Assembly: GCA_017427945.1 (NCBI GenBank)
Contig: JAFRRT010000012.1
Coordinates: 186,001-250,000, forward strand
Length of the DNA stretch: 64,000 nt
Direction: 5' to 3'
Origin: Muribaculaceae bacterium
Lineage (GTDB): Bacteria; Bacteroidota; Bacteroidia; Bacteroidales; Muribaculaceae
A program made the translations under genes and the position numbers. The notes beneath the pieces were generated by a model that worked only from the letters and a program-made list of their open reading frames with translations, was not told where the DNA came from and searched no databases. Shown one piece after another: positions 1 through 64,000 of this stretch (position 1 is the first letter of the stretch; every line of letters begins with the position of its first letter).

Positions 1-114
1 GTTGCCGTCGCCGTTCACGTCGCCCGCCTGATTTGTGGCAGGGGCAGCGGTACAAGGCATCATGGCCAGCAATGCCGCAAGCGATAGCAGCACGGTTTGA
101 AAAGACTTCTTCAT
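1..114 (-). CDS. Secreted dockerin-type repeat protein (N-terminal fragment)
   Basis: Only the first 38 codons are in the window; the gene continues past its left edge. The fragment begins with a signal peptide (MKKSFQTVLLSLAALLAMM, then a small-residue stretch with a Cys) and runs straight into GDVNGDGN. That is the start of an EF-hand-like dockerin type I repeat, the same wording (DVNGDGEVNISDVNAVID) as in the complete protein at 36283-36969. Dockerin repeats bind calcium and normally mediate protein-protein docking. Here the repeat sits immediately after the signal peptide rather than at the C-terminus, which is unusual, although more domains may follow outside the window. A minus-strand promoter at 157-164 fits this start. 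Confidence 0.7.
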   Translation of the reverse strand, partial: MKKSFQTVLLSLAALLAMMPCTAAPATNQAGDVNGDGN

Positions 115-156
115 GCAGTTAAGAGGTTTTCTTGGACGTTTTAATCTAATCGGGTA

Positions 157-164
157 CAAAAGTA
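157..164 (-). promoter_or_regulatory. Bacteroidota -7 promoter element for the dockerin protein
   Basis: Read on the minus strand this is TACTTTTG, matching the phylum consensus TAnnTTTG. It lies about 43 nt before the ATG at 114. No clear TTTG -33 element is visible at the expected distance. Confidence 0.5.
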
Positions 165-217
165 GGCAGAATTCCCCGATTGACGCGCCTGTCATATAAA
201 GAAAATGTGCATGGCAC

Positions 218-258
218 AAAAAAAACAAAAGTCCCGAGACGCCGAATTGTCAAGGGAC
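218..258 (-). terminator. Minus-strand hairpin with T-run, no visible parent gene
   Basis: On the minus strand GTCCC-tt-GAC pairs with GTC-tc-GGGAC around an 8-nt loop, and the hairpin is followed by TTTTGTTTTTTTT. It has the form of an intrinsic terminator, but no minus-strand gene lies to its right (prs, on the plus strand, starts at 540). It may end antisense transcription from the prs region or a small RNA. Confidence 0.4.
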
Positions 259-503
259 CTATATGTTCTGTGTCGCGTCATGCTTCATCAGCAGTTTGAC
301 ACAATGTTGAAGTGTTTTATTATTAAGAAAAAGTCAGTTTTTATCGTTTGAAGCTTTTATTCTTCAACTGAGTCGATATATTGACTAGCATTCCATCAAA
401 AAGTTTAACCACACGATAATATTTAACATTCGTTAAGAATTAAGCCTCTTCTTTTTTTGAAAAAAAATCAGGCCGAGATAGCCGATTTACCACATTAAAT
501 GAT
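259..503. other. Non-coding stretch upstream of prs
   Basis: AT-rich, with no credible reading frame on either strand. It holds a 6-bp hairpin (TTGAAG at 348-353 with CTTCAA at 362-367). It forms most of the 425-bp gap between the dockerin fragment and prs, and no minus-strand -7 element was found that would feed the hairpin at 218-258. Confidence 0.5.
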
Positions 504-511
504 TAATTTTG
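504..511 (+). promoter_or_regulatory. -7 promoter element of prs
   Basis: TAATTTTG fits TAnnTTTG and ends 28 nt before the prs ATG. The upstream region around 480-485 lacks an exact TTTG -33 element. Confidence 0.55.
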
Positions 512-539
512 CCGAAACAATTTTTATGGAAATTTCGCT

Positions 540-1475
540 ATGGCTGATTTGAAGATTTTCTCGGGCACGAACTCCCGATATGTTGCACAAAAGATTGCAG
601 CGGAACTGGGAACCGAACTTGGTAATGTCAATATCCTGCGTTTTGCAGATGGAGAGTTTGAGGTATGCTATGAAGAGCCCGTGCGCGGGGCAGAAGTGTA
701 TCTGGTACAATCCACATTCAACGCAAGTGAAAACCTCATGGAACTGCTGCTGATGGTGGATGCCGCCAAGCGCGCATCGGCCCACTCGGTAATCGCAGTC
801 ATCCCCTACTTCGGCTGGGCCCGACAGGACCGCAAGGACAAACCGCGTGTGTCAATCGCAGCCAAACTGGTCGCCAACCTCTTGATAGCAGCCGGCATCG
901 ACCGCCTGATCACGATGGACCTGCATGCCGACCAGATTCAAGGTTTCTTCGACATCCCTGTGGACCACCTCTATGCCTCAACGATGTTTGTTCCTGATAT
1001 TGCCAACCTCAACCTCGAGAATCTCGTCATCGCCTCACCCGATGTGGGCGGTGCCAAACGCGCGAACTCCTATGCTAAATACTTCAACGCGCCCCTCGTG
1101 CTGTGCCACAAGCAGCGCCTGCAGGCCAACGTGGTGGAGAGTATGACCATCATAGGTGACGTCACCGATAAAGATGTCATCCTCATTGACGACCTGGTGG
1201 ACACTGCCGGCACCATCTGCAAGGCAGCATCATTGATGAAAGAGAACGGAGCCCGCAGCGTGCGTGCTTACATCTCCCACGCCGTGATGAGTGACCCCGC
1301 CAGCGAGCGCGTGATGGAAAGTGGACTTGACGAGCTGGTCATCAGTGACAGCATCCCCTATGACACCGAACGCTGTCCCAAAGTGCGCGTGCTGAGTGTC
1401 GATAAACTGTTCGCCAGCACCATCAAGCACGTCAACAAGAAGGAATCCATCAGCGAGGTATTCCTCTTTAAATAA
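540..1475 (+). CDS. prs: Ribose-phosphate pyrophosphokinase (PRPP synthetase)
   Basis: Makes phosphoribosyl pyrophosphate from ribose 5-phosphate and ATP in the cytoplasm, feeding purine, pyrimidine, NAD, His and Trp synthesis. At 311 residues it has the usual class I length. Visible landmarks are the N-terminal KIFSGTNSRYVAQKIAAELG, the ATP-loop FGWARQDRKDKPR near residues 90-103, the metal-binding MDLHADQIQGFF, and the PRPP-binding loop DDLVDTAGT near 217-225. The ATG at 540 follows a good promoter, and a hairpin terminator follows the stop, so it is probably a single-gene transcript. Nothing looks truncated. Confidence 0.97.
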   Translation: MADLKIFSGTNSRYVAQKIAAELGTELGNVNILRFADGEFEVCYEEPVRGAEVYLVQSTFNASENLMELLLMVDAAKRASAHSVIAVIPYFGWARQDRKDKPRVSIAAKLVANLLIAAGIDRLITMDLHADQIQGFFDIPVDHLYASTMFVPDIANLNLENLVIASPDVGGAKRANSYAKYFNAPLVLCHKQRLQANVVESMTIIGDVTDKDVILIDDLVDTAGTICKAASLMKENGARSVRAYISHAVMSDPASERVMESGLDELVISDSIPYDTERCPKVRVLSVDKLFASTIKHVNKKESISEVFLFK

Positions 1476-1501
1476 ACACTCAAACCGAACAACCATATTT
1501 A

Positions 1502-1532
1502 GTGAGTGGCCGCCAAGGTCACTCACCTTTTT
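1502..1532 (+). terminator. Intrinsic terminator of prs
   Basis: A 10-bp stem (GTGAGTGGCC with GGTCACTCAC, one G-U pair), a 5-nt loop, then CTTTTT. It begins 27 nt after the prs stop codon. Confidence 0.85.
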
Positions 1533-1580
1533 ACATAATTACAAAAGTGCGGCATATTAATTATATTTAAACTTTTTTTA

Positions 1581-1611
1581 TTTGTTATTTACATTTTTTT
1601 GATTAATTTTG
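1581..1611 (+). promoter_or_regulatory. Promoter of the propeller/amidase pair
   Basis: TTTG at 1581-1584, a 19-nt spacer, then TAATTTTG at 1604-1611: both elements of the Bacteroidota consensus at the right spacing. The leader to the ATG at 1682 is about 65 nt. Confidence 0.75.
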
Positions 1612-1681
1612 CTGCATACTCAATGACCATTATTGAATTGTTTTATAACCGAATTGTTTAACTTAAAACCATTTAACCATC

Positions 1682-2578
1682 ATGATGAGAAAAGTTCTTT
1701 TCGCTTTGGCGTTAGGCTTCTCGATGAGTGCAATGGGTCAGGTACTGAATGTGACCTCGATTGAGAAGGTCAATCTGCCTGAACAGGCTGCTGTAGCGGC
1801 AATAAGCCCCCAGGGCGATTACCTGCTGCTGACCAGCGCCACCAACCAGGGCCTCACCAAGTTAGACCTGACAAGTGGCCAAACAACCGTGCTGAGCACT
1901 GCTGCCAGCGCCGGCCACAACGTGAAGATTTCGCCCGACGGCCAAACGGTCGTTTATCGCGAAGGCTCTTTCAACGACAAGCATCTGCGCTATTCATCGC
2001 TCAAGAGCGTGAACCTCGCCACCGGCGAGAGTCAAGTGCTGGTAAAACCCACACGCGACTTGCAGGGCTATGCCGTTGACGGCACCACTGCCGCCATCGT
2101 CACCAAGGGCAAATACAGCAAGAAGGCCATCGGAACGGCTAAGGCCGAGAAGGTGCCCGTGCTGTCGGTCAACAAGGGCCAGCTGATGATTACGCTGAAC
2201 GGCAAGACCCGCCAGTTGTCACCCAACGGCACCCAGTTCAGCTACATGTGGGCATCGATCTCGCCCGACGGCACCAAGGTGCTGTTCTATCAGGCTGCTC
2301 ACGGCACCTACGTTTGCGACCTTGACGGCAGCAACGTGCGCAAGGTGGGCAAGATGCGTGCTCCCGTATGGTATGACGACAATACCGTTGTGGGCATGAT
2401 GGACCTTGACGACGGCGAGTTCATCTACGCCTCGACCATTGTAGCCGCCACGCTCGACGGCACGATCCAGACGCTTACCGACGATGCCACCATCGCCATG
2501 TATCCGCATGCCATTGACGGCAAGATAGCTTTCAGCACTCCCGCCGGTGAGGCTTACATTATTAACGTTACCAAATGA
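1682..2578 (+). CDS. Secreted TolB/WD40-like beta-propeller protein
   Basis: A 298-residue exported protein with a signal peptide (MMRKVLFALALGFSMSAMGQ). The body contains repeated blade motifs of the PD40/TolB type: ISPQGDYLLLTS near 36, ISPDGQTVVYRE near 83 and ISPDGTKVLFYQ near 195. Such propellers are usually periplasmic or surface binding scaffolds; no catalytic motif is visible. Its stop codon overlaps the start of the next gene (ATGA), so the two are translationally coupled and the products likely act together. An ATG at 1685 is an equally good start. Specific ligand or partner unknown. Confidence 0.75.
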   Translation: MMRKVLFALALGFSMSAMGQVLNVTSIEKVNLPEQAAVAAISPQGDYLLLTSATNQGLTKLDLTSGQTTVLSTAASAGHNVKISPDGQTVVYREGSFNDKHLRYSSLKSVNLATGESQVLVKPTRDLQGYAVDGTTAAIVTKGKYSKKAIGTAKAEKVPVLSVNKGQLMITLNGKTRQLSPNGTQFSYMWASISPDGTKVLFYQAAHGTYVCDLDGSNVRKVGKMRAPVWYDDNTVVGMMDLDDGEFIYASTIVAATLDGTIQTLTDDATIAMYPHAIDGKIAFSTPAGEAYIINVTK

Positions 2579-5500
2579 TGACCGCTATGAAAAAGATATT
2601 ATTACTTGCCGTAGCCGCCATCATGGCAATCGGCGCAATGCAGGCTAAGACAGCCGATGAATTACGTATTTATCTGAATCCCGGCCACGGTAGCTGGGGT
2701 CCCAATGACCGCCCCATGGCTACCATCCCCTATCCGATGCTGGCCGAGACGGGCCGTCCCGATACCAACGGTTTCTATGAGTCGAACACCAACCTGTGGA
2801 AATCCATCGAGACCTACCACGCCCTCATCAAGATGGGTGTGAAAGCCGAGAACATCACCCTGTCGAGGTGGTACAACGGCCCGTACCCCTATGTGGCCGG
2901 TGCTCCCGATGCCGAAATTTACAACCGCCCGTTGTCTGAGATTTGCGAGGAGGTTGAAATCGGTAACTATGACATGTTCCTGTCGCACCACTCCAACGCC
3001 GCTACCGAGGGCACATCAACCAACTACCCGCTGATGCTGTATCGCGGCAATGATGGAGAAGGCGGTGACTTTGCTCCCAGCAGCCGCGCCATGGCATCGA
3101 CCTGCTGGCCGCTGTTCTACACCAACCAGATTGACCCGATGACCCACTATGGTCCCACGAGTCCCAACATCCGCGGCGACATCAGTTTCTACGGTAGCTC
3201 CTCGACCCGTGTCGATCCCAATACCGGCATTGCTTATACCGGCTATCTGGGCGTATTGAAGCATGGCGCTCCTGGCTTCCTGGTTGAGGGTTACTTCCAC
3301 ACCTATCAGCCCGCACGCCACCGTGCACTGAACAAGGATTATTGCCACCAGGAAGGTATCCGCATCGCCCGCGGTATCGGTGAATACTTCGGCTTGACGC
3401 CTTATAACAAGGGTTACATCATGGGTAGTGTGAAGGACATCCACAACCACCTGATCCACAACCTGTACAAGTATAATGCAGGTACGATAGACCAGTGGGC
3501 TCCCATCGATGAAGCCGTTGTTACCCTGTACAAGAACGGTACAGCCGTGGCAACCTACACCACCGACACCTTGAAGAACGGTGTCTTTGTATTTGAGAAC
3601 CTGGAGCCCGGCACCTACAAGATTGACGTTCAGGCCGAAGGTTACAAGGCTCTGGGCGACTATACCGCCGCCACCGTTGACAGCGAATGGAAAGACCTCG
3701 TTACCGCAGCAACCGGCGACCTCGTTGTCGAAGCCAACAAGACGACCTATGCAGTGCCCCTGCTCGAAGCCGAGGATTACGAGGCTCCCGAAAACCTGTA
3801 TGAGAACTATCCCGAGCCTGAGTTGCCCGCTTACGTGAGCGCACCCGAGAAGCTCGACCTGACACGTGACGAAGGCACCGAATATGACCTTGACGGTACC
3901 ATCAAGCGCATGCTCGTGCGTGGCGACAGCACCATCGTGCTGACCAATGCCGAGGACGGCACGCCCCACGTTTACCTGATCAACAACGTTGACAAGGTAA
4001 TTGTGAAGGAACTCAGCATCAATGGCATCGCAGACGCTGAGCCCAACAATGCCGGCTTCTACAGCCGCCTCGCTGATATCTGCTTCACTGCCGATGACCA
4101 GCTCGTTGGTATGAACAGCGTGATGACCCAGTACGGCGACGGTCAGGTTGATGAAGGCTACACCCGTGGCACTTTGCGCCTGTTCAAGTGGGCCGACTTT
4201 GACAGCGATCCCATTGAATGGGTGAACACCCAAAGCTCGGCTAACTTCTATCGTTATCGTCCGCAGAGGCTGGTTATTGACGGTGGCGCCGATGAGTGCA
4301 CCGTGACCATCGTGGGAACCAACGCCAGCAGCTCCGTTGGCGGTATGAGGTTCCTTAAACTCGGCATTGCCAACAACTCAATCAACAGCACTGTTTACAC
4401 CGAGAAGACCATAAGCGCAGTCAGCAACTTCACCTATCCCAAGGTTGGTGAGCCCGTGCTGACATTGTCACCGCGCAGCGATGATAACGTTGTGCTCGAC
4501 GGTCCCATCACCCTGCCGTTTGAGATTGCCACTGCCAAGACCAACGGTACTGACAGTGAGGTGGTTGGTCGCTTCGAGAGCGAAGACGACGATACCCTTG
4601 CAGTGGGTATATCCTTCTTCAAGTATGCTCAGCGCCAGTATATGGTAACGCCTTACATGGCCGAGACTGCCGTAGGTGGTATCAAGCTTTATGACATCAC
4701 CGCAGGTATGGATCAGGCAGCTCTTGTAGCTACCACCAACACCGACCTCGCACCTCTGCCTTGCGAGTTCATGTCGACTGGTGCAGCCGTCAAGGGTGAG
4801 GACATCAACCTGTACCTGATGCAAGACAACAAGATCACCAAGTGGCAGGCTCTTGCCAACGCACAGCCCGCAGTTACCGGTATCTATGCTTATGGTCTGA
4901 GTGCCACTGACAAGAATGACTCATTCATCTTCAACTTCAATGCCAACAACGATGCCCAGTATGCTTACATCACCTTCTATGATGAAGAGGGTAATGAGCT
5001 GGGTACATGTGTAGTTCCTGAAGTTACCGAGGGTGCTAACAGCATCGAACTGCAGAACAGCGAGATTCCCGTACTGCCCGGTGAGAACTTCACCTGGTCG
5101 GTAACTCTTGAGGGTGAGAACATCACCACCATCAGGCGTATCAACCCGATTGGCCAGACCTACGGCGGCCAGTTGTTCGTGGCTGTTGACAAGTCACCGT
5201 GCAGTCCCAGGATGGGTACCATCTATGCAGGTAACCGTGTCGCCAACAACGATCCCAACAACGGTGTTTATCTGTATGACGCCAACGGTGTTCGCGTGAG
5301 CGACCAGGTTTACAACGGTAACCGCACATGGCGTAGCAACTACCGCATGGGCATTGACAGCCAGGGTAAGCTCTACGTTCCCGATTGGGGCGATCCCACC
5401 TCGGGTGTATTCATCGCCGATCCTGAGGACCTCGAAGGCACCTGGACCACGTTCTTCATTGGAGAGCGCAACGGTGACGGTCTGATTTCGAACAATGGTG

Positions 5501-6297
5501 TGGCTGTCGGCTCATCAACGCCTGGCGTAGGCATCGGCGGCAAGGGCGCTGACACCAAGCTGTATGTATATCTTGAGGACTTTGGCAACGGTGTGGGTGT
5601 TTACAACATCGGCCAGCCCGACGGCAGCATTGTCGATACCTGGGACACCGCTCCCAACCAGTACTTTGACATTGGCGCATGGCAGCTCAACACCAACGGT
5701 AACGTTGTGGCCGATCCTCAAGGTCATGGTGTATGGGTAGCACAGTACCGCAGCGCAGGCAACAACGCAGCAGGTGTTCCCTCGCTCATGTTTGTTGACA
5801 ATGACGGCAACGTGACCTTCAACTCAGGTCGTGCACCCTACAACGAGATGCTCAACGGTAGCGACCGTGCCGGCTTCGCAGTGAGTGAGGCCTCCGACCT
5901 GCTCGTCATCAACGACGGTAGCGGCTACCTCCAGTTCTTCGACCTGACCTGGGACGGCAATACGCCCGACATCACTCCCAAGTACTCGTACAAGACTGGC
6001 CAGGGTGTTATCTTCCAGATGGCATTTGACTATGCAGGCAACCTGGTTTGCGCCGGTGGCAACATCGGAGTATACTCACTGCCCATCGGCGAGAACATCC
6101 ACACGACTCCCGCTTGTGGCGGCATGCAGATGCCCAAGCCCTCTGGTATCACCGAGACCAACGTCAACAAGACCGTTGTCAGCGAGCGTTACTATGACAT
6201 CCGCGGTATTGAGTACAGTCAGCCTGTTGAGGGCGTGAACATCATTGTTCGCACCTACAGCGACGGCTCAACACAGAGCGTGAAGGTCATCAAGTAA
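2575..6297 (+). CDS. Large secreted Amidase_3 / beta-propeller protein with C-terminal sorting tail
   Basis: 1240 residues, exported (MKKILLLAVAAIMAIGAMQA from an internal ATG at 2587, which may be the true start). The first 270 residues resemble zinc N-acetylmuramoyl-L-alanine amidases (Amidase_3): NPGHG near 35-39, HHSNA near 138-142 and VEGYFHTY around E238 supply the expected metal and catalytic His/Glu residues. A carboxypeptidase-regulatory-like beta-sandwich follows (GSVKDIHNHLI... to about 375), then a long region rich in propeller-like and Asx/Gly repeats. The C-terminus, RYYDIRGIEYSQPVEGVNII followed by a KVIK end, looks like a type IX secretion sorting domain. It overlaps the preceding propeller gene by 4 nt. 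Substrate could be peptidoglycan; the fold assignment is good, the activity inferred. Confidence 0.8.
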   Translation: MMTAMKKILLLAVAAIMAIGAMQAKTADELRIYLNPGHGSWGPNDRPMATIPYPMLAETGRPDTNGFYESNTNLWKSIETYHALIKMGVKAENITLSRWYNGPYPYVAGAPDAEIYNRPLSEICEEVEIGNYDMFLSHHSNAATEGTSTNYPLMLYRGNDGEGGDFAPSSRAMASTCWPLFYTNQIDPMTHYGPTSPNIRGDISFYGSSSTRVDPNTGIAYTGYLGVLKHGAPGFLVEGYFHTYQPARHRALNKDYCHQEGIRIARGIGEYFGLTPYNKGYIMGSVKDIHNHLIHNLYKYNAGTIDQWAPIDEAVVTLYKNGTAVATYTTDTLKNGVFVFENLEPGTYKIDVQAEGYKALGDYTAATVDSEWKDLVTAATGDLVVEANKTTYAVPLLEAEDYEAPENLYENYPEPELPAYVSAPEKLDLTRDEGTEYDLDGTIKRMLVRGDSTIVLTNAEDGTPHVYLINNVDKVIVKELSINGIADAEPNNAGFYSRLADICFTADDQLVGMNSVMTQYGDGQVDEGYTRGTLRLFKWADFDSDPIEWVNTQSSANFYRYRPQRLVIDGGADECTVTIVGTNASSSVGGMRFLKLGIANNSINSTVYTEKTISAVSNFTYPKVGEPVLTLSPRSDDNVVLDGPITLPFEIATAKTNGTDSEVVGRFESEDDDTLAVGISFFKYAQRQYMVTPYMAETAVGGIKLYDITAGMDQAALVATTNTDLAPLPCEFMSTGAAVKGEDINLYLMQDNKITKWQALANAQPAVTGIYAYGLSATDKNDSFIFNFNANNDAQYAYITFYDEEGNELGTCVVPEVTEGANSIELQNSEIPVLPGENFTWSVTLEGENITTIRRINPIGQTYGGQLFVAVDKSPCSPRMGTIYAGNRVANNDPNNGVYLYDANGVRVSDQVYNGNRTWRSNYRMGIDSQGKLYVPDWGDPTSGVFIADPEDLEGTWTTFFIGERNGDGLISNNGVAVGSSTPGVGIGGKGADTKLYVYLEDFGNGVGVYNIGQPDGSIVDTWDTAPNQYFDIGAWQLNTNGNVVADPQGHGVWVAQYRSAGNNAAGVPSLMFVDNDGNVTFNSGRAPYNEMLNGSDRAGFAVSEASDLLVINDGSGYLQFFDLTWDGNTPDITPKYSYKTGQGVIFQMAFDYAGNLVCAGGNIGVYSLPIGENIHTTPACGGMQMPKPSGITETNVNKTVVSERYYDIRGIEYSQPVEGVNIIVRTYSDGSTQSVKVIK

Positions 6298-6325
6298 TCG
6301 ACCTGAGCAACATCCCTTAACAACG

Positions 6326-6354
6326 CAAGCGGTGCCCGCATCGGGTGCCGCTTG
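6326..6354 (+). terminator. Hairpin terminator after the amidase gene
   Basis: A 13-bp stem (CAAGCGGTGCCCG with CGGGTGCCGCTTG, two G-U pairs) and a 3-nt loop, 28 nt after the stop. The T-tract is weak (TTGTTGTAT). Confidence 0.7.
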
Positions 6355-6461
6355 TTGTATAATATACTGTCGTTCAGTAGGGTTTCCTTATCAATAATCC
6401 ATATTTCCCGCTCGGGTTCATTTTAGATGGATGAAAGGGTCGCCATGTCGAAGTTTTTATG

Positions 6462-6469
6462 TAATTTTG
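6462..6469 (+). promoter_or_regulatory. -7 promoter element of lon
   Basis: TAATTTTG, 43 nt before the lon ATG. No exact TTTG -33 element is present, which would suit a promoter that needs an activator. Confidence 0.6.
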
Positions 6470-6478
6470 CAGCCCGAT

Positions 6479-6496
6479 TTGTCCCAGTTGGGACAA
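6479..6496. promoter_or_regulatory. 18-bp palindrome in the lon leader, probable operator
   Basis: TTGTCCCAGTTGGGACAA: two perfect 8-bp half sites around a 2-nt centre, starting 10 nt after the -7 box and ending 16 nt before the start codon. The position suits a repressor-binding site or a short RNA hairpin near the ribosome binding region. It does not match CIRCE (the HrcA site). Confidence 0.55.
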
Positions 6497-6512
6497 TTGA
6501 CATTACACAGAC

Positions 6513-8957
6513 ATGATAGATTTATTTGATAATATAGACAATGAAATGAACGATGGCGGTGCCCGCGTCCTCCCCATCATCACCGAGATTCACGAGGTGG
6601 CTGACAATACCGACATCCACGACAATAAGGCTGACGACATACCCATCTTGCCGTTGCGCAATATGGTGTTGTTCCCCTCGATGACCATGCCCGTTTCGGT
6701 GGGTCGCGAGAAATCCCTGAAACTTATCAAGGAGGCCGAGGAGAGCCACTGCTCGATAGCCGTTATCTGCCAGTATGACAGCCACGTCGATGACCCGATG
6801 GAGCGCGACCTGTACCGCTTCGGCACCATTGCCAACATCATCAAGGTGCTGGAATTGCCCGACGGCTCGACCAATGTCATCCTGCAGGGACGTTCGGCAT
6901 GCCAGTTAGGTCAGGTGACAAGCATCACGCCCTACTTGCGCGGCTCGGTCACCCTCGTTGAGGAGAAACTGCCGCTGGCCGGTGACAAGGAGTTTGAGAT
7001 GCTGATGCAGTCGATTGCCGAAATCACGCTGCGCATGTTGCGCAACATGGGTAACAACGGCCGTGACCTGGCATTCGCGATGAAGAACATCGACAATCCC
7101 ATGTATCTGATGAACTTCCTAGCGACCAACATCGCGTTTGACCCTGATCAAAAGCAACACATGCTGGAGGAGCGTGATGTAAAGAAACGCGGCTACCTGC
7201 TTTACCAACTGCTCACCCGTGAGGAGCAACTGGTAGAGATTAAAGCCAACATCCAGGAGCGCACCCGCGAAGACCTGTCTCAACAGCAGCGCGAGCATTT
7301 CCTGCAGCAGCAAATACGCACCATTCAAGAGGAGTTGGGAACCGACTTTGACGATGTTGATGACCTGCGTGAGCGTGCCAGCGCCATCAAATGGAGCGAC
7401 GCCGTACAGAAGCACTTTGAGAAAGAATTGCGCAAGCTGGAACGCCTCAATCCGCAGTCACCGGACTACTCAGTCCAGTATGCTTACCTCGACACGATGC
7501 TTAATCTGCCCTGGGACAACTGCACCGAGGACAACTTTGACCTGAAGAACGTTGAAGACAAGCTCAACAGTGACCACTACGGACTGGAAAAGGTTAAAGA
7601 CCGCATTCTGGAGCACCTGGCAGTGCTGAAACTGCGCGGAGACCTCAAGGCTCCCATCCTGTGCCTCTACGGCCCTCCCGGTGTGGGCAAGACATCACTG
7701 GGCAAGTCGGTCGCCGACGCTCTGAACCGCGAGTATGAACGCATCTCGCTGGGTGGCCTGCATGACGAAGCCGAAATTCGCGGCCACCGCCGCACCTATA
7801 TCGGTGCCATGCCCGGCCGTATCATTGCAGCCCTGGCTAAATGCGGCAGCAACAATCCCGTCATCGTCCTCGACGAGGTGGACAAGGTGGGACAGGACTT
7901 CAAGGGTGACCCGTCGTCGGCGTTGCTCGAAGTGCTTGACCCGGAACAGAACGGACACTTCCACGACAATTACCTGGATGTGGACTATGACCTGTCCAAG
8001 ATTCTGTTCATCGCCACAGCCAACAGTCTTGCAACAGTGAGCCGTCCCCTGCTCGACCGCATGGAGGTCATCGAAATCAACGGCTACATCCCCGAGGAAA
8101 AGCTGGAGATTGCCAAGCGCCACCTCATTCCCAAAGAGCTGGATAACAACGGTTTCAAGAAGAACGAAATCAAGTTCGGCAAACAGACCATCCTCAAGAT
8201 CATCGACGACTATACCCGCGAATCGGGCGTGCGCCAGCTGGAGAAGAAAATCGCCACCGTCTTGCGTCGAGTGGCACGCCACAAAGCAAGCGGCGACGCT
8301 TATCCCACGAGCATCAAAGTGGAAGACCTCAAGGAATATCTGGGCGCTCCCGATTACAGCCGCGACAAGTATGAAGGCAATGAGTTTGCAGGTGTTGTGA
8401 CCGGCCTTGCCTGGACCGCAGTGGGCGGGGAGATCCTGTTCGTGGAATCGTCGCTGGCACGCGGCAAAGGTGAGAAACTCACATTGACTGGAAACCTGGG
8501 CGACGTGATGAAGGAGTCGGCAATCATCGCGCTGCAATACCTGCGTTCACACTGCTCCCTGTTCAACATAGACCCCGAGCTGTTCGACAAGTACAACGTG
8601 CACATTCATGTGCCCGAGGGCGCCATTCCCAAGGACGGCCCGTCGGCTGGTGTGACGATGGTGACCTCGCTTGCCTCATCGTTCACCCAACGCCGTGTCA
8701 AGGACCACTTGGCAATGACTGGCGAAATCACCCTGCGCGGCAAGGTATTGCCCGTAGGCGGTATCAAAGAGAAAATCCTCGCCGCCAAACGTGCAGGCAT
8801 CAAGGATATCATCCTGTGCAAGGACAACCGCAAGGACATCGAGGAAATCAACGAAATGTACCTCAAGGGCCTGACGTTCCACTACGTCAACTCCATCAAG
8901 GAAGTGCTTGACATCGCTTTGCTTCCTGAGAAAGTGAAGGATGCCATCGAGCTTTGA
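6513..8957 (+). CDS. lon: ATP-dependent Lon protease
   Basis: An 814-residue cytoplasmic AAA+ serine protease that degrades misfolded and regulatory proteins. Domain order is the LonA substrate-binding domain ([20 protein letters not shown] from about residue 44), a helical middle, Walker [10 protein letters not shown] near 387, Walker [10 protein letters not shown], then the protease domain. The catalytic dyad is visible as S711 in DGPSAG and K752 in GGIKEK. The roughly 40-residue N-terminal extension before the LonA domain is acidic and not obviously conserved. The gene stands alone, and its leader carries an 18-bp palindrome that may tie it to a stress regulator. Confidence 0.97.
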
Positions 8958-9029
8958 TGTATTGCCTACCGGAAAACAATTCAGCACCGACATTAACCAT
9001 AAAAAACGGTCATTTTTTTGAGACAAAGG

Positions 9030-9058
9030 TTGATTTTGACAAAAAAGCATTACTTTTG
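9030..9058 (+). promoter_or_regulatory. Promoter of the 124-aa hypothetical gene
   Basis: TTG at 9030-9032, an 18-nt spacer, TACTTTTG at 9051-9058. It ends 34 nt before the ATG at 9093. Confidence 0.65.
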
Positions 9059-9092
9059 CGATATCTAAATGACCACATGACATCAACAAGAT

Positions 9093-9467
9093 ATGGACAA
9101 CGCGACTAAGAAAATGCTGGAAGACGACTCTAACGGGTTGTTGACATATGAATACATCGCCAATAACATGGGCAATATCGACGAGGAGCTGCCCGAGCTG
9201 GTTGATAACATGATATTGAAGGACCGCACGGGGCAGTTTGTGGTGAGCACTGCTCGCTACCTCAACGCCATCGACCGCGAGAAGTATGCAGCAAGCATTG
9301 ACATGCTTGTGAAAGCGGCCATCGCCAAAGACCGCGACCATGTGTATCTTGCCTATCTCGCGTCATCGCTATGGGGTACCGACTACAAGGAACATGCCGC
9401 AGAGCTCAGCTCTAAAGACGACAACTTCCGCCGCATCTACAAGCGGCTCTACCCCGTTGGGATTTAA
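9093..9467 (+). CDS. Small conserved-looking cytoplasmic protein, function unknown
   Basis: 124 residues (MDNATKKMLEDDSNGLLTYE...), with no signal peptide, no membrane segment and no motif I recognise. It is acidic at the N-terminus, predicted mainly helical, with aromatic residues spread through the C-terminal half (LAYLASSLWGTDY). A clean promoter before it and an intrinsic terminator after it show it is its own transcript, so it is very likely a real gene. Neighbours (lon, cyclophilin) hint at protein quality control but that is only proximity. Confidence 0.7.
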   Translation: MDNATKKMLEDDSNGLLTYEYIANNMGNIDEELPELVDNMILKDRTGQFVVSTARYLNAIDREKYAASIDMLVKAAIAKDRDHVYLAYLASSLWGTDYKEHAAELSSKDDNFRRIYKRLYPVGI

Positions 9468-9470
9468 GTT

Positions 9471-9501
9471 CCATTGCCCTGTATAGGGGCAGTGGATTTT
9501 T
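9471..9501 (+). terminator. Intrinsic terminator after the 124-aa gene
   Basis: A 9-bp stem (CCATTGCCC with GGGCAGTGG, one G-U pair), a 7-nt loop, followed by ATTTTTCTTT. It begins 4 nt after the stop codon. Confidence 0.8.
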
Positions 9502-9537
9502 CTTTATTGACGATTACAACCAAAACATATTCTAATA

Positions 9538-10395
9538 ATGAAAAGAAACCTATTATTATTTGTGATGGCGGCTTTGACGCTCATGTCCTGCTCGGCAAAT
9601 AATTCCGAGGGACAGGCTTCTCCCGCTGCCACCGCCGCAACCACTAATGACGACATGACTAAAGTTGAACTGGAAACCTCGCTTGGCAAGATTGTTGTCG
9701 AGCTCTACAACGAGACACCTCAACACCGCGACAACTTCATCAAACTGGTGAAAGAGGGCTATTATGACGGCGTGCTTTTCCACCGCGTTATCAAGGACTT
9801 CATGATCCAGACCGGCGACGGCAACTCCAAGACCGCAGGCCCCAACACGATGCTGGGCGACGGTGACCCAGGTTATACCATCGAGGCCGAGTTTGTCTAT
9901 CCCAAGTACTTCCACAAGCGCGGCGCACTGGCCGCAGCACGTACCGCCGACCAGGTGAACCCCGAACGTCGCAGCAGCGGCAGCCAGTTCTACATCGTCA
10001 CCGGCAAGATCTATGGCAGTGACGAACTGCAGATGATGACGCAACGCATGGCCGACATGAAGAAGCAGGACATCTTCCGCCGTTTGGTTGCCGAGAACCG
10101 CGCCAGAATCGAGGAACTGCAAAAGAGTCAGGACAATGCCGGTCTCCAGACCTTGCAAACCGAACTTATCCAGTTGACCGAGGCCGAGGCTGCAAACACG
10201 CCTTTTGCAATGACCGATGAACAAATAAATGCCTATACCAGCATCGGTGGCACGCCTCACCTTGACGGACAATACACCGTATTTGGTGAAGTAATCGAGG
10301 GCATGGACGTTGTGGATAAAATCCAAAATGTCGAGACAGGTACCGCCGACCGTCCCGTCAATGACGTCAAGATTATCAAGGCAAGGATACTGTAA
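9538..10395 (+). CDS. Cyclophilin-type peptidyl-prolyl isomerase, lipoprotein
   Basis: Catalyses cis-trans isomerisation of prolyl bonds, here on the periplasmic side. The first 18 residues end in a lipobox (LTLMSC, lipid-anchored Cys18), followed by a Ser/Ala/Thr-rich linker. The cyclophilin domain starts near residue 40; the active-site stretch [14 protein letters not shown] carries the Arg, Phe and Gln typical of active enzymes, and GSQFYIVTG is also present. Between that and the final strand ([12 protein letters not shown]) lies a roughly 75-residue charged helical insert ([16 protein letters not shown]...) typical of Bacteroidota homologues and absent from E. coli PpiA. At 285 aa it is longer than classic cyclophilins for that reason. 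Confidence 0.9.
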
Positions 10396-10414
10396 TCCAT
10401 AGGCCAACCACTAT

Positions 10415-10459
10415 AGAGGGTTTATCGGTCACAATCGGCCTGTAAGCCCTCTTTTTTTT
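10415..10459 (+). terminator. Intrinsic terminator of the cyclophilin gene
   Basis: AGAGGGTTTA at 10415-10424 pairs with TAAGCCCTCT at 10443-10452 (one G-U pair) and runs into eight further T residues; it begins about 20 nt after the stop. Confidence 0.85.
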
Positions 10460-10500
10460 GAGAAAATAGGGCAAAAAACGAAAAAAATCGAGCAAATGGC

Positions 10501-10530
10501 TTTGTGATTGCGAAATAATGAGTAAATTTG
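10501..10530 (+). promoter_or_regulatory. Promoter of the DUF349 gene
   Basis: TTTG at 10501-10504, 18-nt spacer, TAAATTTG at 10523-10530. Confidence 0.7.
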
Positions 10531-10583
10531 GGGTTTAGAATTTAACAACGGGGGTCAAATGACACCCGAAAACAACAATTATT

Positions 10584-12578
10584 ATGATGGAACCGCGTGA
10601 ACAATCTGAATCGATGAACAATCTCGAGAAAGATCAGAACTTGAGCACTGAACCTCAGACCGAGGCTCAGGAAGTAGTAGTGAGTGAAGAAGTTAAAGCC
10701 GAGGAGCCTGCGCCTGTTGAGGAACCTGTAGCTGAGGAACCTAAAGCCGAAGAACCCGCCCCTGTTGAGGAGCCTGCCCCCGAGGCTGAGGAACCTAAAG
10801 CCGAAGATGTTAAGGCAGAGGAACCCGCACCCATTGAGGAGCCGAAGGCTGAAGAACCGAAAGCCGAGGAGCCCTCTCGACTGGACCTTGCAGGCAAGAG
10901 CAAAAGCGAGTTGGTGGACATGATGCGTGAGGCGGCCGCCCGACCCATTGAGGAGGTGAAAGACGAAGTGCAAGCCATCAAGGCCGCATTCTTCGCCCTT
11001 CGCCGCGATGAGCTGGCCCGCGAGAAAGAGGAATTCCTCGCCAACGGCAACAATGACAGCGACTTCACCCCGAAAGAGGACACCGACGAGAACAACTTGA
11101 AGGAACTTCTCAATGTGCTCAAGGAACGCCGCACCGAGTTCAACGCGGCCCAGGAAGCCAACCGTGAGGCCAATCTCGAAAAGAAACGCCAGATCATTAA
11201 TCTCATCAACGAGATTGCCAATGATCCCGACAATATCAACCGCCAGTTCAACCGCGTTAAGCAGCTGCAGCAAGACTTCAAGGATGCCGGCGACGTGCCC
11301 GCCACCGCCGACACCGAAGTGTGGAAGGAATTCCAGCGCGCCACCGAGCGTTTCTATGACGTGTTGAAGATGAACAAGGAGCTGCGTGACTATGACTTCA
11401 AGAAAAACCTTGAACTGAAACAGCAGCTTTGTGAAGAGGCCGAGGCCCTTGACGATGAGTCTGATGTAGTAACCGCCTTCAGGAAGCTTCAGGAACTTCA
11501 CAACAAATGGCGCGAAATCGGCCCCGTAGCCAAAGAGCTGCGCGAAGAACTGTGGGCCCGCTTCAAAGCGGCATCCAGTGCCATCAATAAGAAATATCAG
11601 TCATTCTTTGAGGAGCGCAAGAGCAAGGAGAAAGAGAACGCCGATGCCAAGAACGCCCTGTGTGAGAAGATTGAACAAATCTCTACCGACGACCTCAAGA
11701 CCTACGCCCAGTGGGACGAGGTGACCAAACAGATCTTCGCCCTGCAGGAAGACTGGAAGAAACTGGGTTATGCTTCACGCAAGGCCAATGCCGCCCTGTT
11801 CGCCCGCTTCCGCAAGTCATGCGACGAGTTCTTTGCCAAGAAAGCCGAGTTCTACAAGTCGATGAAGGAAGAGCTGAGTTCTAACCTCGCCAAGAAGATT
11901 GACCTGTGTGAACGCGCCGAGGCCCTGATGGATTCAACCGAATGGAAAGAAGCTACCGACAAGTTCGTTGAGTTACAGAAGGAATGGAAGACCATCGGTC
12001 CCGTGGTGAAAAAGCACAGCGATGCCGTATGGAAACGTTTCATCGCCGCCTGTGACCACTTCTTTGAGCAGAAGAAGAAAGAGAACGTCAATGTCCATGC
12101 CGTTGAACACGATAACCTCAAGGCCAAGAAAGAGGTCATCGCCAATCTCAAGGCTACCATCGAGGAGGCTGCCGATGATGCAGCGCAGACCGTCCGCGAC
12201 CTGATGGACCGTTGGCAGGAAATTGGCCATGTGCCCTTCAAGGAGAAAGACAAGATCTATGCACAATACCGCGAACTGGTTGACAAAGCCTTTGAGACGC
12301 TCAACATGCGTGGCAGCCGTCCCCGTGGCAACTCAGGCTCATCACGTGGTCCTCGTCAGTCAGGCAGTGACCGTGGCCTGAGCGAGCGCGACCGCCTTGT
12401 GCGCACCTATGAGCAGCGCATGAGCGAGTTGAAGACCTTTGAGAACAATATGGGCTTCTTGACTGCCAACACCAAGAGCGGCAACTCGCTCGTCAAGGAG
12501 ATGGAGCGCCGCATCGACAGCCTCAAAGAAGAGATTGCCGAGCTGGAGCAGAAAATCAAGGAACTTGATAACGCTTAA
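10584..12578 (+). CDS. DUF349-repeat protein with acidic EP-rich N-terminus
   Basis: 664 residues, no signal peptide. Residues about 25-95 are a low-complexity tail built from variants of AEEPAPVEEP and EEPKAEEP. The rest is helical and carries several DUF349 repeats, each recognisable by a W-x-x-I/L-G-P/Y core: NKWREIGPVAKELREELWAR, EDWKKLGYASRKANAALFAR, KEWKTIGPVVKKHSDAVWKR and DRWQEIGHVPFKEKDKIYAQ. The end is a coiled coil (MERRIDSLKEEIAELEQKIK). DUF349 proteins are widespread in Bacteroidota with unknown role; a scaffold or nucleic-acid-associated role is speculation. ATGs at 10587 and 10614 are alternative starts. It has its own promoter. Confidence 0.85.
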   Translation: MMEPREQSESMNNLEKDQNLSTEPQTEAQEVVVSEEVKAEEPAPVEEPVAEEPKAEEPAPVEEPAPEAEEPKAEDVKAEEPAPIEEPKAEEPKAEEPSRLDLAGKSKSELVDMMREAAARPIEEVKDEVQAIKAAFFALRRDELAREKEEFLANGNNDSDFTPKEDTDENNLKELLNVLKERRTEFNAAQEANREANLEKKRQIINLINEIANDPDNINRQFNRVKQLQQDFKDAGDVPATADTEVWKEFQRATERFYDVLKMNKELRDYDFKKNLELKQQLCEEAEALDDESDVVTAFRKLQELHNKWREIGPVAKELREELWARFKAASSAINKKYQSFFEERKSKEKENADAKNALCEKIEQISTDDLKTYAQWDEVTKQIFALQEDWKKLGYASRKANAALFARFRKSCDEFFAKKAEFYKSMKEELSSNLAKKIDLCERAEALMDSTEWKEATDKFVELQKEWKTIGPVVKKHSDAVWKRFIAACDHFFEQKKKENVNVHAVEHDNLKAKKEVIANLKATIEEAADDAAQTVRDLMDRWQEIGHVPFKEKDKIYAQYRELVDKAFETLNMRGSRPRGNSGSSRGPRQSGSDRGLSERDRLVRTYEQRMSELKTFENNMGFLTANTKSGNSLVKEMERRIDSLKEEIAELEQKIKELDNA

Positions 12579-12687
12579 CACCAAACCGTTAACAACCAAT
12601 CGTTAATGAGACCAAATGCAGTGGAGGGATATTACACCCTCCCCTGCATTCAACCAACAGCGGGGAAAACACTCACCCAAAGCCCGA

Positions 12688-14085
12688 ATGAAGAGTAAAG
12701 GCCGATACGGACAATTTGTAAGGTGGATTTTCAGCATCATCGACCTGATGATTGTGAATCTGTCTTATCTCACTGTCATGCTGTGGAGCAAAGATACACC
12801 ATCGTTCTGCAACGAGATGTACTCTCGCCCCATGTGGCTTGTACTTAATGTGGCGATGCTGGTGTGTATCTACTTCTTCAGCGACGTGCATGAGCGTCGC
12901 GTATTTTACGCAGAGAAAGTTGTCGGCCAAGCCCTCAAACTGGTGCTCACCCATGCCGGTATCTTTGTCACCCTCACCTCGCTCATCGGACCCCATGTCA
13001 CCCCCTGGCAGCAGCTGGCGATGTTCTATCTGCTGTTCTTTGCCGTATTGTCGGCATGGTGGGTGATTTCGCGTCAATTGGTCAAGCTGTACCGCAACCA
13101 CGGCTTCAACTTTAAGCGTGTCATCGTCATTGGCGGCGGCACCGTGGGTGTGCGTCTCATCAGCGAGATGGTGGCCGACCAGGGATACGGCTATCACATT
13201 GTCGGCTTCTTTGACAACAATCCCAAGGCGCGCACGGCGTCAGCGGTCTATCAAGGTACCCTCGACGATGTGGAGCAGTTCGTCAAGACCCACCAGGTGG
13301 ATGAAATGTTCTGCGCGGTCCCTGACCTTGAGGACAGCCAGAACGTGTCACGCATGATACGTATTGCCGACAACAATGCCGTCGATTTCTACTATGTGCC
13401 GCAGTTCGGGCGCACGGTTACCCGCCAGTTCGAGTTGCAGTCCGTCGGCGACGTGCCCATTCTTGCCGTGCACCCCTACCCCTTGAAGAACCCTATCAAC
13501 CGCCTTATCAAACGGGCCTTCGACCTGGTGGTATCTTCCATCGCCCTCATCCTGTCGCCGCTGGTTATCATTCCCGTCGCCATCGGCATCAAGCTGTCGT
13601 CGCCCGGCCCCATCTTCTTCGTGCAGAAGCGCACCGGCTACCGCGGCCAAGCCTTCAACTGCTACAAGTTCCGCACCATGCGCGTGAATAATGACAGCGA
13701 CACGCTGCAGGCCACTAAGGGCGACCCCAGGGTAACCCGCTTCGGCAACCTGTTGCGCCGCACCAGCATCGACGAGCTGCCACAGTTCTTCAACGTGTGG
13801 CGAGGCGAAATGAGTGTGGTGGGTCCCCGCCCCCACATGGTCGCCCAGACCGAGATGTACAGCGCCCTGATTGACAAATACATGCTTCGACACACCATCA
13901 AGCCAGGTATCACCGGCTGGGCGCAGGTGCGTGGCTACCGAGGCCAGACCGAGGAGTTATGGCAGATGGAGAAACGTGTCGAGTTTGACGTGTGGTATGC
14001 CGAGAACTGGACTTTCTTCCTCGACTTGAAGATTATCTTCCGCACCGTGTGGAACGCCATTATCGGAGAGGATAATGCTTATTAG
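12688..14085 (+). CDS. Undecaprenyl-phosphate sugar-1-phosphate transferase (WcaJ/CpsE type)
   Basis: Starts surface-polysaccharide assembly by moving a sugar phosphate from a UDP-sugar to undecaprenyl phosphate at the inner membrane. It has about four N-terminal membrane helices (WIFSIIDLMIVNLSYLTVML...), a Rossmann CoA-binding-like domain (VIVIGGGTVGVRLISEM), a fifth helix (LVVSSIALILSPLVIIPVAI) and the catalytic domain with KFRTM, RTSIDELPQ, GEMSVVGPRP and KPGITGWAQ. I start it at MKSKGRYGQF; an in-frame ATG at 12616 would add 24 residues with no family match. Acceptor sugar identity (glucose or galactose) cannot be read. Other glycan genes lie near 50-57 kb. Confidence 0.92.
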   Translation: MKSKGRYGQFVRWIFSIIDLMIVNLSYLTVMLWSKDTPSFCNEMYSRPMWLVLNVAMLVCIYFFSDVHERRVFYAEKVVGQALKLVLTHAGIFVTLTSLIGPHVTPWQQLAMFYLLFFAVLSAWWVISRQLVKLYRNHGFNFKRVIVIGGGTVGVRLISEMVADQGYGYHIVGFFDNNPKARTASAVYQGTLDDVEQFVKTHQVDEMFCAVPDLEDSQNVSRMIRIADNNAVDFYYVPQFGRTVTRQFELQSVGDVPILAVHPYPLKNPINRLIKRAFDLVVSSIALILSPLVIIPVAIGIKLSSPGPIFFVQKRTGYRGQAFNCYKFRTMRVNNDSDTLQATKGDPRVTRFGNLLRRTSIDELPQFFNVWRGEMSVVGPRPHMVAQTEMYSALIDKYMLRHTIKPGITGWAQVRGYRGQTEELWQMEKRVEFDVWYAENWTFFLDLKIIFRTVWNAIIGEDNAY

Positions 14086-14121
14086 GCATTAGGTTTTAGG
14101 GGGCTGACGCATAGAAAAGAA

Positions 14122-14193
14122 AACTACGAATTACGCGAATTTCTCGAATAATCGCCAATTTGGCAATTCATTTGATTCGCGTAATTCGTAGTT
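14122..14193. terminator. Long inverted repeat between convergent genes, bidirectional terminator
   Basis: A perfect 19-bp stem (AACTACGAATTACGCGAAT at 14122-14140 with its complement at 14175-14193) encloses a 34-nt loop that holds a second small hairpin (GCCAA/TTGGC). It lies between the convergent transferase and transporter genes, so it can stop transcription from both sides. Length and symmetry exceed an ordinary terminator and resemble dispersed palindromes of Bacteroidales. Confidence 0.7.
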
Positions 14194-14207
14194 ATTATAT
14201 CCTCTTA

Positions 14208-15551
14208 TCAGATGATACCGGTGAGGTAGAGGAAAATAAAGACAATGGAGACGGGTGCGATATAACGCAGGCAGAAGATGAGGAACGGCTCCATTGTGCC
14301 CTTCAGACGACCGCCATTGGTCATCTGTTCGTGCACCACCTTGCGGTCGAGAAACCAACCTACATACACTGCTGTGAAGAGTCCGCCCAGGAGCATGAAG
14401 ATGTTGCTGGCGGCATAGTCCATCATGTCGAAGATGTTCTTGCCCCACAGCTTGATATCGTCAAGCACGTTGAACGACAGGGCGGCAAGCACTGCCAGGG
14501 CAAAGGTGAACAAGGCGGTCCAGGCGATGGCGCGGGGACGCGACATCTTGTGCTCCTCGATGAGGAACGTGATGGGTATCTCGCTCAGGGAGATGGTCGA
14601 GGTCAACGAGGCGAAGAACACCAGCAGGAAGAACAGCAAGGCCCAAACGTAACCGCCCGTCATCTGCTGGAAGATGCCCGGCAGCACCTCGAAGATGAGA
14701 CGCGGACCCGCCGTGGGCTCCACACCGAAGGAAAAGACTGCCGGAAATATCATCACACCTGATAGGATGGCGACCATCGTGTCGAGCACACCGACGGTCA
14801 CCGCATCCTTGACAAGCGAAGTGTCGTCCTTGAAATAGGAGCTATAGGTCACCAGGCAGGAAATGCCGATAGACAACGACAGGAAGGCCTGACCGAAAGC
14901 ATCCAGCACACCCCGCATCGTCAACTGGGAGAAATCAGGATAAAACAGGAAGCGCAGGCCCTCGTTGGCACCTGGGAGCAGCAATGAATTGACACAGAAG
15001 ACAATGAGAATCAGGAACAACAGCGGCATCATGATGCTTGCCACCCGTTCAATGCCTTTCTCGATGCCACGGCTCATTACCAGGAAGTTGAGCACGAGGA
15101 AAATCACCGTCCAGCCCACGCAACGCCATGGGTTGCTGATGAGTCCTGTGAACATCGCCTCATACTCCTGTGGCGTGTGGCTGCTGAGGTGGCCCGCCGC
15201 TGCCTGATAGAGATACTCGATGATCCATCCGCACACCACGCTGTAGAAGCCGATGACGACAAAGCTGCCCAGGATGCAGACGTAGGTAAAGAGGTAATAC
15301 TTCTTGCCGGGCGACAGTTTCTTGAGTGCCGCCTTCATATTGCTGTGTGTCGAGCGTCCGATAATGAACTCGCTCAAAATCACAGGAATGCCCATTATAA
15401 TGATACAGCCGATGTAAACCAGAATGAAGGCGCCACCGCCATTCACTCCTGCCTCGTAAGGGAAGCGCCAAATGTTTCCAAGGCCTACAGCCGAGCCCAC
15501 TGCCGCAGCAATAGCGCCCAAGCGCGTAGCAAATCCTACTCGTTTTGCCAT
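14208..15551 (-). CDS. Sodium-dependent neurotransmitter-symporter family transporter
   Basis: A 447-residue inner-membrane secondary transporter of the NSS/SNF family, which usually imports amino acids with Na+. The N-terminus shows the family signature across helix 1 (GLGNIWRFPYEAGVNGGGAF) and about 11-12 hydrophobic helices follow, ending in PVSIVFIFLYLTGII. Bacterial members such as MhsT and TnaT have 11-12 helices. Start chosen at the ATG at 15551 (MAKRVGFATRLGAIAAAVGS): the longer frame from 15605 would begin upstream of the promoter at 15575-15606. Substrate not predictable. Confidence 0.92.
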   Translation of the reverse strand: MAKRVGFATRLGAIAAAVGSAVGLGNIWRFPYEAGVNGGGAFILVYIGCIIIMGIPVILSEFIIGRSTHSNMKAALKKLSPGKKYYLFTYVCILGSFVVIGFYSVVCGWIIEYLYQAAAGHLSSHTPQEYEAMFTGLISNPWRCVGWTVIFLVLNFLVMSRGIEKGIERVASIMMPLLFLILIVFCVNSLLLPGANEGLRFLFYPDFSQLTMRGVLDAFGQAFLSLSIGISCLVTYSSYFKDDTSLVKDAVTVGVLDTMVAILSGVMIFPAVFSFGVEPTAGPRLIFEVLPGIFQQMTGGYVWALLFFLLVFFASLTSTISLSEIPITFLIEEHKMSRPRAIAWTALFTFALAVLAALSFNVLDDIKLWGKNIFDMMDYAASNIFMLLGGLFTAVYVGWFLDRKVVHEQMTNGGRLKGTMEPFLIFCLRYIAPVSIVFIFLYLTGII

Positions 15552-15574
15552 AATAATCGTTTTTAGATTTTGCA

Positions 15575-15606
15575 CAAAAGTAGAAAGAATTTGTGATACC
15601 GACAAA
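15575..15606 (-). promoter_or_regulatory. Promoter of the NSS transporter
   Basis: On the minus strand TTTG (15606-15603), a 20-nt spacer, TACTTTTG (15582-15575). It ends 23 nt before the ATG at 15551 and settles that start. Confidence 0.75.
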
Positions 15607-15658
15607 CTATCGATACCATAATCAGTAAATGAATCGGTTTATAAGAGGATGAGGGGGT

Positions 15659-15958
15659 TCAGAACTGGGGCACAGGATCGATGTGCCTGGGTCGCTTGGC
15701 AGGTTTGGGTTTCTTGGGTTGGCGCTTTCGGGACTTCTTAGGCTTAGACTTGTGCGCATCAGACGGTTTGGAGGGCGCAATGAGCAGAGAGGAATCGGCC
15801 TCGGATTCAAATTGCTGAATCGCACTTTGCTGCAGTTCGGCAGACTCATGATGGCAATGTCGTACCACCACGGTCCCTGCCAAGAGCAGTGCGATAATCA
15901 CAAGAACGACAATGGTACCCTGCCGTTCACGCCTTGTCATATCAAACAAATCCTTCAC
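15659..15958 (-). CDS. Small single-pass membrane protein with basic tail
   Basis: About 99 residues. The N-terminus (KDLFDMTRRERQG) followed by one membrane helix (TIVVLVIIALLLAGTVVVR) is the arrangement seen at the start of Bacteroidales helix-hairpin-helix (ComEA-like) proteins, but no helix-hairpin-helix follows. Instead the periplasmic part ends in a Lys/Arg/Pro-rich stretch (KPKKSRKRQPKKPKPAKRP). It may be a truncated relative or a distinct family. Start taken as the GTG at 15958, about 24 nt downstream of a TACTTTG -7 element; the ATG at 15940 is the alternative. Function unknown. Confidence 0.6.
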   Translation of the reverse strand: MKDLFDMTRRERQGTIVVLVIIALLLAGTVVVRHCHHESAELQQSAIQQFESEADSSLLIAPSKPSDAHKSKPKKSRKRQPKKPKPAKRPRHIDPVPQF

Positions 15959-15981
15959 CGTAAATAATTCTTTTTCATGCG

Positions 15982-15988
15982 CAAAGTA
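15982..15988 (-). promoter_or_regulatory. Probable -7 element (7-nt form) for the 99-aa membrane protein
   Basis: TACTTTG on the minus strand, one base shorter in the spacer than the TAnnTTTG consensus. Confidence 0.4.
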
Positions 15989-16073
15989 ACACAAAATAAT
16001 GGCAAAATAATCTGTTTCAGTGATTTTTTGGCAGTTTTTTCTGAAAAAAAGAATCGGATAAAGAGTTTTTTAT

Positions 16074-16081
16074 TACCTTTG
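16074..16081 (+). promoter_or_regulatory. -7 promoter element of the VanZ-like gene
   Basis: TACCTTTG, ending 35 nt before the ATG at 16117. Confidence 0.55.
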
Positions 16082-16116
16082 CACGTTCAAACCGAAACAG
16101 AACGGAATTAATACGC

Positions 16117-16593
16117 ATGAAGTCATTTTTGCTTGCCATACCAAAAGGAGTGCCGACAATCATCATGTTGGCGGTCATACTCTTTTTCACTTTTCACCCC
16201 AATCCCCTCGGCATCAAATCCTTAAGGATATTCCCCTATGCTGAGCAGGTGGGCCATTTTGTATTGTATTTTTTTGCTGCGTTGGTTTTCATTTTGGATT
16301 ATGCCAAGTCCAGACTGCCCCATCACAGCAAACTGAACAAGGAAATCGCAATTGCTACGGTTACGGCAGTCCTGTCGTTTATCATGGAGTTGGGACTTAT
16401 GATTGCCACCAACGGTTACAACTACGACATCAGTAACGTGTTTGCCGCATCTTTAGGCGCGCTGCTCGCTTTCCTGTTCTACCACTACTGGTTATACCAT
16501 CCCTTGCGCCACTACCTGTACCACTCGGTACAGCATCACTGGAGGTACCAGCACAAGCGCAAGAAAAAGAAATACCGCAGGTTTAAACTTTAA
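16117..16593 (+). CDS. VanZ-like family membrane protein
   Basis: 158 residues with four predicted membrane helices: IIMLAVILFFTFHP, VGHFVLYFFAALVFILDYAK, IAIATVTAVLSFIMELGLMI and VFAASLGALLAFLFYHYWLY. The H-F-x-x-Y/F-F helix and the E-L-x-x-x helix fit the VanZ-like family. VanZ confers low-level teicoplanin resistance in enterococci, but most family members are of unknown function, so no resistance role is inferred. The C-terminal 35 residues are strikingly rich in His, Tyr, Arg and Lys (HHWRYQHKRKKKKYRRFKL), probably a cytoplasmic anionic-lipid or nucleic-acid contact. Confidence 0.75.
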   Translation: MKSFLLAIPKGVPTIIMLAVILFFTFHPNPLGIKSLRIFPYAEQVGHFVLYFFAALVFILDYAKSRLPHHSKLNKEIAIATVTAVLSFIMELGLMIATNGYNYDISNVFAASLGALLAFLFYHYWLYHPLRHYLYHSVQHHWRYQHKRKKKKYRRFKL

Positions 16594-16630
16594 CCTTCAA
16601 GTTATTTAACACATTATTTAAGGTGATATT

Positions 16631-16662
16631 TTTGTGTAACTCAAAAATATTGCCTTAATTTG
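16631..16662 (+). promoter_or_regulatory. Promoter of the HTH-methyltransferase gene
   Basis: TTTG at 16631-16634, a 21-nt spacer, then TAATTTG (7-nt variant) at 16656-16662. This places the transcript start just before the ATG at 16692 and argues against the GTG at 16662. Confidence 0.5.
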
Positions 16663-16691
16663 TGATATTCAAACCAAACTACCCGTCAGAT

Positions 16692-17870
16692 ATGTTGTTT
16701 TCAGAGAAAATCAAGCAACTGCGCATAGACAGCGGCAAGCGACAGAAGGACCTTGCCAAGGCTATCGGCGTAGATGTGCCTGCCTATAGCCGCTATGAGC
16801 ACGGTGAACGACGTCCCAAACGGGAACAGGTATTACGCCTGGCCCGCATCTTCAAGACCGATCCAAACGAACTCATTGCGGCATGGCTTGCCGATGAGGC
16901 TTACTCACACATCGCACAGGACAAGATGGCATCACGAGCCGCGACGTTGCTGAGCGACATGTTCAACAGCAAAGACACCCCAAAAACCATGAGCGCCGAA
17001 AGCGCTGAGATTCCTAAAGACTCTGAGCCTAATGTCACCCGCGACATGGTGTCAAAGCTGGGGCGTTCCTTGCTGCCTCATCTGGAACAGGGTGATGCGC
17101 CCACCGTGATGCAACGCATCGAGGACGAAAGCATCGATTGCATTGTCACCACCCCGCCCTATTGGCGCCGTCGCCATCAAGGTACCGAGAGCATCAAAGC
17201 CACACATGCCGACATCTTCGTACAGGAGATACTGCAGACAACAGCCCAAGCGTGGCGTGTTCTTAAGCCACAAGGCTCACTGTGGCTCAACTTGGGAGAT
17301 GACACCACCGACGGATTTGTTCAGGGCATTCCCTGGCGCATCGTGCTTGCTATGATTGACCAGCAGGGCTGGCACTTGGTCAACGAGGTTGTTTGGAACA
17401 AGATCACAACGTCCCCACAAGGCAGCCAAGACCATCTGCGAAAAGTTCATGAGTTTATGTTCCACCTGGTCAAGAGCGACGATTTCTACTACAATGACGA
17501 GGAACTGCGTCGCACCTATGCACTGATTGTTCGCAACGACGGCAAGAGCCGCGCAAAGCCCAGCAAAGTCAAAAAACAATACCTGCAGCCCGAAGGCGGA
17601 CACGGCATGGTGCCCGGCGACGTGTGGACCATCAGCGTACAACGATCAGGCATAGCCCATTACTGCGTTGCCCCCGATACACTTTACCGTTTGCCCATCA
17701 TCGCCACATGCCCGCGCGGCGGTATTGTGCTGGACCCCTACTGCGGGACCGGCACCTCATGCAAAATCGCTTATGAGCTGAACCTGCGCAGCATTGGCAT
17801 CGACATCAATCCCGACTATGTGAAACAGGCCCGTGCCAGCATAGCACAAAAGCCGCTGAGCCTATTCTAA
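16692..17870 (+). CDS. XRE helix-turn-helix fused to a beta-class DNA methyltransferase
   Basis: 392 residues. Residues 1-65 form an XRE-type helix-turn-helix (KIKQLRIDSGKRQKDLAKAI ... SRYEHGERRPKREQVLRLAR). After a linker, the methyltransferase domain carries catalytic motif IV TTPPYW near 153-158 and the SAM-binding motif I LDPYCGTGTS near 347-356. That order (IV before I) defines beta-class amino-methyltransferases (N6-adenine or N4-cytosine). TPPYW is closer to the S/TPPYW of N4-cytosine enzymes than to DPPY. No restriction endonuclease is adjacent, so this is an orphan methylase. The HTH may target DNA or autoregulate its promoter. The ABC-F gene follows after 15 nt. Confidence 0.85.
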   Translation: MLFSEKIKQLRIDSGKRQKDLAKAIGVDVPAYSRYEHGERRPKREQVLRLARIFKTDPNELIAAWLADEAYSHIAQDKMASRAATLLSDMFNSKDTPKTMSAESAEIPKDSEPNVTRDMVSKLGRSLLPHLEQGDAPTVMQRIEDESIDCIVTTPPYWRRRHQGTESIKATHADIFVQEILQTTAQAWRVLKPQGSLWLNLGDDTTDGFVQGIPWRIVLAMIDQQGWHLVNEVVWNKITTSPQGSQDHLRKVHEFMFHLVKSDDFYYNDEELRRTYALIVRNDGKSRAKPSKVKKQYLQPEGGHGMVPGDVWTISVQRSGIAHYCVAPDTLYRLPIIATCPRGGIVLDPYCGTGTSCKIAYELNLRSIGIDINPDYVKQARASIAQKPLSLF

Positions 17871-17885
17871 ACCGCCTATTCAACC

Positions 17886-19826
17886 ATGATTTCTATTCAA
17901 GGACTCAAGGTGGAGTTTGGCAGCCAGGTGCTGTTTGAGAATATCAGTTTTGTAGTCAACAAACGCGACAAGATTGCGTTGGTGGGCAAGAACGGTGCCG
18001 GCAAAACCACCATGCTGAGAATCATCAACGGTGAGCAACTGCCCACCAGCGGCACTGTGTCGCGCCAAACAGACCTCACCATCGGCTACCTACCGCAGCA
18101 GATGGTGCTAAAAGATGAGCTGACGGTCAAACAAGAAGCCGGGCGTGCCTTTGAGCACCTGCAGCAGATGGATGCCTCCATCGACCGCATGAACAAAGAG
18201 CTTGCCGAGCGTACCGACTATGAAAGTGAGGATTATCAGGAACTAATCGAACGCGTGGCGCAAAAGACCGAGCTACGAGCATTGATGCAAAGCGAAAACA
18301 TCGAGGCCGAGATTGAGAAGACCTTGACGGGACTGGGATTTGAACGCAGCGACTTTGACCGCCCCACAAGTGAGTTCAGCGGCGGCTGGCGTATGCGTAT
18401 CGAACTGGCAAAGCTGTTGCTGCGTCGTCCTGATGTACTCTTGCTTGACGAGCCCACCAACCACTTGGACATCGAGTCTATCCAATGGTTGGAAACCTTC
18501 CTGAAAAACCGCAACGGAGCACTGCTGCTCGTCTCTCACGACCGTGCCTTCATCGACAACGTGACCAACCGCACCATCGAGATTTCGCTGGGCAAGATAT
18601 ATGACTACAAGGTGAGCTACAGCCAATTTGTAGAGCTGCGCAAGGAACGTGTAGAACAACAGATGCGCGCCTATGAAAACCAGCAAAAGCTTATCCATGA
18701 CACCGAAGACTTTATCGAGCGCTTCCGTTACAAGGCCACCAAAGCTGTACAGGTGCAAAGCCGCATCAAGATGCTCGACAAACTGGAGCGCATCGAGGTC
18801 GATGAGGTGGACCGTTCCCGTATGCGGCTCAAGTTCCCGCCCGCCCCACGCAGCGGCGACTATCCCGTCATTGCCGAAGACCTTCGCAAGGACTATGGCA
18901 ACCTGAACGTATTTCATGATGTCACGTTTACTATCAAGCGTGGCGAAAAAGTCGCTTTTGTAGGCAAGAACGGTGCTGGTAAATCGACTTTGGTCAAGTG
19001 CATCATGGGCGAGATTCCATTTGATGGAAAACTGCAGATAGGACACAATGTAAAGATTGGCTATTTTGCTCAAAATCAAGCACAACTGCTTGATGAGACG
19101 CTCACTGTTCATGACACTATCGACTATGTGGCAGTGGGAGATATCCGTTCACGTATCAACGACATTTTAGGAGCCTTCATGTTCGGCGGCAAGAACGCCG
19201 ACAAAAAGGTCAAGGTGCTAAGCGGCGGCGAAAAGAGCCGCCTGGCAATGATACGCCTGTTGTTGCAACCAGTGAACCTGCTCATCCTCGACGAGCCAAC
19301 CAACCATCTGGACATGCCCAGCAAGGACGTGCTGAAAGAAGCCATCCAGGCGTTTAACGGTACCGTCATTGTCGTTTCGCACGACCGTGACTTCTTGAAC
19401 GGCATCGTCAGCAAAGTGTACGAGTTCGGTGAGCACCGAGTAAGGGAACACCTCGGCGGCATCTATGACTTCCTACAGAAAAAGCAGCTGGACTCATTGC
19501 AGCAGTTAGAGGTCAAGAACACTCCTGTGGCCGCCACTGCTGCAGAAGAGACCCCCGAGCCCACTGCCAGCCAAGGCAAAGTGGACTATCAAAAGCAAAA
19601 AGAGCGTGAGCGCCGCATTCGTCAGGCCGAGAAAAAGGTTAAAACCTTAGAGGCTAAAATTGCTGAGCTGGAAGAAAAACTTGCTGACATAGAAGTTAAA
19701 TTGTCCACCGCATCCACCGAGGACTTGGATATCTATTACAGCCATTCACAAATCAGCCGCGAACTTGAGGATGTCATGGCGCAGTGGGAAGCTGCCGGTG
19801 AGGAGTTGGAGAGAGTTAAGAGTTAG
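17886..19826 (+). CDS. ABC-F family ribosome-associated ATPase (Uup/EttA-like)
   Basis: 646 residues with two ABC ATPase domains and no membrane segments. Walker A motifs are GKNGAGKTT (near 37) and GKNGAGKST (near 362); signatures are FSGGWRMRIELAKLLLRRPD and LSGGEKSRLAMIRLLLQPVN, each followed by LLDEPTNHLD or LILDEPTNHLD. The interdomain linker is charged and helical, as in ABC-F proteins that insert a P-site tRNA interaction motif. The C-terminus is a coiled coil (KKVKTLEAKIAELEEKLADI), as in Uup. Likely role: translation factor acting on stalled ribosomes. It forms an operon with the acetyltransferase and the barrel-like gene downstream (gaps of 5 and 3 nt). Confidence 0.92.
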   Translation: MISIQGLKVEFGSQVLFENISFVVNKRDKIALVGKNGAGKTTMLRIINGEQLPTSGTVSRQTDLTIGYLPQQMVLKDELTVKQEAGRAFEHLQQMDASIDRMNKELAERTDYESEDYQELIERVAQKTELRALMQSENIEAEIEKTLTGLGFERSDFDRPTSEFSGGWRMRIELAKLLLRRPDVLLLDEPTNHLDIESIQWLETFLKNRNGALLLVSHDRAFIDNVTNRTIEISLGKIYDYKVSYSQFVELRKERVEQQMRAYENQQKLIHDTEDFIERFRYKATKAVQVQSRIKMLDKLERIEVDEVDRSRMRLKFPPAPRSGDYPVIAEDLRKDYGNLNVFHDVTFTIKRGEKVAFVGKNGAGKSTLVKCIMGEIPFDGKLQIGHNVKIGYFAQNQAQLLDETLTVHDTIDYVAVGDIRSRINDILGAFMFGGKNADKKVKVLSGGEKSRLAMIRLLLQPVNLLILDEPTNHLDMPSKDVLKEAIQAFNGTVIVVSHDRDFLNGIVSKVYEFGEHRVREHLGGIYDFLQKKQLDSLQQLEVKNTPVAATAAEETPEPTASQGKVDYQKQKERERRIRQAEKKVKTLEAKIAELEEKLADIEVKLSTASTEDLDIYYSHSQISRELEDVMAQWEAAGEELERVKS

Positions 19827-19831
19827 AAGCT

Positions 19832-20377
19832 ATGTTAAGGACGGTTGAGATAAATAGCAGGAATGCTAACGATGTGGAGTTACGGCGCCTCTACGAGACC
19901 GCATTTCCGGAGCAAGAGCAGATACCGTATGATGACCTCATCTATTTGTTGGATGCCATGGACATCGATTATACCGCCTATTATGAGGAGGATATGCTGG
20001 TGGGGCTGACAATGGTGCTGAGGCTGCCCAAGTACAACTGGGGCTGGTACTTCGCTGTACGCGACGAACTGCGCGGCAAGGGCATTGGCCAAGGTATCCT
20101 CACTACTGTTCTCAACAAATACAGCGAGGGAAATCCATTTGTCATCGACATTGAGTCGCCCTTGCAAGCCGACGCCCCTAATCCTGAACAACGCAAGAGG
20201 AGGCATGCGTTCTACCTACGCAACGGTATGAGGGACACTGGCACGAGCCGCTCATGGGACGGTCTCACCTTCACCATTCTTACCAACAGCGACGAGCCAT
20301 TTACCCAGCAGGACTACGATGACATTGTCGCTGAACTGCGTGCCGTGTGGGAAAACATGCCTGGCGAAAAGGACTAA
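19832..20377 (+). CDS. GNAT-family N-acetyltransferase
   Basis: 181 residues. The acetyl-CoA-binding segment is visible as WYFAVRDELRGKGIGQGILTTVLNKY (residues about 71-96), matching the R/Q-x-x-G-x-G/A loop of GNAT enzymes. N-terminal text (EINSRNANDVELRRLYETAF) and the strand YTAYYEEDMLVGLTMVL also fit. The acceptor cannot be predicted. It sits 5 nt after the ABC-F gene and 3 nt before the next gene, so the three are co-transcribed. Confidence 0.8.
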   Translation: MLRTVEINSRNANDVELRRLYETAFPEQEQIPYDDLIYLLDAMDIDYTAYYEEDMLVGLTMVLRLPKYNWGWYFAVRDELRGKGIGQGILTTVLNKYSEGNPFVIDIESPLQADAPNPEQRKRRHAFYLRNGMRDTGTSRSWDGLTFTILTNSDEPFTQQDYDDIVAELRAVWENMPGEKD

Positions 20378-20380
20378 ACG

Positions 20381-21340
20381 ATGAAACGACTGTCGATGAT
20401 ATGGATTGTGATGATGGCACTCATGGGTATGGCCCAGGAAAGCCAGCCCTTGCAATTGCATTTTGACCAATCCAAAATCAGTCCTCTGTTCACCATGCCC
20501 GAACTGCCCATGACAGTTACTCCTGCCACTAACATCAAGCCCACCTTTAATGCCAACATCCCCACGGCTGCCGACCTCCACCTCAACGACCGTATCAGCA
20601 GCCAAGCCGATTCGCTGGCCATCTACCAGCAGGACTGGAAAACAAACCTCACTTCCCCGCCCCGCTTCACTTACAATACCGATCCCTACAGCCGCGACTG
20701 GTCGTCGGGCGGCGTGATAACCCGATTGGGTGGCGGTTTTCTTACCGGAGCAGGCTCTCACACAACCTATCCCGGCATGGGCAACACGGCGAGCGCCAAC
20801 ATTGCTTTTACCATGCCCATGGGCGACCGGATGCAGGTTACGGCAGGCTTGACCGGCAGCAAATACCACTTTGACAACGCGGCATGGAACGACTATGGCG
20901 TGTTTGGCAATGCCTCGTTCCGCCTTAACGACCGGCTGTCGCTTAACGCCTTCGGGCAATATTATGTCAATCAGCAATTCCACTCGGTGGCAGCGATGCC
21001 GTTTTTGGGCAGTTCTTCCTATGGCGGCACTTTAGGATGGCGCGCCAGCGACAATTTCTCGCTCGACATGGGTGCCCGCCGCATCTACGACCCCTACACG
21101 GGTCAGTGGCGTACGTTGCCAGTTGTGCAACCCACCATCAACTTGTTTGGTGCACCCATCTCGTTTGATGCAGGTCCGCTGATTTATCAGGTACTGGATT
21201 ACATGTTTGGCAAGGGTAAGAACAGCCGCGACTGGGGCGATCCACGCTACCGTCCTGTCACAGTTCCCAATGCCGTTCTCAACCAACCCGGCTTCAACCC
21301 CAACAGTCCGGTATCCATCCCCGACGCCTTCCGCCACTGA
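20381..21340 (+). CDS. Exported, probably outer-membrane protein of unknown function
   Basis: 319 residues with a signal peptide (MKRLSMIWIVMMALMGMAQ). Residues about 40-105 are an exported, Pro/Thr-rich plug-like part. From about 105 onward there are alternating amphipathic strands (GGGFLTGAGSH, ASANIAFTMPMGDRMQVTAG, FGNASFRLNDRLSLNAFGQY, GGTLGWRASDNFSLDMGARR) that look like a small beta-barrel. No family recognised. It is the last gene of the ABC-F/acetyltransferase operon and is followed by a terminator. Confidence 0.7.
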   Translation: MKRLSMIWIVMMALMGMAQESQPLQLHFDQSKISPLFTMPELPMTVTPATNIKPTFNANIPTAADLHLNDRISSQADSLAIYQQDWKTNLTSPPRFTYNTDPYSRDWSSGGVITRLGGGFLTGAGSHTTYPGMGNTASANIAFTMPMGDRMQVTAGLTGSKYHFDNAAWNDYGVFGNASFRLNDRLSLNAFGQYYVNQQFHSVAAMPFLGSSSYGGTLGWRASDNFSLDMGARRIYDPYTGQWRTLPVVQPTINLFGAPISFDAGPLIYQVLDYMFGKGKNSRDWGDPRYRPVTVPNAVLNQPGFNPNSPVSIPDAFRH

Positions 21341-21373
21341 TTTTCTCAGATAACAAGGACAACAAAATGCCAA

Positions 21374-21407
21374 CCCTTAGAACAATAAAGAGTTTTAGGG
21401 ATTTTTT
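21374..21407 (+). terminator. Intrinsic terminator of the ABC-F operon
   Basis: CCCTTAGAAC (21374-21383) pairs with GTTTTAGGG (21392-21400) with one bulged T; ATTTTTT follows. Confidence 0.65.
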
Positions 21408-21417
21408 GGTGTGTGGA

Positions 21418-21449
21418 TTTGGGGGTATGGGAAATTGTGAGTAATTTTG
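21418..21449 (+). promoter_or_regulatory. Promoter of the Crp/Fnr gene
   Basis: TTTG at 21418-21421, 20-nt spacer, TAATTTTG at 21442-21449. Confidence 0.7.
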
Positions 21450-21499
21450 CACGTTAAACCCACTTGTAATGGTTTTCCATCAAGTGGTCGGGTAAAAAC

Positions 21500-22201
21500 A
21501 TGGTAAAAAAGAGCACTATAGCGGAAATCATCAAAGAGGATTTGGCCGACATCTGGTCCATCCTGAGCAGCGAAGAGAAGCATCTTATCGCTGAGAACTT
21601 TGTCATTCACAACTTCCGCAAAAACCAGATTATCTATGCCGAGAAAGACGAGCCCAAGTATCTGTTTTGCCTCATCAAGGGTAAGGTAAAACGATTCAAG
21701 AACGGCATCGGCGGCAAGCAGCAGATTTTGCGCCTGTATCGTCCCATCCAGTACTTCGGTTACCGAGCCTGGTTTGCCCAGGAGCCTTATGTTGCCAGCA
21801 CCATGGCGATTGAGCCGTCACAGGTGGGCAGCCTCCCCATGACTGTGGTCAAAAAGCTCATCGACGGCAACATGAAGTTGGCCTGGTTCTTCATTCATGA
21901 GTTGTCCAAGCACCTGGGCGGCAGCGACTCCAAGGTGGTGACGCTGTCCCAAAAGCACATCCGCGGCCGTCTTGCCGAGGCCCTGTGCATGCTGGTAGAC
22001 AACTACGGCTATGAGGACGATGGCAAAACATTGAAAATCTACATGGCACGTGAGGACTTGGCAAACTTGTCGAACATGACCACCGCCAATGCTATCCGTA
22101 CCCTCTCCTCCTTTGCTCAAGAACGCATCATCACCGTTGACGGTCGCCGCATACGCATCGTTGACGAACTTACATTGCGCAACATCAGCCGATTCGGATA
22201 A
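21500..22201 (+). CDS. Crp/Fnr family transcriptional regulator
   Basis: 233 residues. An N-terminal cyclic-nucleotide-binding-like jelly roll (FRKNQIIYAEKDEPKYLFCLIKGKVKRFK) is followed by the dimerisation helix and a C-terminal winged helix (RGRLAEALCMLVDNYG ... MAREDLANLSNMTTANAIRT). The sensor domain lacks the N-terminal Cys cluster of FNR, so it is not an iron-sulfur oxygen sensor of that type; the effector is unknown. It heads a likely run with the DUF4924 gene (4-nt gap), rfbD and prfC. Which of these it controls cannot be read from the sequence. Confidence 0.9.
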   Translation: MVKKSTIAEIIKEDLADIWSILSSEEKHLIAENFVIHNFRKNQIIYAEKDEPKYLFCLIKGKVKRFKNGIGGKQQILRLYRPIQYFGYRAWFAQEPYVASTMAIEPSQVGSLPMTVVKKLIDGNMKLAWFFIHELSKHLGGSDSKVVTLSQKHIRGRLAEALCMLVDNYGYEDDGKTLKIYMAREDLANLSNMTTANAIRTLSSFAQERIITVDGRRIRIVDELTLRNISRFG

Positions 22202-22205
22202 CGCC

Positions 22206-22772
22206 ATGATCATTGCCCAACAAAAACGTAAAGAAAACATCGCCGAGTATCTGCTATACCTATGGCAGGTTGAGGACTTGCTGCGCGCCTGCAAACTTGA
22301 TATCGACACGGTTGACAAGGCGGTGATTTCCCGATATGATGTTGATGACAAGACCCGCCATGACATCAAGGAGTGGTACGAGTCGCTCATCAAGATGATG
22401 GAACTGGAGAACGTACGCGACAAGGGCCACATCCGTGTGTGCCATAACGTACTCATACGGCTTAATGACCTGCACTCGCAACTGTTGGCCGACCAAAGCC
22501 GTTTCCCAGATTATCATGCTGACTATTACCGCACGCTGCCGTTTATTGTGCAGTTGCGTGCGCCCCTTCCCGAACAGGAACGTCCCAGTGAACTGGAGAC
22601 ATGTTTCAATGCTCTTTATGGAGTGATGTTACTCCACATGCAAGGCAAAGAGATTTCACAAGACACTGCAGCCGCCATCAGCCAGATTTCGCATTTCATT
22701 GGCATGCTTGCTGCCTACTTCAAGCGTGACGAGGAGAAGCCGCTCTTTGGCGATGACTTAATTGACGAATAA
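22206..22772 (+). CDS. DUF4924 family protein
   Basis: 188 residues, start at the ATG at 22206 (MIIAQQKRKENIAEYLLYLW), 4 nt after the Crp/Fnr stop. The opening and the all-helical composition are typical of DUF4924, a Bacteroidota-specific cytoplasmic family of unknown function. A longer frame exists upstream but lies inside the previous gene and is not the start. The rfbD gene follows after 2 nt, so translation is likely coupled along this stretch. Confidence 0.85.
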   Translation: MIIAQQKRKENIAEYLLYLWQVEDLLRACKLDIDTVDKAVISRYDVDDKTRHDIKEWYESLIKMMELENVRDKGHIRVCHNVLIRLNDLHSQLLADQSRFPDYHADYYRTLPFIVQLRAPLPEQERPSELETCFNALYGVMLLHMQGKEISQDTAAAISQISHFIGMLAAYFKRDEEKPLFGDDLIDE

Positions 22773-22774
22773 CA

Positions 22775-23653
22775 ATGGGAACAACCAACATACTCATCAC
22801 CGGCGCTAATGGCCAACTAGGCCACGAAATGCGTAACGTGTTGGAGGGCGACCAGCGCTTCCATGCTATCTATACCGACGTGGACGGTGATGACATCGTC
22901 ACACTCGACATCCTCGATGAAGACTCCATCGAACAGATGCTTGTCGACAACTCCATCGACGTTATCGTCAACTGCGCTGCCTACACGGCAGTTGATGCCG
23001 CCGAGGACAACGAGCTCAATGCCGCTTTGCTGAACGGTATCGCTGTGGGCCTTCTGGCCCGCGCCGCCAAACGCCACAACGCGCGCATGGTACATATCTC
23101 GACCGATTATGTTTTCAACGGTAAAGGCTGCCTGCCCTACACCGAGGAAATGCCGACCAACCCGCAGTCGGTTTACGGCCGCACAAAACTTGATGGCGAA
23201 AATCTGTTGCTTGACACGCTGGGAGATGATGCCATCATCCTGCGCACAGCATGGCTCTATTCGCCCTACGGCAAGAATTTCGTCAAGACGATGCTGGCAT
23301 TAGGCAAAGACAAACCAGCGCTGAAGGTCGTGTTCGACCAAGTGGGTTCTCCCACCTGTGCCCGAGACCTCGCCAATGCCATAGTTACCGTCATGAGCGC
23401 TGAGCAGTGGCATGGCGGCATTTATCACTTCAGCAACGAGGGCGTCATTTCGTGGTATGACTTCACCCTTGCCATCCATCGGCTAGCAGGCATCACCACC
23501 TGTGACGTGCAACCCTGCCACAGCGACGAGTTCCCCGCCAAGGCTCACCGCCCTGCCTACAGTGTGCTGGACAAAACGAAATTCAAAACCACCTTTGGTG
23601 TGACCGTCCCCTACTGGCTCGACAGTCTCGCCACAACACTCAAACAACTCTAA
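22775..23653 (+). CDS. rfbD: dTDP-4-dehydrorhamnose reductase
   Basis: A 292-residue NAD(P)H-dependent short-chain reductase that makes dTDP-L-rhamnose, the last step of rhamnose donor synthesis for surface glycans. The Rossmann motif ITGANGQLGHEMRN is at the N-terminus. The catalytic STDYVFNG (Ser/Thr) and YGRTKLDGE (Tyr-x-x-x-Lys) follow, and PTCARDLANA is a family hallmark. The other rml genes are not in the window. It lies between DUF4924 and prfC in a run of tightly spaced genes. Confidence 0.93.
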   Translation: MGTTNILITGANGQLGHEMRNVLEGDQRFHAIYTDVDGDDIVTLDILDEDSIEQMLVDNSIDVIVNCAAYTAVDAAEDNELNAALLNGIAVGLLARAAKRHNARMVHISTDYVFNGKGCLPYTEEMPTNPQSVYGRTKLDGENLLLDTLGDDAIILRTAWLYSPYGKNFVKTMLALGKDKPALKVVFDQVGSPTCARDLANAIVTVMSAEQWHGGIYHFSNEGVISWYDFTLAIHRLAGITTCDVQPCHSDEFPAKAHRPAYSVLDKTKFKTTFGVTVPYWLDSLATTLKQL

Positions 23654-23669
23654 ACTCTAAACTACAATA

Positions 23670-25247
23670 ATGTCACTGACTACCGAAATCACCCGCCGCC
23701 GCACGTTTGCCATCATCTCTCACCCTGATGCCGGCAAGACGACGTTGACCGAAAAGCTGCTGCTCTTTGGTGGCGCCATTCATGTGGCAGGCGCAGTGAA
23801 ATCCAATAAAATCAAAAAGACCGCCACCAGCGACTGGATGGAGATTGAGAAGCAACGCGGCATCTCGGTCGCCACTTCGGTCATGGGATTTAACTACGGC
23901 GATTATAAAATCAATATCCTCGACACACCTGGCCACCAAGACTTTGCCGAGGACACCTACCGCACCTTGACAGCCGTTGATAGCGTTATTATCGTGGTCG
24001 ATGTCGCCAAGGGTGTGGAGACACAGACGCGCAAACTTATGGAGGTGTGCCGCATGCGCAACACCCCTGTCATCATCTTTGTCAACAAGCTGGACCGTGA
24101 AGGCCGCGACCCGTTCGACATCCTTGATGAGCTGGAGCAAGAGTTGAAGATTGACGTTCGCCCGCTGAGTTGGCCCATTAACATCGGTGCCCACTTTAAA
24201 GGTGTTTATAACATCTACGAGCACAACATTAGTCTGTTCAAGCCTGACAAGCAGCACGTCACCGACCGCGTGGATATCAACGACATCAACGACCCTGCCA
24301 TCGACAAGGCTGTTGGCAGTGCCGATGCCGAGAAGTTGCGTGCCGACATCGAACTCATCGACGGCGTCTATCCCGACTTCAACACGTTGGACTACCTTGA
24401 CGGCAAGGTGGCACCCGTGTTCTTCGGTTCGGCGTTGAACACCTTCGGCGTGAAGGAGCTGCTGGACTGCTTTGTGCGCATTGCCCCATCACCACGTCCC
24501 GTTACCGCCATTGAGCGAACGGTAGAACCCGGCGAGGACAAGTTCACCGGCTTCGTTTTCAAGATCCACGCCAATATGGACCCCAACCACCGCAGCTGCA
24601 TCGCGTTTGTCAAGGTATGCTCGGGTGTGTTCCAGCGCAACGGCAACTACAAGCACGTGCGCAGTGGCAAGAGTTACCGCTTCAGCGCCCCCACGGCGTT
24701 CATGGCGCAGAAGAAAGAAATCATCGACGAGGTTTATCCCGGTGATATCGTGGGTCTGCCCGACAACGGCATTTTCAAGATTGGCGATACGTTGACCGAG
24801 GGCGAAGAACTCCACTTCAAAGGTTTGCCCAGTTTCTCGCCCGAGATGTTCAAGTACATCGAGAACTCCGACCCGATGAAGACCAAACAACTCAATAAAG
24901 GTCTTGAGCAGCTGATGGACGAGGGTGTGGCCCAGATGTTCATCAACCAGTTCAACAACCGCAAGATCATCGGCACAGTAGGCCAATTGCAGTTTGAGGT
25001 CATCCAGTACCGATTGCTGCACGAGTATGGCGCACAGTGCCGCTGGGAACCCATCCACCTCTACAAAGCCTGCTGGATTGAGAGCGATGACGAGGATGCC
25101 CTCGACGCATTCAAGAAGCGCAAACATCAGTTCATGGCACTCGACCTCGAGGGCCGCGACGTCTTCCTTGCCGACAGCAACTACGTCTTGCAGATGGCAC
25201 AACAGGACTTCCCGAAGATCACCTTCCACTTCACCAGCGAATTCTGA
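23670..25247 (+). CDS. prfC: Peptide chain release factor 3
   Basis: A 525-residue translational GTPase that recycles RF1/RF2 from the ribosome after termination. G1 is [10 protein letters not shown]3 is DTPGHQDF, G4 is NKLD, and the switch region [11 protein letters not shown] is RF3-specific. Domain II and III blocks ([33 protein letters not shown]) are intact and the length equals the family norm. A 15-nt palindrome (AATTCTGACAGAATT, 25240-25254) spans the stop codon, with no T-run. Confidence 0.96.
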
Positions 25248-25302
25248 CAGAATTAATACTATGAAATAAAAACAAAGGAATATAAACTCAATAACGATAG
25301 CA

Positions 25303-26766
25303 ATGGAAAGATTAAAGAAATTATATGAGCAGCATGTGGGCAGCGAACCCACTGAGATTGTGCTCATGGATAAGGCCGGCTCCAACCGCCAGTATTACCG
25401 CCTGCTGGGCGAGCGCTCCCTGGTAGGCGTCATCGGTGAGTCACGCGAGGAGAATGATGCGTTCATCTACATAGCAAGGCACTTCCGCGAGCAAGGCCTG
25501 TCGGTGCCCGAGGTTTATGGCGTGAGCGATGACCACATGGCCTATATCCAGGAAGATTTGGGCAAAAAGCCCGAGAACATCCTCTGGAACAAAATCCGCC
25601 GCAGTTCCATCACACACGCTTTCACCAGCGAAGAGAAAGAACTGCTGCGCCGTGCCATGCGTGACCTGGTTGACATCCAGTTCCGCGGCTCTGTAGGGTT
25701 TGACTATGACAAATGTTATCCCGCAAAGTGCTTTGACGAGCGCTCCATCAAGTGGGATCTGAACTATTTCAAATACTGTTTCCTCAAGGCTACAGGCGTC
25801 ATCTTTAATGAGGACAAGCTGGAGAATGACTTTGAGAAACTGACCAAGGACCTGCTGGCCGTTCCCAGCAACACGTTCATGTATCGCGACTTCCAGTCAC
25901 GCAACGTGATGCTTGTAGGCGATGCCGACAAACCCGCCGAATGCAAGCTGGCATTTATCGACTTCCAGGGCGGTCGCCGCGGTCCGTACTACTATGACGT
26001 GGCCTCGTTTGTATGGCAATCCCGCGCCAAGTATCCCGATGAGCTAAAGAAAGACCTTGTCGAGGCCTACGTTGAGAAGCTTCAACAATACATTCCCGAC
26101 CTTGACAAGGAGGAATTCTACAAGAACCTGCGCCTGTTCGTGCTGTTCCGCACGTTGCAGGTGCTGGGAGCCTACGGTTTCAGGGGATATTTCGAGAAGA
26201 AGCCCGACTTCATGAAGAACAGCATTGTTCCCGCTGTTGCCAACCTGCGCAAACTGGTGATTAACAAGCCTTTCACCCAATATCCTTACCTTAGCCTCGT
26301 CATCGATGAGTTAGTGAACCTCAAGGACTTTGTCAGTGAAGACAAGGGATTGACTGTCAGGGTGATGAGCTTCGCTTTCAAGAAAGGCATCCCCCACGAT
26401 CCATCGGGCAATGGAGGCGGCTTTGTGTTTGACTGCCGTGCACTGAACAACCCCGGCAAGTATGACAAGTACAAAGCATTCACCGGTCTTGACAAGAACG
26501 TGATTGAATTCTTGCAGAAAGAGAGTACGATTGACAAGTGGCTGGAGCACGTCTATGCACTTGTCGATGAGTCGGTGGAGCGCTATGTGAAACGTAACTT
26601 CACCGACCTGATGGTGTGCTTCGGCTGTACGGGTGGCCAGCACCGCTCGGTCTATGCCGCAGAACACTTGGCAGAACACATCCACGACAAATTCAACGTG
26701 CGCGTGGAACTGTCACACCGTGAGCAGCCCGACCACGAGCGCACCCTTAATCCCATCGACCGATGA
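25303..26766 (+). CDS. AmgK-like sugar kinase fused to a RapZ C-terminal domain
   Basis: 487 residues. Residues about 1-340 are an aminoglycoside-phosphotransferase-like kinase with YRDFQSRN at 194-201 (catalytic D196) and FIDFQGGRRGPYYYDVASFV from about 218 (metal-binding D220). The DFQ-x-x-x-x-GP-x-x-YD wording resembles AmgK, the anomeric MurNAc/GlcNAc kinase. Residues about 347-480 match the C-terminal domain of RapZ, including the loop GCTGGQHRS at 441-449, which in E. coli RapZ lines the glucosamine-6-phosphate site. The RapZ kinase-like N-terminal ATPase domain is absent. The next gene overlaps by 4 nt and looks like MurU, AmgK's partner. Inferred role: salvage of cell-wall amino sugars with a built-in sugar sensor. 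The usual His of the Brenner motif is Tyr194. Confidence 0.85.
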   Translation: MERLKKLYEQHVGSEPTEIVLMDKAGSNRQYYRLLGERSLVGVIGESREENDAFIYIARHFREQGLSVPEVYGVSDDHMAYIQEDLGKKPENILWNKIRRSSITHAFTSEEKELLRRAMRDLVDIQFRGSVGFDYDKCYPAKCFDERSIKWDLNYFKYCFLKATGVIFNEDKLENDFEKLTKDLLAVPSNTFMYRDFQSRNVMLVGDADKPAECKLAFIDFQGGRRGPYYYDVASFVWQSRAKYPDELKKDLVEAYVEKLQQYIPDLDKEEFYKNLRLFVLFRTLQVLGAYGFRGYFEKKPDFMKNSIVPAVANLRKLVINKPFTQYPYLSLVIDELVNLKDFVSEDKGLTVRVMSFAFKKGIPHDPSGNGGGFVFDCRALNNPGKYDKYKAFTGLDKNVIEFLQKESTIDKWLEHVYALVDESVERYVKRNFTDLMVCFGCTGGQHRSVYAAEHLAEHIHDKFNVRVELSHREQPDHERTLNPIDR

Positions 26767-27521
26767 AAGCGTTGATTTTTGCGGCAGGCCTGGGCACACG
26801 CCTCAAGCCATTGACCGACGACCGTCCCAAGGCGATGGTCGAGATTGCCGGCAAGCCCATGCTGCAGTACGTCATTGAGCGTCTTGCAGCAGCAGGATTT
26901 GACGACATCACTATTAACATCCATCACTTTGGACAGACGATTATCGACTTCCTGGAAAATAACAATAACTTCGGGCTTAACATCCACATCAGCGATGAGC
27001 GCGGGCAGTTGCTCGACACCGGTGGCGGCATCCTCAAGGCGCGTCAGTGGCTTGACGGCGACGAGCCATTCCTGGTTCACAACACCGACATCATCAGCAC
27101 GCTTGACCTGAAGGCGTTCTATGACTATCATGTTGAGCACGACGCCCTGGCGACCATTCTCGTCAAAGAACGCAAAACGCAGCGATATTTACTGTTTGAC
27201 GAGAACGACCGCATGTGTGGATGGACCAACAAGGCAACGGGCGAATTCAAACCCGACCCCAAGAAACTGCAGGGACGCAACCTGCGGGAACTGGCATTTG
27301 GGGGATTGCACATCATTTCGCCGCGTATTTTCCCCGAGTTGGAGCGCTTTCACAGGAAAAACGGTGAGGACAAATTCTCCATCATACCGTTCTATATCGG
27401 CATGTGCACCCATCACCTCATCCACGGCTACCAGCCCAAGGAAGAATACCAGTGGCTCGACATCGGCAAACCCGAGACCCTTGCACAGGCCCAAGAGATT
27501 CTCTCTCCTAAAGCGGAGTAA
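26763..27521 (+). CDS. Sugar-1-phosphate nucleotidyltransferase, MurU-like
   Basis: 252 residues. N-terminal FAAGLGTRLKPLTDDRPKAM is the nucleotide-binding signature of sugar nucleotidyltransferases, and LLDTGGGILKA resembles the ETGGGI loop of MurU (MurNAc-1-phosphate uridylyltransferase). Its start ATG overlaps the stop of the kinase/RapZ-C gene (ATGA), so the two are made together. Together they would convert free MurNAc to UDP-MurNAc, by-passing MurA/MurB. Mannose- or glucose-1-phosphate specificity cannot be excluded without a tree. It lacks the C-terminal left-handed helix found in longer relatives. Confidence 0.85.
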   Translation: MKALIFAAGLGTRLKPLTDDRPKAMVEIAGKPMLQYVIERLAAAGFDDITINIHHFGQTIIDFLENNNNFGLNIHISDERGQLLDTGGGILKARQWLDGDEPFLVHNTDIISTLDLKAFYDYHVEHDALATILVKERKTQRYLLFDENDRMCGWTNKATGEFKPDPKKLQGRNLRELAFGGLHIISPRIFPELERFHRKNGEDKFSIIPFYIGMCTHHLIHGYQPKEEYQWLDIGKPETLAQAQEILSPKAE

Positions 27522-27628
27522 GTCTCACGCTAAGGCATTAATTCGCTAAGTATTGTGAAATTAAACTTTTGAGTCCATTTCACATCTAAATAGACGATTG
27601 TAATCGAACTTAAAACTTACAGCTAAAT

Positions 27629-28078
27629 ATGAAAAAGACCATTATCATTGCAGTCATCATGCTGCTTGTAGCAAGCACCGTCTCGCTCGATGCCCGCACT
27701 AAAAAGTCATCTAAGGCCAAGAGTGCCTCGACTACTCAGGTCATCTACACCGGTGACATCGCCAATAAGGTGATTGGTTACAACAGCACCACGCCACTCA
27801 ACATCACCGTCAAGAACGGCGTAATAGAGAGTATCGAGGTGCTCCCCAACCAAGAGACCCCCAGCTACCTCAAACGTGCCAAAGACAAGGTGCTGCCCCA
27901 GTACATCGGTAAAACCGTTGCCGAGGCCAAGAAACTCAACGCCGACATAGCAACCGGTGCCACCTACACCAGCGAGGCCCTTATCAAGAACATCCAGGAG
28001 GGACTCAAGCAAGCCAAGAGCACTTCTACCAAGAAAAAAGCAACATCCAAGAAGAAGACGAGCAAGAAACGCCGTTAA
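27629..28078 (+). CDS. Exported FMN-binding-domain protein with Lys-rich tail
   Basis: 149 residues with a signal peptide (MKKTIIIAVIMLLVASTVSLDA). The core (residues 35-130) is an FMN_bind-like domain ending in ADIATGATYTSEALIKNI. TGAT at 109-112 matches the (S/T)GAT site at which ApbE attaches FMN covalently to Thr, as in NqrC and RnfG. The final 20 residues are almost all Lys, Ser, Thr and Arg. It probably carries electrons in the periplasm; no reductase, ApbE or Nqr/Rnf gene is adjacent, so its partners must be elsewhere. Confidence 0.8.
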   Translation: MKKTIIIAVIMLLVASTVSLDARTKKSSKAKSASTTQVIYTGDIANKVIGYNSTTPLNITVKNGVIESIEVLPNQETPSYLKRAKDKVLPQYIGKTVAEAKKLNADIATGATYTSEALIKNIQEGLKQAKSTSTKKKATSKKKTSKKRR

Positions 28079-28105
28079 TCTGTTTCGCATCCCCTCTGAC
28101 GGACC

Positions 28106-29188
28106 ATGACGCGTAGATTCCCGGTATTTTTCCTGATGTTGGCAGTCGTGTTTGCGGCACTTAGTGAGTGTCCCATCGACAAGACAAGCCATGAATACCT
28201 TTTCGTGGAGGGAGAGGTGCCGTTCAAGTCTTGTCATGCGTCAACGATTGCCGAGATGAACAAAGGCGACCTCGTGGCGGCCTACTTTGGCGGCAGTTAT
28301 GAGGGCTGCGAGGATGTTTGCATCTGGGTGAGCCGCAAGTCACATGATGCCACAGAATGGTTGGCTCCCATCATGGCTGCCGATGGTGTTTTAAACGATA
28401 CGCTGCGCAAGGCGTGCTACAATCCTGTGCTACAGTTGATGCCTAATGGCGAACTGTGGCTTTTTTTCAAAATCGGCTCCTGTGTCGCCGACTGGACGGG
28501 GTGGCTTACCAAATCACGCGACGGCGGCAAGACATGGAGTAAACGCGAGCCGTTGCCCGAAGGCTTTCTCGGCCCCATCAAGAACAAGCCCCTACTATTG
28601 GGCGACAGGCTGTTGTGTCCATCGAGTACCGAGAAAGACGGGTGGCGCATCCACTTCGAGATTCTTGACCTGAGAACTGGCCAGTGGCATAAAGTCGGCC
28701 CCATCAAGGGGGCTCAAGCGCTCACCACGATGGACATGAACAAACCAGATGCACAACCTCAGGAAATCATGTGCATCCAACCAGCCCTGCTACAAATGGC
28801 TGACGGTTCCATCAAAGCCCTGTGCCGCACCAAAAACGGCAAGTTGGCGACAACGATCAGCCACGATGACGGTGAGACCTGGAGCGAGGTCACACTGACC
28901 GACCTGCCCAACAACAACAGCGGAGTAGATGCCATGACCATTAGTGATGGCCGCCATATGCTGGTTTATAACCCCAACAGTGCCATGCCCGGCGAAGAGA
29001 GCGGTCCCCGCACGCCATTAAGCATCGCCATGAGCGAAGACGGTGAGCACTGGAAAACCATCTTCAACGAAGAGGGACCAGGAGAATTGTCCTATCCAGC
29101 CATCATCCAAGGCCAAAACGGTCACCTCTACATCACTTACACCTTTCACCGCAAACGCATTGCCTTTTGGGACTTGACGCTCATATAA
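28106..29188 (+). CDS. Exported sialidase-like (BNR/Asp-box) beta-propeller enzyme
   Basis: 360 residues with a likely signal peptide (RRFPVFFLMLAVVFAALSEC). It is a six-bladed-propeller type protein with Asp-box motifs SRDGGKTW (near 134), SHDDGETW (near 252) and the weaker SEDGEHW (near 310). The YNPVLQLMPNGELWLFFK and YPAIIQGQNGHLYITYTF strands fit the BNR_2 group, which holds exo-sialidases and related glycoside hydrolases. The classic N-terminal FRIP motif is not seen; SCHASTIAEMNKGDLVAAYF is the equivalent region. True sialidase activity is therefore uncertain. It follows the FMN-binding gene by 27 nt. Confidence 0.75.
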   Translation: MTRRFPVFFLMLAVVFAALSECPIDKTSHEYLFVEGEVPFKSCHASTIAEMNKGDLVAAYFGGSYEGCEDVCIWVSRKSHDATEWLAPIMAADGVLNDTLRKACYNPVLQLMPNGELWLFFKIGSCVADWTGWLTKSRDGGKTWSKREPLPEGFLGPIKNKPLLLGDRLLCPSSTEKDGWRIHFEILDLRTGQWHKVGPIKGAQALTTMDMNKPDAQPQEIMCIQPALLQMADGSIKALCRTKNGKLATTISHDDGETWSEVTLTDLPNNNSGVDAMTISDGRHMLVYNPNSAMPGEESGPRTPLSIAMSEDGEHWKTIFNEEGPGELSYPAIIQGQNGHLYITYTFHRKRIAFWDLTLI

Positions 29189-29236
29189 CACCATTATGAT
29201 TGTCAAGGCCAAAATGCGTAAAATATAATTTAAACA

Positions 29237-29761
29237 ATGAAAAGTTATCTTGAAATCAAGGTGCCCATCTCCTTTGACGAATATTGGTTCAGGGAGTTGC
29301 GCGACCTGTTGGACGGTGTTGACATTCGTTGGCAGCGGGGTTATTACCATATCACGATGGCATTCCTGGATTTTGCCCCCGACGGCGTGAACATGGTTCC
29401 CGGACTTGACGAAATCCTTAACGATGCGATGGCACCGACCATCACCTTCGACACACTCGACGCTTTTGCTTCAGGTGCCCACCGACAAGTCATCCACCTC
29501 ACCACCTCTAACGCCCCCGACGATTTCCTAGAACTGGTAGAGGATGTAAGGCGTTATTTCAAGTCAAAAGGCTGCGTCATCCAATCCGACTTCCGCCTAC
29601 ACGTTACCCTTGGCAGGGTTCAAGACTCAAGGATGAACGTGCGCAAACTCAAAGACATTATCAGCCAAGTGGATTTACCTACATTTACTATGGAACTGAC
29701 GGAGTTGGAGTACCGCATCTTCCGTGGCAAAACGCTTGGCCAGTGGAAACTGATGTATTAA
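29237..29761 (+). CDS. 2H phosphoesterase (LigT / 2'-5' RNA ligase-like)
   Basis: 174 residues, cytoplasmic. The two H-x-T/S-x motifs that define the 2H superfamily are present: YYHITMAFLD near 36 and FRLHVTLGRV near 119. Family members hydrolyse 2',3'-cyclic phosphates or related RNA ends, or act as cyclic nucleotide phosphodiesterases. The substrate is not predictable. It precedes uvrB but uvrB has its own promoter. Confidence 0.85.
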   Translation: MKSYLEIKVPISFDEYWFRELRDLLDGVDIRWQRGYYHITMAFLDFAPDGVNMVPGLDEILNDAMAPTITFDTLDAFASGAHRQVIHLTTSNAPDDFLELVEDVRRYFKSKGCVIQSDFRLHVTLGRVQDSRMNVRKLKDIISQVDLPTFTMELTELEYRIFRGKTLGQWKLMY

Positions 29762-29805
29762 GGACATCACAAAGTATTCCGGACTGCGTTGTCCTGCCCT
29801 GATTT

Positions 29806-29837
29806 TTTGCTTCTCCACGAAAAAAATCTTATCTTTG
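29806..29837 (+). promoter_or_regulatory. Promoter of uvrB
   Basis: TTTG at 29806-29809, 20-nt spacer, TATCTTTG at 29830-29837; 23 nt to the ATG. Confidence 0.75.
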
Positions 29838-29860
29838 CCAGTTGATAATTTAAGCGCGAA

Positions 29861-31942
29861 ATGGAATACAAACTGCACAGCGAATATGCTCCGACAGGCG
29901 ACCAGCCGCAGGCGATTGCCGAGCTGGCCGACGGTGTGAACGGCGGTGTCCCCTACCAGACACTGCTGGGCGTGACGGGATCGGGCAAAACGTTCACGAT
30001 GGCAAACGTCATCGCCAGAACGGGCCGTCCCACGCTGGTGTTGTCTCACAACAAGACGCTGGCGGCACAGTTGTATGCCGAGTTCAAGAGTTTCTTCCCC
30101 GAAAACGCGGTACATTATTTCGTTTCCTACTACGACTACTATCAGCCCGAGGCCTATATCCCCTCAACCGACAAATACATCGAAAAAGACCTCGCCATCA
30201 ACGACGAGATTGAGCGCCTGCGCCTCGCTACGGTGACAGCACTGCTGTCAGGACGAAGGGACATCGTGGTGGTATCTAGTGTGTCCTGCCTATACGGCAT
30301 GGGCAATCCCGAAGACATCACTGCCAATGCCATTGAACTAAAAGTCGGTGACCAGATAGGGCGCGACCAACTGTTGCACCGCCTGGTAGATGCCCTGTAT
30401 TCCCGCAGCGACACCGAGTTGAGGATGGGCACATTCCGCGTCAAGGGCGACACCGTCGACATCTTCCTGAGCGATGAGGACATCATGTTGCGCATCATCT
30501 TCTGGGGCGACGAAATCGAGCGCATCCAGATTCTTGACAGCGAGACACAACTGCCCACCGAGGACGTCGAGGGCTTCAAGATATTCCCTGCCAACATCTT
30601 CGTCACCACCAAGGAGCGAATGCGTGCTGCCATGGGCCAAATCGACCTGGACCGTGAAAACCAGGTAGCAGCTTTTGCGCGCGAGAACCGTTTTGCTGAG
30701 GCCAAACGGTTGAATGAACGTGTGACCTATGACATGGAAATGATGCGCGAAGTGGGCTACTGTTCAGGCATCGAGAACTATTCAAGGTATTTTGACGGAC
30801 GTCGTCCCGGCATGAGGCCGTTCTGCCTGCTGGATTACTTCGCTGATGACTTCCTCACCATCATTGACGAGAGCCATGTGACAGTGCCGCAAATTCGTGC
30901 CATGTACGGCGGTGACCAGTCGCGCAAGACCAACCTGGTACACTACGGCTTCCGCTTGGAGGCTGCACTGGACAACCGTCCCCTGCGTTTCGAGGAATTT
31001 GAGGCACTGACGCACCAGACCATCTATGTGAGCGCCACCCCTGCCGACTATGAGCTGAACAAGAGCGAAGGCATCATTACCGAGCAACTCATCAGGCCCA
31101 CCGGCCTGCTCGACCCGCAAATCATCGTGCGTCCCTCACATGGTCAAGTCGATGACCTGGTAGAGGAAATCCAGCTGCGCATCGAACGTGGTGAGCGCAC
31201 GCTGGTGACCACACTGACCAAGCGCATGGCCGAGGAGTTGAGCGACTACCTCAAGAAACTGGACATCCGCACCGCCTATATGCATAGTGATGTTGAGACA
31301 CTGGAACGCATCGAAATCATCGACAACCTGCGGGCCGGAGCCATCGACGTACTCGTAGGTGTAAACCTGCTACGCGAGGGCCTTGACCTGCCCGAGGTGT
31401 CGCTTGTCGCCATCCTCGATGCCGACAAGGAAGGTTTCCTGCGCAGCCGACGCTCACTGACACAGACCGTAGGCCGCGCAGCGCGCAACCTGAACGGCAC
31501 CGTCATCATGTATGCCGACAACATCACCGACTCGATGCGTCAGACCATCGATGAGACCGAGCGCCGCCGCACCCTGCAACTCAAGTACAACGAGGAAAAC
31601 GGCATCACGCCCACCGCCATCATCAAGGCCCGCACTGCCATCATCGGGCAGGACACAGACATGCATCATCCTGCTGGCGGAGGACGACACAGCCAGACGC
31701 CAATGCCCGCAGCGTCATCACCCAGCCTGCGCTACACCGAGGAATTTGACGCCAGCGCCGGCGTAGCCGCCGACCCCGTTGTCGCCTACATGACCGGTAA
31801 AGACCTGCACGCCGCTATCGACCGCTTGAAGACTCAGATGATTGAGGCCGCCAAGCGGATGGACTTCCTTGAGGCTGCTCAGTACCGCGACGAGATTCTT
31901 AAACTTGAAGAACTGCTGCAGGAGAGGGAGGACAGCAATTAG
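29861..31942 (+). CDS. uvrB: Excinuclease ABC subunit B
   Basis: The 693-residue damage-verifying helicase of nucleotide excision repair. Walker A GVTGSGKTF, the beta-hairpin YYDYYQPEAYIPSTD, DESHVTVPQIRAMYGGD, helicase motifs (YVSATPADYE, YMHSDVETLERIEI, LREGLDLPEVSLVAILDADK, QTVGRAARN) and the C-terminal UVR domain (IDRLKTQMIEAAKRMDFLEA) are all present. About 45 residues rich in Gly, Pro, Ala and Ser (GGGRHSQTPMPAASSPS) separate the helicase core from the UVR domain. It leads a run with ygiQ and a PAP2 gene. Confidence 0.97.
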   Translation: MEYKLHSEYAPTGDQPQAIAELADGVNGGVPYQTLLGVTGSGKTFTMANVIARTGRPTLVLSHNKTLAAQLYAEFKSFFPENAVHYFVSYYDYYQPEAYIPSTDKYIEKDLAINDEIERLRLATVTALLSGRRDIVVVSSVSCLYGMGNPEDITANAIELKVGDQIGRDQLLHRLVDALYSRSDTELRMGTFRVKGDTVDIFLSDEDIMLRIIFWGDEIERIQILDSETQLPTEDVEGFKIFPANIFVTTKERMRAAMGQIDLDRENQVAAFARENRFAEAKRLNERVTYDMEMMREVGYCSGIENYSRYFDGRRPGMRPFCLLDYFADDFLTIIDESHVTVPQIRAMYGGDQSRKTNLVHYGFRLEAALDNRPLRFEEFEALTHQTIYVSATPADYELNKSEGIITEQLIRPTGLLDPQIIVRPSHGQVDDLVEEIQLRIERGERTLVTTLTKRMAEELSDYLKKLDIRTAYMHSDVETLERIEIIDNLRAGAIDVLVGVNLLREGLDLPEVSLVAILDADKEGFLRSRRSLTQTVGRAARNLNGTVIMYADNITDSMRQTIDETERRRTLQLKYNEENGITPTAIIKARTAIIGQDTDMHHPAGGGRHSQTPMPAASSPSLRYTEEFDASAGVAADPVVAYMTGKDLHAAIDRLKTQMIEAAKRMDFLEAAQYRDEILKLEELLQEREDSN

Positions 31943-31981
31943 CATTTAGCGAAAATATAAAGGGCAATACTCAATAACATC

Positions 31982-33832
31982 GTGAAACAGGACAAAGGAC
32001 ATAGCGACCACCACATCAAGGGGCAATGGCTACCCACAACGCGCAAGGAGATGGAATACTTGGGCTGGGAGCAGGCCGATGTGATCCTGTTCACGGGTGA
32101 TGCCTATATCGACCATCCATCGATGGGCACCGCCGTCATCGGGCGCGTACTGGAAGCCCACGGCTACAAGGTCGCCGTTGTGCCTCAGCCCAACTGGAGG
32201 GATGACTTGCGCGACTTCAAGAAGTTGGGGGCTCCACGATTGTTTTTTGGTGTCTCGGCGGGTGCGATGGACTCGATGGTCAACCATTACACCGCTGCAC
32301 GTCGCAAGCGCAGCGATGATGCATACAGCCCCAATGGCCGTGCAGGAGCCCGTCCCGACTACCCCACCATCGTCTATAGCGAAATCCTGAAGCGGCTGTT
32401 TCCCGACGTTCCCGTTGTTGCAGGTGGCATTGAGGTGTCATTGAGACGCCTGGCTCACTATGACTACTGGCAGGACAAGCTGAGACCCTCTATTCTTATC
32501 GACAGCCCCGCCGATATAATGGTCTATGGCATGGGCGAACTGCCCAACCTCGCCATAGCCAATGCGCTGGACCAAGGCAAAAGGATTGAAGAGCTGACCG
32601 ACATACCCCAGACAGTGGTCCGCCGACCGCTGAGTGAGTTGCCAAAGGGGAACACTGATACCGATGTGGTGCTGCACAGCTATGAAGAGTGCCAGCAGTC
32701 CAAGAAAGCTCAAGCCGAGAATTTCAAGGTAATTGAGGTGGAAAGCAACCTGTGGCACGGACACAACGTTTGGCAGGCAAGTGGTGACATCGCCATCAAG
32801 GTCAACCGCACCAATCCGCCGATGACCACCGCGCAGATTGACGCCTCGTTTGACCTACCTTATACCCGACTGCCCCACCCCCGCTATCAAGGCAAACGCA
32901 TCCCAGCCTATGAGATGATACGCCACTCGGTATGCATGCACCGCGGCTGTTTTGGCGGTTGCGCCTTCTGTACCATTAGCGCCCATCAAGGCAAATTCAT
33001 TGCTTCCCGCAGCAAGGAATCCATCTTGCGAGAAGTCAAACAAGTGACACAAATGGAGGACTTCAAGGGATACATCAGCGACCTGGGAGGCCCCAGCGCC
33101 AACATGTACGGCATGCATGGCAAAGACCTGGAGAAGTGCCAACGTTGTCAGCGTCCGTCATGTCTGCATCCCCAGCCTTGCAACAACCTCAACACCGACC
33201 ACAGCGCCCTGCTAGACATCTATCATGCTGTTGATGCCTTGCCCGAGGTGAAGAAGTCTTTTATCGGCAGCGGCGTGCGCTACGACCTGTCGATGCACCG
33301 CACTGGCGACCCACGCGTGGATAAGGTGAATGCACAATACAACGAGGAGCTTATCCGCTATCATGTCTCAGGACGATTGAAAGTCGCGCCCGAACATACA
33401 AGCGATGAGGTGCTGATGCTGATGCGCAAGCCTTCGTTTGAATTGTTCAGGCGTTTCAAGACGCTGTTTGACCGCATCAACGTGAAATACGATCTGCGAC
33501 AGCAACTCATCCCCTACTTCATCTCGTCACATCCAGGCTGCCGCGAAGCTGATATGGCTGAACTAGCCGCCATCACCAAGGAACTGGACTTCCGCCTGGA
33601 ACAGGTGCAGGACTTCACGCCCACTCCCATGACCATCTCGACCGAGACCTACTACACCGGCTTTCACCCTTACACGCTCAAGCCCGTATATTGTGCCAAA
33701 ACACCATTGGAAAAGCAGGCACAGCGCTTGTTCTTCTTCTGGTATGACCGCAAGAACCGCGCCGCCATCACTGCAGCCCTCAAACGCATCCACCGCAGCG
33801 ACCTGCTGCGCAAACTATACCCCAACCGATGA
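31982..33832 (+). CDS. ygiQ: YgiQ-family radical SAM protein
   Basis: 616 residues, GTG start at 31982. N-terminal UPF0313 domain (WLPTTRKEMEYLGWEQADVI), then the radical SAM core with C323-x3-C327-x2-C330 (CFGGCAFC) for the 4Fe-4S cluster. A second Cys-rich stretch, CQRCQRPSCLHPQPC, lies about 60 residues later and is characteristic of the family. The reaction is not established. It overlaps the next gene by 4 nt and lies 39 nt after uvrB. Confidence 0.92.
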   Translation: MKQDKGHSDHHIKGQWLPTTRKEMEYLGWEQADVILFTGDAYIDHPSMGTAVIGRVLEAHGYKVAVVPQPNWRDDLRDFKKLGAPRLFFGVSAGAMDSMVNHYTAARRKRSDDAYSPNGRAGARPDYPTIVYSEILKRLFPDVPVVAGGIEVSLRRLAHYDYWQDKLRPSILIDSPADIMVYGMGELPNLAIANALDQGKRIEELTDIPQTVVRRPLSELPKGNTDTDVVLHSYEECQQSKKAQAENFKVIEVESNLWHGHNVWQASGDIAIKVNRTNPPMTTAQIDASFDLPYTRLPHPRYQGKRIPAYEMIRHSVCMHRGCFGGCAFCTISAHQGKFIASRSKESILREVKQVTQMEDFKGYISDLGGPSANMYGMHGKDLEKCQRCQRPSCLHPQPCNNLNTDHSALLDIYHAVDALPEVKKSFIGSGVRYDLSMHRTGDPRVDKVNAQYNEELIRYHVSGRLKVAPEHTSDEVLMLMRKPSFELFRRFKTLFDRINVKYDLRQQLIPYFISSHPGCREADMAELAAITKELDFRLEQVQDFTPTPMTISTETYYTGFHPYTLKPVYCAKTPLEKQAQRLFFFWYDRKNRAAITAALKRIHRSDLLRKLYPNR

Positions 33833-34371
33833 TGAAGCGCCTGATTATCATCCTGATTGCTGTCTCATGCATGCTCAATGCCATGGCCGAAGACACTTTT
33901 GTTGAACGAAGCACCGACGTGTTGTGTCTCGTTCCTGATGCCGCTGCCGTGGGTATCGCCATCGCCAAGCATGACACCGAGGGCCTCAAGCAGTTGGGCT
34001 TGAGCACAGCTACCTGCCTTGCCGTGAACTATGGGCTTGAGCTGTGCATCCGCAAGGACCGTCCAGACGGAACCGGACATCACGCCTTTCCCAGCACCCA
34101 CACGGCAGTTGCCTTCAACGGCTCGACCTTCCTGATGAAGCGTTACGGCTGGAAATTGGGCGTCCCGGCCTATGTCCTCTCAAGTTATGTGGCATGGGGA
34201 CGCGTCCACAGCGACCGTCATGACTGGTGGGATGTTTTGGGTGGTGCCGCTATCGGTGCGGGCAGTGCCTGGTTGTTCACCCGCCCCTTTGTCAAGGATG
34301 TTGACGTAACAATAAGCCCGACCACCTTTGGTGACCGGGCCTATGGATTGACTGCTACTATACAGTTTTGA
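33829..34371 (+). CDS. PAP2-family phosphatase, exported
   Basis: 180 residues with a signal peptide (MKRLIIILIAVSCMLNAMA). The three acid-phosphatase motifs are visible: IRKDRPDG, PSTHTAVAF and WGRVHSDRHDWWDVLGGA. The last has an S-D-R-H order that keeps the catalytic His and Asp. It is probably a periplasmic phosphatase acting on lipid or sugar phosphates. Its start overlaps the ygiQ stop. Its stop codon directly abuts the stop of the convergent gene (34371/34372) with no terminator between. Confidence 0.85.
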   Translation: MMKRLIIILIAVSCMLNAMAEDTFVERSTDVLCLVPDAAAVGIAIAKHDTEGLKQLGLSTATCLAVNYGLELCIRKDRPDGTGHHAFPSTHTAVAFNGSTFLMKRYGWKLGVPAYVLSSYVAWGRVHSDRHDWWDVLGGAAIGAGSAWLFTRPFVKDVDVTISPTTFGDRAYGLTATIQF

Positions 34372-36237
34372 TTATTTCACGAGCACTTTCCTTGCAGTGC
34401 CGTCGCTCATCTTCACGAGGTTTACACCTTGCTGGAGACCGTTATGCTGACGTCCCATCATGTCGTAATAAGCGACAGGAACAGCATCACCCTCGTTAAG
34501 AATTTCCTCAATGCCACCTTCATCGCTGATCAGTCTCACGCACTCGGCGTTGTTCACCTTCATGTCGTTATAAACACCGCTGGCGCCATTGGTCAGGGGA
34601 CGGCCGATGAATGCAACAACATTCAAGTTGGCCATGTTCCATTCAGCAGGAACCGTGAAAGTAAATTCATTGGAGTATCCTTCCCCAACCATATTGATAT
34701 CAACACCCTTGGCAGAACCCAGAGCACAGCGGAACACACCGTTGTGCATATAGTTATTAACCCAGGTGCCATTGTTCAACTGACGAGCCACCAGACTGTC
34801 CTCGGTGATATAAACAGTGAGTTTATTACCTTCGCCCAGCAGGAGGTCAAAATCAGGAGACATCTCACCCGATACAGTAACCACTGCCTCGCGCGTTTCA
34901 CGGTTCACGACAGAGTTAATCTCGATGGAAGCAAAGGTGAGCTGATTTGCAGATATCTCATCGAAGAATAAACCTAATTCGTTAGCAATCTGCTGATGGT
35001 ATTGCTCATAATAACCGATACCGTTAACCATTTCCACATCGTTTTCCCAACCGGTTGAACGATCGAAAGCAGCAGAAGGATATGCGATACTGCCTCCTGT
35101 CATATAAATCATGATGCTATCACCTTGTGCCGTCGTGTAGGGGTCTACGCCAGTACCCAAGTTGCCATGCAGGCCCACCCAGATGATATCATCACGTTGT
35201 CCCTTGAGGATGTTGAGCATCGAGTTGCCCAAAGGACAGTAGGTGCAATAAGTCGAGGTGAGTTGCTCAATCAGGTGTTTTTGGCGAGGATAAATGCCAT
35301 TATGAACCAGGAACGATGCCCTCATGGGATATACATACTGCAAAACCTCATCATCGATGACAGCATTCTCTACAGTAATCTCGTGGGTACCCATTTCCAT
35401 ATCGGCAGTTTCTATCTCGCTTTGGATAGTAATGGTGTCACCGGCCTCCAGTCGTTCCTGATTGGTAATGGTCCCTACCTTATTGCCGTCAACCTTCACA
35501 TCGAAGGTCAATGCCTGGGCTTCAACGGCATTGTTACCCCTGTTTCTCACAAAGAACGAGAAGGGCAACGTTTCGCCTACCTTCACATATTGAGGGCAGT
35601 CAAAACCGCCGGGCTTAATCAGGTATTTGGGGAAGTTGTCATGCTCAACAATACACTGTACACACAGGTTGCCATAGGGGGTCAATCCCGCCAAGGCCCA
35701 CCTGTACATGCTTCCGGCCTTCTTGTACTGATAGGTGTCATAGATATCGCCCACTTTGACCAAGGCAAGGGGTTTTTGATTGGCTTTCTGCTCATACTGG
35801 AAACCAATCATCAGCTTTTCGCCCTCACTGAGGTTCAACTGATAAGGTGTCGGCAATTCGACAACATTCCAACCAACTTCGCTGACGTTGCAATCCCACG
35901 AAATCATGGTACCATAAGCACCACCTGCTGCAACGGGCATGACAAACACCTTGCTTACCGTTGTGTTCTCAGCAAGGCCGACACGGAATGCCATGATTTT
36001 GCCACCATTGTAAAGGTCCAGTTCCTCAGCCTCGAGGATGGTTCCAAGATAAACAAAACCGTTCGTGCTCAAGCCTACGCCTTCGGTACCGACGTCATCG
36101 GTATCATAATGACCCATCAGCTTCTGGTTATCTGGCAGATCCATACCGGCAGGAGCCTTGGGCACAAAAGCGTTTTGTGCGCACACTGCCAGCGAAAACG
36201 CCAGAGCCATTGACAAAAAAAGTAAAGATTTCTTCAT
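34372..36237 (-). CDS. Omp28-related secreted protein with C-terminal sorting tail
   Basis: 621 residues with a signal peptide (MKKSLLFLSMALAFSLAVCA). Middle section: beta-sandwich domains (GGFDCPQYVKVGETLPFSFF...), then a thioredoxin-like Omp28 module starting HLIEQLTSTYCTYCPLGNSM with a C-x-x-C motif near residue 335. The last 35 residues (VAYYDMMGRQHNGLQQGVNL, ending KVLVK) match the sorting-tail style of type IX secretion cargo in this window. Members of this family are found on the Bacteroidota outer surface; a redox role is inferred from the CxxC. Final gene of the operon that begins at 39944. Confidence 0.85.
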   Translation of the reverse strand: MKKSLLFLSMALAFSLAVCAQNAFVPKAPAGMDLPDNQKLMGHYDTDDVGTEGVGLSTNGFVYLGTILEAEELDLYNGGKIMAFRVGLAENTTVSKVFVMPVAAGGAYGTMISWDCNVSEVGWNVVELPTPYQLNLSEGEKLMIGFQYEQKANQKPLALVKVGDIYDTYQYKKAGSMYRWALAGLTPYGNLCVQCIVEHDNFPKYLIKPGGFDCPQYVKVGETLPFSFFVRNRGNNAVEAQALTFDVKVDGNKVGTITNQERLEAGDTITIQSEIETADMEMGTHEITVENAVIDDEVLQYVYPMRASFLVHNGIYPRQKHLIEQLTSTYCTYCPLGNSMLNILKGQRDDIIWVGLHGNLGTGVDPYTTAQGDSIMIYMTGGSIAYPSAAFDRSTGWENDVEMVNGIGYYEQYHQQIANELGLFFDEISANQLTFASIEINSVVNRETREAVVTVSGEMSPDFDLLLGEGNKLTVYITEDSLVARQLNNGTWVNNYMHNGVFRCALGSAKGVDINMVGEGYSNEFTFTVPAEWNMANLNVVAFIGRPLTNGASGVYNDMKVNNAECVRLISDEGGIEEILNEGDAVPVAYYDMMGRQHNGLQQGVNLVKMSDGTARKVLVK

Positions 36238-36282
36238 GTTAATATCGTATTATATGGTTATATCAGTTCACAAAGAATGTCA

Positions 36283-36969
36283 TTAAGGATTCAAAATGAT
36301 ATCTATGACAGCGTTGATGTCCGAGATATTGACCTCACCGTCCTTGTTGACATCGGCAGCCTCATTACCGGATGACGAAGAGAGGATGGCGTCAATGACA
36401 GCATTGACATCCGAGATGTTCACCTCACCGTCACCGTTCACATCACCCTTGATTGGCTCAGGAGCACCACCCTTGACAAACTTCAAGGTAATGGAGGGGC
36501 CATAACCCAGGTGGGTATATGTTGCAGGCCATCCAATACCCTTGACAAACGTCTCGATGGACAAGACAACCTCACAAACGCCATCGGCCGTAGGGAACCA
36601 CTCACTTTGAATATTCTGCAAACCACCCATGACTTGGCCGTAACCGGTTTCATACATGCCCGTAGTCGTTTGCATGTTGCATGACATCGGGAAACAAAGC
36701 TGGTAGGCACCATTGTCAATCTGCACGACAGTGTATTTCATCTTCAAATAGACATCGGCAGGTGCACCCATGTCAAACACCGAAATCCCGGAATTGATGA
36801 TTTCAGTGCCGTCTTCCTGGACTTCCACCACATTACGCACGACAGTAGCACCGTTTTCAATGAGTTGCATATTCTCATCGACAAAGACAAAGTTCTCATC
36901 GATGTCTTGGGCCAGCAACGGGCAAACCGTCAAGGCCATCAAACCGAAAAACGTAAAAAGTTTTCTCAT
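36283..36969 (-). CDS. Secreted protein with two dockerin type I repeats
   Basis: 228 residues, signal peptide MRKLFTFFGLMALTVCPLLA. The N-terminal 160 residues form a beta-rich domain of unknown type (cohesin-like sandwiches look similar but I cannot assign it). The C-terminus has two calcium-binding dockerin repeats, DVNGDGEVNISDVNAVIDAI and DVNKDGEVNISDINAVIDII. No cohesin partner is recognisable in the window. It sits between the two Omp28-type genes in the same operon (22- and 45-nt gaps). Confidence 0.85.
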   Translation of the reverse strand: MRKLFTFFGLMALTVCPLLAQDIDENFVFVDENMQLIENGATVVRNVVEVQEDGTEIINSGISVFDMGAPADVYLKMKYTVVQIDNGAYQLCFPMSCNMQTTTGMYETGYGQVMGGLQNIQSEWFPTADGVCEVVLSIETFVKGIGWPATYTHLGYGPSITLKFVKGGAPEPIKGDVNGDGEVNISDVNAVIDAILSSSSGNEAADVNKDGEVNISDINAVIDIILNP

Positions 36970-36991
36970 CTCGCTTTATGTTTTATTTGTG

Positions 36992-37786
36992 TTAATATTT
37001 CAATTTGCTCTTCACCACCTGTTGCACGCCCTCTTCATCATAGACAAAGGCCACAATGGCACAATGCTCGGGTAGCCAGGCAGCATCCATCGGGAAGTTA
37101 TAACTCTTTTGCGCCACTTGGCCGTGATTCACACTGATGTCATCGCCCCACGCCCCATTGATTGCGGCACGGAAGACATGCATGTGGTTATAATGTTCCT
37201 CACGGGATCCATTGGGCATAAGCTGGAAGCTGTCGATGCTGTCCTCAACAAGCCACAACTGCAATTTGCCCTTGACAAGAGCCGAATCGAGACCAATCAC
37301 CTGAACTTCAGCATAACAGTTATCGGTATCTTCCTGTTTGGCAGCATCCACCATGATAGATACGGGCGCTTTCTTGGCCACCTCATAGTTCACACCACCA
37401 GCCCAATCGGTATAGTCAAACGGGTAGGACGAAAAAAGACGGTCAACCAGACCCACAGGCTGCGACGACAGCCCCCAGTGACTGAAATACTCATCTCCCT
37501 GAGCAGTATAAAGCGGCGTAAAGGCACCTTGACTCTTACTGAACGGCCCTGAATGGATGGCGACAGCGATTACCGTCGTGTCACCGTACTCCTCGACAAG
37601 GCGTTCAATTTCCTCGGTAGCTCGGGGACAGTTCACGCAGTACTGGCCAGTGAAATCCTCGATGAGCACAGCGCGGCTCACTTCGGGCGGTTCGACATAA
37701 GTAAGACGGTCGGCATTATCCACCTCGTCGCATGCTGTGAAAGCCAACGCCACCAGAGCCATTATGGTTATGTATATCTTTTTCAT
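36992..37786 (-). CDS. Omp28-related lipoprotein with CxxC motif
   Basis: 264 residues. Lipobox LAFTAC near residue 18 marks an anchored lipoprotein. The thioredoxin-like start VLIEDFTGQYCVNCPRATEE places a C-x-x-C near residue 50, and QPVGLVDRLF supplies the cis-Pro loop equivalent. Together with TlpA and the second Omp28 protein this makes three CxxC proteins in one operon. Start taken at the ATG at 37786, 2 nt downstream of the DUF6029 stop; a TTG two codons upstream would overlap it. Confidence 0.85.
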   Translation of the reverse strand: MKKIYITIMALVALAFTACDEVDNADRLTYVEPPEVSRAVLIEDFTGQYCVNCPRATEEIERLVEEYGDTTVIAVAIHSGPFSKSQGAFTPLYTAQGDEYFSHWGLSSQPVGLVDRLFSSYPFDYTDWAGGVNYEVAKKAPVSIMVDAAKQEDTDNCYAEVQVIGLDSALVKGKLQLWLVEDSIDSFQLMPNGSREEHYNHMHVFRAAINGAWGDDISVNHGQVAQKSYNFPMDAAWLPEHCAIVAFVYDEEGVQQVVKSKLKY

Positions 37787-37788
37787 CG

Positions 37789-39441
37789 TCAAAAGCTGTA
37801 ATTATAGGATAACGTGAAGCCCTTGCTCGCAGGCACCCATCGGCAGACACCGCCCGAACAGTTGTATCCGTCATCGGTGCGGCCGTAACCCACCTGTATG
37901 CGGTGTGACTTGAGGCTAAAGGTCACCAAGGCCTGATAGTAGTGAAGGTCGGTCACACCGCAATTCCACTGGTCGCTCACGGTGAACATCCAGTGAGGTG
38001 CCAGTGACAATTCTGCCAGCGCGAAGGCCCAATCGCCCTCGTCACCCTTGCAGAACTGGTACTGTGCCTCACAACGCAGCGTCACCTTGGGCGAGAACTT
38101 ATATTTGCCGTCGGCAACAAAAATGTTGGATTTGATCATTCCGCCATGGCCCTCGACCACAGTCATGTTGTAGCGTTGGTTCATGTACATAAAGATGAGC
38201 GAGAAATCACGCGTGAAACGCTTGTCAATCATCACGTTGATGTCCTGATAATAGAGGTCACCCATCTTGAAGAAACTGGATTTATAACCGTCACTGCCAA
38301 TGACTCTTCCTTCGGCAACAGGGTTCTTGATGCCGTCTTCATCGATGCCACGCACGTGAGAGACATTCAGTTTCACTTTGGTGCCGTACTTTCCTCCCAG
38401 AGCGGTGTTCTTCTTGAACGTGTAACCCACCTCGGCCTGGAATGCCCACTCACCATCAAGCTGGGTGGCATAAGGATAATTGGCTGCCAGCGCATAGGTG
38501 TGGTCGTGGGTAAAGGCAGGCAGGTGGTTGATGAAACTGGATGTACCGTTTATGTTGCGGCGGCTGCGGAAGGACATACCCTGGCTGCGCTTAGCCTGCA
38601 GCAATACGCTCATGCCCTTTTGGGAATAAGAAGTGCTCAACATCGCCACATTGCCCTTGCCATAATGAAAACCGTTGTCGAATGACGGGTCTTGAGTCTT
38701 CTGGGCATACTCGGCCAACACGTTGAATCCCTTATGGTTCACATTGATGCGCGCATCCCAGGCATTGACATACTCGGGAAGATTAAGTTTATGTGTAGCG
38801 TCAACAAAGATCGCATCGACATCGGCATCCTCATGCTTGTTGACCCATGAGCCACCCAAGGTGATGTGAGTGCCCGATTGTTCCAGCGACTTGATGAACT
38901 GCCCCAATCCCAACTCCACATCGGCGCCACTCACGAGGGCATCATTGTGACGCCAATAGCGGCGCTGCTTGCCAGTCAAAGCCTTGACAGTCACGCCATT
39001 GACTGGTTTATACAGCAAATGTACACCCCTCAAGGCATTGTCTATACCTAAGGAGCGCTCCTCATAGGTGCGCAAGACAAATCCAGAGCCGAATTCATCA
39101 TAGTAGTCACCCACAGTGAGTTCCACATTCTTGTAATGTCCCTTGACATACATGTGAGGCACACCCCACCCCTTGAAATCGGGCTCATATCCAGGCAACG
39201 GATGCTGCAGGTACTCAAAACGCGCACCTGCTTCCACATACTTGCTGCCAAGTTTCAGGTCCACATAGGTGTTGGTCAACGCCCACTCACTGTAATGCTC
39301 GGTGCCAATCTCGTCATCATCCTGCGGGATGAGCACATCGCTCTGGATGCTGCCGCTCAAAGTCACCTGGCCAGAGACAGGCAATGCCGGCAGCAAGGCC
39401 ACCAGCATCGTCAACAGGCTGAATCGATAAAAAGCTCTCAT
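37789..39441 (-). CDS. DUF6029 outer-membrane beta-barrel protein
   Basis: 550 residues, signal peptide MRAFYRFSLLTMLVALLPALPVSG. The body is a run of amphipathic strands with alternating aromatic residues and ends in FTLSYNYSF, the aromatic C-terminal strand of outer-membrane barrels. The text VELTVGDYYDEFGSGFVLRTYEERSLGIDNALRG is what marks DUF6029 in Bacteroidota (quoted in parts: GDYYDEFGSGFVLRTYEE, SLGIDNALRG). It lies between the TlpA gene (11-nt gap) and the Omp28 lipoprotein. Suggested role: outer-membrane partner of the exported thiol proteins; unproven. Confidence 0.85.
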   Translation of the reverse strand: MRAFYRFSLLTMLVALLPALPVSGQVTLSGSIQSDVLIPQDDDEIGTEHYSEWALTNTYVDLKLGSKYVEAGARFEYLQHPLPGYEPDFKGWGVPHMYVKGHYKNVELTVGDYYDEFGSGFVLRTYEERSLGIDNALRGVHLLYKPVNGVTVKALTGKQRRYWRHNDALVSGADVELGLGQFIKSLEQSGTHITLGGSWVNKHEDADVDAIFVDATHKLNLPEYVNAWDARINVNHKGFNVLAEYAQKTQDPSFDNGFHYGKGNVAMLSTSYSQKGMSVLLQAKRSQGMSFRSRRNINGTSSFINHLPAFTHDHTYALAANYPYATQLDGEWAFQAEVGYTFKKNTALGGKYGTKVKLNVSHVRGIDEDGIKNPVAEGRVIGSDGYKSSFFKMGDLYYQDINVMIDKRFTRDFSLIFMYMNQRYNMTVVEGHGGMIKSNIFVADGKYKFSPKVTLRCEAQYQFCKGDEGDWAFALAELSLAPHWMFTVSDQWNCGVTDLHYYQALVTFSLKSHRIQVGYGRTDDGYNCSGGVCRWVPASKGFTLSYNYSF

Positions 39442-39452
39442 GCCATGAGGCG

Positions 39453-39944
39453 TTATTCAGCCAACAGTTTGCGCACTTCCTCAAGAAGTTCGTTTTCGCC
39501 CCCGTCGGTATATCCGCTGTGCTTTGACACGATGTTGCCATTACCGTCAACCACAACGACATAGGGAATCATCTGCCCGCCCATTGCTTTCAGGAATTCG
39601 CTGTTGGGGTCAAGCAGTACTTCGTACTCCCACTCGTTCTCGTCAACCAACGGCTTTACCTTACCCATATTCTGGGCCTGGTCGATGCTCACAGCAATGA
39701 TTTTCACGCCGGTTTCCTCCTGCCACTCGTCATAGACTTCGGCAATTGCCGACAGCTCACGGTTGCAGGGCTTGCACCAGGTGGCGAAGAAGTCGATAAT
39801 GAACGGTTTGCCGTCGTTGTTCAACGTCTCGGTCTGCACAACGGAGCCATCGATGGCCTTCAAAGTAACGGCGGGTAACTGAGCCTGTGCTACGCCAAAA
39901 GCGGCCAGCAGGCAAATCACGAATGCTAAAACTTGTTTTTTCAT
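39453..39944 (-). CDS. TlpA/ResA-like periplasmic thioredoxin
   Basis: 163 residues, signal peptide MKKQVLAFVICLLAAFGVAQ. Thioredoxin fold with active site FFATWCKPCNREL (C-K-P-C) and cis-Pro loop GGQMIPYVVVVD. Such proteins reduce or shuffle disulfides in exported partners. It is the first gene of a five-gene operon whose third and fifth genes also carry CxxC thioredoxin-like modules, suggesting a dedicated electron donor. Promoter at 39985-39992. Confidence 0.93.
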   Translation of the reverse strand: MKKQVLAFVICLLAAFGVAQAQLPAVTLKAIDGSVVQTETLNNDGKPFIIDFFATWCKPCNRELSAIAEVYDEWQEETGVKIIAVSIDQAQNMGKVKPLVDENEWEYEVLLDPNSEFLKAMGGQMIPYVVVVDGNGNIVSKHSGYTDGGENELLEEVRKLLAE

Positions 39945-39984
39945 CTATTATCTATCTATGATTGTGTTCTTTATATTTGTGTCG

Positions 39985-39992
39985 CAAAGATA
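39985..39992 (-). promoter_or_regulatory. -7 promoter element of the thioredoxin/Omp28 operon
   Basis: TATCTTTG on the minus strand, ending 40 nt before the tlpA-like ATG. Confidence 0.6.
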
Positions 39993-40090
39993 AGCAATCT
40001 TGAACAATTTAAAAAAAAAATGGGAAAAAAACGACGCAATAGGCCAAATATCTTCTCCAACAAGCAAACTTGAGTGCCTTAAAGCAACAA

Positions 40091-40131
40091 TCAAGCCCCA
40101 TCCCACACGAGAAATCGGGAACGGGGCTTGA
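40091..40131 (-). terminator. Hairpin after the 552-aa secreted protein gene
   Basis: A perfect 9-bp stem (TCAAGCCCC with GGGGCTTGA) around a 23-nt loop, 25 nt past the stop of the upstream minus-strand gene. The T-tract is poor. It separates that gene from the thioredoxin operon. Confidence 0.6.
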
Positions 40132-40156
40132 ACGTAATCAATAAATCTCAAATCTG

Positions 40157-41815
40157 TTATTTGAGCACTTTTTTGGTGGTTACGACACCGTTTTCATCGG
40201 TGGTGCGTACAATGTTCACGCCATCAACCATCTCGCTTACCTTACGACCGTCGATGGTGAAAATCTCGGTGGTGCTCACACGCGTGCTGGTAGGAACCTC
40301 CTGAATCGAGGAAGCATCGCCAGTGATGTCAACACACATCACATACATACCGCCACTGCCGGGAATGACCTCCCAGTTTGCATCGTACTCCTCGTCCTGG
40401 GTGTAGAAAATGTAAGCATTGCGCTCATCATAGGCTACTGCAAAACCGCTGGACTTGAAGTTATCCTCACAAATCTGCTTGGTCCAAACCACTTCACCGC
40501 TGTCATCAATCTTCACAACCATGAAGTTGGCACCATTCCAGCTCTGCAGATTGCCATAAAGCAATACCCAACCATCGGGCTGAGGAATGACCTTGACGGG
40601 CTTGAAGCCCCACATGTCGTTCTTGTCAAGACTCTTGCCATAGATATTATCACCGGGCCACATGAAGCCGCCATAGCTGTCGAGTGAGTTGACATACATG
40701 TTCTGGGCACCTTCTACATCGGTATATTCCCATGCAACGAAGGACTGGATGTCCTTCACAGCAAGAATGGCCACGCCTGCATCACCATCGGTGGTATTGT
40801 TGCAGATAGAAGCCTCAGGGAGCACAACGCCCACGGGTGAGATGTAGTTAACTACCTGATAACCTGACCAGTCGAGCAACTTGCGGTAAGAGAGTACCAC
40901 ACCGCCATCGGCATCAAGCTCGGCCAAGGGGCTCGGCATATACATGCCGCTGGACAAGGATTCAGCTTCAACAACAACGGGGTCACCCCAAACGTTGGCA
41001 AGACTGTTGTCCAGACGCATAGCGTCGAGACCCAAATCCTCATTATTGTAGATGGCATAAGCAGTTCCCTCAGGAGCAGGCAGCATCAGCAAAATCTTGG
41101 AAGAAAGGGTGACGGGATCAACAGGATCCAGCGTGCCATCTTCGGCCATGCGGAAGATCAGCCACTTGGAGTCGCTGACATCAACCGAGTCGGGCATCTC
41201 CTGGTTGGGGAACCAGGGAGAAGGTGACCAGTTATCCTCATTGGCTTCCTCGCGGTAGTACTCGTTATGGTTGGCGGCAACATAGATGTTATTTCCGCTC
41301 ACGCAGACCGCGGGTGCAATATCCTCAACCTCCAAAACACTTTCGTGCATCAGCTGGGAGGGGAACAAGATACCGTCAACAGGCCAAACAGGAGCACCCT
41401 GCTGGGTGTAACGATAGAGATAGGACTCAGCATTGGCTGTTTCCACAGGGTCGTTGCGAACATCGGTGTAAGCCAGGAGGATGTCACCATTGTCGGCAAG
41501 TGCCAGGCCATAATCGGTCGTCCAACTGCGGGTAGGTTTGTTGCAAACTACAATACCCTCATCTCCAAACCGGGCATTGCCGTTAGCATCAAACAACTGC
41601 AAGTGCAACTCGTAGCTGAAGATACCATCGGTAATCTCACCACGCAGCCAAGTCAAGATGATGTTACCCTCGGGGGTCGTTATGGTCTTCATCTGCACCT
41701 GACCATTGGTGCCTTCACCGTCAATGCGGGTAGCCTCGGTGTCACTTGTCTGCCAAGCCATCATCGTACCGATGGCCAGCATCAACATCATTGAAAACGT
41801 AAAGATTCTTTTCAT
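40157..41815 (-). CDS. Large secreted protein with C-terminal sorting tail, function unknown
   Basis: 552 residues with a signal peptide (MKRIFTFSMMLMLAIGTMMA). The body is beta-rich and propeller-like (repeated NGDILLAYTDVRND, GGVVLSYRKLLDWSG, GWVLLYGNLQSWNG strands) with no catalytic motif that I recognise. The C-terminal EIFTIDGRKVSEMVDGVNIV and final KKVLK match the sorting tails of the proteins ending at 6297 and 34372, so it is probably type IX secretion cargo. It has its own promoter and a hairpin after it, so it is separate from the thioredoxin operon. Confidence 0.75.
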   Translation of the reverse strand: MKRIFTFSMMLMLAIGTMMAWQTSDTEATRIDGEGTNGQVQMKTITTPEGNIILTWLRGEITDGIFSYELHLQLFDANGNARFGDEGIVVCNKPTRSWTTDYGLALADNGDILLAYTDVRNDPVETANAESYLYRYTQQGAPVWPVDGILFPSQLMHESVLEVEDIAPAVCVSGNNIYVAANHNEYYREEANEDNWSPSPWFPNQEMPDSVDVSDSKWLIFRMAEDGTLDPVDPVTLSSKILLMLPAPEGTAYAIYNNEDLGLDAMRLDNSLANVWGDPVVVEAESLSSGMYMPSPLAELDADGGVVLSYRKLLDWSGYQVVNYISPVGVVLPEASICNNTTDGDAGVAILAVKDIQSFVAWEYTDVEGAQNMYVNSLDSYGGFMWPGDNIYGKSLDKNDMWGFKPVKVIPQPDGWVLLYGNLQSWNGANFMVVKIDDSGEVVWTKQICEDNFKSSGFAVAYDERNAYIFYTQDEEYDANWEVIPGSGGMYVMCVDITGDASSIQEVPTSTRVSTTEIFTIDGRKVSEMVDGVNIVRTTDENGVVTTKKVLK

Positions 41816-41865
41816 AAGTAATGAGTTTTTAAAAACAACAATATTATAAATATATAATTATGATG

Positions 41866-41873
41866 CAAATGTA
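41866..41873 (-). promoter_or_regulatory. -7 promoter element of the 552-aa secreted protein gene
   Basis: TACATTTG on the minus strand, about 50 nt before the ATG at 41815. Confidence 0.55.
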
Positions 41874-41961
41874 CAACAATGAGATGAAAAGTGGCAACAA
41901 ATCAACGTGATTTATAGCAAATCACATTAATTATCACATAAAAACTACGGGTAAAAAGGGA

Positions 41962-43143
41962 TTAACGGGAGGCTTTGTAATAAAGCACCGCAGCAATAAT
42001 GATATAGACAAAGTTGGGAATCCACATCGCCACCCGGGGACTGGTGTAACCCGATACCGCAAAGGTGGAAGTGACAGTCATGAACAGGATATAGGAGAAA
42101 CTCAGCAAGAGACCTAAACCTATGTTCAGGCCGATGCCGCCCCTAACCTTGCGTGACGAGAGCGACAGGCCGATGATGGTGAGGATAAATGCTGCAGCAG
42201 TCATGGCGATGCGCCGCTCATATTCTATCTCGAAATTCTTGATGTTAGCGACGCCTCGCGCCTTTTGCTTATTGATATATTCCTTAAGCTGGGGCGATGT
42301 CATCGTCTGCTCGTCATTCTTAGAGATGAGGAAATCACGCGGGTCGATATTTAACAGGGTATCCATCACCATGCCCTTGGTCATGGTCTCCTTCATGCCG
42401 TTGAAGTTACGGATGGTGTACTGTCTCACGGTCCACAGGCCCACCGAGTCATACTTGATGGTCTCGGCAGTAAGGCGCGACTTTAGGGTGGTGCCGTCAA
42501 ACTCCTCGAGCGAAAAGCGGAAACCGCTACGCGTGGTGTTGTCATAGCGTGACATGTAAGCCATCACACCCGGCCTGACCTGTAACTGGATGTTATCACC
42601 ATAGATGACCTCCTTGTTCTTGACCCATTTGTTGGTATAAGCAATGCGCTCGATGTTGGCTGGCGGAATGATGTAAGCCGCCAACAGATAACTGCCCAGC
42701 GCAATCACCGCTGCCGAGAACAAATAAGGCAACGTCAAGCGGTGAAAACTGATGCCGTTGGAAAGCATGGCGATGATCTCACTGCGGTCGGCAAGACGTG
42801 AGGTAAAGAAGATCACCGAGATGAAAGTGAACAACGGGCTGAACTGGCTGAGTACGAACGGCAAGAAATTCATGAAGTACTGGAAGACAGTCGCCTTGAG
42901 CGGCGCCGTGAGTACTGCATCCAGTTTCTCGTTTATGTCGAACATCACCACGATGGCAAACAGCAGCAAGATGGCAAAGAAGAAGGTTCCCAGGAAGTTC
43001 TTGATGATATAGCGGTCAATGCGCTTGACGTAATACCACGGATAGCGCTTGCGGGTGTCAACCACGGCAGAGCCCTCCGAGTTCTCGGCAGTCTCAGGCA
43101 CCGGTTGCTGCTGTTCTACTATGTCCTTCAATTCTTCTTCCAT
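41962..43143 (-). CDS. LptF/LptG-family lipopolysaccharide export permease
   Basis: 393 residues. The family's six membrane helices are arranged as three, a periplasmic jelly-roll domain (roughly 175-290, including GDNIQLQVRPGVMAYMSRYD) and three more. The YIIKNFLGTFFFAILLLFAI helix opens the fold. LptF and LptG with LptB drive LPS from inner membrane to the Lpt bridge; which of the two this is cannot be decided. An acidic 40-residue N-terminal extension (MEEELKDIVEQQQPVPETAE) is unusual. It lies 9 nt after tgt, a common Bacteroidota pairing. Confidence 0.9.
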   Translation of the reverse strand: MEEELKDIVEQQQPVPETAENSEGSAVVDTRKRYPWYYVKRIDRYIIKNFLGTFFFAILLLFAIVVMFDINEKLDAVLTAPLKATVFQYFMNFLPFVLSQFSPLFTFISVIFFTSRLADRSEIIAMLSNGISFHRLTLPYLFSAAVIALGSYLLAAYIIPPANIERIAYTNKWVKNKEVIYGDNIQLQVRPGVMAYMSRYDNTTRSGFRFSLEEFDGTTLKSRLTAETIKYDSVGLWTVRQYTIRNFNGMKETMTKGMVMDTLLNIDPRDFLISKNDEQTMTSPQLKEYINKQKARGVANIKNFEIEYERRIAMTAAAFILTIIGLSLSSRKVRGGIGLNIGLGLLLSFSYILFMTVTSTFAVSGYTSPRVAMWIPNFVYIIIAAVLYYKASR

Positions 43144-43152
43144 CTCACTTAA

Positions 43153-44283
43153 TTACAAGCGCTGCTGCACGTCGTGAAGCATCTGTTTTTTCCAAGTTGG
43201 GAAATCGCCGGCAATGATGTGGCGGCGGGCCTCACCCACCAGCCACAGGTAGAAGGCCAGGTTGTGGATGCTGGCAATCTGCATGGCAAGGATTTCCTGA
43301 GCGATGAACAGGTGGCGCACATAGGCCTTGCTGTACATCTGGTCCACTACGGAGGGCCCGTCCTCCTGCAAAGGAGAGAAGTCATCGGCCCACTTCTTGT
43401 TGCGCATGTTCATGATACCATGACGGGTAAACAGCATGCCATTGCGGCCGTTGCGTGTGGGCATCACGCAGTCCATCATGTCCACACCGCGGTCGATGGC
43501 TTCAAGAATGTTGGCAGGCGTTCCCACACCCATGAGGTAGCGGGGACGGTCCTGTGGCAGGATGTCGTTGACAATCTCAATCATCTCGTACATCACCTCG
43601 GTGGGCTCTCCCACAGCAAGACCGCCAATGGCGTTGCCGTCAGCACCCAGGTCGGCGACAAATTTGGCAGACTCCTGCCGCAAATCCTTATAGACGCAAC
43701 CCTGCACGATGGGGAAATAGGCCTGTGAGTGGCCATAGCGGGGCTGGGTGTTCTTAAAATGTTTCCAACCGCGGGCAAGCCAGTTGTGAGTCAACGTCAA
43801 CGACTTGCGGGCATAATTGTAATCGCTCGTGCCGGGCGGGCACTCATCCAGCGCCATCATGATGTCGCTGCCGATGGTTCGCTCAATGTCCACCACTTTC
43901 TCGGGGGTGAACAGGTGCTTGCTGCCGTCGATATGACTGCGAAAGGTCACGCCCTCGTCGGTGAGTTTGCGGTTGTCGGCAAGTGAAAAGACCTGGAAGC
44001 CGCCGCTATCGGTTAAGATGGGGCGGTCCCAGCCGTTGAACTTATGCAGACCACCGGCACGCTCGATAATGTCCATGCCGGGGCGCAAATACAGATGATA
44101 AGTATTACCCAGAATAATCTGCGCCTTGATATCCTCGCGCAGCTCACTCATGTGCACCACCTTGACAGCCCCCACCGTGCCCACAGGCATGAAGATGGGA
44201 GTCTCAATCTGTCCATGGTCGGTGGTGATAAGTCCAGCGCGGGCATTGGTGCCGCTTGTCGTTGCTATGAGGTTAAAATCCAT
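43153..44283 (-). CDS. tgt: tRNA-guanine transglycosylase
   Basis: 376 residues; exchanges guanine-34 for preQ1 (or queuine) in tRNAs for Asp, Asn, His and Tyr. LTDSGGFQVFS, DECPPG, QGCVYKDLR, GGLAVGEP and the catalytic-Asp segment MDCVMPTRNGR are intact. The zinc site is not: where E. coli has C302, C304 and C307, this protein reads EDGPSVVDQMYSKAY with no cysteine, although the His of SIHNLAFY remains. The start follows a good promoter at 44309-44316. Transcribed with the LptF/G gene. Confidence 0.95.
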   Translation of the reverse strand: MDFNLIATTSGTNARAGLITTDHGQIETPIFMPVGTVGAVKVVHMSELREDIKAQIILGNTYHLYLRPGMDIIERAGGLHKFNGWDRPILTDSGGFQVFSLADNRKLTDEGVTFRSHIDGSKHLFTPEKVVDIERTIGSDIMMALDECPPGTSDYNYARKSLTLTHNWLARGWKHFKNTQPRYGHSQAYFPIVQGCVYKDLRQESAKFVADLGADGNAIGGLAVGEPTEVMYEMIEIVNDILPQDRPRYLMGVGTPANILEAIDRGVDMMDCVMPTRNGRNGMLFTRHGIMNMRNKKWADDFSPLQEDGPSVVDQMYSKAYVRHLFIAQEILAMQIASIHNLAFYLWLVGEARRHIIAGDFPTWKKQMLHDVQQRL

Positions 44284-44308
44284 AAATCATCGACTATCAA
44301 AAATTGCG

Positions 44309-44316
44309 CAAAGTTA
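44309..44316 (-). promoter_or_regulatory. -7 promoter element of tgt
   Basis: TAACTTTG on the minus strand, 25 nt before the ATG. The first copy of the 27-bp repeat begins 2 nt upstream of it and covers the -33 region. Confidence 0.65.
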
Positions 44317-44317
44317 A

Positions 44318-44344
44318 CAAAATTTGCGCAAGTCGAGCTCAAAA
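44318..44344. repeat. 27-bp direct repeat, copy 1
   Basis: Begins CAAAATTTGCGCAAGTCG and ends AGCTCAAAA. Identical to copy 2 at 44390-44416, start-to-start distance 72 bp. It contains GAGCTC and the near-palindrome TTTGCGCAA. Confidence 0.85.
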
Positions 44345-44389
44345 GGCATAATTTATTATACGTTTTGACGAGACGCAGCCAAATTTATT

Positions 44390-44416
44390 CAAAATTTGCG
44401 CAAGTCGAGCTCAAAA
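44390..44416. repeat. 27-bp direct repeat, copy 2
   Basis: Exact second copy. The region between the copies also has TTTTGACG (44363-44370), complementary to CGTCAAAA just after copy 2 (44419-44426). Confidence 0.85.
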
Positions 44417-44472
44417 CACGTCAAAAACAATTGAAAGAACAGGGCGATGGATTATATATGGAATCTTTTCAT

Positions 44473-44480
44473 TACTTTTG
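44473..44480 (+). promoter_or_regulatory. -7 promoter element of the LolC/E-like gene
   Basis: TACTTTTG ends only 10 nt before the ATG at 44491, so the transcript would have almost no leader. Confidence 0.6.
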
Positions 44481-44490
44481 CAATGTCGAA

Positions 44491-45744
44491 ATGAATCACG
44501 AACTGTTCATAGCGCAACGCATGAAACTGGACAGCGGGCGGCAGAAAGGCACACCGAGCCTTACCGTTGCCCTTATCGGCATTGTGCTTGCCGTGGTCGT
44601 GATGATTTTGTCCATTGCCATTGTCATGGGTTTCAAGGGTGAGATAACCGGCAAGATTTATCACCTTGACGCTCACCTGCGCGTTACCAATGCCGCCTTG
44701 GGTATCGACGACAACTATGCCACGGTCAACGGGCGCGAGGTGCGCGAGGCGGTTGCCGCCGACGGTGACTTCGCATCCAAGGTCGAGAGCATCAGCCTCA
44801 TCGCCGACAAGAGCGCCATTCTCAAAACCGACGAGGACTTCATGGGCATCATCATGCGGGGTGTTGACGAGGGATATGACTTCAGGTACCTCAAGAGCAA
44901 GATGATTGAGGGCGACATTCCTGTTGTGAGCGATACTGCGTCAAGCAACCAGATTATCATCGGCAAGACCATTGCCGATCGCCTGAAAGTCCATGCCGGC
45001 GACAAGATACCTACCTATTTCATCGACAACAATATCAAGGTGCGCAATCTCACCGTTAGTGGCGTGTTCGAGACCGATCTCGAGGCATTTGACGGCGCCT
45101 ATATCGTGGGCGGCATCGGCATCATCCAGGGTGTGAACGGCTGGAACGGCGACACCGGCACCCAAGTGGCAGTCAACTTACGTCACACCGGTCAGCTCGA
45201 GAACGACGGCTATCAACTCTACTCGCTGCTTGCCGAGAATACGGTAGAGCACGAGAGCAAGAACCTGTTCTTTGTCACTACCACCCAGCAGAACAACCTG
45301 CCGTTCTTTGCCTGGCTGCAGATGCTTGACATGAACGTGGTCATCATCTTGGCATTGATGATGATTGTGGCTGCATTCACCCTTATCTCGGCGATGCTGA
45401 TGATTGTGCTGGAACGCATCCGCGTCATCGGCAATTTCAAGGCGATGGGTGCGACCAACGGCAGCATCCGTCGCATCTTCATCTACTTGACAGGAAAGCT
45501 CATCCTCAAGGCGCTCATCATCGGCAACATCATCGGCATCGGGCTGTGCCTGCTCCAAAAGTACTGCCACATCGTGAAACTTGACCCAAGCTCCTATTAT
45601 ATGCCCTATGTGCCTATCTCGCTCTCGGTTCCCGCACTGATAGCGCTTAACGTGGGAATCATTGTGGTATCTTATCTCACGCTGCTGCTCGCCAGCCACA
45701 TCATCTCGACTATCAAGCCGACGGCAACGATGCGCTTTGAATAA
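44491..45744 (+). CDS. FtsX-like ABC transporter permease, LolC/LolE type
   Basis: 417 residues. One N-terminal membrane helix (TVALIGIVLAVVVMILSIAI), a roughly 230-residue periplasmic domain, then three helices (IILALMMIVAAFTLISAMLM, LIGNIIGIGLCLL, VGIIVVSYLTLLLASHII). This is the LolC/E layout; MNHELFIAQRMKLDSGRQKG resembles the start of lipoprotein-releasing permeases. No ATPase (LolD) gene is adjacent. Start at 44491 is fixed by family alignment and by the promoter; an in-frame extension to 44044 runs through the repeats and antisense to tgt and is rejected. Confidence 0.88.
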   Translation: MNHELFIAQRMKLDSGRQKGTPSLTVALIGIVLAVVVMILSIAIVMGFKGEITGKIYHLDAHLRVTNAALGIDDNYATVNGREVREAVAADGDFASKVESISLIADKSAILKTDEDFMGIIMRGVDEGYDFRYLKSKMIEGDIPVVSDTASSNQIIIGKTIADRLKVHAGDKIPTYFIDNNIKVRNLTVSGVFETDLEAFDGAYIVGGIGIIQGVNGWNGDTGTQVAVNLRHTGQLENDGYQLYSLLAENTVEHESKNLFFVTTTQQNNLPFFAWLQMLDMNVVIILALMMIVAAFTLISAMLMIVLERIRVIGNFKAMGATNGSIRRIFIYLTGKLILKALIIGNIIGIGLCLLQKYCHIVKLDPSSYYMPYVPISLSVPALIALNVGIIVVSYLTLLLASHIISTIKPTATMRFE

Positions 45745-45798
45745 TGCAGCACGACATAACAAGCAATTACTAACCATTATCTCAATAAATAAATTATT

Positions 45799-47262
45799 AT
45801 GAAGAGTACCCAAATGAATTTGCAAGAGGAAACGTCCCGTTGCCTGCTTTGTGAGAATGCACCTTGCAGCATCGCCTGCGGCAAGGGAGATGTAGCAAGA
45901 GCCATCCGTGCCGTGCGTTTTGGCAACGAAGGCATTGCCCGTCAGTGGCTTGAGGGATGTGATGAAAGTGATCTGGAGAAAGCCGAACAGGCATGTATCC
46001 ACTATGACCATCCCATCCGCATCAGGGAAATTGTCAGTCAGTTGTCCGAGGCTACTCGCGCCGACTTGCCAAGCCTTGCCATTGACTTTTGCGGGATGCC
46101 CTGCGAAAATCCCTTCTTCCTTGCTTCCTCATCAATCTGTACCAACTATGAGATGGTGGCACGCGCCTTTGATGCCGGTTGGGCTGGTGTTTTCTACAAG
46201 ACCATCTGCCTTGACGATATCAACGAAGTCTCGCCTCGATTTGACGTCCTGCACCGCGAGAGCAACAAGGGTGACTTTTTCGCATTGCGTAACATGGAGC
46301 AGTTGAGCGAGAATCCTCCCGAAGTGGATTTTGATATCCTGCACCGCCTGAAACAAAATTATCCAACCAAAATCGTGGTGGCTTCCATCATGGGTTCGAC
46401 CGAAGAAAAATGGATCGAGCTGGCCAAGAGGGCCGAGGCAGCTGGTGTAGATGCCGTGGAATTGAACTTCTCCTGCCCGCAGATGCGTGCTACAGGTATG
46501 GGCAGCGATGTGGGCCAGGATCGTGAGTTAGTGACCTTTTTTACAGCCTATGTCAAGCACGCGGTATCCATCCCAGTCATTCCCAAAATGACGCCTAACA
46601 TTACCATGATGAGTGATCCGGCTATCGGTGCCCATTACGCCGGAGCGGATGCCATCAGCGCCATCAATACTATCAAGAGCGTGACCATGGACGAACGTGC
46701 CAAGGTGTCAGGCTCGTGGGCAGTCTCTGGACTCTCGGGACGAGCTATCAAACCCATCGCCTTACGCTTTATTCTGGAGATGTCCGTAAACCCCGTGCTC
46801 AAGAACCTAAAAATCAGCGGCATTGGCGGCATCGAAACCTGGCGTGACGCACTTGAGTTCATCCAGTTGGGATGCAGCAACTTGCAAGTGTGCACAGCCG
46901 TGATGCAATATGGCTACCGCATCATCGACGACCTGAAACTGGGATTGCAGCACTATATGGCCAGCCGTGGCATCAACAAACTTTCGACCTTGGTAGGAGA
47001 ACAACTGGCCAATTTCTCAAAACCCAGCGACCTGGACCGCGATACCGTTGTATTTCCCATATTCGACTATGAGACGTGCATCGGCTGCGGCAGATGTTAT
47101 GTTTCCTGTATGGACGGCGGCCATCAGGCCATCACATTCGGTGAGGACCGCAAGCCGCACCTCGTGGGTACCAAATGCGTAGGTTGCCACCTGTGCCGTC
47201 TCGTGTGCCCAACCGGTGCCATCGGCGTATCAAAACGCGTCATGAAACGCAAGGGGAAATAA
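45799..47262 (+). CDS. preA: PreA-like dihydropyrimidine dehydrogenase / DHOD-family flavoprotein
   Basis: 487 residues. Residues about 88-400 are a dihydroorotate-dehydrogenase-type TIM barrel (ELNFSCPQMRATGMGSDVGQ, SGIGGIETWRDALEFIQLGC). The C-terminus is a two-cluster ferredoxin (CIGCGRCYVSC and CVGCHLCRLVCPTGAI). An extra N-terminal module has C15-x2-C18-x4-C23-x3-C27 (CLLCENAPCSIAC), the cluster motif normally found at the N-terminus of the PreT/GltD flavoprotein partner. No preT follows. It may reduce pyrimidines using another electron donor. Its 3' end is duplicated at 48473-48540. Confidence 0.88.
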   Translation: MKSTQMNLQEETSRCLLCENAPCSIACGKGDVARAIRAVRFGNEGIARQWLEGCDESDLEKAEQACIHYDHPIRIREIVSQLSEATRADLPSLAIDFCGMPCENPFFLASSSICTNYEMVARAFDAGWAGVFYKTICLDDINEVSPRFDVLHRESNKGDFFALRNMEQLSENPPEVDFDILHRLKQNYPTKIVVASIMGSTEEKWIELAKRAEAAGVDAVELNFSCPQMRATGMGSDVGQDRELVTFFTAYVKHAVSIPVIPKMTPNITMMSDPAIGAHYAGADAISAINTIKSVTMDERAKVSGSWAVSGLSGRAIKPIALRFILEMSVNPVLKNLKISGIGGIETWRDALEFIQLGCSNLQVCTAVMQYGYRIIDDLKLGLQHYMASRGINKLSTLVGEQLANFSKPSDLDRDTVVFPIFDYETCIGCGRCYVSCMDGGHQAITFGEDRKPHLVGTKCVGCHLCRLVCPTGAIGVSKRVMKRKGK

Positions 47263-47438
47263 TTCACCGAACAGTTTGATTTGGCATTCCAGTAATTGCC
47301 TTTGCACAATTCATCCACATTAGCACCCTGATACTCAAGGCGGGCAAATCAGGCAAGTGCGCTTGGTTTGCGTACTCAGTGTTCACGACCTGGAAGTGTT
47401 TTTCTGCATCAAACCACTTCAAATTCAAGAAATTATCA

Positions 47439-47446
47439 TATATTTG
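47439..47446 (+). promoter_or_regulatory. -7 promoter element of the alpha/beta hydrolase gene
   Basis: TATATTTG, ending 31 nt before the ATG at 47478. The rest of the 215-nt gap after preA shows nothing I can name. Confidence 0.55.
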
Positions 47447-47477
47447 CATATCCAAAATTCAAGAACTATTAGAAACA

Positions 47478-48443
47478 ATGAAAGTAAATGTGAAGAAGAT
47501 TCTAAAGCGCATCCTATTCATCTTGGTAGGATTAATTGTTGCCATCTTAGTGGTTGGCGGTGCTGTCAAGCTGATTGATGGTCGCTCGCCCCAAGCAATC
47601 ATCATCAGTCATTCATTACCACAGAGAACAATGGAGGACTATGAAAAAGGTAAAGGAGACCAGACCGACAAAAGCACTGTGGAGATACCCGACGGGGTGA
47701 CTTTCCCTCGCGAAATGCGTCAATATCGTGTGGGCAACATGCAGGTGTTTCACATGGAAGCCCAAGACGATAGCAAGCCCATCGTTCTTTACATACATGG
47801 CGGTGCGTATCTCAACAACTTTGAAAAACTGCATTGGAAGGCTATGGCCGAGTGGGCCGAGTCAACAGGCTGTGGCATTGTGGCACCAAACTATCCGTTA
47901 CTCTATTGCTACACTGCCAGAGATGCCCATCCATTGATGATGCAGCTCTATCAGCAGCTCGTCAAGCAGTACTCCGCCAAGCGCATCATTATCATGGGTG
48001 ACTCGGCGGGAGGCGGCTTCTCACTTGCCCTGGCGCAGCAGATATGCAGTTCCGACTCGCTTGACTTACCGGGTCGGCTGATACTCATTTCGCCATGGGT
48101 CGACGTGCTGGGTGGTGATGACGCAATACAAGAAAAGGACACATTCCTTAATGCTGAAGTACTAAGGCATGTGGGTTCAGACTGGGCTGGAGACATTGAC
48201 CCGCGCGACCCGATGATATCACCCCTTTATGGCAATATGCAGAGCCTTCCACCCACAGACCTCTTCACCGGCACTTGGGAAATATTCTATACCGATGTGG
48301 TCAAGACCTACGATAAGATGAAATCGGCAGGTGTTGAAGCAAGACTGCATGTGGCAGAAAAGATGGGTCATGTCTATCCCTTGTGGCCATGCCCTGAAGG
48401 CAGTACAGCCCGTAAAGAGATTGCAAAGATTATCATGCAATAG
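47478..48443 (+). CDS. Membrane-anchored alpha/beta hydrolase (HSL-type esterase)
   Basis: 321 residues. N-terminal anchor helix (ILFILVGLIVAILVVGGAVK), then the esterase domain with oxyanion motif YIHGGAYLNN and nucleophile elbow MGDSAGGG (S176). The catalytic His is in MGHVYPLWP near the C-terminus. Substrates of such enzymes are short acyl esters; none can be chosen here. Start at 47478 (MKVNVKKILKR); an earlier in-frame start lies upstream of the promoter. It is bracketed by the intact preA end and a diverged copy of that end, which suggests it arrived by recombination. Confidence 0.85.
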   Translation: MKVNVKKILKRILFILVGLIVAILVVGGAVKLIDGRSPQAIIISHSLPQRTMEDYEKGKGDQTDKSTVEIPDGVTFPREMRQYRVGNMQVFHMEAQDDSKPIVLYIHGGAYLNNFEKLHWKAMAEWAESTGCGIVAPNYPLLYCYTARDAHPLMMQLYQQLVKQYSAKRIIIMGDSAGGGFSLALAQQICSSDSLDLPGRLILISPWVDVLGGDDAIQEKDTFLNAEVLRHVGSDWAGDIDPRDPMISPLYGNMQSLPPTDLFTGTWEIFYTDVVKTYDKMKSAGVEARLHVAEKMGHVYPLWPCPEGSTARKEIAKIIMQ

Positions 48444-48472
48444 TGAAATAAAGCGGCGACAAGTGGAGGTTT

Positions 48473-48540
48473 CGCCTCGTGTGCCCAACCGGTGCCATCG
48501 GCTTATCAAAACGCGTCAAGAAACGCGACAAGAAATAATC
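48473..48540 (+). pseudogene. Remnant: diverged duplicate of the preA 3' end
   Basis: Bases 48476-48539 align without gaps to 47200-47263 (offset 1276), 58 of 64 identical by hand count, including 27 identical bases at the left. Translated in the preA frame it reads LVCPTGAIGLSKRVKKRDKK then a stop, against LVCPTGAIGVSKRVMKRKGK in intact preA. Nothing upstream of 48473 continues the frame: it abuts the end of the hydrolase gene. Confidence 0.8.
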
Positions 48541-48640
48541 GACTGTCATCATGACTTGCAACTGGCATTGATTAGAGACTGGTTATAAGGGCTTTAAACG
48601 ATAAAAGTGAAAATATTTTGAAAAAAAGTCGGGATTTTTC

Positions 48641-48670
48641 TTGGTGGTAACAAAAAAAGCAGTACCTTTG
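48641..48670 (+). promoter_or_regulatory. Promoter of tRNA-Gln
   Basis: TTG at 48641-48643, 19-nt spacer, TACCTTTG at 48663-48670. Confidence 0.65.
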
Positions 48671-48688
48671 CAGTCGCAATAAAGGAAT

Positions 48689-48759
48689 TGTCCTGTGGTG
48701 TAATGGTAGCACATCGGATTCTGGTTCCGCTTGCGAGGGTTCGAATCCTTCCAGGACAA
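48689..48759 (+). tRNA. tRNA-Gln (anticodon CTG)
   Basis: Acceptor stem TGTCCTG/CAGGACA, D arm GTG/CAC, anticodon loop TTCTGGT (anticodon CTG, reads CAG), T arm with TTCGAAT loop, discriminator A. The CCA end is not encoded. The first pair of the anticodon stem (T27-C43) is mismatched; the other four pair. Confidence 0.92.
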
Positions 48760-48763
48760 CAAC

Positions 48764-48793
48764 AAAAGTGACCCTTCAAAAAGGTCACTTTTT
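48764..48793 (+). terminator. Intrinsic terminator after tRNA-Gln
   Basis: A 10-bp stem (AAAAGTGACC with GGTCACTTTT), a 9-nt loop, and a T-tract built into the 3' arm. Confidence 0.8.
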
Positions 48794-48802
48794 ATGTGAA
48801 AT

Positions 48803-48871
48803 CTCGTGTGGGGTCAAAGCTATGAAAGCCCGCTTTCAAATAGCTGAGGCGACGCCGAGATGACACGCGAG
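48803..48871 (+). promoter_or_regulatory. Structured RNA leader of rpsP
   Basis: CGTGT (48805-48809) pairs with ACACG (48863-48867) and closes two inner hairpins. The larger (48818-48845) has stems AGCTAT/ATAGCT and GAAAGC/GCTTTC with a 2-nt AA bulge; the smaller is GGC-GAC-GCC at 48848-48856. This three-way arrangement ends 44 nt before the rpsP ATG and suits an autoregulated ribosomal-protein leader. No TAnnTTTG promoter is visible between the tRNA terminator and rpsP. Confidence 0.5.
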
Positions 48872-48914
48872 TGAAATTTAATAACTTATTTTAAAACTTT
48901 AAACTGTTTTTATT

Positions 48915-49541
48915 ATGGCAACAAAGATCAGATTGCAACGCCACGGTCACAAGGACTATGCGTTCTATCCTATTGTAATTGCCGATAGCAGGGCGCCACG
49001 TGATGGCAAATTTATTGAAAGGATTGGTTCTTATAACCCCAACACTAATCCTGCTACAATAAGTTTGAATTTCGAGCGCGCACTCTATTGGGTGAACGTA
49101 GGTGCAATTCCCACCGACACTGTTCGCAACATTCTCTCCCGCGAGGGCGTGATGCTGATGAAGCACCTCCAGGGCGGCGTCAAGAAGGGCGCTTTCACCG
49201 AGGAAGAGGCTCAGAAGCGTTTCGAGGCTTGGAAGGCCGAGAAGCAGGCTAAGCTCGACGCTATCCGCAATAAGGATCGCGACGACAAGAAGGCTGCCGA
49301 CAAGAAGACCATCGCTGAGGAGGCCAAGAAGAACGAGGCAAAGGCTGAGGCCGTAGCTAAGAAGAAAGCCGAGATCGCTGCGGCTAAGGCTGCTGCCGAG
49401 GCTGAGGCTGCTAAGGCTGCTCAAGAGGCTGCTGCCGCTGAGGCTCCCGCTGAGGAGGCCGCTCCCGCTGCCGAAGAGGCTCCTGCTGAAGAAGCACCTG
49501 CCGCTGAGGCTCCCGCCGAGGAGGCTGCTCCCGAGGCATAA
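48915..49541 (+). CDS. rpsP: 30S ribosomal protein S16 with long Ala/Glu tail
   Basis: 208 residues. Residues 1-80 are S16 ([33 protein letters not shown]). The remaining 125 or so residues are a charged, then Ala/Glu-rich helical tail ([36 protein letters not shown]). S16 is about 80-90 aa in E. coli; Bacteroidota versions are longer, and this is at the long end. The tail's repetitive GCT/GAG codons could expand or contract by slippage. Preceded by a structured leader, followed by two hairpins. Confidence 0.97.
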
Positions 49542-49542
49542 G

Positions 49543-49560
49543 AAGAACCCCGTTCTTTTT
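49543..49560 (+). terminator. Short hairpin with T-run after rpsP
   Basis: AAGAAC/GTTCTT, 3-nt loop, then TTT. It starts 2 nt after the stop codon. Confidence 0.55.
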
Positions 49561-49575
49561 AACTACACAACAAGC

Positions 49576-49613
49576 CACTGGCTCCCAACCCCAAGGTTGA
49601 GAGCCAGTGCTTT
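49576..49613 (+). terminator. Strong intrinsic terminator of rpsP
   Basis: CACTGGCTC pairs with GAGCCAGTG, CAACC with GGTTG inside, then CTTTT. Confidence 0.85.
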
Positions 49614-49688
49614 TATTATATTATCTAGTCACATGTTACTGGACCACTCGATTGTTTTGACATATTTTTCTATATAAAAAACTATACT

Positions 49689-49696
49689 TACCTTTG
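49689..49696 (+). promoter_or_regulatory. -7 promoter element of the ornithine-cyclodeaminase-like gene
   Basis: TACCTTTG, 36 nt before the ATG; no well-spaced -33 element. Confidence 0.55.
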
Positions 49697-49732
49697 TAGC
49701 CACAATTTCTTTACTTTATAACTAATCTGACG

Positions 49733-50698
49733 ATGGGCAATACCGTTAAAATAATTCGTCACCAAGATGTTGTCAATGCCGGCATATCTCCCAAACAGTG
49801 CATCGAATGGATTGAAGAATCATTTAAAATGAAGTACGAGGCATCTTTGCCGCCAAAAATCAGTATCCACCCACAAGGTGATGATTTCTTCAACACCATG
49901 CCCTGTCTATTGCCGGACCGATATGGCCGTTTCACGATGAAGGAGGTACATCGCATCGCAGGCCAAGAGCCAGCCCTTGGAAGCGACATTCTGGTCTATG
50001 ATTCCAAACGAGGTAATCTCTTGGCGATCATCGACGGCGACTGGATCACCAATATGAGGACTGGAGCGGTTGCTGCACTGTCTGCGAGAATGCTCAAGCC
50101 TTCGGAATGCAATGAGTACTCTTTTATTGGACTTGGCAACACAGCCCGCGCGACAGCACTGTGCATTCTTGAGGACAATCGTGATTGTAAATTATTGTTC
50201 AGACTACTGAAATACAAAAATCAAGCAGACCTGTTCAAGGAGCGCTTCAAAGACTATGACAATCTTGAAATAGAGATTGTCGACGATATTGAAACGATGG
50301 TCAAGAAGTCCCAGGTGCTCATTTCCTGTATCACTTCGGCCAATGGCATCCTGTGTCCTGACGACAGTCTATTCGGTCCTGGAATGTTGCTCATCCCTGT
50401 CCACACGCGCGGTTTCCAGAATTGCGACCTGTTTTTTGACAAAATATTCGGTGACGATACCGGTCATGTACAAGGTTTCAAGTATTTCTCACGCTTCAAG
50501 AAGTATGATGAACTGAGCCAAGTTCTGCTAGGTAATAACCCTGGTCGTGAGAATGACGCTGAGAGAATTATTTGTTACAACATCGGATTAGGACTCCACG
50601 ATGCGGTCTATGCCAGCCACATTTATGATATGCTCTCGGACAAGACAGATATCCCATTCTTCATCCAAGATAAGGAAACCTCAAAAATTTGGATTTAA
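49733..50698 (+). CDS. Ornithine cyclodeaminase / mu-crystallin family protein
   Basis: 321 residues. N-terminal ligand domain and central Rossmann fold with FIGLGNTARATALCILE (G-x-G-N-T-A in place of the usual G-x-G-x-Q-A), followed by DIETMVKKSQVLISCITSAN. LLAIIDGDWITNMRTGAVAALSAR is the characteristic OCD block. The family includes ornithine cyclodeaminase, alanine dehydrogenase, ketimine reductases and opine-type synthases. Lack of the usual Q in the loop and the sequence distance argue against assigning ornithine. Lower GC than neighbours. It converges on the glycan operon, separated by a bidirectional terminator. Confidence 0.8.
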   Translation: MGNTVKIIRHQDVVNAGISPKQCIEWIEESFKMKYEASLPPKISIHPQGDDFFNTMPCLLPDRYGRFTMKEVHRIAGQEPALGSDILVYDSKRGNLLAIIDGDWITNMRTGAVAALSARMLKPSECNEYSFIGLGNTARATALCILEDNRDCKLLFRLLKYKNQADLFKERFKDYDNLEIEIVDDIETMVKKSQVLISCITSANGILCPDDSLFGPGMLLIPVHTRGFQNCDLFFDKIFGDDTGHVQGFKYFSRFKKYDELSQVLLGNNPGRENDAERIICYNIGLGLHDAVYASHIYDMLSDKTDIPFFIQDKETSKIWI

Positions 50699-50716
50699 AC
50701 TGATAACTATAAAAAC

Positions 50717-50766
50717 AACAATCGATTCTGCATCGGTCATTCTTTATCCTTGCAGAATCGATTGTT
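50717..50766. terminator. Bidirectional terminator between convergent units
   Basis: A perfect 16-bp stem (AACAATCGATTCTGCA with its complement) around an 18-nt loop, in the 84-nt gap between convergent stops. Confidence 0.85.
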
Positions 50767-50782
50767 TGTTATAAGAAACTTA

Positions 50783-52606
50783 CTAACAAAGTGCTTGCAG
50801 CGCTTCGATAAGGCGGTCGTTGTCTTGCTGGTCACGGATGGCTATTCTGACGTAGTTCTGGCCTTCAAGTCCAGTTTTGTTATCACAATCCTTAATAAGA
50901 ATGTTATACTGATTCAGCATCCTTTCGGTCAGTTGCCGTGAGGTGAAGATATCCGTGACTTTACACAGGAAGTAATTGGCTTGTGAGGGAATCACCCGGA
51001 GATAAGGTATTGCTGACAAACGTTCGGCGAAACGGTTTCGTTCGTTAACAAATTTGCCACAGGCATTCTTGTAGAAGGACTCATACTTGTTGAAAATCTG
51101 CATATAGAACTCGGCAAACGAATTGATGTTCCAGATGGCCACATCTTTCTTCATCTTATCCAGCAGCGCTGTGTCGGCTCCTGCCAAAACGCCCAATCTG
51201 AGTCCAGGCACACCATAGGACTTGCTGATGCTCTTCATCACCAATAAACCAGGATTCGCCTCCAATATACTGTCATTCAGCAACGAATTTGCAGGTCCGG
51301 CATCAGAAAAGTCAACAAATGACTCATCGACAACTAGCTTGATTTCACGCTTGTCGCACCATTCGGCCAGAGATAAGACATCGTCTTTGGGAATGTAATT
51401 TCCTGAAGGGTTATCGGGATTAATCAGCAGCAGAGCCTTAATGTCCTTTGAACCATAAAATGCTTTTAGGTCATCAGTCGAATAGCGCAAATCAGGTTGA
51501 TCTGGATAATAAGGCACGATAGCGTCTTGTGGCAAGCGATGGGGATACTCTTCAAATGTCGGATAGACAATGCCCACTTTGCTGCCGCCCCCCACTAAAT
51601 GCTCCATCATGCTCTTAATTAGTTCGGCAGCTCCATTCCCAACGACCACATATTGACTGCTGATACCGAAATACTTGCCAGCCAACAGCGAATTCACGGC
51701 CATACCACTGGGATACTGCGTCAAGAGTTCGTCAAAATTGGCCCGAAGCTCATCACGCATCCTTTTTGGCGGGAAAAACGGATTCACCAGATAACAGAAA
51801 TCCAACATTTTCGGGAAACGCCAATAACCGCCGTACCTCACGTGGTACTTTTGCAGCTTGTCTTCCGCCGGGGAGAAGATGGCCTCGGCGATATCCTTAT
51901 CCTGTACGTCATCGATTTCATACCACGGCTTATCTCCGATAGGTAATGCTTTCAGATTAGCCTGGTCCAATAATGTGATTACACGCAGTACCTGCTCGTA
52001 GTACTCGTTGTTGCCCATCACCTTGCAATAGGCATCCAGGAACGGAACGTAAACTTTGGTCGAGAACTCCTGACTGAACTTGTAAACATTCACCGTTTTA
52101 AAATACGAATCGACCTCGGAGTATTTGAACGCCTTCTTTGGCACAAAGTTGACAATGTTGTTTTCCTTGTCGATGCGCACCATCGTACCATCCATCCAAG
52201 TCTCATATTTGGCAACTAGAGCCAAGTTAGGATACGGGTCATCAAGTATCATCTGGAAAAGGCTGTCATCAAGAATCAAATCACTCTCAATGAGAAGTGT
52301 GTCATCCTCAACCATTTTGTCTTTAACCAACGCCAATGAATAGATGTTGTTGGTTTTGTCATAGACAGGATTCTCGGTGAACTCGATGTGTAGCCTGTCT
52401 TCATAACGATCACCGATGTAATCCATCAATTCCTTACCCTTATATCCGACGACCATGACGAGGCGTGACAGTCCCAACCGGCACAGCTGTTCCAGCATCC
52501 TGTCAATCAAACGGACACCATTCACCTGCAACATACACTTGGTGTTGTCACGTGTATATTTACCCAGCCTGCGGCCCATACCAGCTGCCAAAATTATTGC
52601 TTGCAT
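50783..52606 (-). CDS. Nucleotidyltransferase fused to a HisC/CobD-like PLP enzyme
   Basis: 607 residues. Residues 1-235 are a LicC-like nucleotidyltransferase (LAAGMGRRLGKYTRDNTKCM; VYDKTNNIYSLALVKDKM). From about 245 to the end is a fold-type I PLP enzyme with NPDNPSGN, VVDESFVDF (D427) and SISKSYGVPGLRLG (Schiff-base K462). This wording matches HisC and CobD, not class V PhnW. Fused nucleotidyltransferase/aminotransferase proteins are known in phosphonate tailoring (PntC). A HisC-like domain could instead decarboxylate phosphoserine to phosphoethanolamine. It lies 26 nt after licD. Product proposed: CDP-ethanolamine or a CMP-phosphonate. Substrate is inference. Confidence 0.85.
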   Translation of the reverse strand: MQAIILAAGMGRRLGKYTRDNTKCMLQVNGVRLIDRMLEQLCRLGLSRLVMVVGYKGKELMDYIGDRYEDRLHIEFTENPVYDKTNNIYSLALVKDKMVEDDTLLIESDLILDDSLFQMILDDPYPNLALVAKYETWMDGTMVRIDKENNIVNFVPKKAFKYSEVDSYFKTVNVYKFSQEFSTKVYVPFLDAYCKVMGNNEYYEQVLRVITLLDQANLKALPIGDKPWYEIDDVQDKDIAEAIFSPAEDKLQKYHVRYGGYWRFPKMLDFCYLVNPFFPPKRMRDELRANFDELLTQYPSGMAVNSLLAGKYFGISSQYVVVGNGAAELIKSMMEHLVGGGSKVGIVYPTFEEYPHRLPQDAIVPYYPDQPDLRYSTDDLKAFYGSKDIKALLLINPDNPSGNYIPKDDVLSLAEWCDKREIKLVVDESFVDFSDAGPANSLLNDSILEANPGLLVMKSISKSYGVPGLRLGVLAGADTALLDKMKKDVAIWNINSFAEFYMQIFNKYESFYKNACGKFVNERNRFAERLSAIPYLRVIPSQANYFLCKVTDIFTSRQLTERMLNQYNILIKDCDNKTGLEGQNYVRIAIRDQQDNDRLIEALQALC

Positions 52607-52632
52607 ATTATAGTATTGTGTATGAAGATGAA

Positions 52633-53442
52633 TTAATCATAAAATTCAAGACGCTCGACATGGTGATAGACGTGGTCGAGATCATCAGGAAGTTGCATAT
52701 AGTCACCAAACATGACTTGAAGCATGTGATGGCTATTATCCGGGACTGGTAATTGTATGCCTTCAAAATCATGCGTTTTCAAAGGGAATATATCTTTAAT
52801 GTCATAGATATTGTGGAACGGAATTCCATAGTCACACATCAGAGACTTGGTACCACTCAGCTTGCTAATAAACCGCAAAAACGGAAAAGACACATGGCGA
52901 TTAATCCATGTTAATGCCCTGATCTTTCGCATTGCTGACTCATCACCATTGCCTGAACGATAAAAATTGTAGGCCAGGCTTTGCAAACGCAAGCGTTGTG
53001 TCCACGGAAGAATCATGTCGAGAGGGAAAATGTCAATATATACTCCCCGTTCCTTGAATACTTTGTCAAAATGAGCTTCTTCAAGAAGAGAGTTCTTATC
53101 CCTAAGCTTAGCTAAGAAAAAGAAATAATTCTTATCAGTTTTATTATTTTGAAAAGCGATATTGTCGGGTAATTCATTAGAAATGACCTTTGCCAAGCGC
53201 AAGTAATCACTACGCAACATTGCCACATCCAAATCATCATCCCATGGAATGAAGCCATTGTGTCTATATGCTCCCAACAAAGAACCTCCATAAAGGAAAT
53301 ATGGAATATCATATTTCTTGCAAATTCGATCCAGTTCTTTTACCATATCCAGCATGACCATCTGCTGACGGCGCAGGAGTGAACCCTCAGGATTGAATCG
53401 GGCTTTAAGCTCTTCAGGATTAAAAGAGGTAACCGTAGGCAT
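52633..53442 (-). CDS. LicD-family phosphotransferase
   Basis: 269 residues. The family core YGGSLLGAYRHNGFIPWDDD (residues 51-70) with WDDDLD at 67-72 is intact. LicD enzymes move phosphocholine, or in other systems ribitol-type or phosphonate groups, from a CDP/CMP donor to a surface glycan. No LicA kinase or LicB choline permease is present, so the donor is unlikely to come from imported choline. Adjacent nucleotidyltransferase fusion probably makes the donor. AT-richer than the flanking genes, suggesting separate acquisition. 18 nt from galE. Confidence 0.9.
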   Translation of the reverse strand: MPTVTSFNPEELKARFNPEGSLLRRQQMVMLDMVKELDRICKKYDIPYFLYGGSLLGAYRHNGFIPWDDDLDVAMLRSDYLRLAKVISNELPDNIAFQNNKTDKNYFFFLAKLRDKNSLLEEAHFDKVFKERGVYIDIFPLDMILPWTQRLRLQSLAYNFYRSGNGDESAMRKIRALTWINRHVSFPFLRFISKLSGTKSLMCDYGIPFHNIYDIKDIFPLKTHDFEGIQLPVPDNSHHMLQVMFGDYMQLPDDLDHVYHHVERLEFYD

Positions 53443-53459
53443 AAGAAAAGGATATTCTA

Positions 53460-54494
53460 TTACATGATGCCGCGCTCACGGAGGCGTTTTTGCCAGTTCC
53501 ATGCGCTGAGCATGGTGTCGTCGAGGGAGATTTCGGCATGCCAGCCGAGGACCTCATTGGCGCGTTTGGGGTCGGCCCAAATCTGGACGATGTCACCAGG
53601 ACGACGAGGTGCAATCTTGTGGGGAACCTGTACACCAGTGGCGCGCTCAAACGAGTGGAGCAGCTCGAGGACCGAAGCACCGTTACCAGTACCGATATTA
53701 AAGATTTCGAGCGGTTCGTCGCTCTTGTCCTCCAGCATGCGCTCTAAGGCCTTAACATGGGCCTTGGCAAGATCTACAACGTTGATGAAGTCGCGGATGC
53801 AGGAGCCGTCACGTGTGGGATAGTCGTTGCCGAAGATGCTAAGTTCCTTACGCACACCGATGGCCGTCTGAGTCAAGAAAGGCACGAGATTCTGGGGCAC
53901 ACCGTTGGGCAGTTCGCCGATTTCGGCACTGGGATGAGCACCGATAGGATTGAAGTAACGCAACAAAATGGCCTTGATGGGACTGCCGCTGCGAATGACG
54001 TCGGCGATGATGTCCTCAGACACCTGCTTGGTGGCACCATATGGCGAAGTCGCCTTCTTGGTAGGAGCGTCCTCGGTAATCGGGTTCTTGTCGGGCTCGC
54101 CATAGACCGTGCAGGACGAGGAAAATACAAAGCCCTTCACGCCGAACTCGGGCATCAACTCCAGCAGGTTGAGCAGGATATTAAGATTGTTGCGGTAATA
54201 CATGATGGGCTTCTCGATGCTTTCGCCCACCGCTTTGCTGGCCGCAAAGTTGATGATGCCGCTAATGCCGGGATTGTCCTCGAAGAGCTTTCGAACCACG
54301 GCGCGGTCGGTGCAATCGCCCTCGACAAAAACGGGGCGGATGCCAGTGATGCGCTCAATGCCATCCAGCACCTCGACGTTGCTGTTGCTCAGATTATCGA
54401 TGATAACCACATCGTAACCAGCCTGTTGCAACTCTACAGTAGTGTGCGAACCGATGAAGCCGGTTCCGCCAGTAACTAAGATTTTACCTTTCAT
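53460..54494 (-). CDS. galE: UDP-glucose 4-epimerase
   Basis: 344 residues, short-chain dehydrogenase/reductase fold. NAD motif VTGGTGFIGSHTTVEL, catalytic Ser in SSSCTVYGEP and YGATKQVSE (Tyr-x-x-x-Lys). RYFNPIGAHPSAEIGE and NPITEDAPTKKATSPYGATK are family blocks. It interconverts UDP-Glc/UDP-Gal (or the N-acetyl forms) for the glycan operon, 20 nt after the flippase gene. Confidence 0.95.
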   Translation of the reverse strand: MKGKILVTGGTGFIGSHTTVELQQAGYDVVIIDNLSNSNVEVLDGIERITGIRPVFVEGDCTDRAVVRKLFEDNPGISGIINFAASKAVGESIEKPIMYYRNNLNILLNLLELMPEFGVKGFVFSSSCTVYGEPDKNPITEDAPTKKATSPYGATKQVSEDIIADVIRSGSPIKAILLRYFNPIGAHPSAEIGELPNGVPQNLVPFLTQTAIGVRKELSIFGNDYPTRDGSCIRDFINVVDLAKAHVKALERMLEDKSDEPLEIFNIGTGNGASVLELLHSFERATGVQVPHKIAPRRPGDIVQIWADPKRANEVLGWHAEISLDDTMLSAWNWQKRLRERGIM

Positions 54495-54514
54495 TTTTCT
54501 TTATATTTTGTCAA

Positions 54515-55972
54515 TTATTTTGTTTTCCTTGAACGAATAAATTCCACACATTCCTCAAATATCTTTGCCTTCAGCAACTTCATCACCCCGGCATATAATG
54601 CCACGGCAATCAGCACCCTCATGACAAGCAAGAGGTAGTAGTTTTTAATGGGCATGGTGACCAGATAAGTCACAGCCATCACCGCCGCCGCTATCAGCAT
54701 GAAGGGCAACAGGTCACGCAGCATGGTCCAATAACTGTAGCCGATGAGACGTTGAGCAAACAGCTGCCACACCAGCAGCCAAAGGATATTGATTACGGCA
54801 AAGACAATGACCATCGCTGTGATGCCCAATGAATGACAAGCGAGCACTGCAGTAATCACCAGAGCGATTTGAGCCAGTGTGAGCCACATATAGATATCGG
54901 ATTTCCCCAAACTCAGGAACAGATTCTGATAAACCGCATACAACGGCACAAAAGCACCGCTGATACACAGAATCTGCAACAACGGAATGCTGTTCGCCCA
55001 CCTGTCGGTGATGGCGAGAATAATAAATTCATGTGCCACCAGAGCCAAGCCGAACATTACCGGGAACGAGAGGAAAGCCGTGAAACGCATCATCTTGCCA
55101 AAGACGCGGCGACGGCGCTCACGGTCATCATTGACCTGCACGAGGACGGGCTGTACCATCTGCGATACCGTGCTCGTCACCAGCGAGTTGGCCATCGTGT
55201 TCCACTTGTTGGCCTGTGAGTAGTTGCCCACCGATGCCGATGGGAACAAGCGGCCGAAAATCACTGTCAGCACGTTATTGCTCACAGTGCCGATAATGGC
55301 GGTAATCAGGACCTTATAGCTAAAGGAGAACATACGTTTCACCGGCTCGAAAGTGATGTGCAACGACGGCCACCAATGGGCGAAATAATAACGTCCAAAG
55401 CAGATGACAACGCTATACAGCACCTGCTGCGTCGCAAGGCTCCAATAGGAATAGCCCTTGTAAGCCATTATCACGCCGACCGTACCCGAAACCACAAGTG
55501 CGGTCAACGAGATGATGGCTTTCTCCTTCATCTTCAAGGCACGTACAAGTTTAGCATTGGGAGAAATGCCCACAGCCGAGAAAAAGAAGGAGATGAAGAT
55601 AAAGCGCGACAAGCTTGTCAGGCATGGCTGATGGTAAAATTTGGCAATCAACGGGGCACAAAAGAACAATACCGTGTAAAGTATCACACTCATGATGACA
55701 TTGAACCAGAAGACCGAGTTATAATCCTCGTGCTTAATGTCCTTGACATTGATGAGTGCAACACCAAAACCGCTGTCCTGCAGGTTGCCGGCGATGAGTG
55801 TGAAGATGGCGAGCATGGCCACGATGCCGTATTCGGCAGGCGAAAGCAGGCGCGCCAGGAAGATGCCGATAATCAGGTTGAGCAGTTGCATGCCGCCACT
55901 GCTCAGGATACCCCAAAAGAGTCCCTGGGCGGTCTTCTGCTTCAAACTCTGGTTATCGAACTGTTCACTCAT
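54515..55972 (-). CDS. Oligosaccharide flippase (MOP / Wzx-like)
   Basis: 485 residues with 12-14 predicted membrane helices, moving lipid-linked glycan units across the inner membrane. N-terminal QGLFWGILSSGGMQLLNLII and LARLLSPAEYGIVAMLAIFT resemble the lipopolysaccharide biosynthesis (WzxC-type) branch of the MOP superfamily. Starts inside the stop of the HAD gene (4-nt overlap), so it is translationally coupled to it. Confidence 0.92.
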   Translation of the reverse strand: MSEQFDNQSLKQKTAQGLFWGILSSGGMQLLNLIIGIFLARLLSPAEYGIVAMLAIFTLIAGNLQDSGFGVALINVKDIKHEDYNSVFWFNVIMSVILYTVLFFCAPLIAKFYHQPCLTSLSRFIFISFFFSAVGISPNAKLVRALKMKEKAIISLTALVVSGTVGVIMAYKGYSYWSLATQQVLYSVVICFGRYYFAHWWPSLHITFEPVKRMFSFSYKVLITAIIGTVSNNVLTVIFGRLFPSASVGNYSQANKWNTMANSLVTSTVSQMVQPVLVQVNDDRERRRRVFGKMMRFTAFLSFPVMFGLALVAHEFIILAITDRWANSIPLLQILCISGAFVPLYAVYQNLFLSLGKSDIYMWLTLAQIALVITAVLACHSLGITAMVIVFAVINILWLLVWQLFAQRLIGYSYWTMLRDLLPFMLIAAAVMAVTYLVTMPIKNYYLLLVMRVLIAVALYAGVMKLLKAKIFEECVEFIRSRKTK

Positions 55973-56499
55973 TGGTTGCCTAATATCTGGTCAATCCACT
56001 CGCGCACACAGGCATCGCCGCCGCGTCGCTCAAGAATGTGTATTCCTGGAATCCCTTTAACCTTGTCACAAGCATCGGCAGGACAAGCTGCCCACTTCAC
56101 TGCCGCAAGCAGATCATAGCAGTTCACATCGTCGCCCACATAGGCCACCTCCTGCAAGGTTATGCCCATCTCGTCACAGATTTCGTTTACGGCAGCCAGT
56201 TTGCCGCCATCACGGGCACTCTGCTTGAGGAAGTCGAGCCCGAGCTTGCGGGCACGGTTCACGTTAATGGGAGTGTTCTCGCTGGTGACAATGCCCACCT
56301 TAACGCCAGTGCGCTGCAACATCTGCAAGCCCATGCCGTCACGGGTGTTGAACTTCTTGAACTCGGTGCCGTCAGAGCCATAATACATGCCGCCGTCGGT
56401 GAGTGTGCCGTCAACGTCGGTCAGGAAGAGACGGATGTCACTGACGCGCGGAATCTCGCCGTTGGCATTGCCGGTTTTCGTAGCGTGGTTTTCTTCCAT
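55969..56499 (-). CDS. KdsC-like HAD phosphatase
   Basis: 176 residues. HAD motif I LFLTDVDGTLTDGGMYY, motif II VTSENT (S/T), Lys in RDGGKLAAV, motif III/IV VGDDVNCYDLL. The short TDVDGTLTDG form without a cap domain is typical of Kdo-8-phosphate phosphatase and of the phosphatases for related nonulosonic or sugar phosphates. The neighbours favour a role in donor sugar synthesis for the surface glycan; Kdo itself is possible. Overlaps the flippase gene by 4 nt. Confidence 0.85.
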   Translation of the reverse strand: MEENHATKTGNANGEIPRVSDIRLFLTDVDGTLTDGGMYYGSDGTEFKKFNTRDGMGLQMLQRTGVKVGIVTSENTPINVNRARKLGLDFLKQSARDGGKLAAVNEICDEMGITLQEVAYVGDDVNCYDLLAAVKWAACPADACDKVKGIPGIHILERRGGDACVREWIDQILGNQ

Positions 56500-56500
56500 A

Positions 56501-57448
56501 TCATTTCAGGTATTGTTCGATGTGATAACGCGGGCGGTGTTTACTCTCGGTGTAGATGCGCCCGATGTAAGCGGCTATGACACTCAAGCACACCAGCAGG
56601 CATCCGCCGACAAACCAGATGGAGAGCATCAACGAAGCCCAACCCTGAACGCCGCGTCCCTGGCACAACGCCATGATAACATAGACCAGGATACCAAAGC
56701 TGATGAGCAAGAACAGCACGCCTAGAAAGAATATCAGTCGCAAGGGCCTGACGCTGAACGAGGTAATGCCATCTATCGCAAAAGAGAGCATCTTGCTCAT
56801 CGGATACTTGCTCTCACCCGCCTTGCGTTCCAAACGGTCATAATAAACCGAGTCGGACTTATAGCCCATCAGCGGCACCAGGCCGCGCAGGAACAAATTG
56901 CGCTCCTCATACATGCACAAGGTATCGACAGCACGACGGCTCATCAGCCTGCAATCGGCATGGTTATAGACCGACTTCACGCCCATGCGTGCCATAAACT
57001 TATAGAATCCCTGAGCGGTATATCGTTTAAAGAACGAGTCTGCCTTGCGGTCGCGCCGCACACCATAGACCACATCATTGCCTGCATCAAATTTCTTGAC
57101 CATCTCGGGGATGACGTTGATATCATCTTGCAAATCGGCGTCGATCGACACGGTCACGTCGGCATCGGCACGGGCTGTGTCAAGCCCTGCCATGAGGGCA
57201 TTCTGGTGTCCAACGTTGCCCACCAGCTTGAGACCACGCACATGGGTGTCGCCCGCAGCATAACCCGCTATGAGTTCCCATGTCTGGTCAGCTGAGCCAT
57301 CATCTACATAAAGGATATAACTCCCCTCGGCCACCAGATTGTCACGCATCATGCCATCGAGCAATGCCCTCAACCGCTCATTGGTCTGCGGCAGGACCTC
57401 CTGCTCGTTATAACAAGGCACGACAATCGAAAGAATCGAATTTTTCAT
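56501..57448 (-). CDS. Family 2 glycosyltransferase, GtrB/ArnC type
   Basis: 315 residues. Catalytic domain with VPCYNEQEVLPQTNERLRAL, DDGSADQT and SIDADLQDD (the D-x-D region), followed by two membrane helices (LIFFLGVLFLLISFGILVYV; LSIWFVGGCLLVCLSVIAAY). This layout is that of polyprenyl-phosphate glycosyltransferases (GtrB, ArnC, Dpm1-like), which make undecaprenyl-phosphate-linked sugars for transfer outside. It is the first gene of a six-gene minus-strand operon running to 50783. Confidence 0.93.
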   Translation of the reverse strand: MKNSILSIVVPCYNEQEVLPQTNERLRALLDGMMRDNLVAEGSYILYVDDGSADQTWELIAGYAAGDTHVRGLKLVGNVGHQNALMAGLDTARADADVTVSIDADLQDDINVIPEMVKKFDAGNDVVYGVRRDRKADSFFKRYTAQGFYKFMARMGVKSVYNHADCRLMSRRAVDTLCMYEERNLFLRGLVPLMGYKSDSVYYDRLERKAGESKYPMSKMLSFAIDGITSFSVRPLRLIFFLGVLFLLISFGILVYVIMALCQGRGVQGWASLMLSIWFVGGCLLVCLSVIAAYIGRIYTESKHRPRYHIEQYLK

Positions 57449-57480
57449 ATTTCCACTATGGTCTGCTTGTGACCAATCTG

Positions 57481-57512
57481 CAAAGATACATTATTTAAAC
57501 GTATTGTCCAAA
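57481..57512 (-). promoter_or_regulatory. Promoter of the glycan operon
   Basis: On the minus strand TTTG (57512-57509), 20-nt spacer, TATCTTTG (57488-57481). Confidence 0.75.
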
Positions 57513-57583
57513 CCAATTGTTACAAGCGCGGTATTTTTCTCTTGATTTACAAGAGCGATGGATGCGGAATGATATTTTTTTAT

Positions 57584-57591
57584 TATTTTTG
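57584..57591 (+). promoter_or_regulatory. -7 promoter element of yicC
   Basis: TATTTTTG, 30 nt before the ATG at 57622; an upstream T-rich run obscures the -33 element. Confidence 0.55.
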
Positions 57592-57621
57592 CAGGTTGAA
57601 CAGATATAACCTTATTTGACT

Positions 57622-58503
57622 ATGATACTTTCCATGACAGGGTTCGGCAAGGCCGTGAAAGTGTACAACAACAAAAAAATCACTGCCGAGGTCAAATCCT
57701 TAAATAGCAAGCAACTTGATTTTGGAGCCCGCACGCCCCTGAATCACCGTGAGATCGAGATGGAGCTGCGCAACCAGGTCTCGCATGCGTTAATGCGCGG
57801 CAAGATTGACCTGTTTGTTTATTGCGAGCCCATCGAGGGCGCCACGACAGGTACCGTCAACATTCCCATGCTGCAACAATACAAAGCGCAAATCGAGGAG
57901 ATGGCGGCGCAACTCAACATCCCGCAACCCGAGGACTGGTACGCCACACTGCTGCGAATGCCCGACGCCCTCAAGACCGACTCCAAATCGACTGAAGCCG
58001 ACGAGGAAGAGCTGAAAGTCGTCAAGGAAGTGGTCGCACAAGCGACCGAAAAGCTGATTGCCTTCCGTCGCCAGGAAGGTGAAAGGCTGGCAACCTTCTT
58101 TGAGGAAAAGATTGCTGCCATCCAGGCCTTGCTCAACGAGGTACCGAAATATGAAGAGCCGCGCACTCAAAAAATCAAACAGCGCATCCTCGACTCGCTC
58201 GCCAAGCTCAAGGAAGTGGACTACGACAAGAACCGCTTTGAGCAGGAGCTGATTTACTATATCGAGAAACTCGACATCACTGAGGAGAAGATTCGCCTGC
58301 AGAACCACCTGAAATACTTCCTCGACACCATGCACAGCGAGGAACCCGGCCAAGGCAAGAAGCTGGGCTTCATCAGTCAGGAAATCGGCCGCGAGGTGAA
58401 CACCATGGGTTCCAAGGCTAACCAGGCCGACCTTCAGAACCTGGTGGTGCGCATGAAGGACCATCTGGAGCAAATCAAAGAACAGGTGCTTAATGTTTTG
58501 TAG
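57622..58503 (+). CDS. yicC: YicC/YloC-family endoribonuclease
   Basis: 293 residues. N-terminal MILSMTGFGKAVKVYNNKKI and SLNSKQLDF, C-terminal FISQEIGREVNTMGSKANQA are diagnostic of YicC/YloC. The E. coli member is a ribonuclease involved in RNA decay. Start at the ATG at 57622, since the TTG two codons earlier is unnecessary. The gmk gene follows after 24 nt, a pairing seen in many bacteria. Confidence 0.95.
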   Translation: MILSMTGFGKAVKVYNNKKITAEVKSLNSKQLDFGARTPLNHREIEMELRNQVSHALMRGKIDLFVYCEPIEGATTGTVNIPMLQQYKAQIEEMAAQLNIPQPEDWYATLLRMPDALKTDSKSTEADEEELKVVKEVVAQATEKLIAFRRQEGERLATFFEEKIAAIQALLNEVPKYEEPRTQKIKQRILDSLAKLKEVDYDKNRFEQELIYYIEKLDITEEKIRLQNHLKYFLDTMHSEEPGQGKKLGFISQEIGREVNTMGSKANQADLQNLVVRMKDHLEQIKEQVLNVL

Positions 58504-58527
58504 GCATCAGGTTAAGAAGTTAAGATT

Positions 58528-59127
58528 ATGGAAGAAGGGAAATTGATTATCATATCGGCGCCGTCAGGGTCTGGCAAATCGACCATCATCGGGCGCATCA
58601 TGCAAGACGAATCGCTGCGCCTGACGTTCTCGGTGTCGGCCACTACCCGACCCCGTCGCGGGCAGGAGGTGCATGGAGTGGACTACTACTACCTCACTCC
58701 CGAGGAGTTCAAGCAGATGATTGAAAACGATGAGCTGGTGGAATATCAGGAGGTATATGAGGGACGCTACTACGGCACACCCAAAAGCGAGGTGGAACGC
58801 ATCACCGGCGAGGGGCGCAATGTGGTGCTCGACCTTGATGTGCTGGGCGGAGTGAATGTCAAGAAGATGTACGGCGACCGCGCTATCAGCATCTTCATTC
58901 AGCCCCCCAGTGTGGAAGTGCTGCGTGAACGCCTCATCAAGCGCGGCACCGACAGCATGGAGGACATCAAGAATCGCGTGGACAAAGCCGAATTCGAGAT
59001 TTCCATCGGTCCGCAATTTGACCACACCGTCATAAACGATGACCTTGACACCGCTGTCAACGAGGTCCATGACCTCATCGTCAATTTCATATCTTCTCCC
59101 CGCAAAAAGAAAAAAACCTGCAAATAA
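58528..59127 (+). CDS. gmk: Guanylate kinase
   Basis: 199 residues; phosphorylates GMP to GDP. P-loop ISAPSGSGKSTIIGR, GMP-binding TTRPRRGQEVHGVDYYYLTP and EYQEVYEGRYYGTP. The C-terminal FISSPRKKKKTCK is a short basic extension beyond the usual end. Second gene of the yicC operon; nadD begins 10 nt later. Confidence 0.97.
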   Translation: MEEGKLIIISAPSGSGKSTIIGRIMQDESLRLTFSVSATTRPRRGQEVHGVDYYYLTPEEFKQMIENDELVEYQEVYEGRYYGTPKSEVERITGEGRNVVLDLDVLGGVNVKKMYGDRAISIFIQPPSVEVLRERLIKRGTDSMEDIKNRVDKAEFEISIGPQFDHTVINDDLDTAVNEVHDLIVNFISSPRKKKKTCK

Positions 59128-59137
59128 ACTGTAAGCG

Positions 59138-59752
59138 ATGAGGATTGGGATATTTGGCGGGTCGTTCGACCCGATACATACAGGGCATGCAATTATCGCG
59201 CAGCACATCATCAGCAGCGGCGCAGTGGACCAGTTGTGGTTCATGGTGTCGCCTGTCAATCCGCTGAAAGCCGATAAGCAGCGACAAGTGGCCGACACCG
59301 ACCGGCTGCGTATGGTGGAGATGGTGTCACGACCGATGGAAGGCGTGGAGACGTCAGCATTTGAATTCACGATGCCCAAGCCATCCTACACTATCGACAC
59401 ACTTAACGCCCTGCAAGAGAAGTTCCCCAACGATGAGTTTTATCTGGTTATCGGCGGCGACAACTGGGAACTGTTCAACAAGTGGCGCAACAGCGAGGAA
59501 ATCCTCGCCAAATACCATGTACTCATCTATCCCCGACTGGGTTACGAAGTTGTCATCCCCGCCGAACTTCAAGAACGAGTCATGCTGGTTGGCGCACCCA
59601 TCATCGAACTGTCTTCGACCGAGATACGCGAAAGACTCGCCAACGGCCTGAGCGCCCGCTATTACGTGCCTGATGAGGTGTTGGCCTATATCGAGCGAAA
59701 GAATTTATACTGCAAACAAGAGCAAAAAGATGGAGAAACTGACACCCAATGA
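59138..59752 (+). CDS. nadD: Nicotinate-nucleotide adenylyltransferase
   Basis: 204 residues; converts nicotinate mononucleotide and ATP to deamido-NAD. GIFGGSFDPIHTGHAIIAQH is the nucleotidyltransferase HxGH motif; FVIGGDNWELFNKWR-like text (YLVIGGDNWELFNKW) and the C-terminal SSTEIRERLANG (I-S-S-T-x-I-R) complete the fold. Its last 23 nt overlap the DUF5063 gene. Confidence 0.95.
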   Translation: MRIGIFGGSFDPIHTGHAIIAQHIISSGAVDQLWFMVSPVNPLKADKQRQVADTDRLRMVEMVSRPMEGVETSAFEFTMPKPSYTIDTLNALQEKFPNDEFYLVIGGDNWELFNKWRNSEEILAKYHVLIYPRLGYEVVIPAELQERVMLVGAPIIELSSTEIRERLANGLSARYYVPDEVLAYIERKNLYCKQEQKDGETDTQ

Positions 59753-60230
59753 GCTGGCGTTCGTCGCCCTTGCCAATGAGTATTGCCATGCGCTGGAGCA
59801 CGCGCTGGACTGTGAATCGCAAGAGGAGTTTGTCGCCCACATGCTCAAACTGCTGCCCCGCCTCTATATCACAGCCAACGACCTCGAAGAAGACCCGTTT
59901 GCCGAAGCTTACATCGAATCGGCGCTTGAAGAGGACGTCTATGACCTGGTGCGTGACCGTGTAGCGCGAATCATGGCCGAGGAGGACATCTACCTCGAAG
60001 TGTTTGTGGAAGATATGAAATACAGCGACACGCCCATATCGGCGTCAGTGTCAGAAAACCTTGCCGACCTTTATCAGGAGTTTTTCAACCTGGTACATTC
60101 AGTGCAGGAAGCGCTCACCGAGACACAACACGAGATGCTGTGCCAGTGCAAGACAAATTTCATCAACTACTGGAGCCAAACGCTGTGCAATGTGCTCAGG
60201 GCTTTGAATGCAATGTATTATAGATATTAA
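59730..60230 (+). CDS. DUF5063 family protein
   Basis: 166 residues, start at the ATG at 59730 (MEKLTPNELAFVALANEYCH), inside the end of nadD. Acidic all-helical protein typical of DUF5063, a Bacteroidota family of unknown function (CESQEEFVAHMLKLLPRLYI, ETQHEMLCQCKTNFINYW). The overlap with nadD couples its translation to that gene. Confidence 0.85.
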   Translation: MEKLTPNELAFVALANEYCHALEHALDCESQEEFVAHMLKLLPRLYITANDLEEDPFAEAYIESALEEDVYDLVRDRVARIMAEEDIYLEVFVEDMKYSDTPISASVSENLADLYQEFFNLVHSVQEALTETQHEMLCQCKTNFINYWSQTLCNVLRALNAMYYRY

Positions 60231-60255
60231 CAGTTAAATAAGAATAGATTTAAAA

Positions 60256-61557
60256 ATGAGCAAAACAAGTAACAAATACATCGACTCGCTGCTCCAGTTC
60301 CTGGATGACAGTCCCTGCAACTTCCTGGCAGTGAACACCGTAAAGAAAGTACTGACAGCCAACGGCTTCAAGGAGAAGAAAATCGACGACAAGATGACCG
60401 CCAAAGCGGGTGAAAAGTTCTTCTTTACCAAGAATGACAGCGCCATCTTTGCCGTGCAGGTGGGCAAGAAGAAGCCAGCAGACACAGGCTTTAAGATTAT
60501 CGCCGCCCACAGCGACTCTCCCTGCTTCAGAATCAAACCCGCAAGCGAGATTCCCAGCGACGGCGGCATCCTGCGCTTGAACACCGAGGTCTATGGCGGC
60601 CCCATCCTCTACACATGGTTTGACCGTCCCCTGTCGTTGGCAGGCCGTGTACTGCTCAAGGGCAAGAGCCCTCTGCAGCCGGTGACCAAACTCATCAAGA
60701 TTGACCGCCCGCTGATGTGTATCTCGCACCTTGCCATTCACTTCAACCGTGCCGTCAATGAGGGTAATCCCCTGTCGAAACAAAAAGACATGCTACCCAT
60801 CATCGCCAAGATTAACCGCGACTTTGAATGGCAGAACATGCTGCTCAACCTCGTTGCCGATGAGTTGCAGGTTGATACCGACGACATCCTCGACTTTGAC
60901 CTGATGCTCTATGACGTGAACAAGGCAAGTCTGTTCGGTTTGAACAATGAATTCATCTCGGCAGGACGTCTTGATGACCTGAGTATGGTCCATGCTGCCA
61001 TCACTGCCATTACCGAGGCTAAGGACAAAGACGCGACACTGGTAGCTGCCATTTTTGACAACGAGGAGACCGGCAGCGGCACCAAGCAGGGCGCCCACTC
61101 GCCTGTGCTGGGTAACATGTTGCTGAGGCTCGTCATGGCTTTGGGCGGCGACTTTGAGGACTTTGGCCGCGCCGTTCACCGCTCCTTCATGGTTTCGGCC
61201 GACAACGCCCACGCTTTCCATCCCAACTATCCCGAGAAATATGACCCGACCAACCATCCGTCGCTGGGTGGTGGCCCGTGCATCAAGGTAAATGCTAATT
61301 GCAAGTACATGAGCGACGCCCATTCGGCAGCTATCTTCAAGAGTCTGTGCGAGAAAGCCAAAGCTCCGTTCCAGTATTTCGTGAACCACAGCGACGTTGC
61401 CGGAGGCTCCACCCTGGGTAACATCCTTACCGGCCAGATGGATATTGAGGGCGTTGACGTGGGTAACCCCGTGCTGGCGATGCACTCGGTGCGCGAGACC
61501 GGCTCGGTGGACGATCATGTGAACATGATCAAGGTGATGAAGGAATTCTTCTCATGA
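60256..61557 (+). CDS. M18-family aminopeptidase
   Basis: 433 residues, close to the roughly 430-aa norm of bacterial aspartyl-aminopeptidase-like (ApeB) M18 enzymes. Metal-binding regions: AAHSDSPCFRIKPAS (His, Asp), AGRLDDLSMVHAAITA (Asp), FDNEETGSGTKQGAHSP (catalytic Glu-Glu) and FMVSADNAHAFHPNYPEKYD (Asp, His). Cytosolic dinuclear-zinc exopeptidase, probably a dodecamer. Fifth gene of the yicC run, 25 nt after DUF5063. Confidence 0.93.
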   Translation: MSKTSNKYIDSLLQFLDDSPCNFLAVNTVKKVLTANGFKEKKIDDKMTAKAGEKFFFTKNDSAIFAVQVGKKKPADTGFKIIAAHSDSPCFRIKPASEIPSDGGILRLNTEVYGGPILYTWFDRPLSLAGRVLLKGKSPLQPVTKLIKIDRPLMCISHLAIHFNRAVNEGNPLSKQKDMLPIIAKINRDFEWQNMLLNLVADELQVDTDDILDFDLMLYDVNKASLFGLNNEFISAGRLDDLSMVHAAITAITEAKDKDATLVAAIFDNEETGSGTKQGAHSPVLGNMLLRLVMALGGDFEDFGRAVHRSFMVSADNAHAFHPNYPEKYDPTNHPSLGGGPCIKVNANCKYMSDAHSAAIFKSLCEKAKAPFQYFVNHSDVAGGSTLGNILTGQMDIEGVDVGNPVLAMHSVRETGSVDDHVNMIKVMKEFFS

Positions 61558-61564
61558 TTTAATG

Positions 61565-61582
61565 GCCGTGGCGCGCCACGGC
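61565..61582. repeat. Perfect 18-bp GC-rich palindrome
   Basis: GCCGTGGCGCGCCACGGC lies 8 nt past the aminopeptidase stop and 15 nt before the ABC-F start at 61598. No T-tract follows, so it is not a classic terminator; it could fold in the mRNA and modulate expression of the downstream gene. Confidence 0.6.
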
Positions 61583-61597
61583 ATACAGGACAAGGCT

Positions 61598-63463
61598 ATG
61601 GTGAGTTATTTGCAGGTGGAAGGCCTGAGCAAGGCGTTCGGGGTAGATGTGCTCTTTGAGGACATCACCTTTGGCATAGCCGAGGGCGAGAAAATCGGCC
61701 TTATCGCCAAGAATGGCACCGGCAAATCCACGCTGCTCGACATACTCGCCGGCATCGCTTCGCCCGACAGCGGCACGGTCATCTACCGCAACAACCTGCG
61801 CGTGGGCTATCTGCCCCAGTTGCCCGACTTGGGCGACGCGCGTACCGTGCTTGACGCCTGCCTGCACGGCGATGATCCTCGCTCTGCAGCAATTAAAGCC
61901 TATGAGGACGCTTTACTCAGCGGTGACAGCGAGGGCATGACAGCCGCCATTCAGGCAATGGACGCGACAAGGGCATGGGACTATGAGAACCACTTCAAGC
62001 AAATCCTCACCCAGCTCAAAATCACCGATTACAACCAGCCGGTGAAAGAATTGAGCGGCGGACAAGTCAAGCGTGTGGCTTTGGCAAGACTGCTCATCGA
62101 CGAGCCGCAGATGCTCATCCTTGACGAGCCCACCAACCACCTCGACATCGACATGATTGAGTGGCTGGAGAATTATCTGCAACGTAGCCGCGTGACCTTG
62201 CTTATGGTGACCCATGACCGCTACTTCCTGGACAACATCTGCAACCGCATCATGGAGATGGACCAGCAGAGCATCTTCACCTATGATGGTAACTACAACT
62301 ACTATCTGGAAAAACGCGCCGAGCGCATTGAGGCACAGAACGCCCAGGTAGAGCGTGCCCGCAACCTGCTCCGCACCGAGCTGGACTGGATGCGCCGCCA
62401 ACCACAGGCCCGCGCCCACAAGGCCCAGTACCGCATCGACGCTTTCTATGACCTGCAGGAGCGCGCCCAACAGCGGCACGATGACAGCGAAGTGGAACTG
62501 AACGTCAAAAGTGCTTACATAGGTAAGAAGATTTTCACCGCCCACCACGTGAGCAAGCGATACGGCGACAAGGTTATCCTTGATGACTTCAACTACACGT
62601 TTGCCCGTTACGAGAAATTGGGTATCGTGGGTGACAACGGCATCGGCAAGACCACGTTCATCAAGCTGCTGCTCGATGTCGTGAAACCCGACAGCGGTTA
62701 CTTCGAGATTGGAGAAACGGTCAAGTTTGCACATTACAGCCAGGAAGGCATCCAGTTTGATGAGGGTAAGCGTGTAATCGATGCCATCAGAGACATCGCC
62801 GAGTATATCTACTTTGACGAAAAGCACCACTACACCGCCATGGCATGGCTGAACCATTTCCTGTTCGCGCCACAGGATCAGCTGAAGCCCATCTCGAAGC
62901 TGAGCGGCGGAGAACGGCGCAGGCTCTACCTGGCCATGGTGCTGATGACCAAGCCCAACTTCCTCATCCTCGATGAGCCGACCAACGACTTAGACATCTC
63001 CACCCTTGAGATTCTTGAGGAATACCTGTCTCAGTTCAACGGCTGCGTCATCATCGTGAGCCATGACCGCTTTTTCATGGACCGCACGGTGGACCACACC
63101 TTTGTGTTCACGGGCAACGGTCACGTTAAGGATTTCCCCGGCAACTACAGCGAATACCGTGCCTGGAAACAACGCCACGAACAAGAGGCGGCACAACTCG
63201 CCAAAGAGCAAGAGGCAGCAAAGCCCAAAGAGAACACATGGGCTAACCGCAACAACACGAAACGCCTCAGCTATAAGGAGCAGCGCGAACTGGAACAACT
63301 CAATGCCGACATCGAAGCCCTCAATAAGGAGAAAGCCGAACTTGACGTCCTTTTCGCCAGCGGCGAGACGCTCAACGACGTCGCTGCCAAGGCTGCCCGC
63401 TACCAAGAGGTCAAGGACTTGCTCGACGAGAAAGAGCTGCGCTGGCTGGAGTTGTCGGAGTGA
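61598..63463 (+). CDS. ABC-F family ATPase (Uup-like), second paralogue
   Basis: 621 residues from the ATG at 61598 (MVSYLQVEGLSKAFGVDVLF); an ATG at 61562 would add 12 residues across the palindrome. Two ABC domains: Walker A AKNGTGKST and GDNGIGKTT; signatures LSGGQVKRVALARLLIDEP and LSGGERRRLYLAMVLMTKP; LILDEPTNHLD and LILDEPTNDLD. The second Walker A has Asp and Ile where GxNGAGKST is usual. C-terminal coiled coil (ELEQLNADIEALNKEKAELD). Translation-associated ATPase, distinct from the one at 17886-19826. Confidence 0.9.
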   Translation: MVSYLQVEGLSKAFGVDVLFEDITFGIAEGEKIGLIAKNGTGKSTLLDILAGIASPDSGTVIYRNNLRVGYLPQLPDLGDARTVLDACLHGDDPRSAAIKAYEDALLSGDSEGMTAAIQAMDATRAWDYENHFKQILTQLKITDYNQPVKELSGGQVKRVALARLLIDEPQMLILDEPTNHLDIDMIEWLENYLQRSRVTLLMVTHDRYFLDNICNRIMEMDQQSIFTYDGNYNYYLEKRAERIEAQNAQVERARNLLRTELDWMRRQPQARAHKAQYRIDAFYDLQERAQQRHDDSEVELNVKSAYIGKKIFTAHHVSKRYGDKVILDDFNYTFARYEKLGIVGDNGIGKTTFIKLLLDVVKPDSGYFEIGETVKFAHYSQEGIQFDEGKRVIDAIRDIAEYIYFDEKHHYTAMAWLNHFLFAPQDQLKPISKLSGGERRRLYLAMVLMTKPNFLILDEPTNDLDISTLEILEEYLSQFNGCVIIVSHDRFFMDRTVDHTFVFTGNGHVKDFPGNYSEYRAWKQRHEQEAAQLAKEQEAAKPKENTWANRNNTKRLSYKEQRELEQLNADIEALNKEKAELDVLFASGETLNDVAAKAARYQEVKDLLDEKELRWLELSE

Positions 63464-63496
63464 AGCTAATGCTGTGTTGTGTTGGTTGCGAATGAA

Positions 63497-63530
63497 CTTT
63501 TAACTATTCTCTTTTAACTATTAACTATAC
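63497..63530. repeat. Short tandem AT-rich repeat upstream of umuC
   Basis: CTTTTAACTATT occurs at 63497-63508 and 63511-63522 (period 14), followed by a third partial TTAACTAT. It ends 3 nt before the umuC-like ATG at 63533. Confidence 0.6.
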
Positions 63531-63532
63531 AA

Positions 63533-64000
63533 ATGTACGGCCTGGTTGACTGCAATAACTTCTTTGTGTCGTGTGAGCGGGTGTTTGACCCTCGGCTCAA
63601 CGGCAAGAAGGTTGTTGTCCTATCGAACAACGACGGTTGCGTCATCGCCCGCAGCAACGAGGCCAAAGCAGCCGGCATCCCCATGGGATGTCCTGCATTC
63701 AAAATCAAGGACCATACCGACCCGCGCGAGATTGTCCAGCTGTCGGCGCGCCACATCCTTTACCGCGACTTGTCGGACCGCGTGATGAGCATTTTGGGCA
63801 AGGAAGTTGAAAATCTTCAACAGTATTCGGTTGACGAGGCTTTCTTCGTCCTGCCTCACGAGGATGTGGAAACAAGCCATCGCATCATGGCCGGATTGGT
63901 CAAAAAGGTACGGCAATATGTGGGAATCCCGGTCAGCATAGGCTTTGCACCATCAAAAACGCTTGCCAAAGTGGCCAATCACATTGCCAAGCGCGACCGC
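63533..64000 (+). CDS. umuC: Y-family DNA polymerase, UmuC type (5' part)
   Basis: 156 codons; the gene runs off the right edge. MYGLVDCNNFFVSCERVFDP carries the metal-binding Asp and the steric-gate aromatic pair. VVLSNNDGCVIARSNEAKAA and the catalytic QYSVDEAFF (S-V-D-E) follow, then GFAPSKTLAKVAN. Translesion synthesis under SOS conditions is the usual role. A umuD-type protease gene usually lies directly upstream, but here the ABC-F gene does; umuD may be elsewhere. Confidence 0.93.
   Translation, partial: MYGLVDCNNFFVSCERVFDPRLNGKKVVVLSNNDGCVIARSNEAKAAGIPMGCPAFKIKDHTDPREIVQLSARHILYRDLSDRVMSILGKEVENLQQYSVDEAFFVLPHEDVETSHRIMAGLVKKVRQYVGIPVSIGFAPSKTLAKVANHIAKRDR

Follow-up and report, generated by a model that had tools for sequence, protein, structure and literature searches.

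PntC-AEPT of Treponema denticola (6pd1/6pd2) combines a LicC-like cytidylyltransferase with a C-terminal PLP enzyme, a class V AEP transaminase, and serves a surface phospho-amino decoration, according to the available part of its description (PMC6697681). In the Lic1 phosphocholine system (LicA-LicB-LicC-LicD), choline is imported, and the CDP-activated phospho-alcohol is transferred by LicD. In the Campylobacter capsule pathway of Cj1436 and Cj1437, ethanolamine phosphate destined for a surface glycan arises by decarboxylation of serine phosphate; the available portion of PMC12409886 describes the amine as joined to glucuronic acid by an amide bond and mentions no opine step. N-[(R)-1-carboxyethyl]ethanolamine phosphate (R-Cet-EtnP) is named as a glycan component in a legend of a review on the surface glycans of Klebsiella and Proteus (PMC9630907). 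The available text of a paper on Proteus O-antigen genes makes no mention of ethanolamine, licD, carboxyethyl, octopine, or opine and does not name the R-Cet-EtnP genes, and a survey of phosphocholine genes contains no mention of a fusion, of “Bacteroid,” or of Prevotella.

The locus described here lies in a 64,000-nucleotide stretch of a Muribaculaceae genome (contig JAFRRT010000012.1 of assembly GCA_017427945.1), referred to as the window. It encodes, at positions 50783 to 52606 of the minus strand, a 607-aa protein in which a nucleotidyltransferase is fused to a PLP decarboxylase-like domain. The licD gene (52633 to 53442, minus strand) is located upstream of the fusion gene, across a 26-bp gap, and codes for a 269-aa LicD-family phosphotransferase (PF04991, 142.7 bits; cut-off, 22.6). 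Both genes end a minus-strand run with intergenic gaps of -4 to 26 bp. The first gene of this run encodes a PgfS/ArnC-like GT2 glycosyltransferase (56501 to 57448; assigned by NCBIfam), followed by a KDN-9-phosphatase/KdsC-like HAD phosphatase (55969 to 56499; NF058599, 155.9 bits; cut-off, 180), a Wzx-type flippase nearest to the NF058658 O-glycosylation flippases (54515 to 55972; next family, 202 bits), and the UDP-glucose 4-epimerase GalE (53460 to 54494; TIGR01179, 397.9 bits; cut-off, 262.3). The first-pass annotation had described licD beside a single gene joining a LicC-like nucleotidyltransferase to a PLP enzyme, and this description stands: both open reading frames are intact, and both Pfam domains are found in one protein. 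LicA choline kinase and LicB permease are not found among the seven locus proteins profiled against Pfam and NCBIfam. As in Lic1, a CDP-activated phospho-alcohol would be transferred by LicD; in contrast to Lic1, the amine probably comes from the PLP domain rather than from imported choline, and there is an extra reductase. This 321-aa NAD(P)-dependent enzyme of the OCD/mu-crystallin family (49733 to 50698, plus strand; PF02423, 87.6 bits; cut-off, 24) is encoded convergently with the fusion gene, its end being 84 bp from the fusion stop codon. The first-pass annotation was silent on this gene, which is found here to belong to the system.

The N-terminal domain of the fusion (51872 to 52606, minus strand; residues 1 to 245, with an approximate boundary) is a LicC/PntC-like cytidylyltransferase. 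It matches the Pfam domain NTP_transf_3 at residues 3 to 123 (40.6 bits; cut-off, 27) and, over its first 118 to 152 residues, 1jyk (54.9 bits) and 6pd1 (44.2 bits), so that the fusion has the LicC-like cytidylyltransferase expected of a PntC-AEPT system. The invariant Glu107 aligns with Glu104 of PntC, whose role there is taken from the available part of PMC6697681; in LicC, according to the same source, this position is occupied by Asp. The conserved Glu and an overall layout like that of T. denticola PntC-AEPT, which has the best E-value in a Foldseek search with the AlphaFold2 model of the 607-aa fusion (mean pLDDT, 82.5; pTM, 0.74), are consistent with a PntC-type phosphonate system that activates 2-aminoethylphosphonate. 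However, the TM-scores of the Foldseek match are only about 0.35, and its rank is therefore given less weight than the domain match. The sequence match to 6pd1 is confined to fusion residues 2 to 153, leaving the PLP domain unmatched, and the C-terminal domain belongs to class I/II (Aminotran_1_2), whereas that of PntC-AEPT belongs to class V. The lack of a PEP mutase, noted earlier for the neighborhood of the fusion, extends to the genome (96.3% complete), which has no match at an E value of ≤1e-3; PEP mutase is found in 2 of the 74 fusion-bearing genomes and in 8 of the 223 without the fusion. The locus further differs from PntC-AEPT in having a reductase partner. The phosphonate reading, rejected as the main one for want of a PEP mutase match and because of the class of the PLP domain, is very improbable.

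The C-terminal domain (50786 to 51871, minus strand; residues 246 to 607) is a PLP enzyme of fold type I and of the CobD/SMUL_1544 type, with Aminotran_1_2 matched at residues 303 to 603 (113.4 bits; cut-off, 19.7). The motifs quoted in the first-pass annotation are correct: the presumed PLP-binding Lys462 (codon at 51221 to 51223, minus strand) lies within SISKSYG, and VVDESF spans residues 425 to 430. Lys462 and Asp427-Glu428-Ser429-Phe430 are invariant in all 36 aligned sequences (that of the window and those of 35 chosen relatives, the alignment also used as input to the structure model). Of all families, the CobD model TIGR01140 scores best, at 201.7 bits, below its curated cut-off of 290.55; the HisC model TIGR01141 reaches 147.9 bits, with a curated cut-off of 276.55. 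CobD (1lc5) and SMUL_1544 (6oux) are the nearest relatives by both sequence and structure, and the diagnostic active-site residues and the fold are of the decarboxylase/CobD type as against HisC, 8 of 13 HisC rows having been used in the residue comparison (the other 5 were unusable, apparently through reading of minus-strand loci on the wrong strand). By profile scores, residues, and structure comparison, the domain looks most like the CobD and SMUL_1544 decarboxylases, less like HisC, and not like a class V AEP transaminase. The 54-bit excess of the CobD score over the HisC score and the agreement of the diagnostic residues with decarboxylases also argue against a transaminase that would give another aminoalcohol phosphate, such as serinol phosphate (as Cj1437 does), from which the reductase would make a serinol phosphate opine; we consider this variant unlikely.

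The family resemblance to HisC and CobD might also mean that a HisC or CobD of the usual primary-metabolic sort has acquired an unrelated domain by fusion. The HisC version was rejected because hisD has no match in the genome and the CobD version because cbiB has none; moreover, the scores fall under both curated cut-offs, glycan genes adjoin the fusion, and its distribution is patchy (74 of 297 genomes of the same family), which makes this explanation extremely improbable. Unlike CobD and SMUL_1544, the domain is fused to a nucleotidyltransferase and lies beside glycan genes in a genome with no match to the cobamide gene cbiB. The fusion is not a chance joining, since the 74 genomes come from 11 of the 30 genera sampled; one fusion place (genome G173) has stop codons and is counted as a match unmended. 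In a phylum-wide draw, the fusion is found at an E value of ≤1e-60 in only 2 of 395 genomes, one of them that of the window, and away from the relatives of the window it looks rare in that sample.

An NAD(P)H imine reductase, either an octopine dehydrogenase or a member of the OCD family, is encoded no more than 2.5 kb from the fusion, or within the fusion gene, at 74 of 80 loci. The 80 comprise the window and 79 fetched loci, one further fetched locus (L094) having yielded no fusion ORF. A separate adjacency count, made with the genome co-occurrence analysis, covered 80 of the 82 fusion places, two short N-terminal fragments being left out. Octopine dehydrogenase is a separate gene at 45 of the 80 loci, forms a triple fusion with the fusion gene at 8, and is fused to LicD at two (L078 and L090); the partner is of the OCD family at 19, including the window. 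Somewhere in the genome, a reductase of either kind is present in 72 of the 74 fusion-bearing genomes. All 39 genomes with the OCD subfamily of the window also have the fusion, and none of the 223 genomes without the fusion has this subfamily; 7 of the 42 OCD places contain stop codons and are counted as matches unmended, and the Fisher tests on genome co-occurrence ignore relatedness. The partner in the relatives is a full-length homologue of octopine dehydrogenase (3c7a): that of L066 matches PF02317 with 100.7 bits (cut-off, 30), and the Asn-Pro-x-x-His motif is kept in at least 95% of the 45. The two reductases mostly replace each other, with at least 14 switches, as counted on a quick tree of 79 rows (L076, with a fusion ORF of <560 aa, left out) in which 22 of 76 inner branches are open and states are scored only where a locus has a single kind of reductase. 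The OCD-family enzyme of the window takes the position of the octopine dehydrogenase of its relatives. The fusions of octopine dehydrogenase with the fusion gene and with LicD point to the same donor pathway, and the frequency of the reductase at the loci and in the genomes makes it more likely that the transferred group is N-carboxyalkylated, that is, an opine. The earlier view of a possibly self-contained system is not supported in that form, given so regular a partner.

Members of the OCD family have many different activities. The enzyme of the window scores far under the cut-off of each of the several NCBIfam models that it matches, and its best match among solved structures is pyrroline-2-carboxylate reductase (57.6 bits). 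Accordingly, the reductases might be oxidative or might make an amino or oxo acid used elsewhere, with the OCD enzyme being alanine dehydrogenase-like or SbnB-like and the exchange reflecting a looser shared role. This is quite improbable: there are fused architectures, and the OCD enzyme and a homologue of octopine dehydrogenase of full length tightly exclude each other.

The reading that we favor, by a little over even chances, is that the module produces an opine, an N-carboxyalkyl ethanolamine phosphate activated with CDP, which LicD places on a glycan. The PLP domain would decarboxylate a phospho-amino acid, for which O-phospho-l-serine made by SerC is the likeliest candidate, and so give an aminoalcohol phosphate, the likeliest being ethanolamine phosphate; serC is present in the genome and provides a potential phosphoserine supply. 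The adjacent or fused NAD(P)H reductase (octopine dehydrogenase in most relatives, the OCD-family enzyme here) would join this amine with a 2-oxo acid, in the likeliest case pyruvate, yielding an opine such as N-(1-carboxyethyl)ethanolamine phosphate. Whereas octopine dehydrogenase uses arginine or another amino acid as the amine, the substrate proposed here is a phospho-aminoalcohol. The N-terminal domain would activate the opine, or its precursor, as a CDP conjugate, and LicD would attach the phospho-opine to one of the sugars of a lipid-linked glycan, to be flipped by the neighboring Wzx; in some relatives, a CDP-glycerol-type phosphotransferase would take the role of LicD. The domain identities, fusions, gene order, co-occurrence, reductase replacement, and lack of matches to the rival-pathway marker genes are direct observations; each substrate, the acceptor, and whether amine coupling precedes or follows CDP activation are inferred.

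The first-pass annotation had proposed a route from phosphoserine through phosphoethanolamine and CDP-ethanolamine to LicD. It fits the homology and the gene context but falters on plain phosphoethanolamine as the end product. A plain phosphoethanolamine decoration, with the reductase acting elsewhere in the glycan, agrees with the CobD/SMUL_1544-like PLP domain and with the fusion loci L087, L097, L105, and the distant L136, where LicD is found with no reductase in the sequence examined and plain phosphoethanolamine is the likely product. As a general explanation it is fairly unlikely, given the reductase in nearly all fusion-bearing genomes and the octopine dehydrogenase fusions.

The opine reading would put at this locus R-Cet-EtnP, which is known from an enterobacterial glycan, that of P. 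mirabilis; its presence here is predicted. The acceptor in many relatives is probably the general protein O-glycan. metG lies directly upstream of the fusion at 14 of the 80 loci, with none beside the gene run of the window, and a flippase of the NF058658-like cluster is present at 45 of the 80, the window flippase scoring 659 bits and those of three relatives 608 to 687 (cut-off, 720). The LFG locus for general protein O-glycosylation in Bacteroidota, described in the available part of PMC12871550, has metG at its start and an O-glycosylation flippase. Phosphate substituents are known on the O-glycans of P. gingivalis and P. intermedia; they carry glycerol or a sugar alcohol of formula C6H12O5, not an aminoalcohol. 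It is possible, though rather doubtful, that Bacteroidales make CDP-[N-(1-carboxyalkyl)ethanolamine] as a cap for a surface glycan, be it the general protein O-glycan or some other, and that the repeated swapping of two unrelated reductases at one position yields caps differing in stereochemistry or 2-oxo acid, so that close strains vary cap charge and antigenicity by gene replacement.

If true, the opine reading would supply a genetic route to carboxyalkyl-phosphoethanolamine decoration, for which no described pathway was found in the literature searched, and would extend the range of known activated donors by a CDP-opine. In many Bacteroidales of the gut and rumen, a rare sugar decoration would then be reached by a new route, with a swappable partner enzyme that probably makes an opine. 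A fusion easily mistaken for a LicC/HisC-like oddity, and present in 74 of 297 genomes of one family, now yields a checkable prediction: with pyruvate as the oxo acid, a substituent of +195.03 Da and, should HexNAc carry it, an oxonium ion at about m/z 399.116. Cultured carriers of the fusion include Hoylesella buccalis ATCC 35310 (L077) and H. timonensis (L075 and L082).

Both licD (52633-53442, minus strand; 269 aa, Pfam LicD) and the 607-aa fusion gene (50783-52606, minus strand) were located at 50783-53442 of the window, where the first-pass annotation had placed them, and the latter indeed joins a nucleotidyltransferase and a PLP enzyme in one protein (Pfam NTP_transf_3 and Aminotran_1_2). 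The fusion lies 26 bp downstream of licD, and these are the last two genes of a six-gene same-strand run, GT2-HAD phosphatase-Wzx-GalE-LicD-fusion, whose intergenic distances range from -4 to 26 bp. A gene of the ornithine cyclodeaminase/mu-crystallin (OCD) family (49733-50698, plus strand; Pfam), which was absent from that annotation, converges on the fusion and lies 84 bp away from the fusion's stop codon. The HAD phosphatase of the run (55969-56499, minus strand) is nearest to KDN-9-phosphate phosphatase/KdsC (155.9 bits; cut-off, 180), a hint that a phosphorylated sugar intermediate, of the nonulosonic type or another, is involved. A second nucleotidyltransferase-like stretch (26763-26993, plus strand; in a 256-aa frame) is weakly similar to residues 1 to 77 of the fusion protein (27% identity, E = 6e-6).

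The fusion is a real family. It is present in 74 of 297 genomes of Muribaculaceae, the window's family, and in 11 of 30 sampled genera; in a phylum-wide sample of 395 genomes (E ≤ 1e-60), it is found in two, including the window's own. A scan of public genome contigs returned 310 stretches encoding a relative, and the best 80 of these 310 were analysed with up to 8 kb per side. Almost all of the 80 align to the fusion at full length. By record title, they come from Prevotellaceae (37), Bacteroidaceae (16), Muribaculaceae (7), Salinivirgaceae (1), Paludibacteraceae (1), and Bacteroidota with no family name (17), with one more labelled Verrucomicrobiota. The 36 sequences aligned share invariant residues in the nucleotidyltransferase domain (Gly9, Gly11, Glu107, and Asp109) and in the PLP domain (Asn396, Asp427, Lys462, and Arg470).

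Genes around the fusion were clustered and then searched with profiles. In the clustering, the commonest gene after the fusion encodes a 330- to 360-aa member of the octopine dehydrogenase family (PF02317) or else an OCD-family protein like the one in the window; the octopine dehydrogenase of locus L066 is a full-length homologue of 3c7a (E = 1.8e-32). Where the reductase directly follows the fusion on the same strand (59 loci), it overlaps it by 4 bp in 36. Profile searches of 80 fusion-bearing loci (79 of the best 80 of 310, plus the window) revealed octopine dehydrogenase as a separate gene no more than 2.5 kb from the fusion in 45, an octopine dehydrogenase joined to the C terminus of the fusion in 8 (aligned triple fusions of 943 to 953 aa), OCD in 19, both reductases in 2, and none in 6. 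Among the last six, the octopine dehydrogenase frame of L071 is broken, L086 stops at a contig edge, and L087, L097, L105, and L112 have no reductase within the locus DNA examined. In L078 and L090, octopine dehydrogenase is joined to LicD. Thus, the reductase occurs joined to each of the two other parts, and no other observation argues as strongly for its acting on the LicD donor. The contig titled Verrucomicrobia bacterium SIG76 (L119) carries the fusion, both reductases, and LicD, and its label is a sign of transfer or binning error. A second, longer octopine dehydrogenase-like protein from a different gene group is encoded at L060:2311-3513 (400 aa, 80.0 bits) and L057:14226-15428 (assigned by clustering). 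In L060, it adjoins AMP-ligase-like, GH88-like, and WecG-type glycosyltransferase genes, about 4.5 kb from the fusion, and possibly serves another opine-containing glycan.

Both reductases were also counted across the 297 family genomes. The window-type OCD (E ≤ 1e-30) is found in 39 genomes, all with the fusion, and in none of the 223 without it; octopine dehydrogenase is found in 40 of the 74 fusion genomes versus 12 of the 223 others. At least one reductase is present in 72 of the 74 (exceptions, G055 and G182): OCD only in 32, octopine dehydrogenase only in 33, both in 7, and neither in 2 (Fisher p = 7e-12, relatedness ignored). Within 1.5 kb of 80 fusion places examined in these genomes, there is OCD at 35, octopine dehydrogenase at 26, both at 1, and neither at 18, of which 16 have a reductase elsewhere in the same genome. 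On the fusion tree, the reductase type switches at least 14 times, and the window's closest kin display both states, the triple fusion (L043 to L047, L050, L052, and L054) and the convergent OCD (L048, L049, L051, L053, L069, and the window). Mutual replacement of two unrelated NAD(P)H enzymes at a single position points to a shared reaction type. Octopine dehydrogenases catalyze the reductive coupling of an amine with a 2-oxo acid, and SbnB, an OCD-family enzyme, handles an opine-like compound. Strong octopine dehydrogenase matches (137 to 145 bits) also occur in four genomes without the fusion (L127 to L130, in G212, G002, G013, and G135).

The PLP domain would convert phosphoserine to ethanolamine phosphate, which octopine dehydrogenase or OCD would couple with a 2-oxo acid and NAD(P)H; the N-terminal domain would activate the resulting N-carboxyalkyl derivative with CTP, and LicD would transfer the activated group. 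Alternatively, CTP activation could come first and amine coupling second. P. mirabilis O14 carries N-[(R)-1-carboxyethyl]ethanolamine phosphate. The product class is known chemistry: this compound is named in the legend of a figure that shows capsule structures from K. pneumoniae and O-polysaccharide structures from P. mirabilis (PMC9630907). Glu107 of the fusion aligns with PntC Glu104, described as positioned to interact with the AEP amine (PMC6697681). In the distant relative L136 (31% identity), the fusion overlaps a LicD-like gene (PF04991, 50.1 bits), and the 4.7 kb examined contains no reductase. This suggests that fusion and LicD form a core that either gained the reductase or lost it.

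The nearest published layout is PntC-AEPT. The genome-wide pepM search proposed in the first-pass annotation returned no PEP mutase match in the window's genome; hisD and cbiB likewise have no match there, and serC scores above its cut-off. Such absences are strong, not absolute, for an assembly of 39 contigs with 96.3% completeness. PEP mutase is encoded in 10 of the 297 family genomes, 2 of 74 with the fusion (G159 and G186) and 8 of 223 without. Phosphonate synthesis is therefore unlikely, as are a histidine role, given the lack of a hisD match, and a cobamide role, given that of cbiB. No description of the fusion, reductase, and LicD together was found in titles and abstract openings of the open-licence papers searched. 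We file the system as a kind of CDP-activated phospho-alcohol decoration, outside the PntC, HisC, and CobD families.

As for the transferase, LicD is encoded in 59 of 80 fusion loci. In eight of the 80, five of them without LicD, there is a gene for a CDP-glycerol-type phosphotransferase, assigned from its L111 member, which scores 28.4 bits against Glyphos_transf (cut-off, 22.1). Both genes are missing from 16 of 80 loci as examined, some of which are incomplete and two of which have partial LicD matches. The flippase of the window's cluster (659 bits in the window versus a cut-off of 720) is found in 45 of 80 loci, metG (identified from the L111 member) immediately precedes the fusion in 14, and 27 have neither that flippase nor an upstream metG within the DNA examined; no metG adjoins the window's gene run. 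The LFG locus, which serves general protein O-glycosylation, is described as beginning with metG and then wzx (PMC12871550). O-glycans of this kind can bear phosphate substituents, as described for P. gingivalis, with glycerol phosphate (PMC8729774), and for P. intermedia, with C6H12O5 linked through phosphate (PMC10897501). The gene order in L111 is metG-fusion-octopine dehydrogenase-phosphotransferase-Wzx-acyltransferase; the last gene (L111:13543-14559, Acyl_transf_3) possibly acylates the same glycan.
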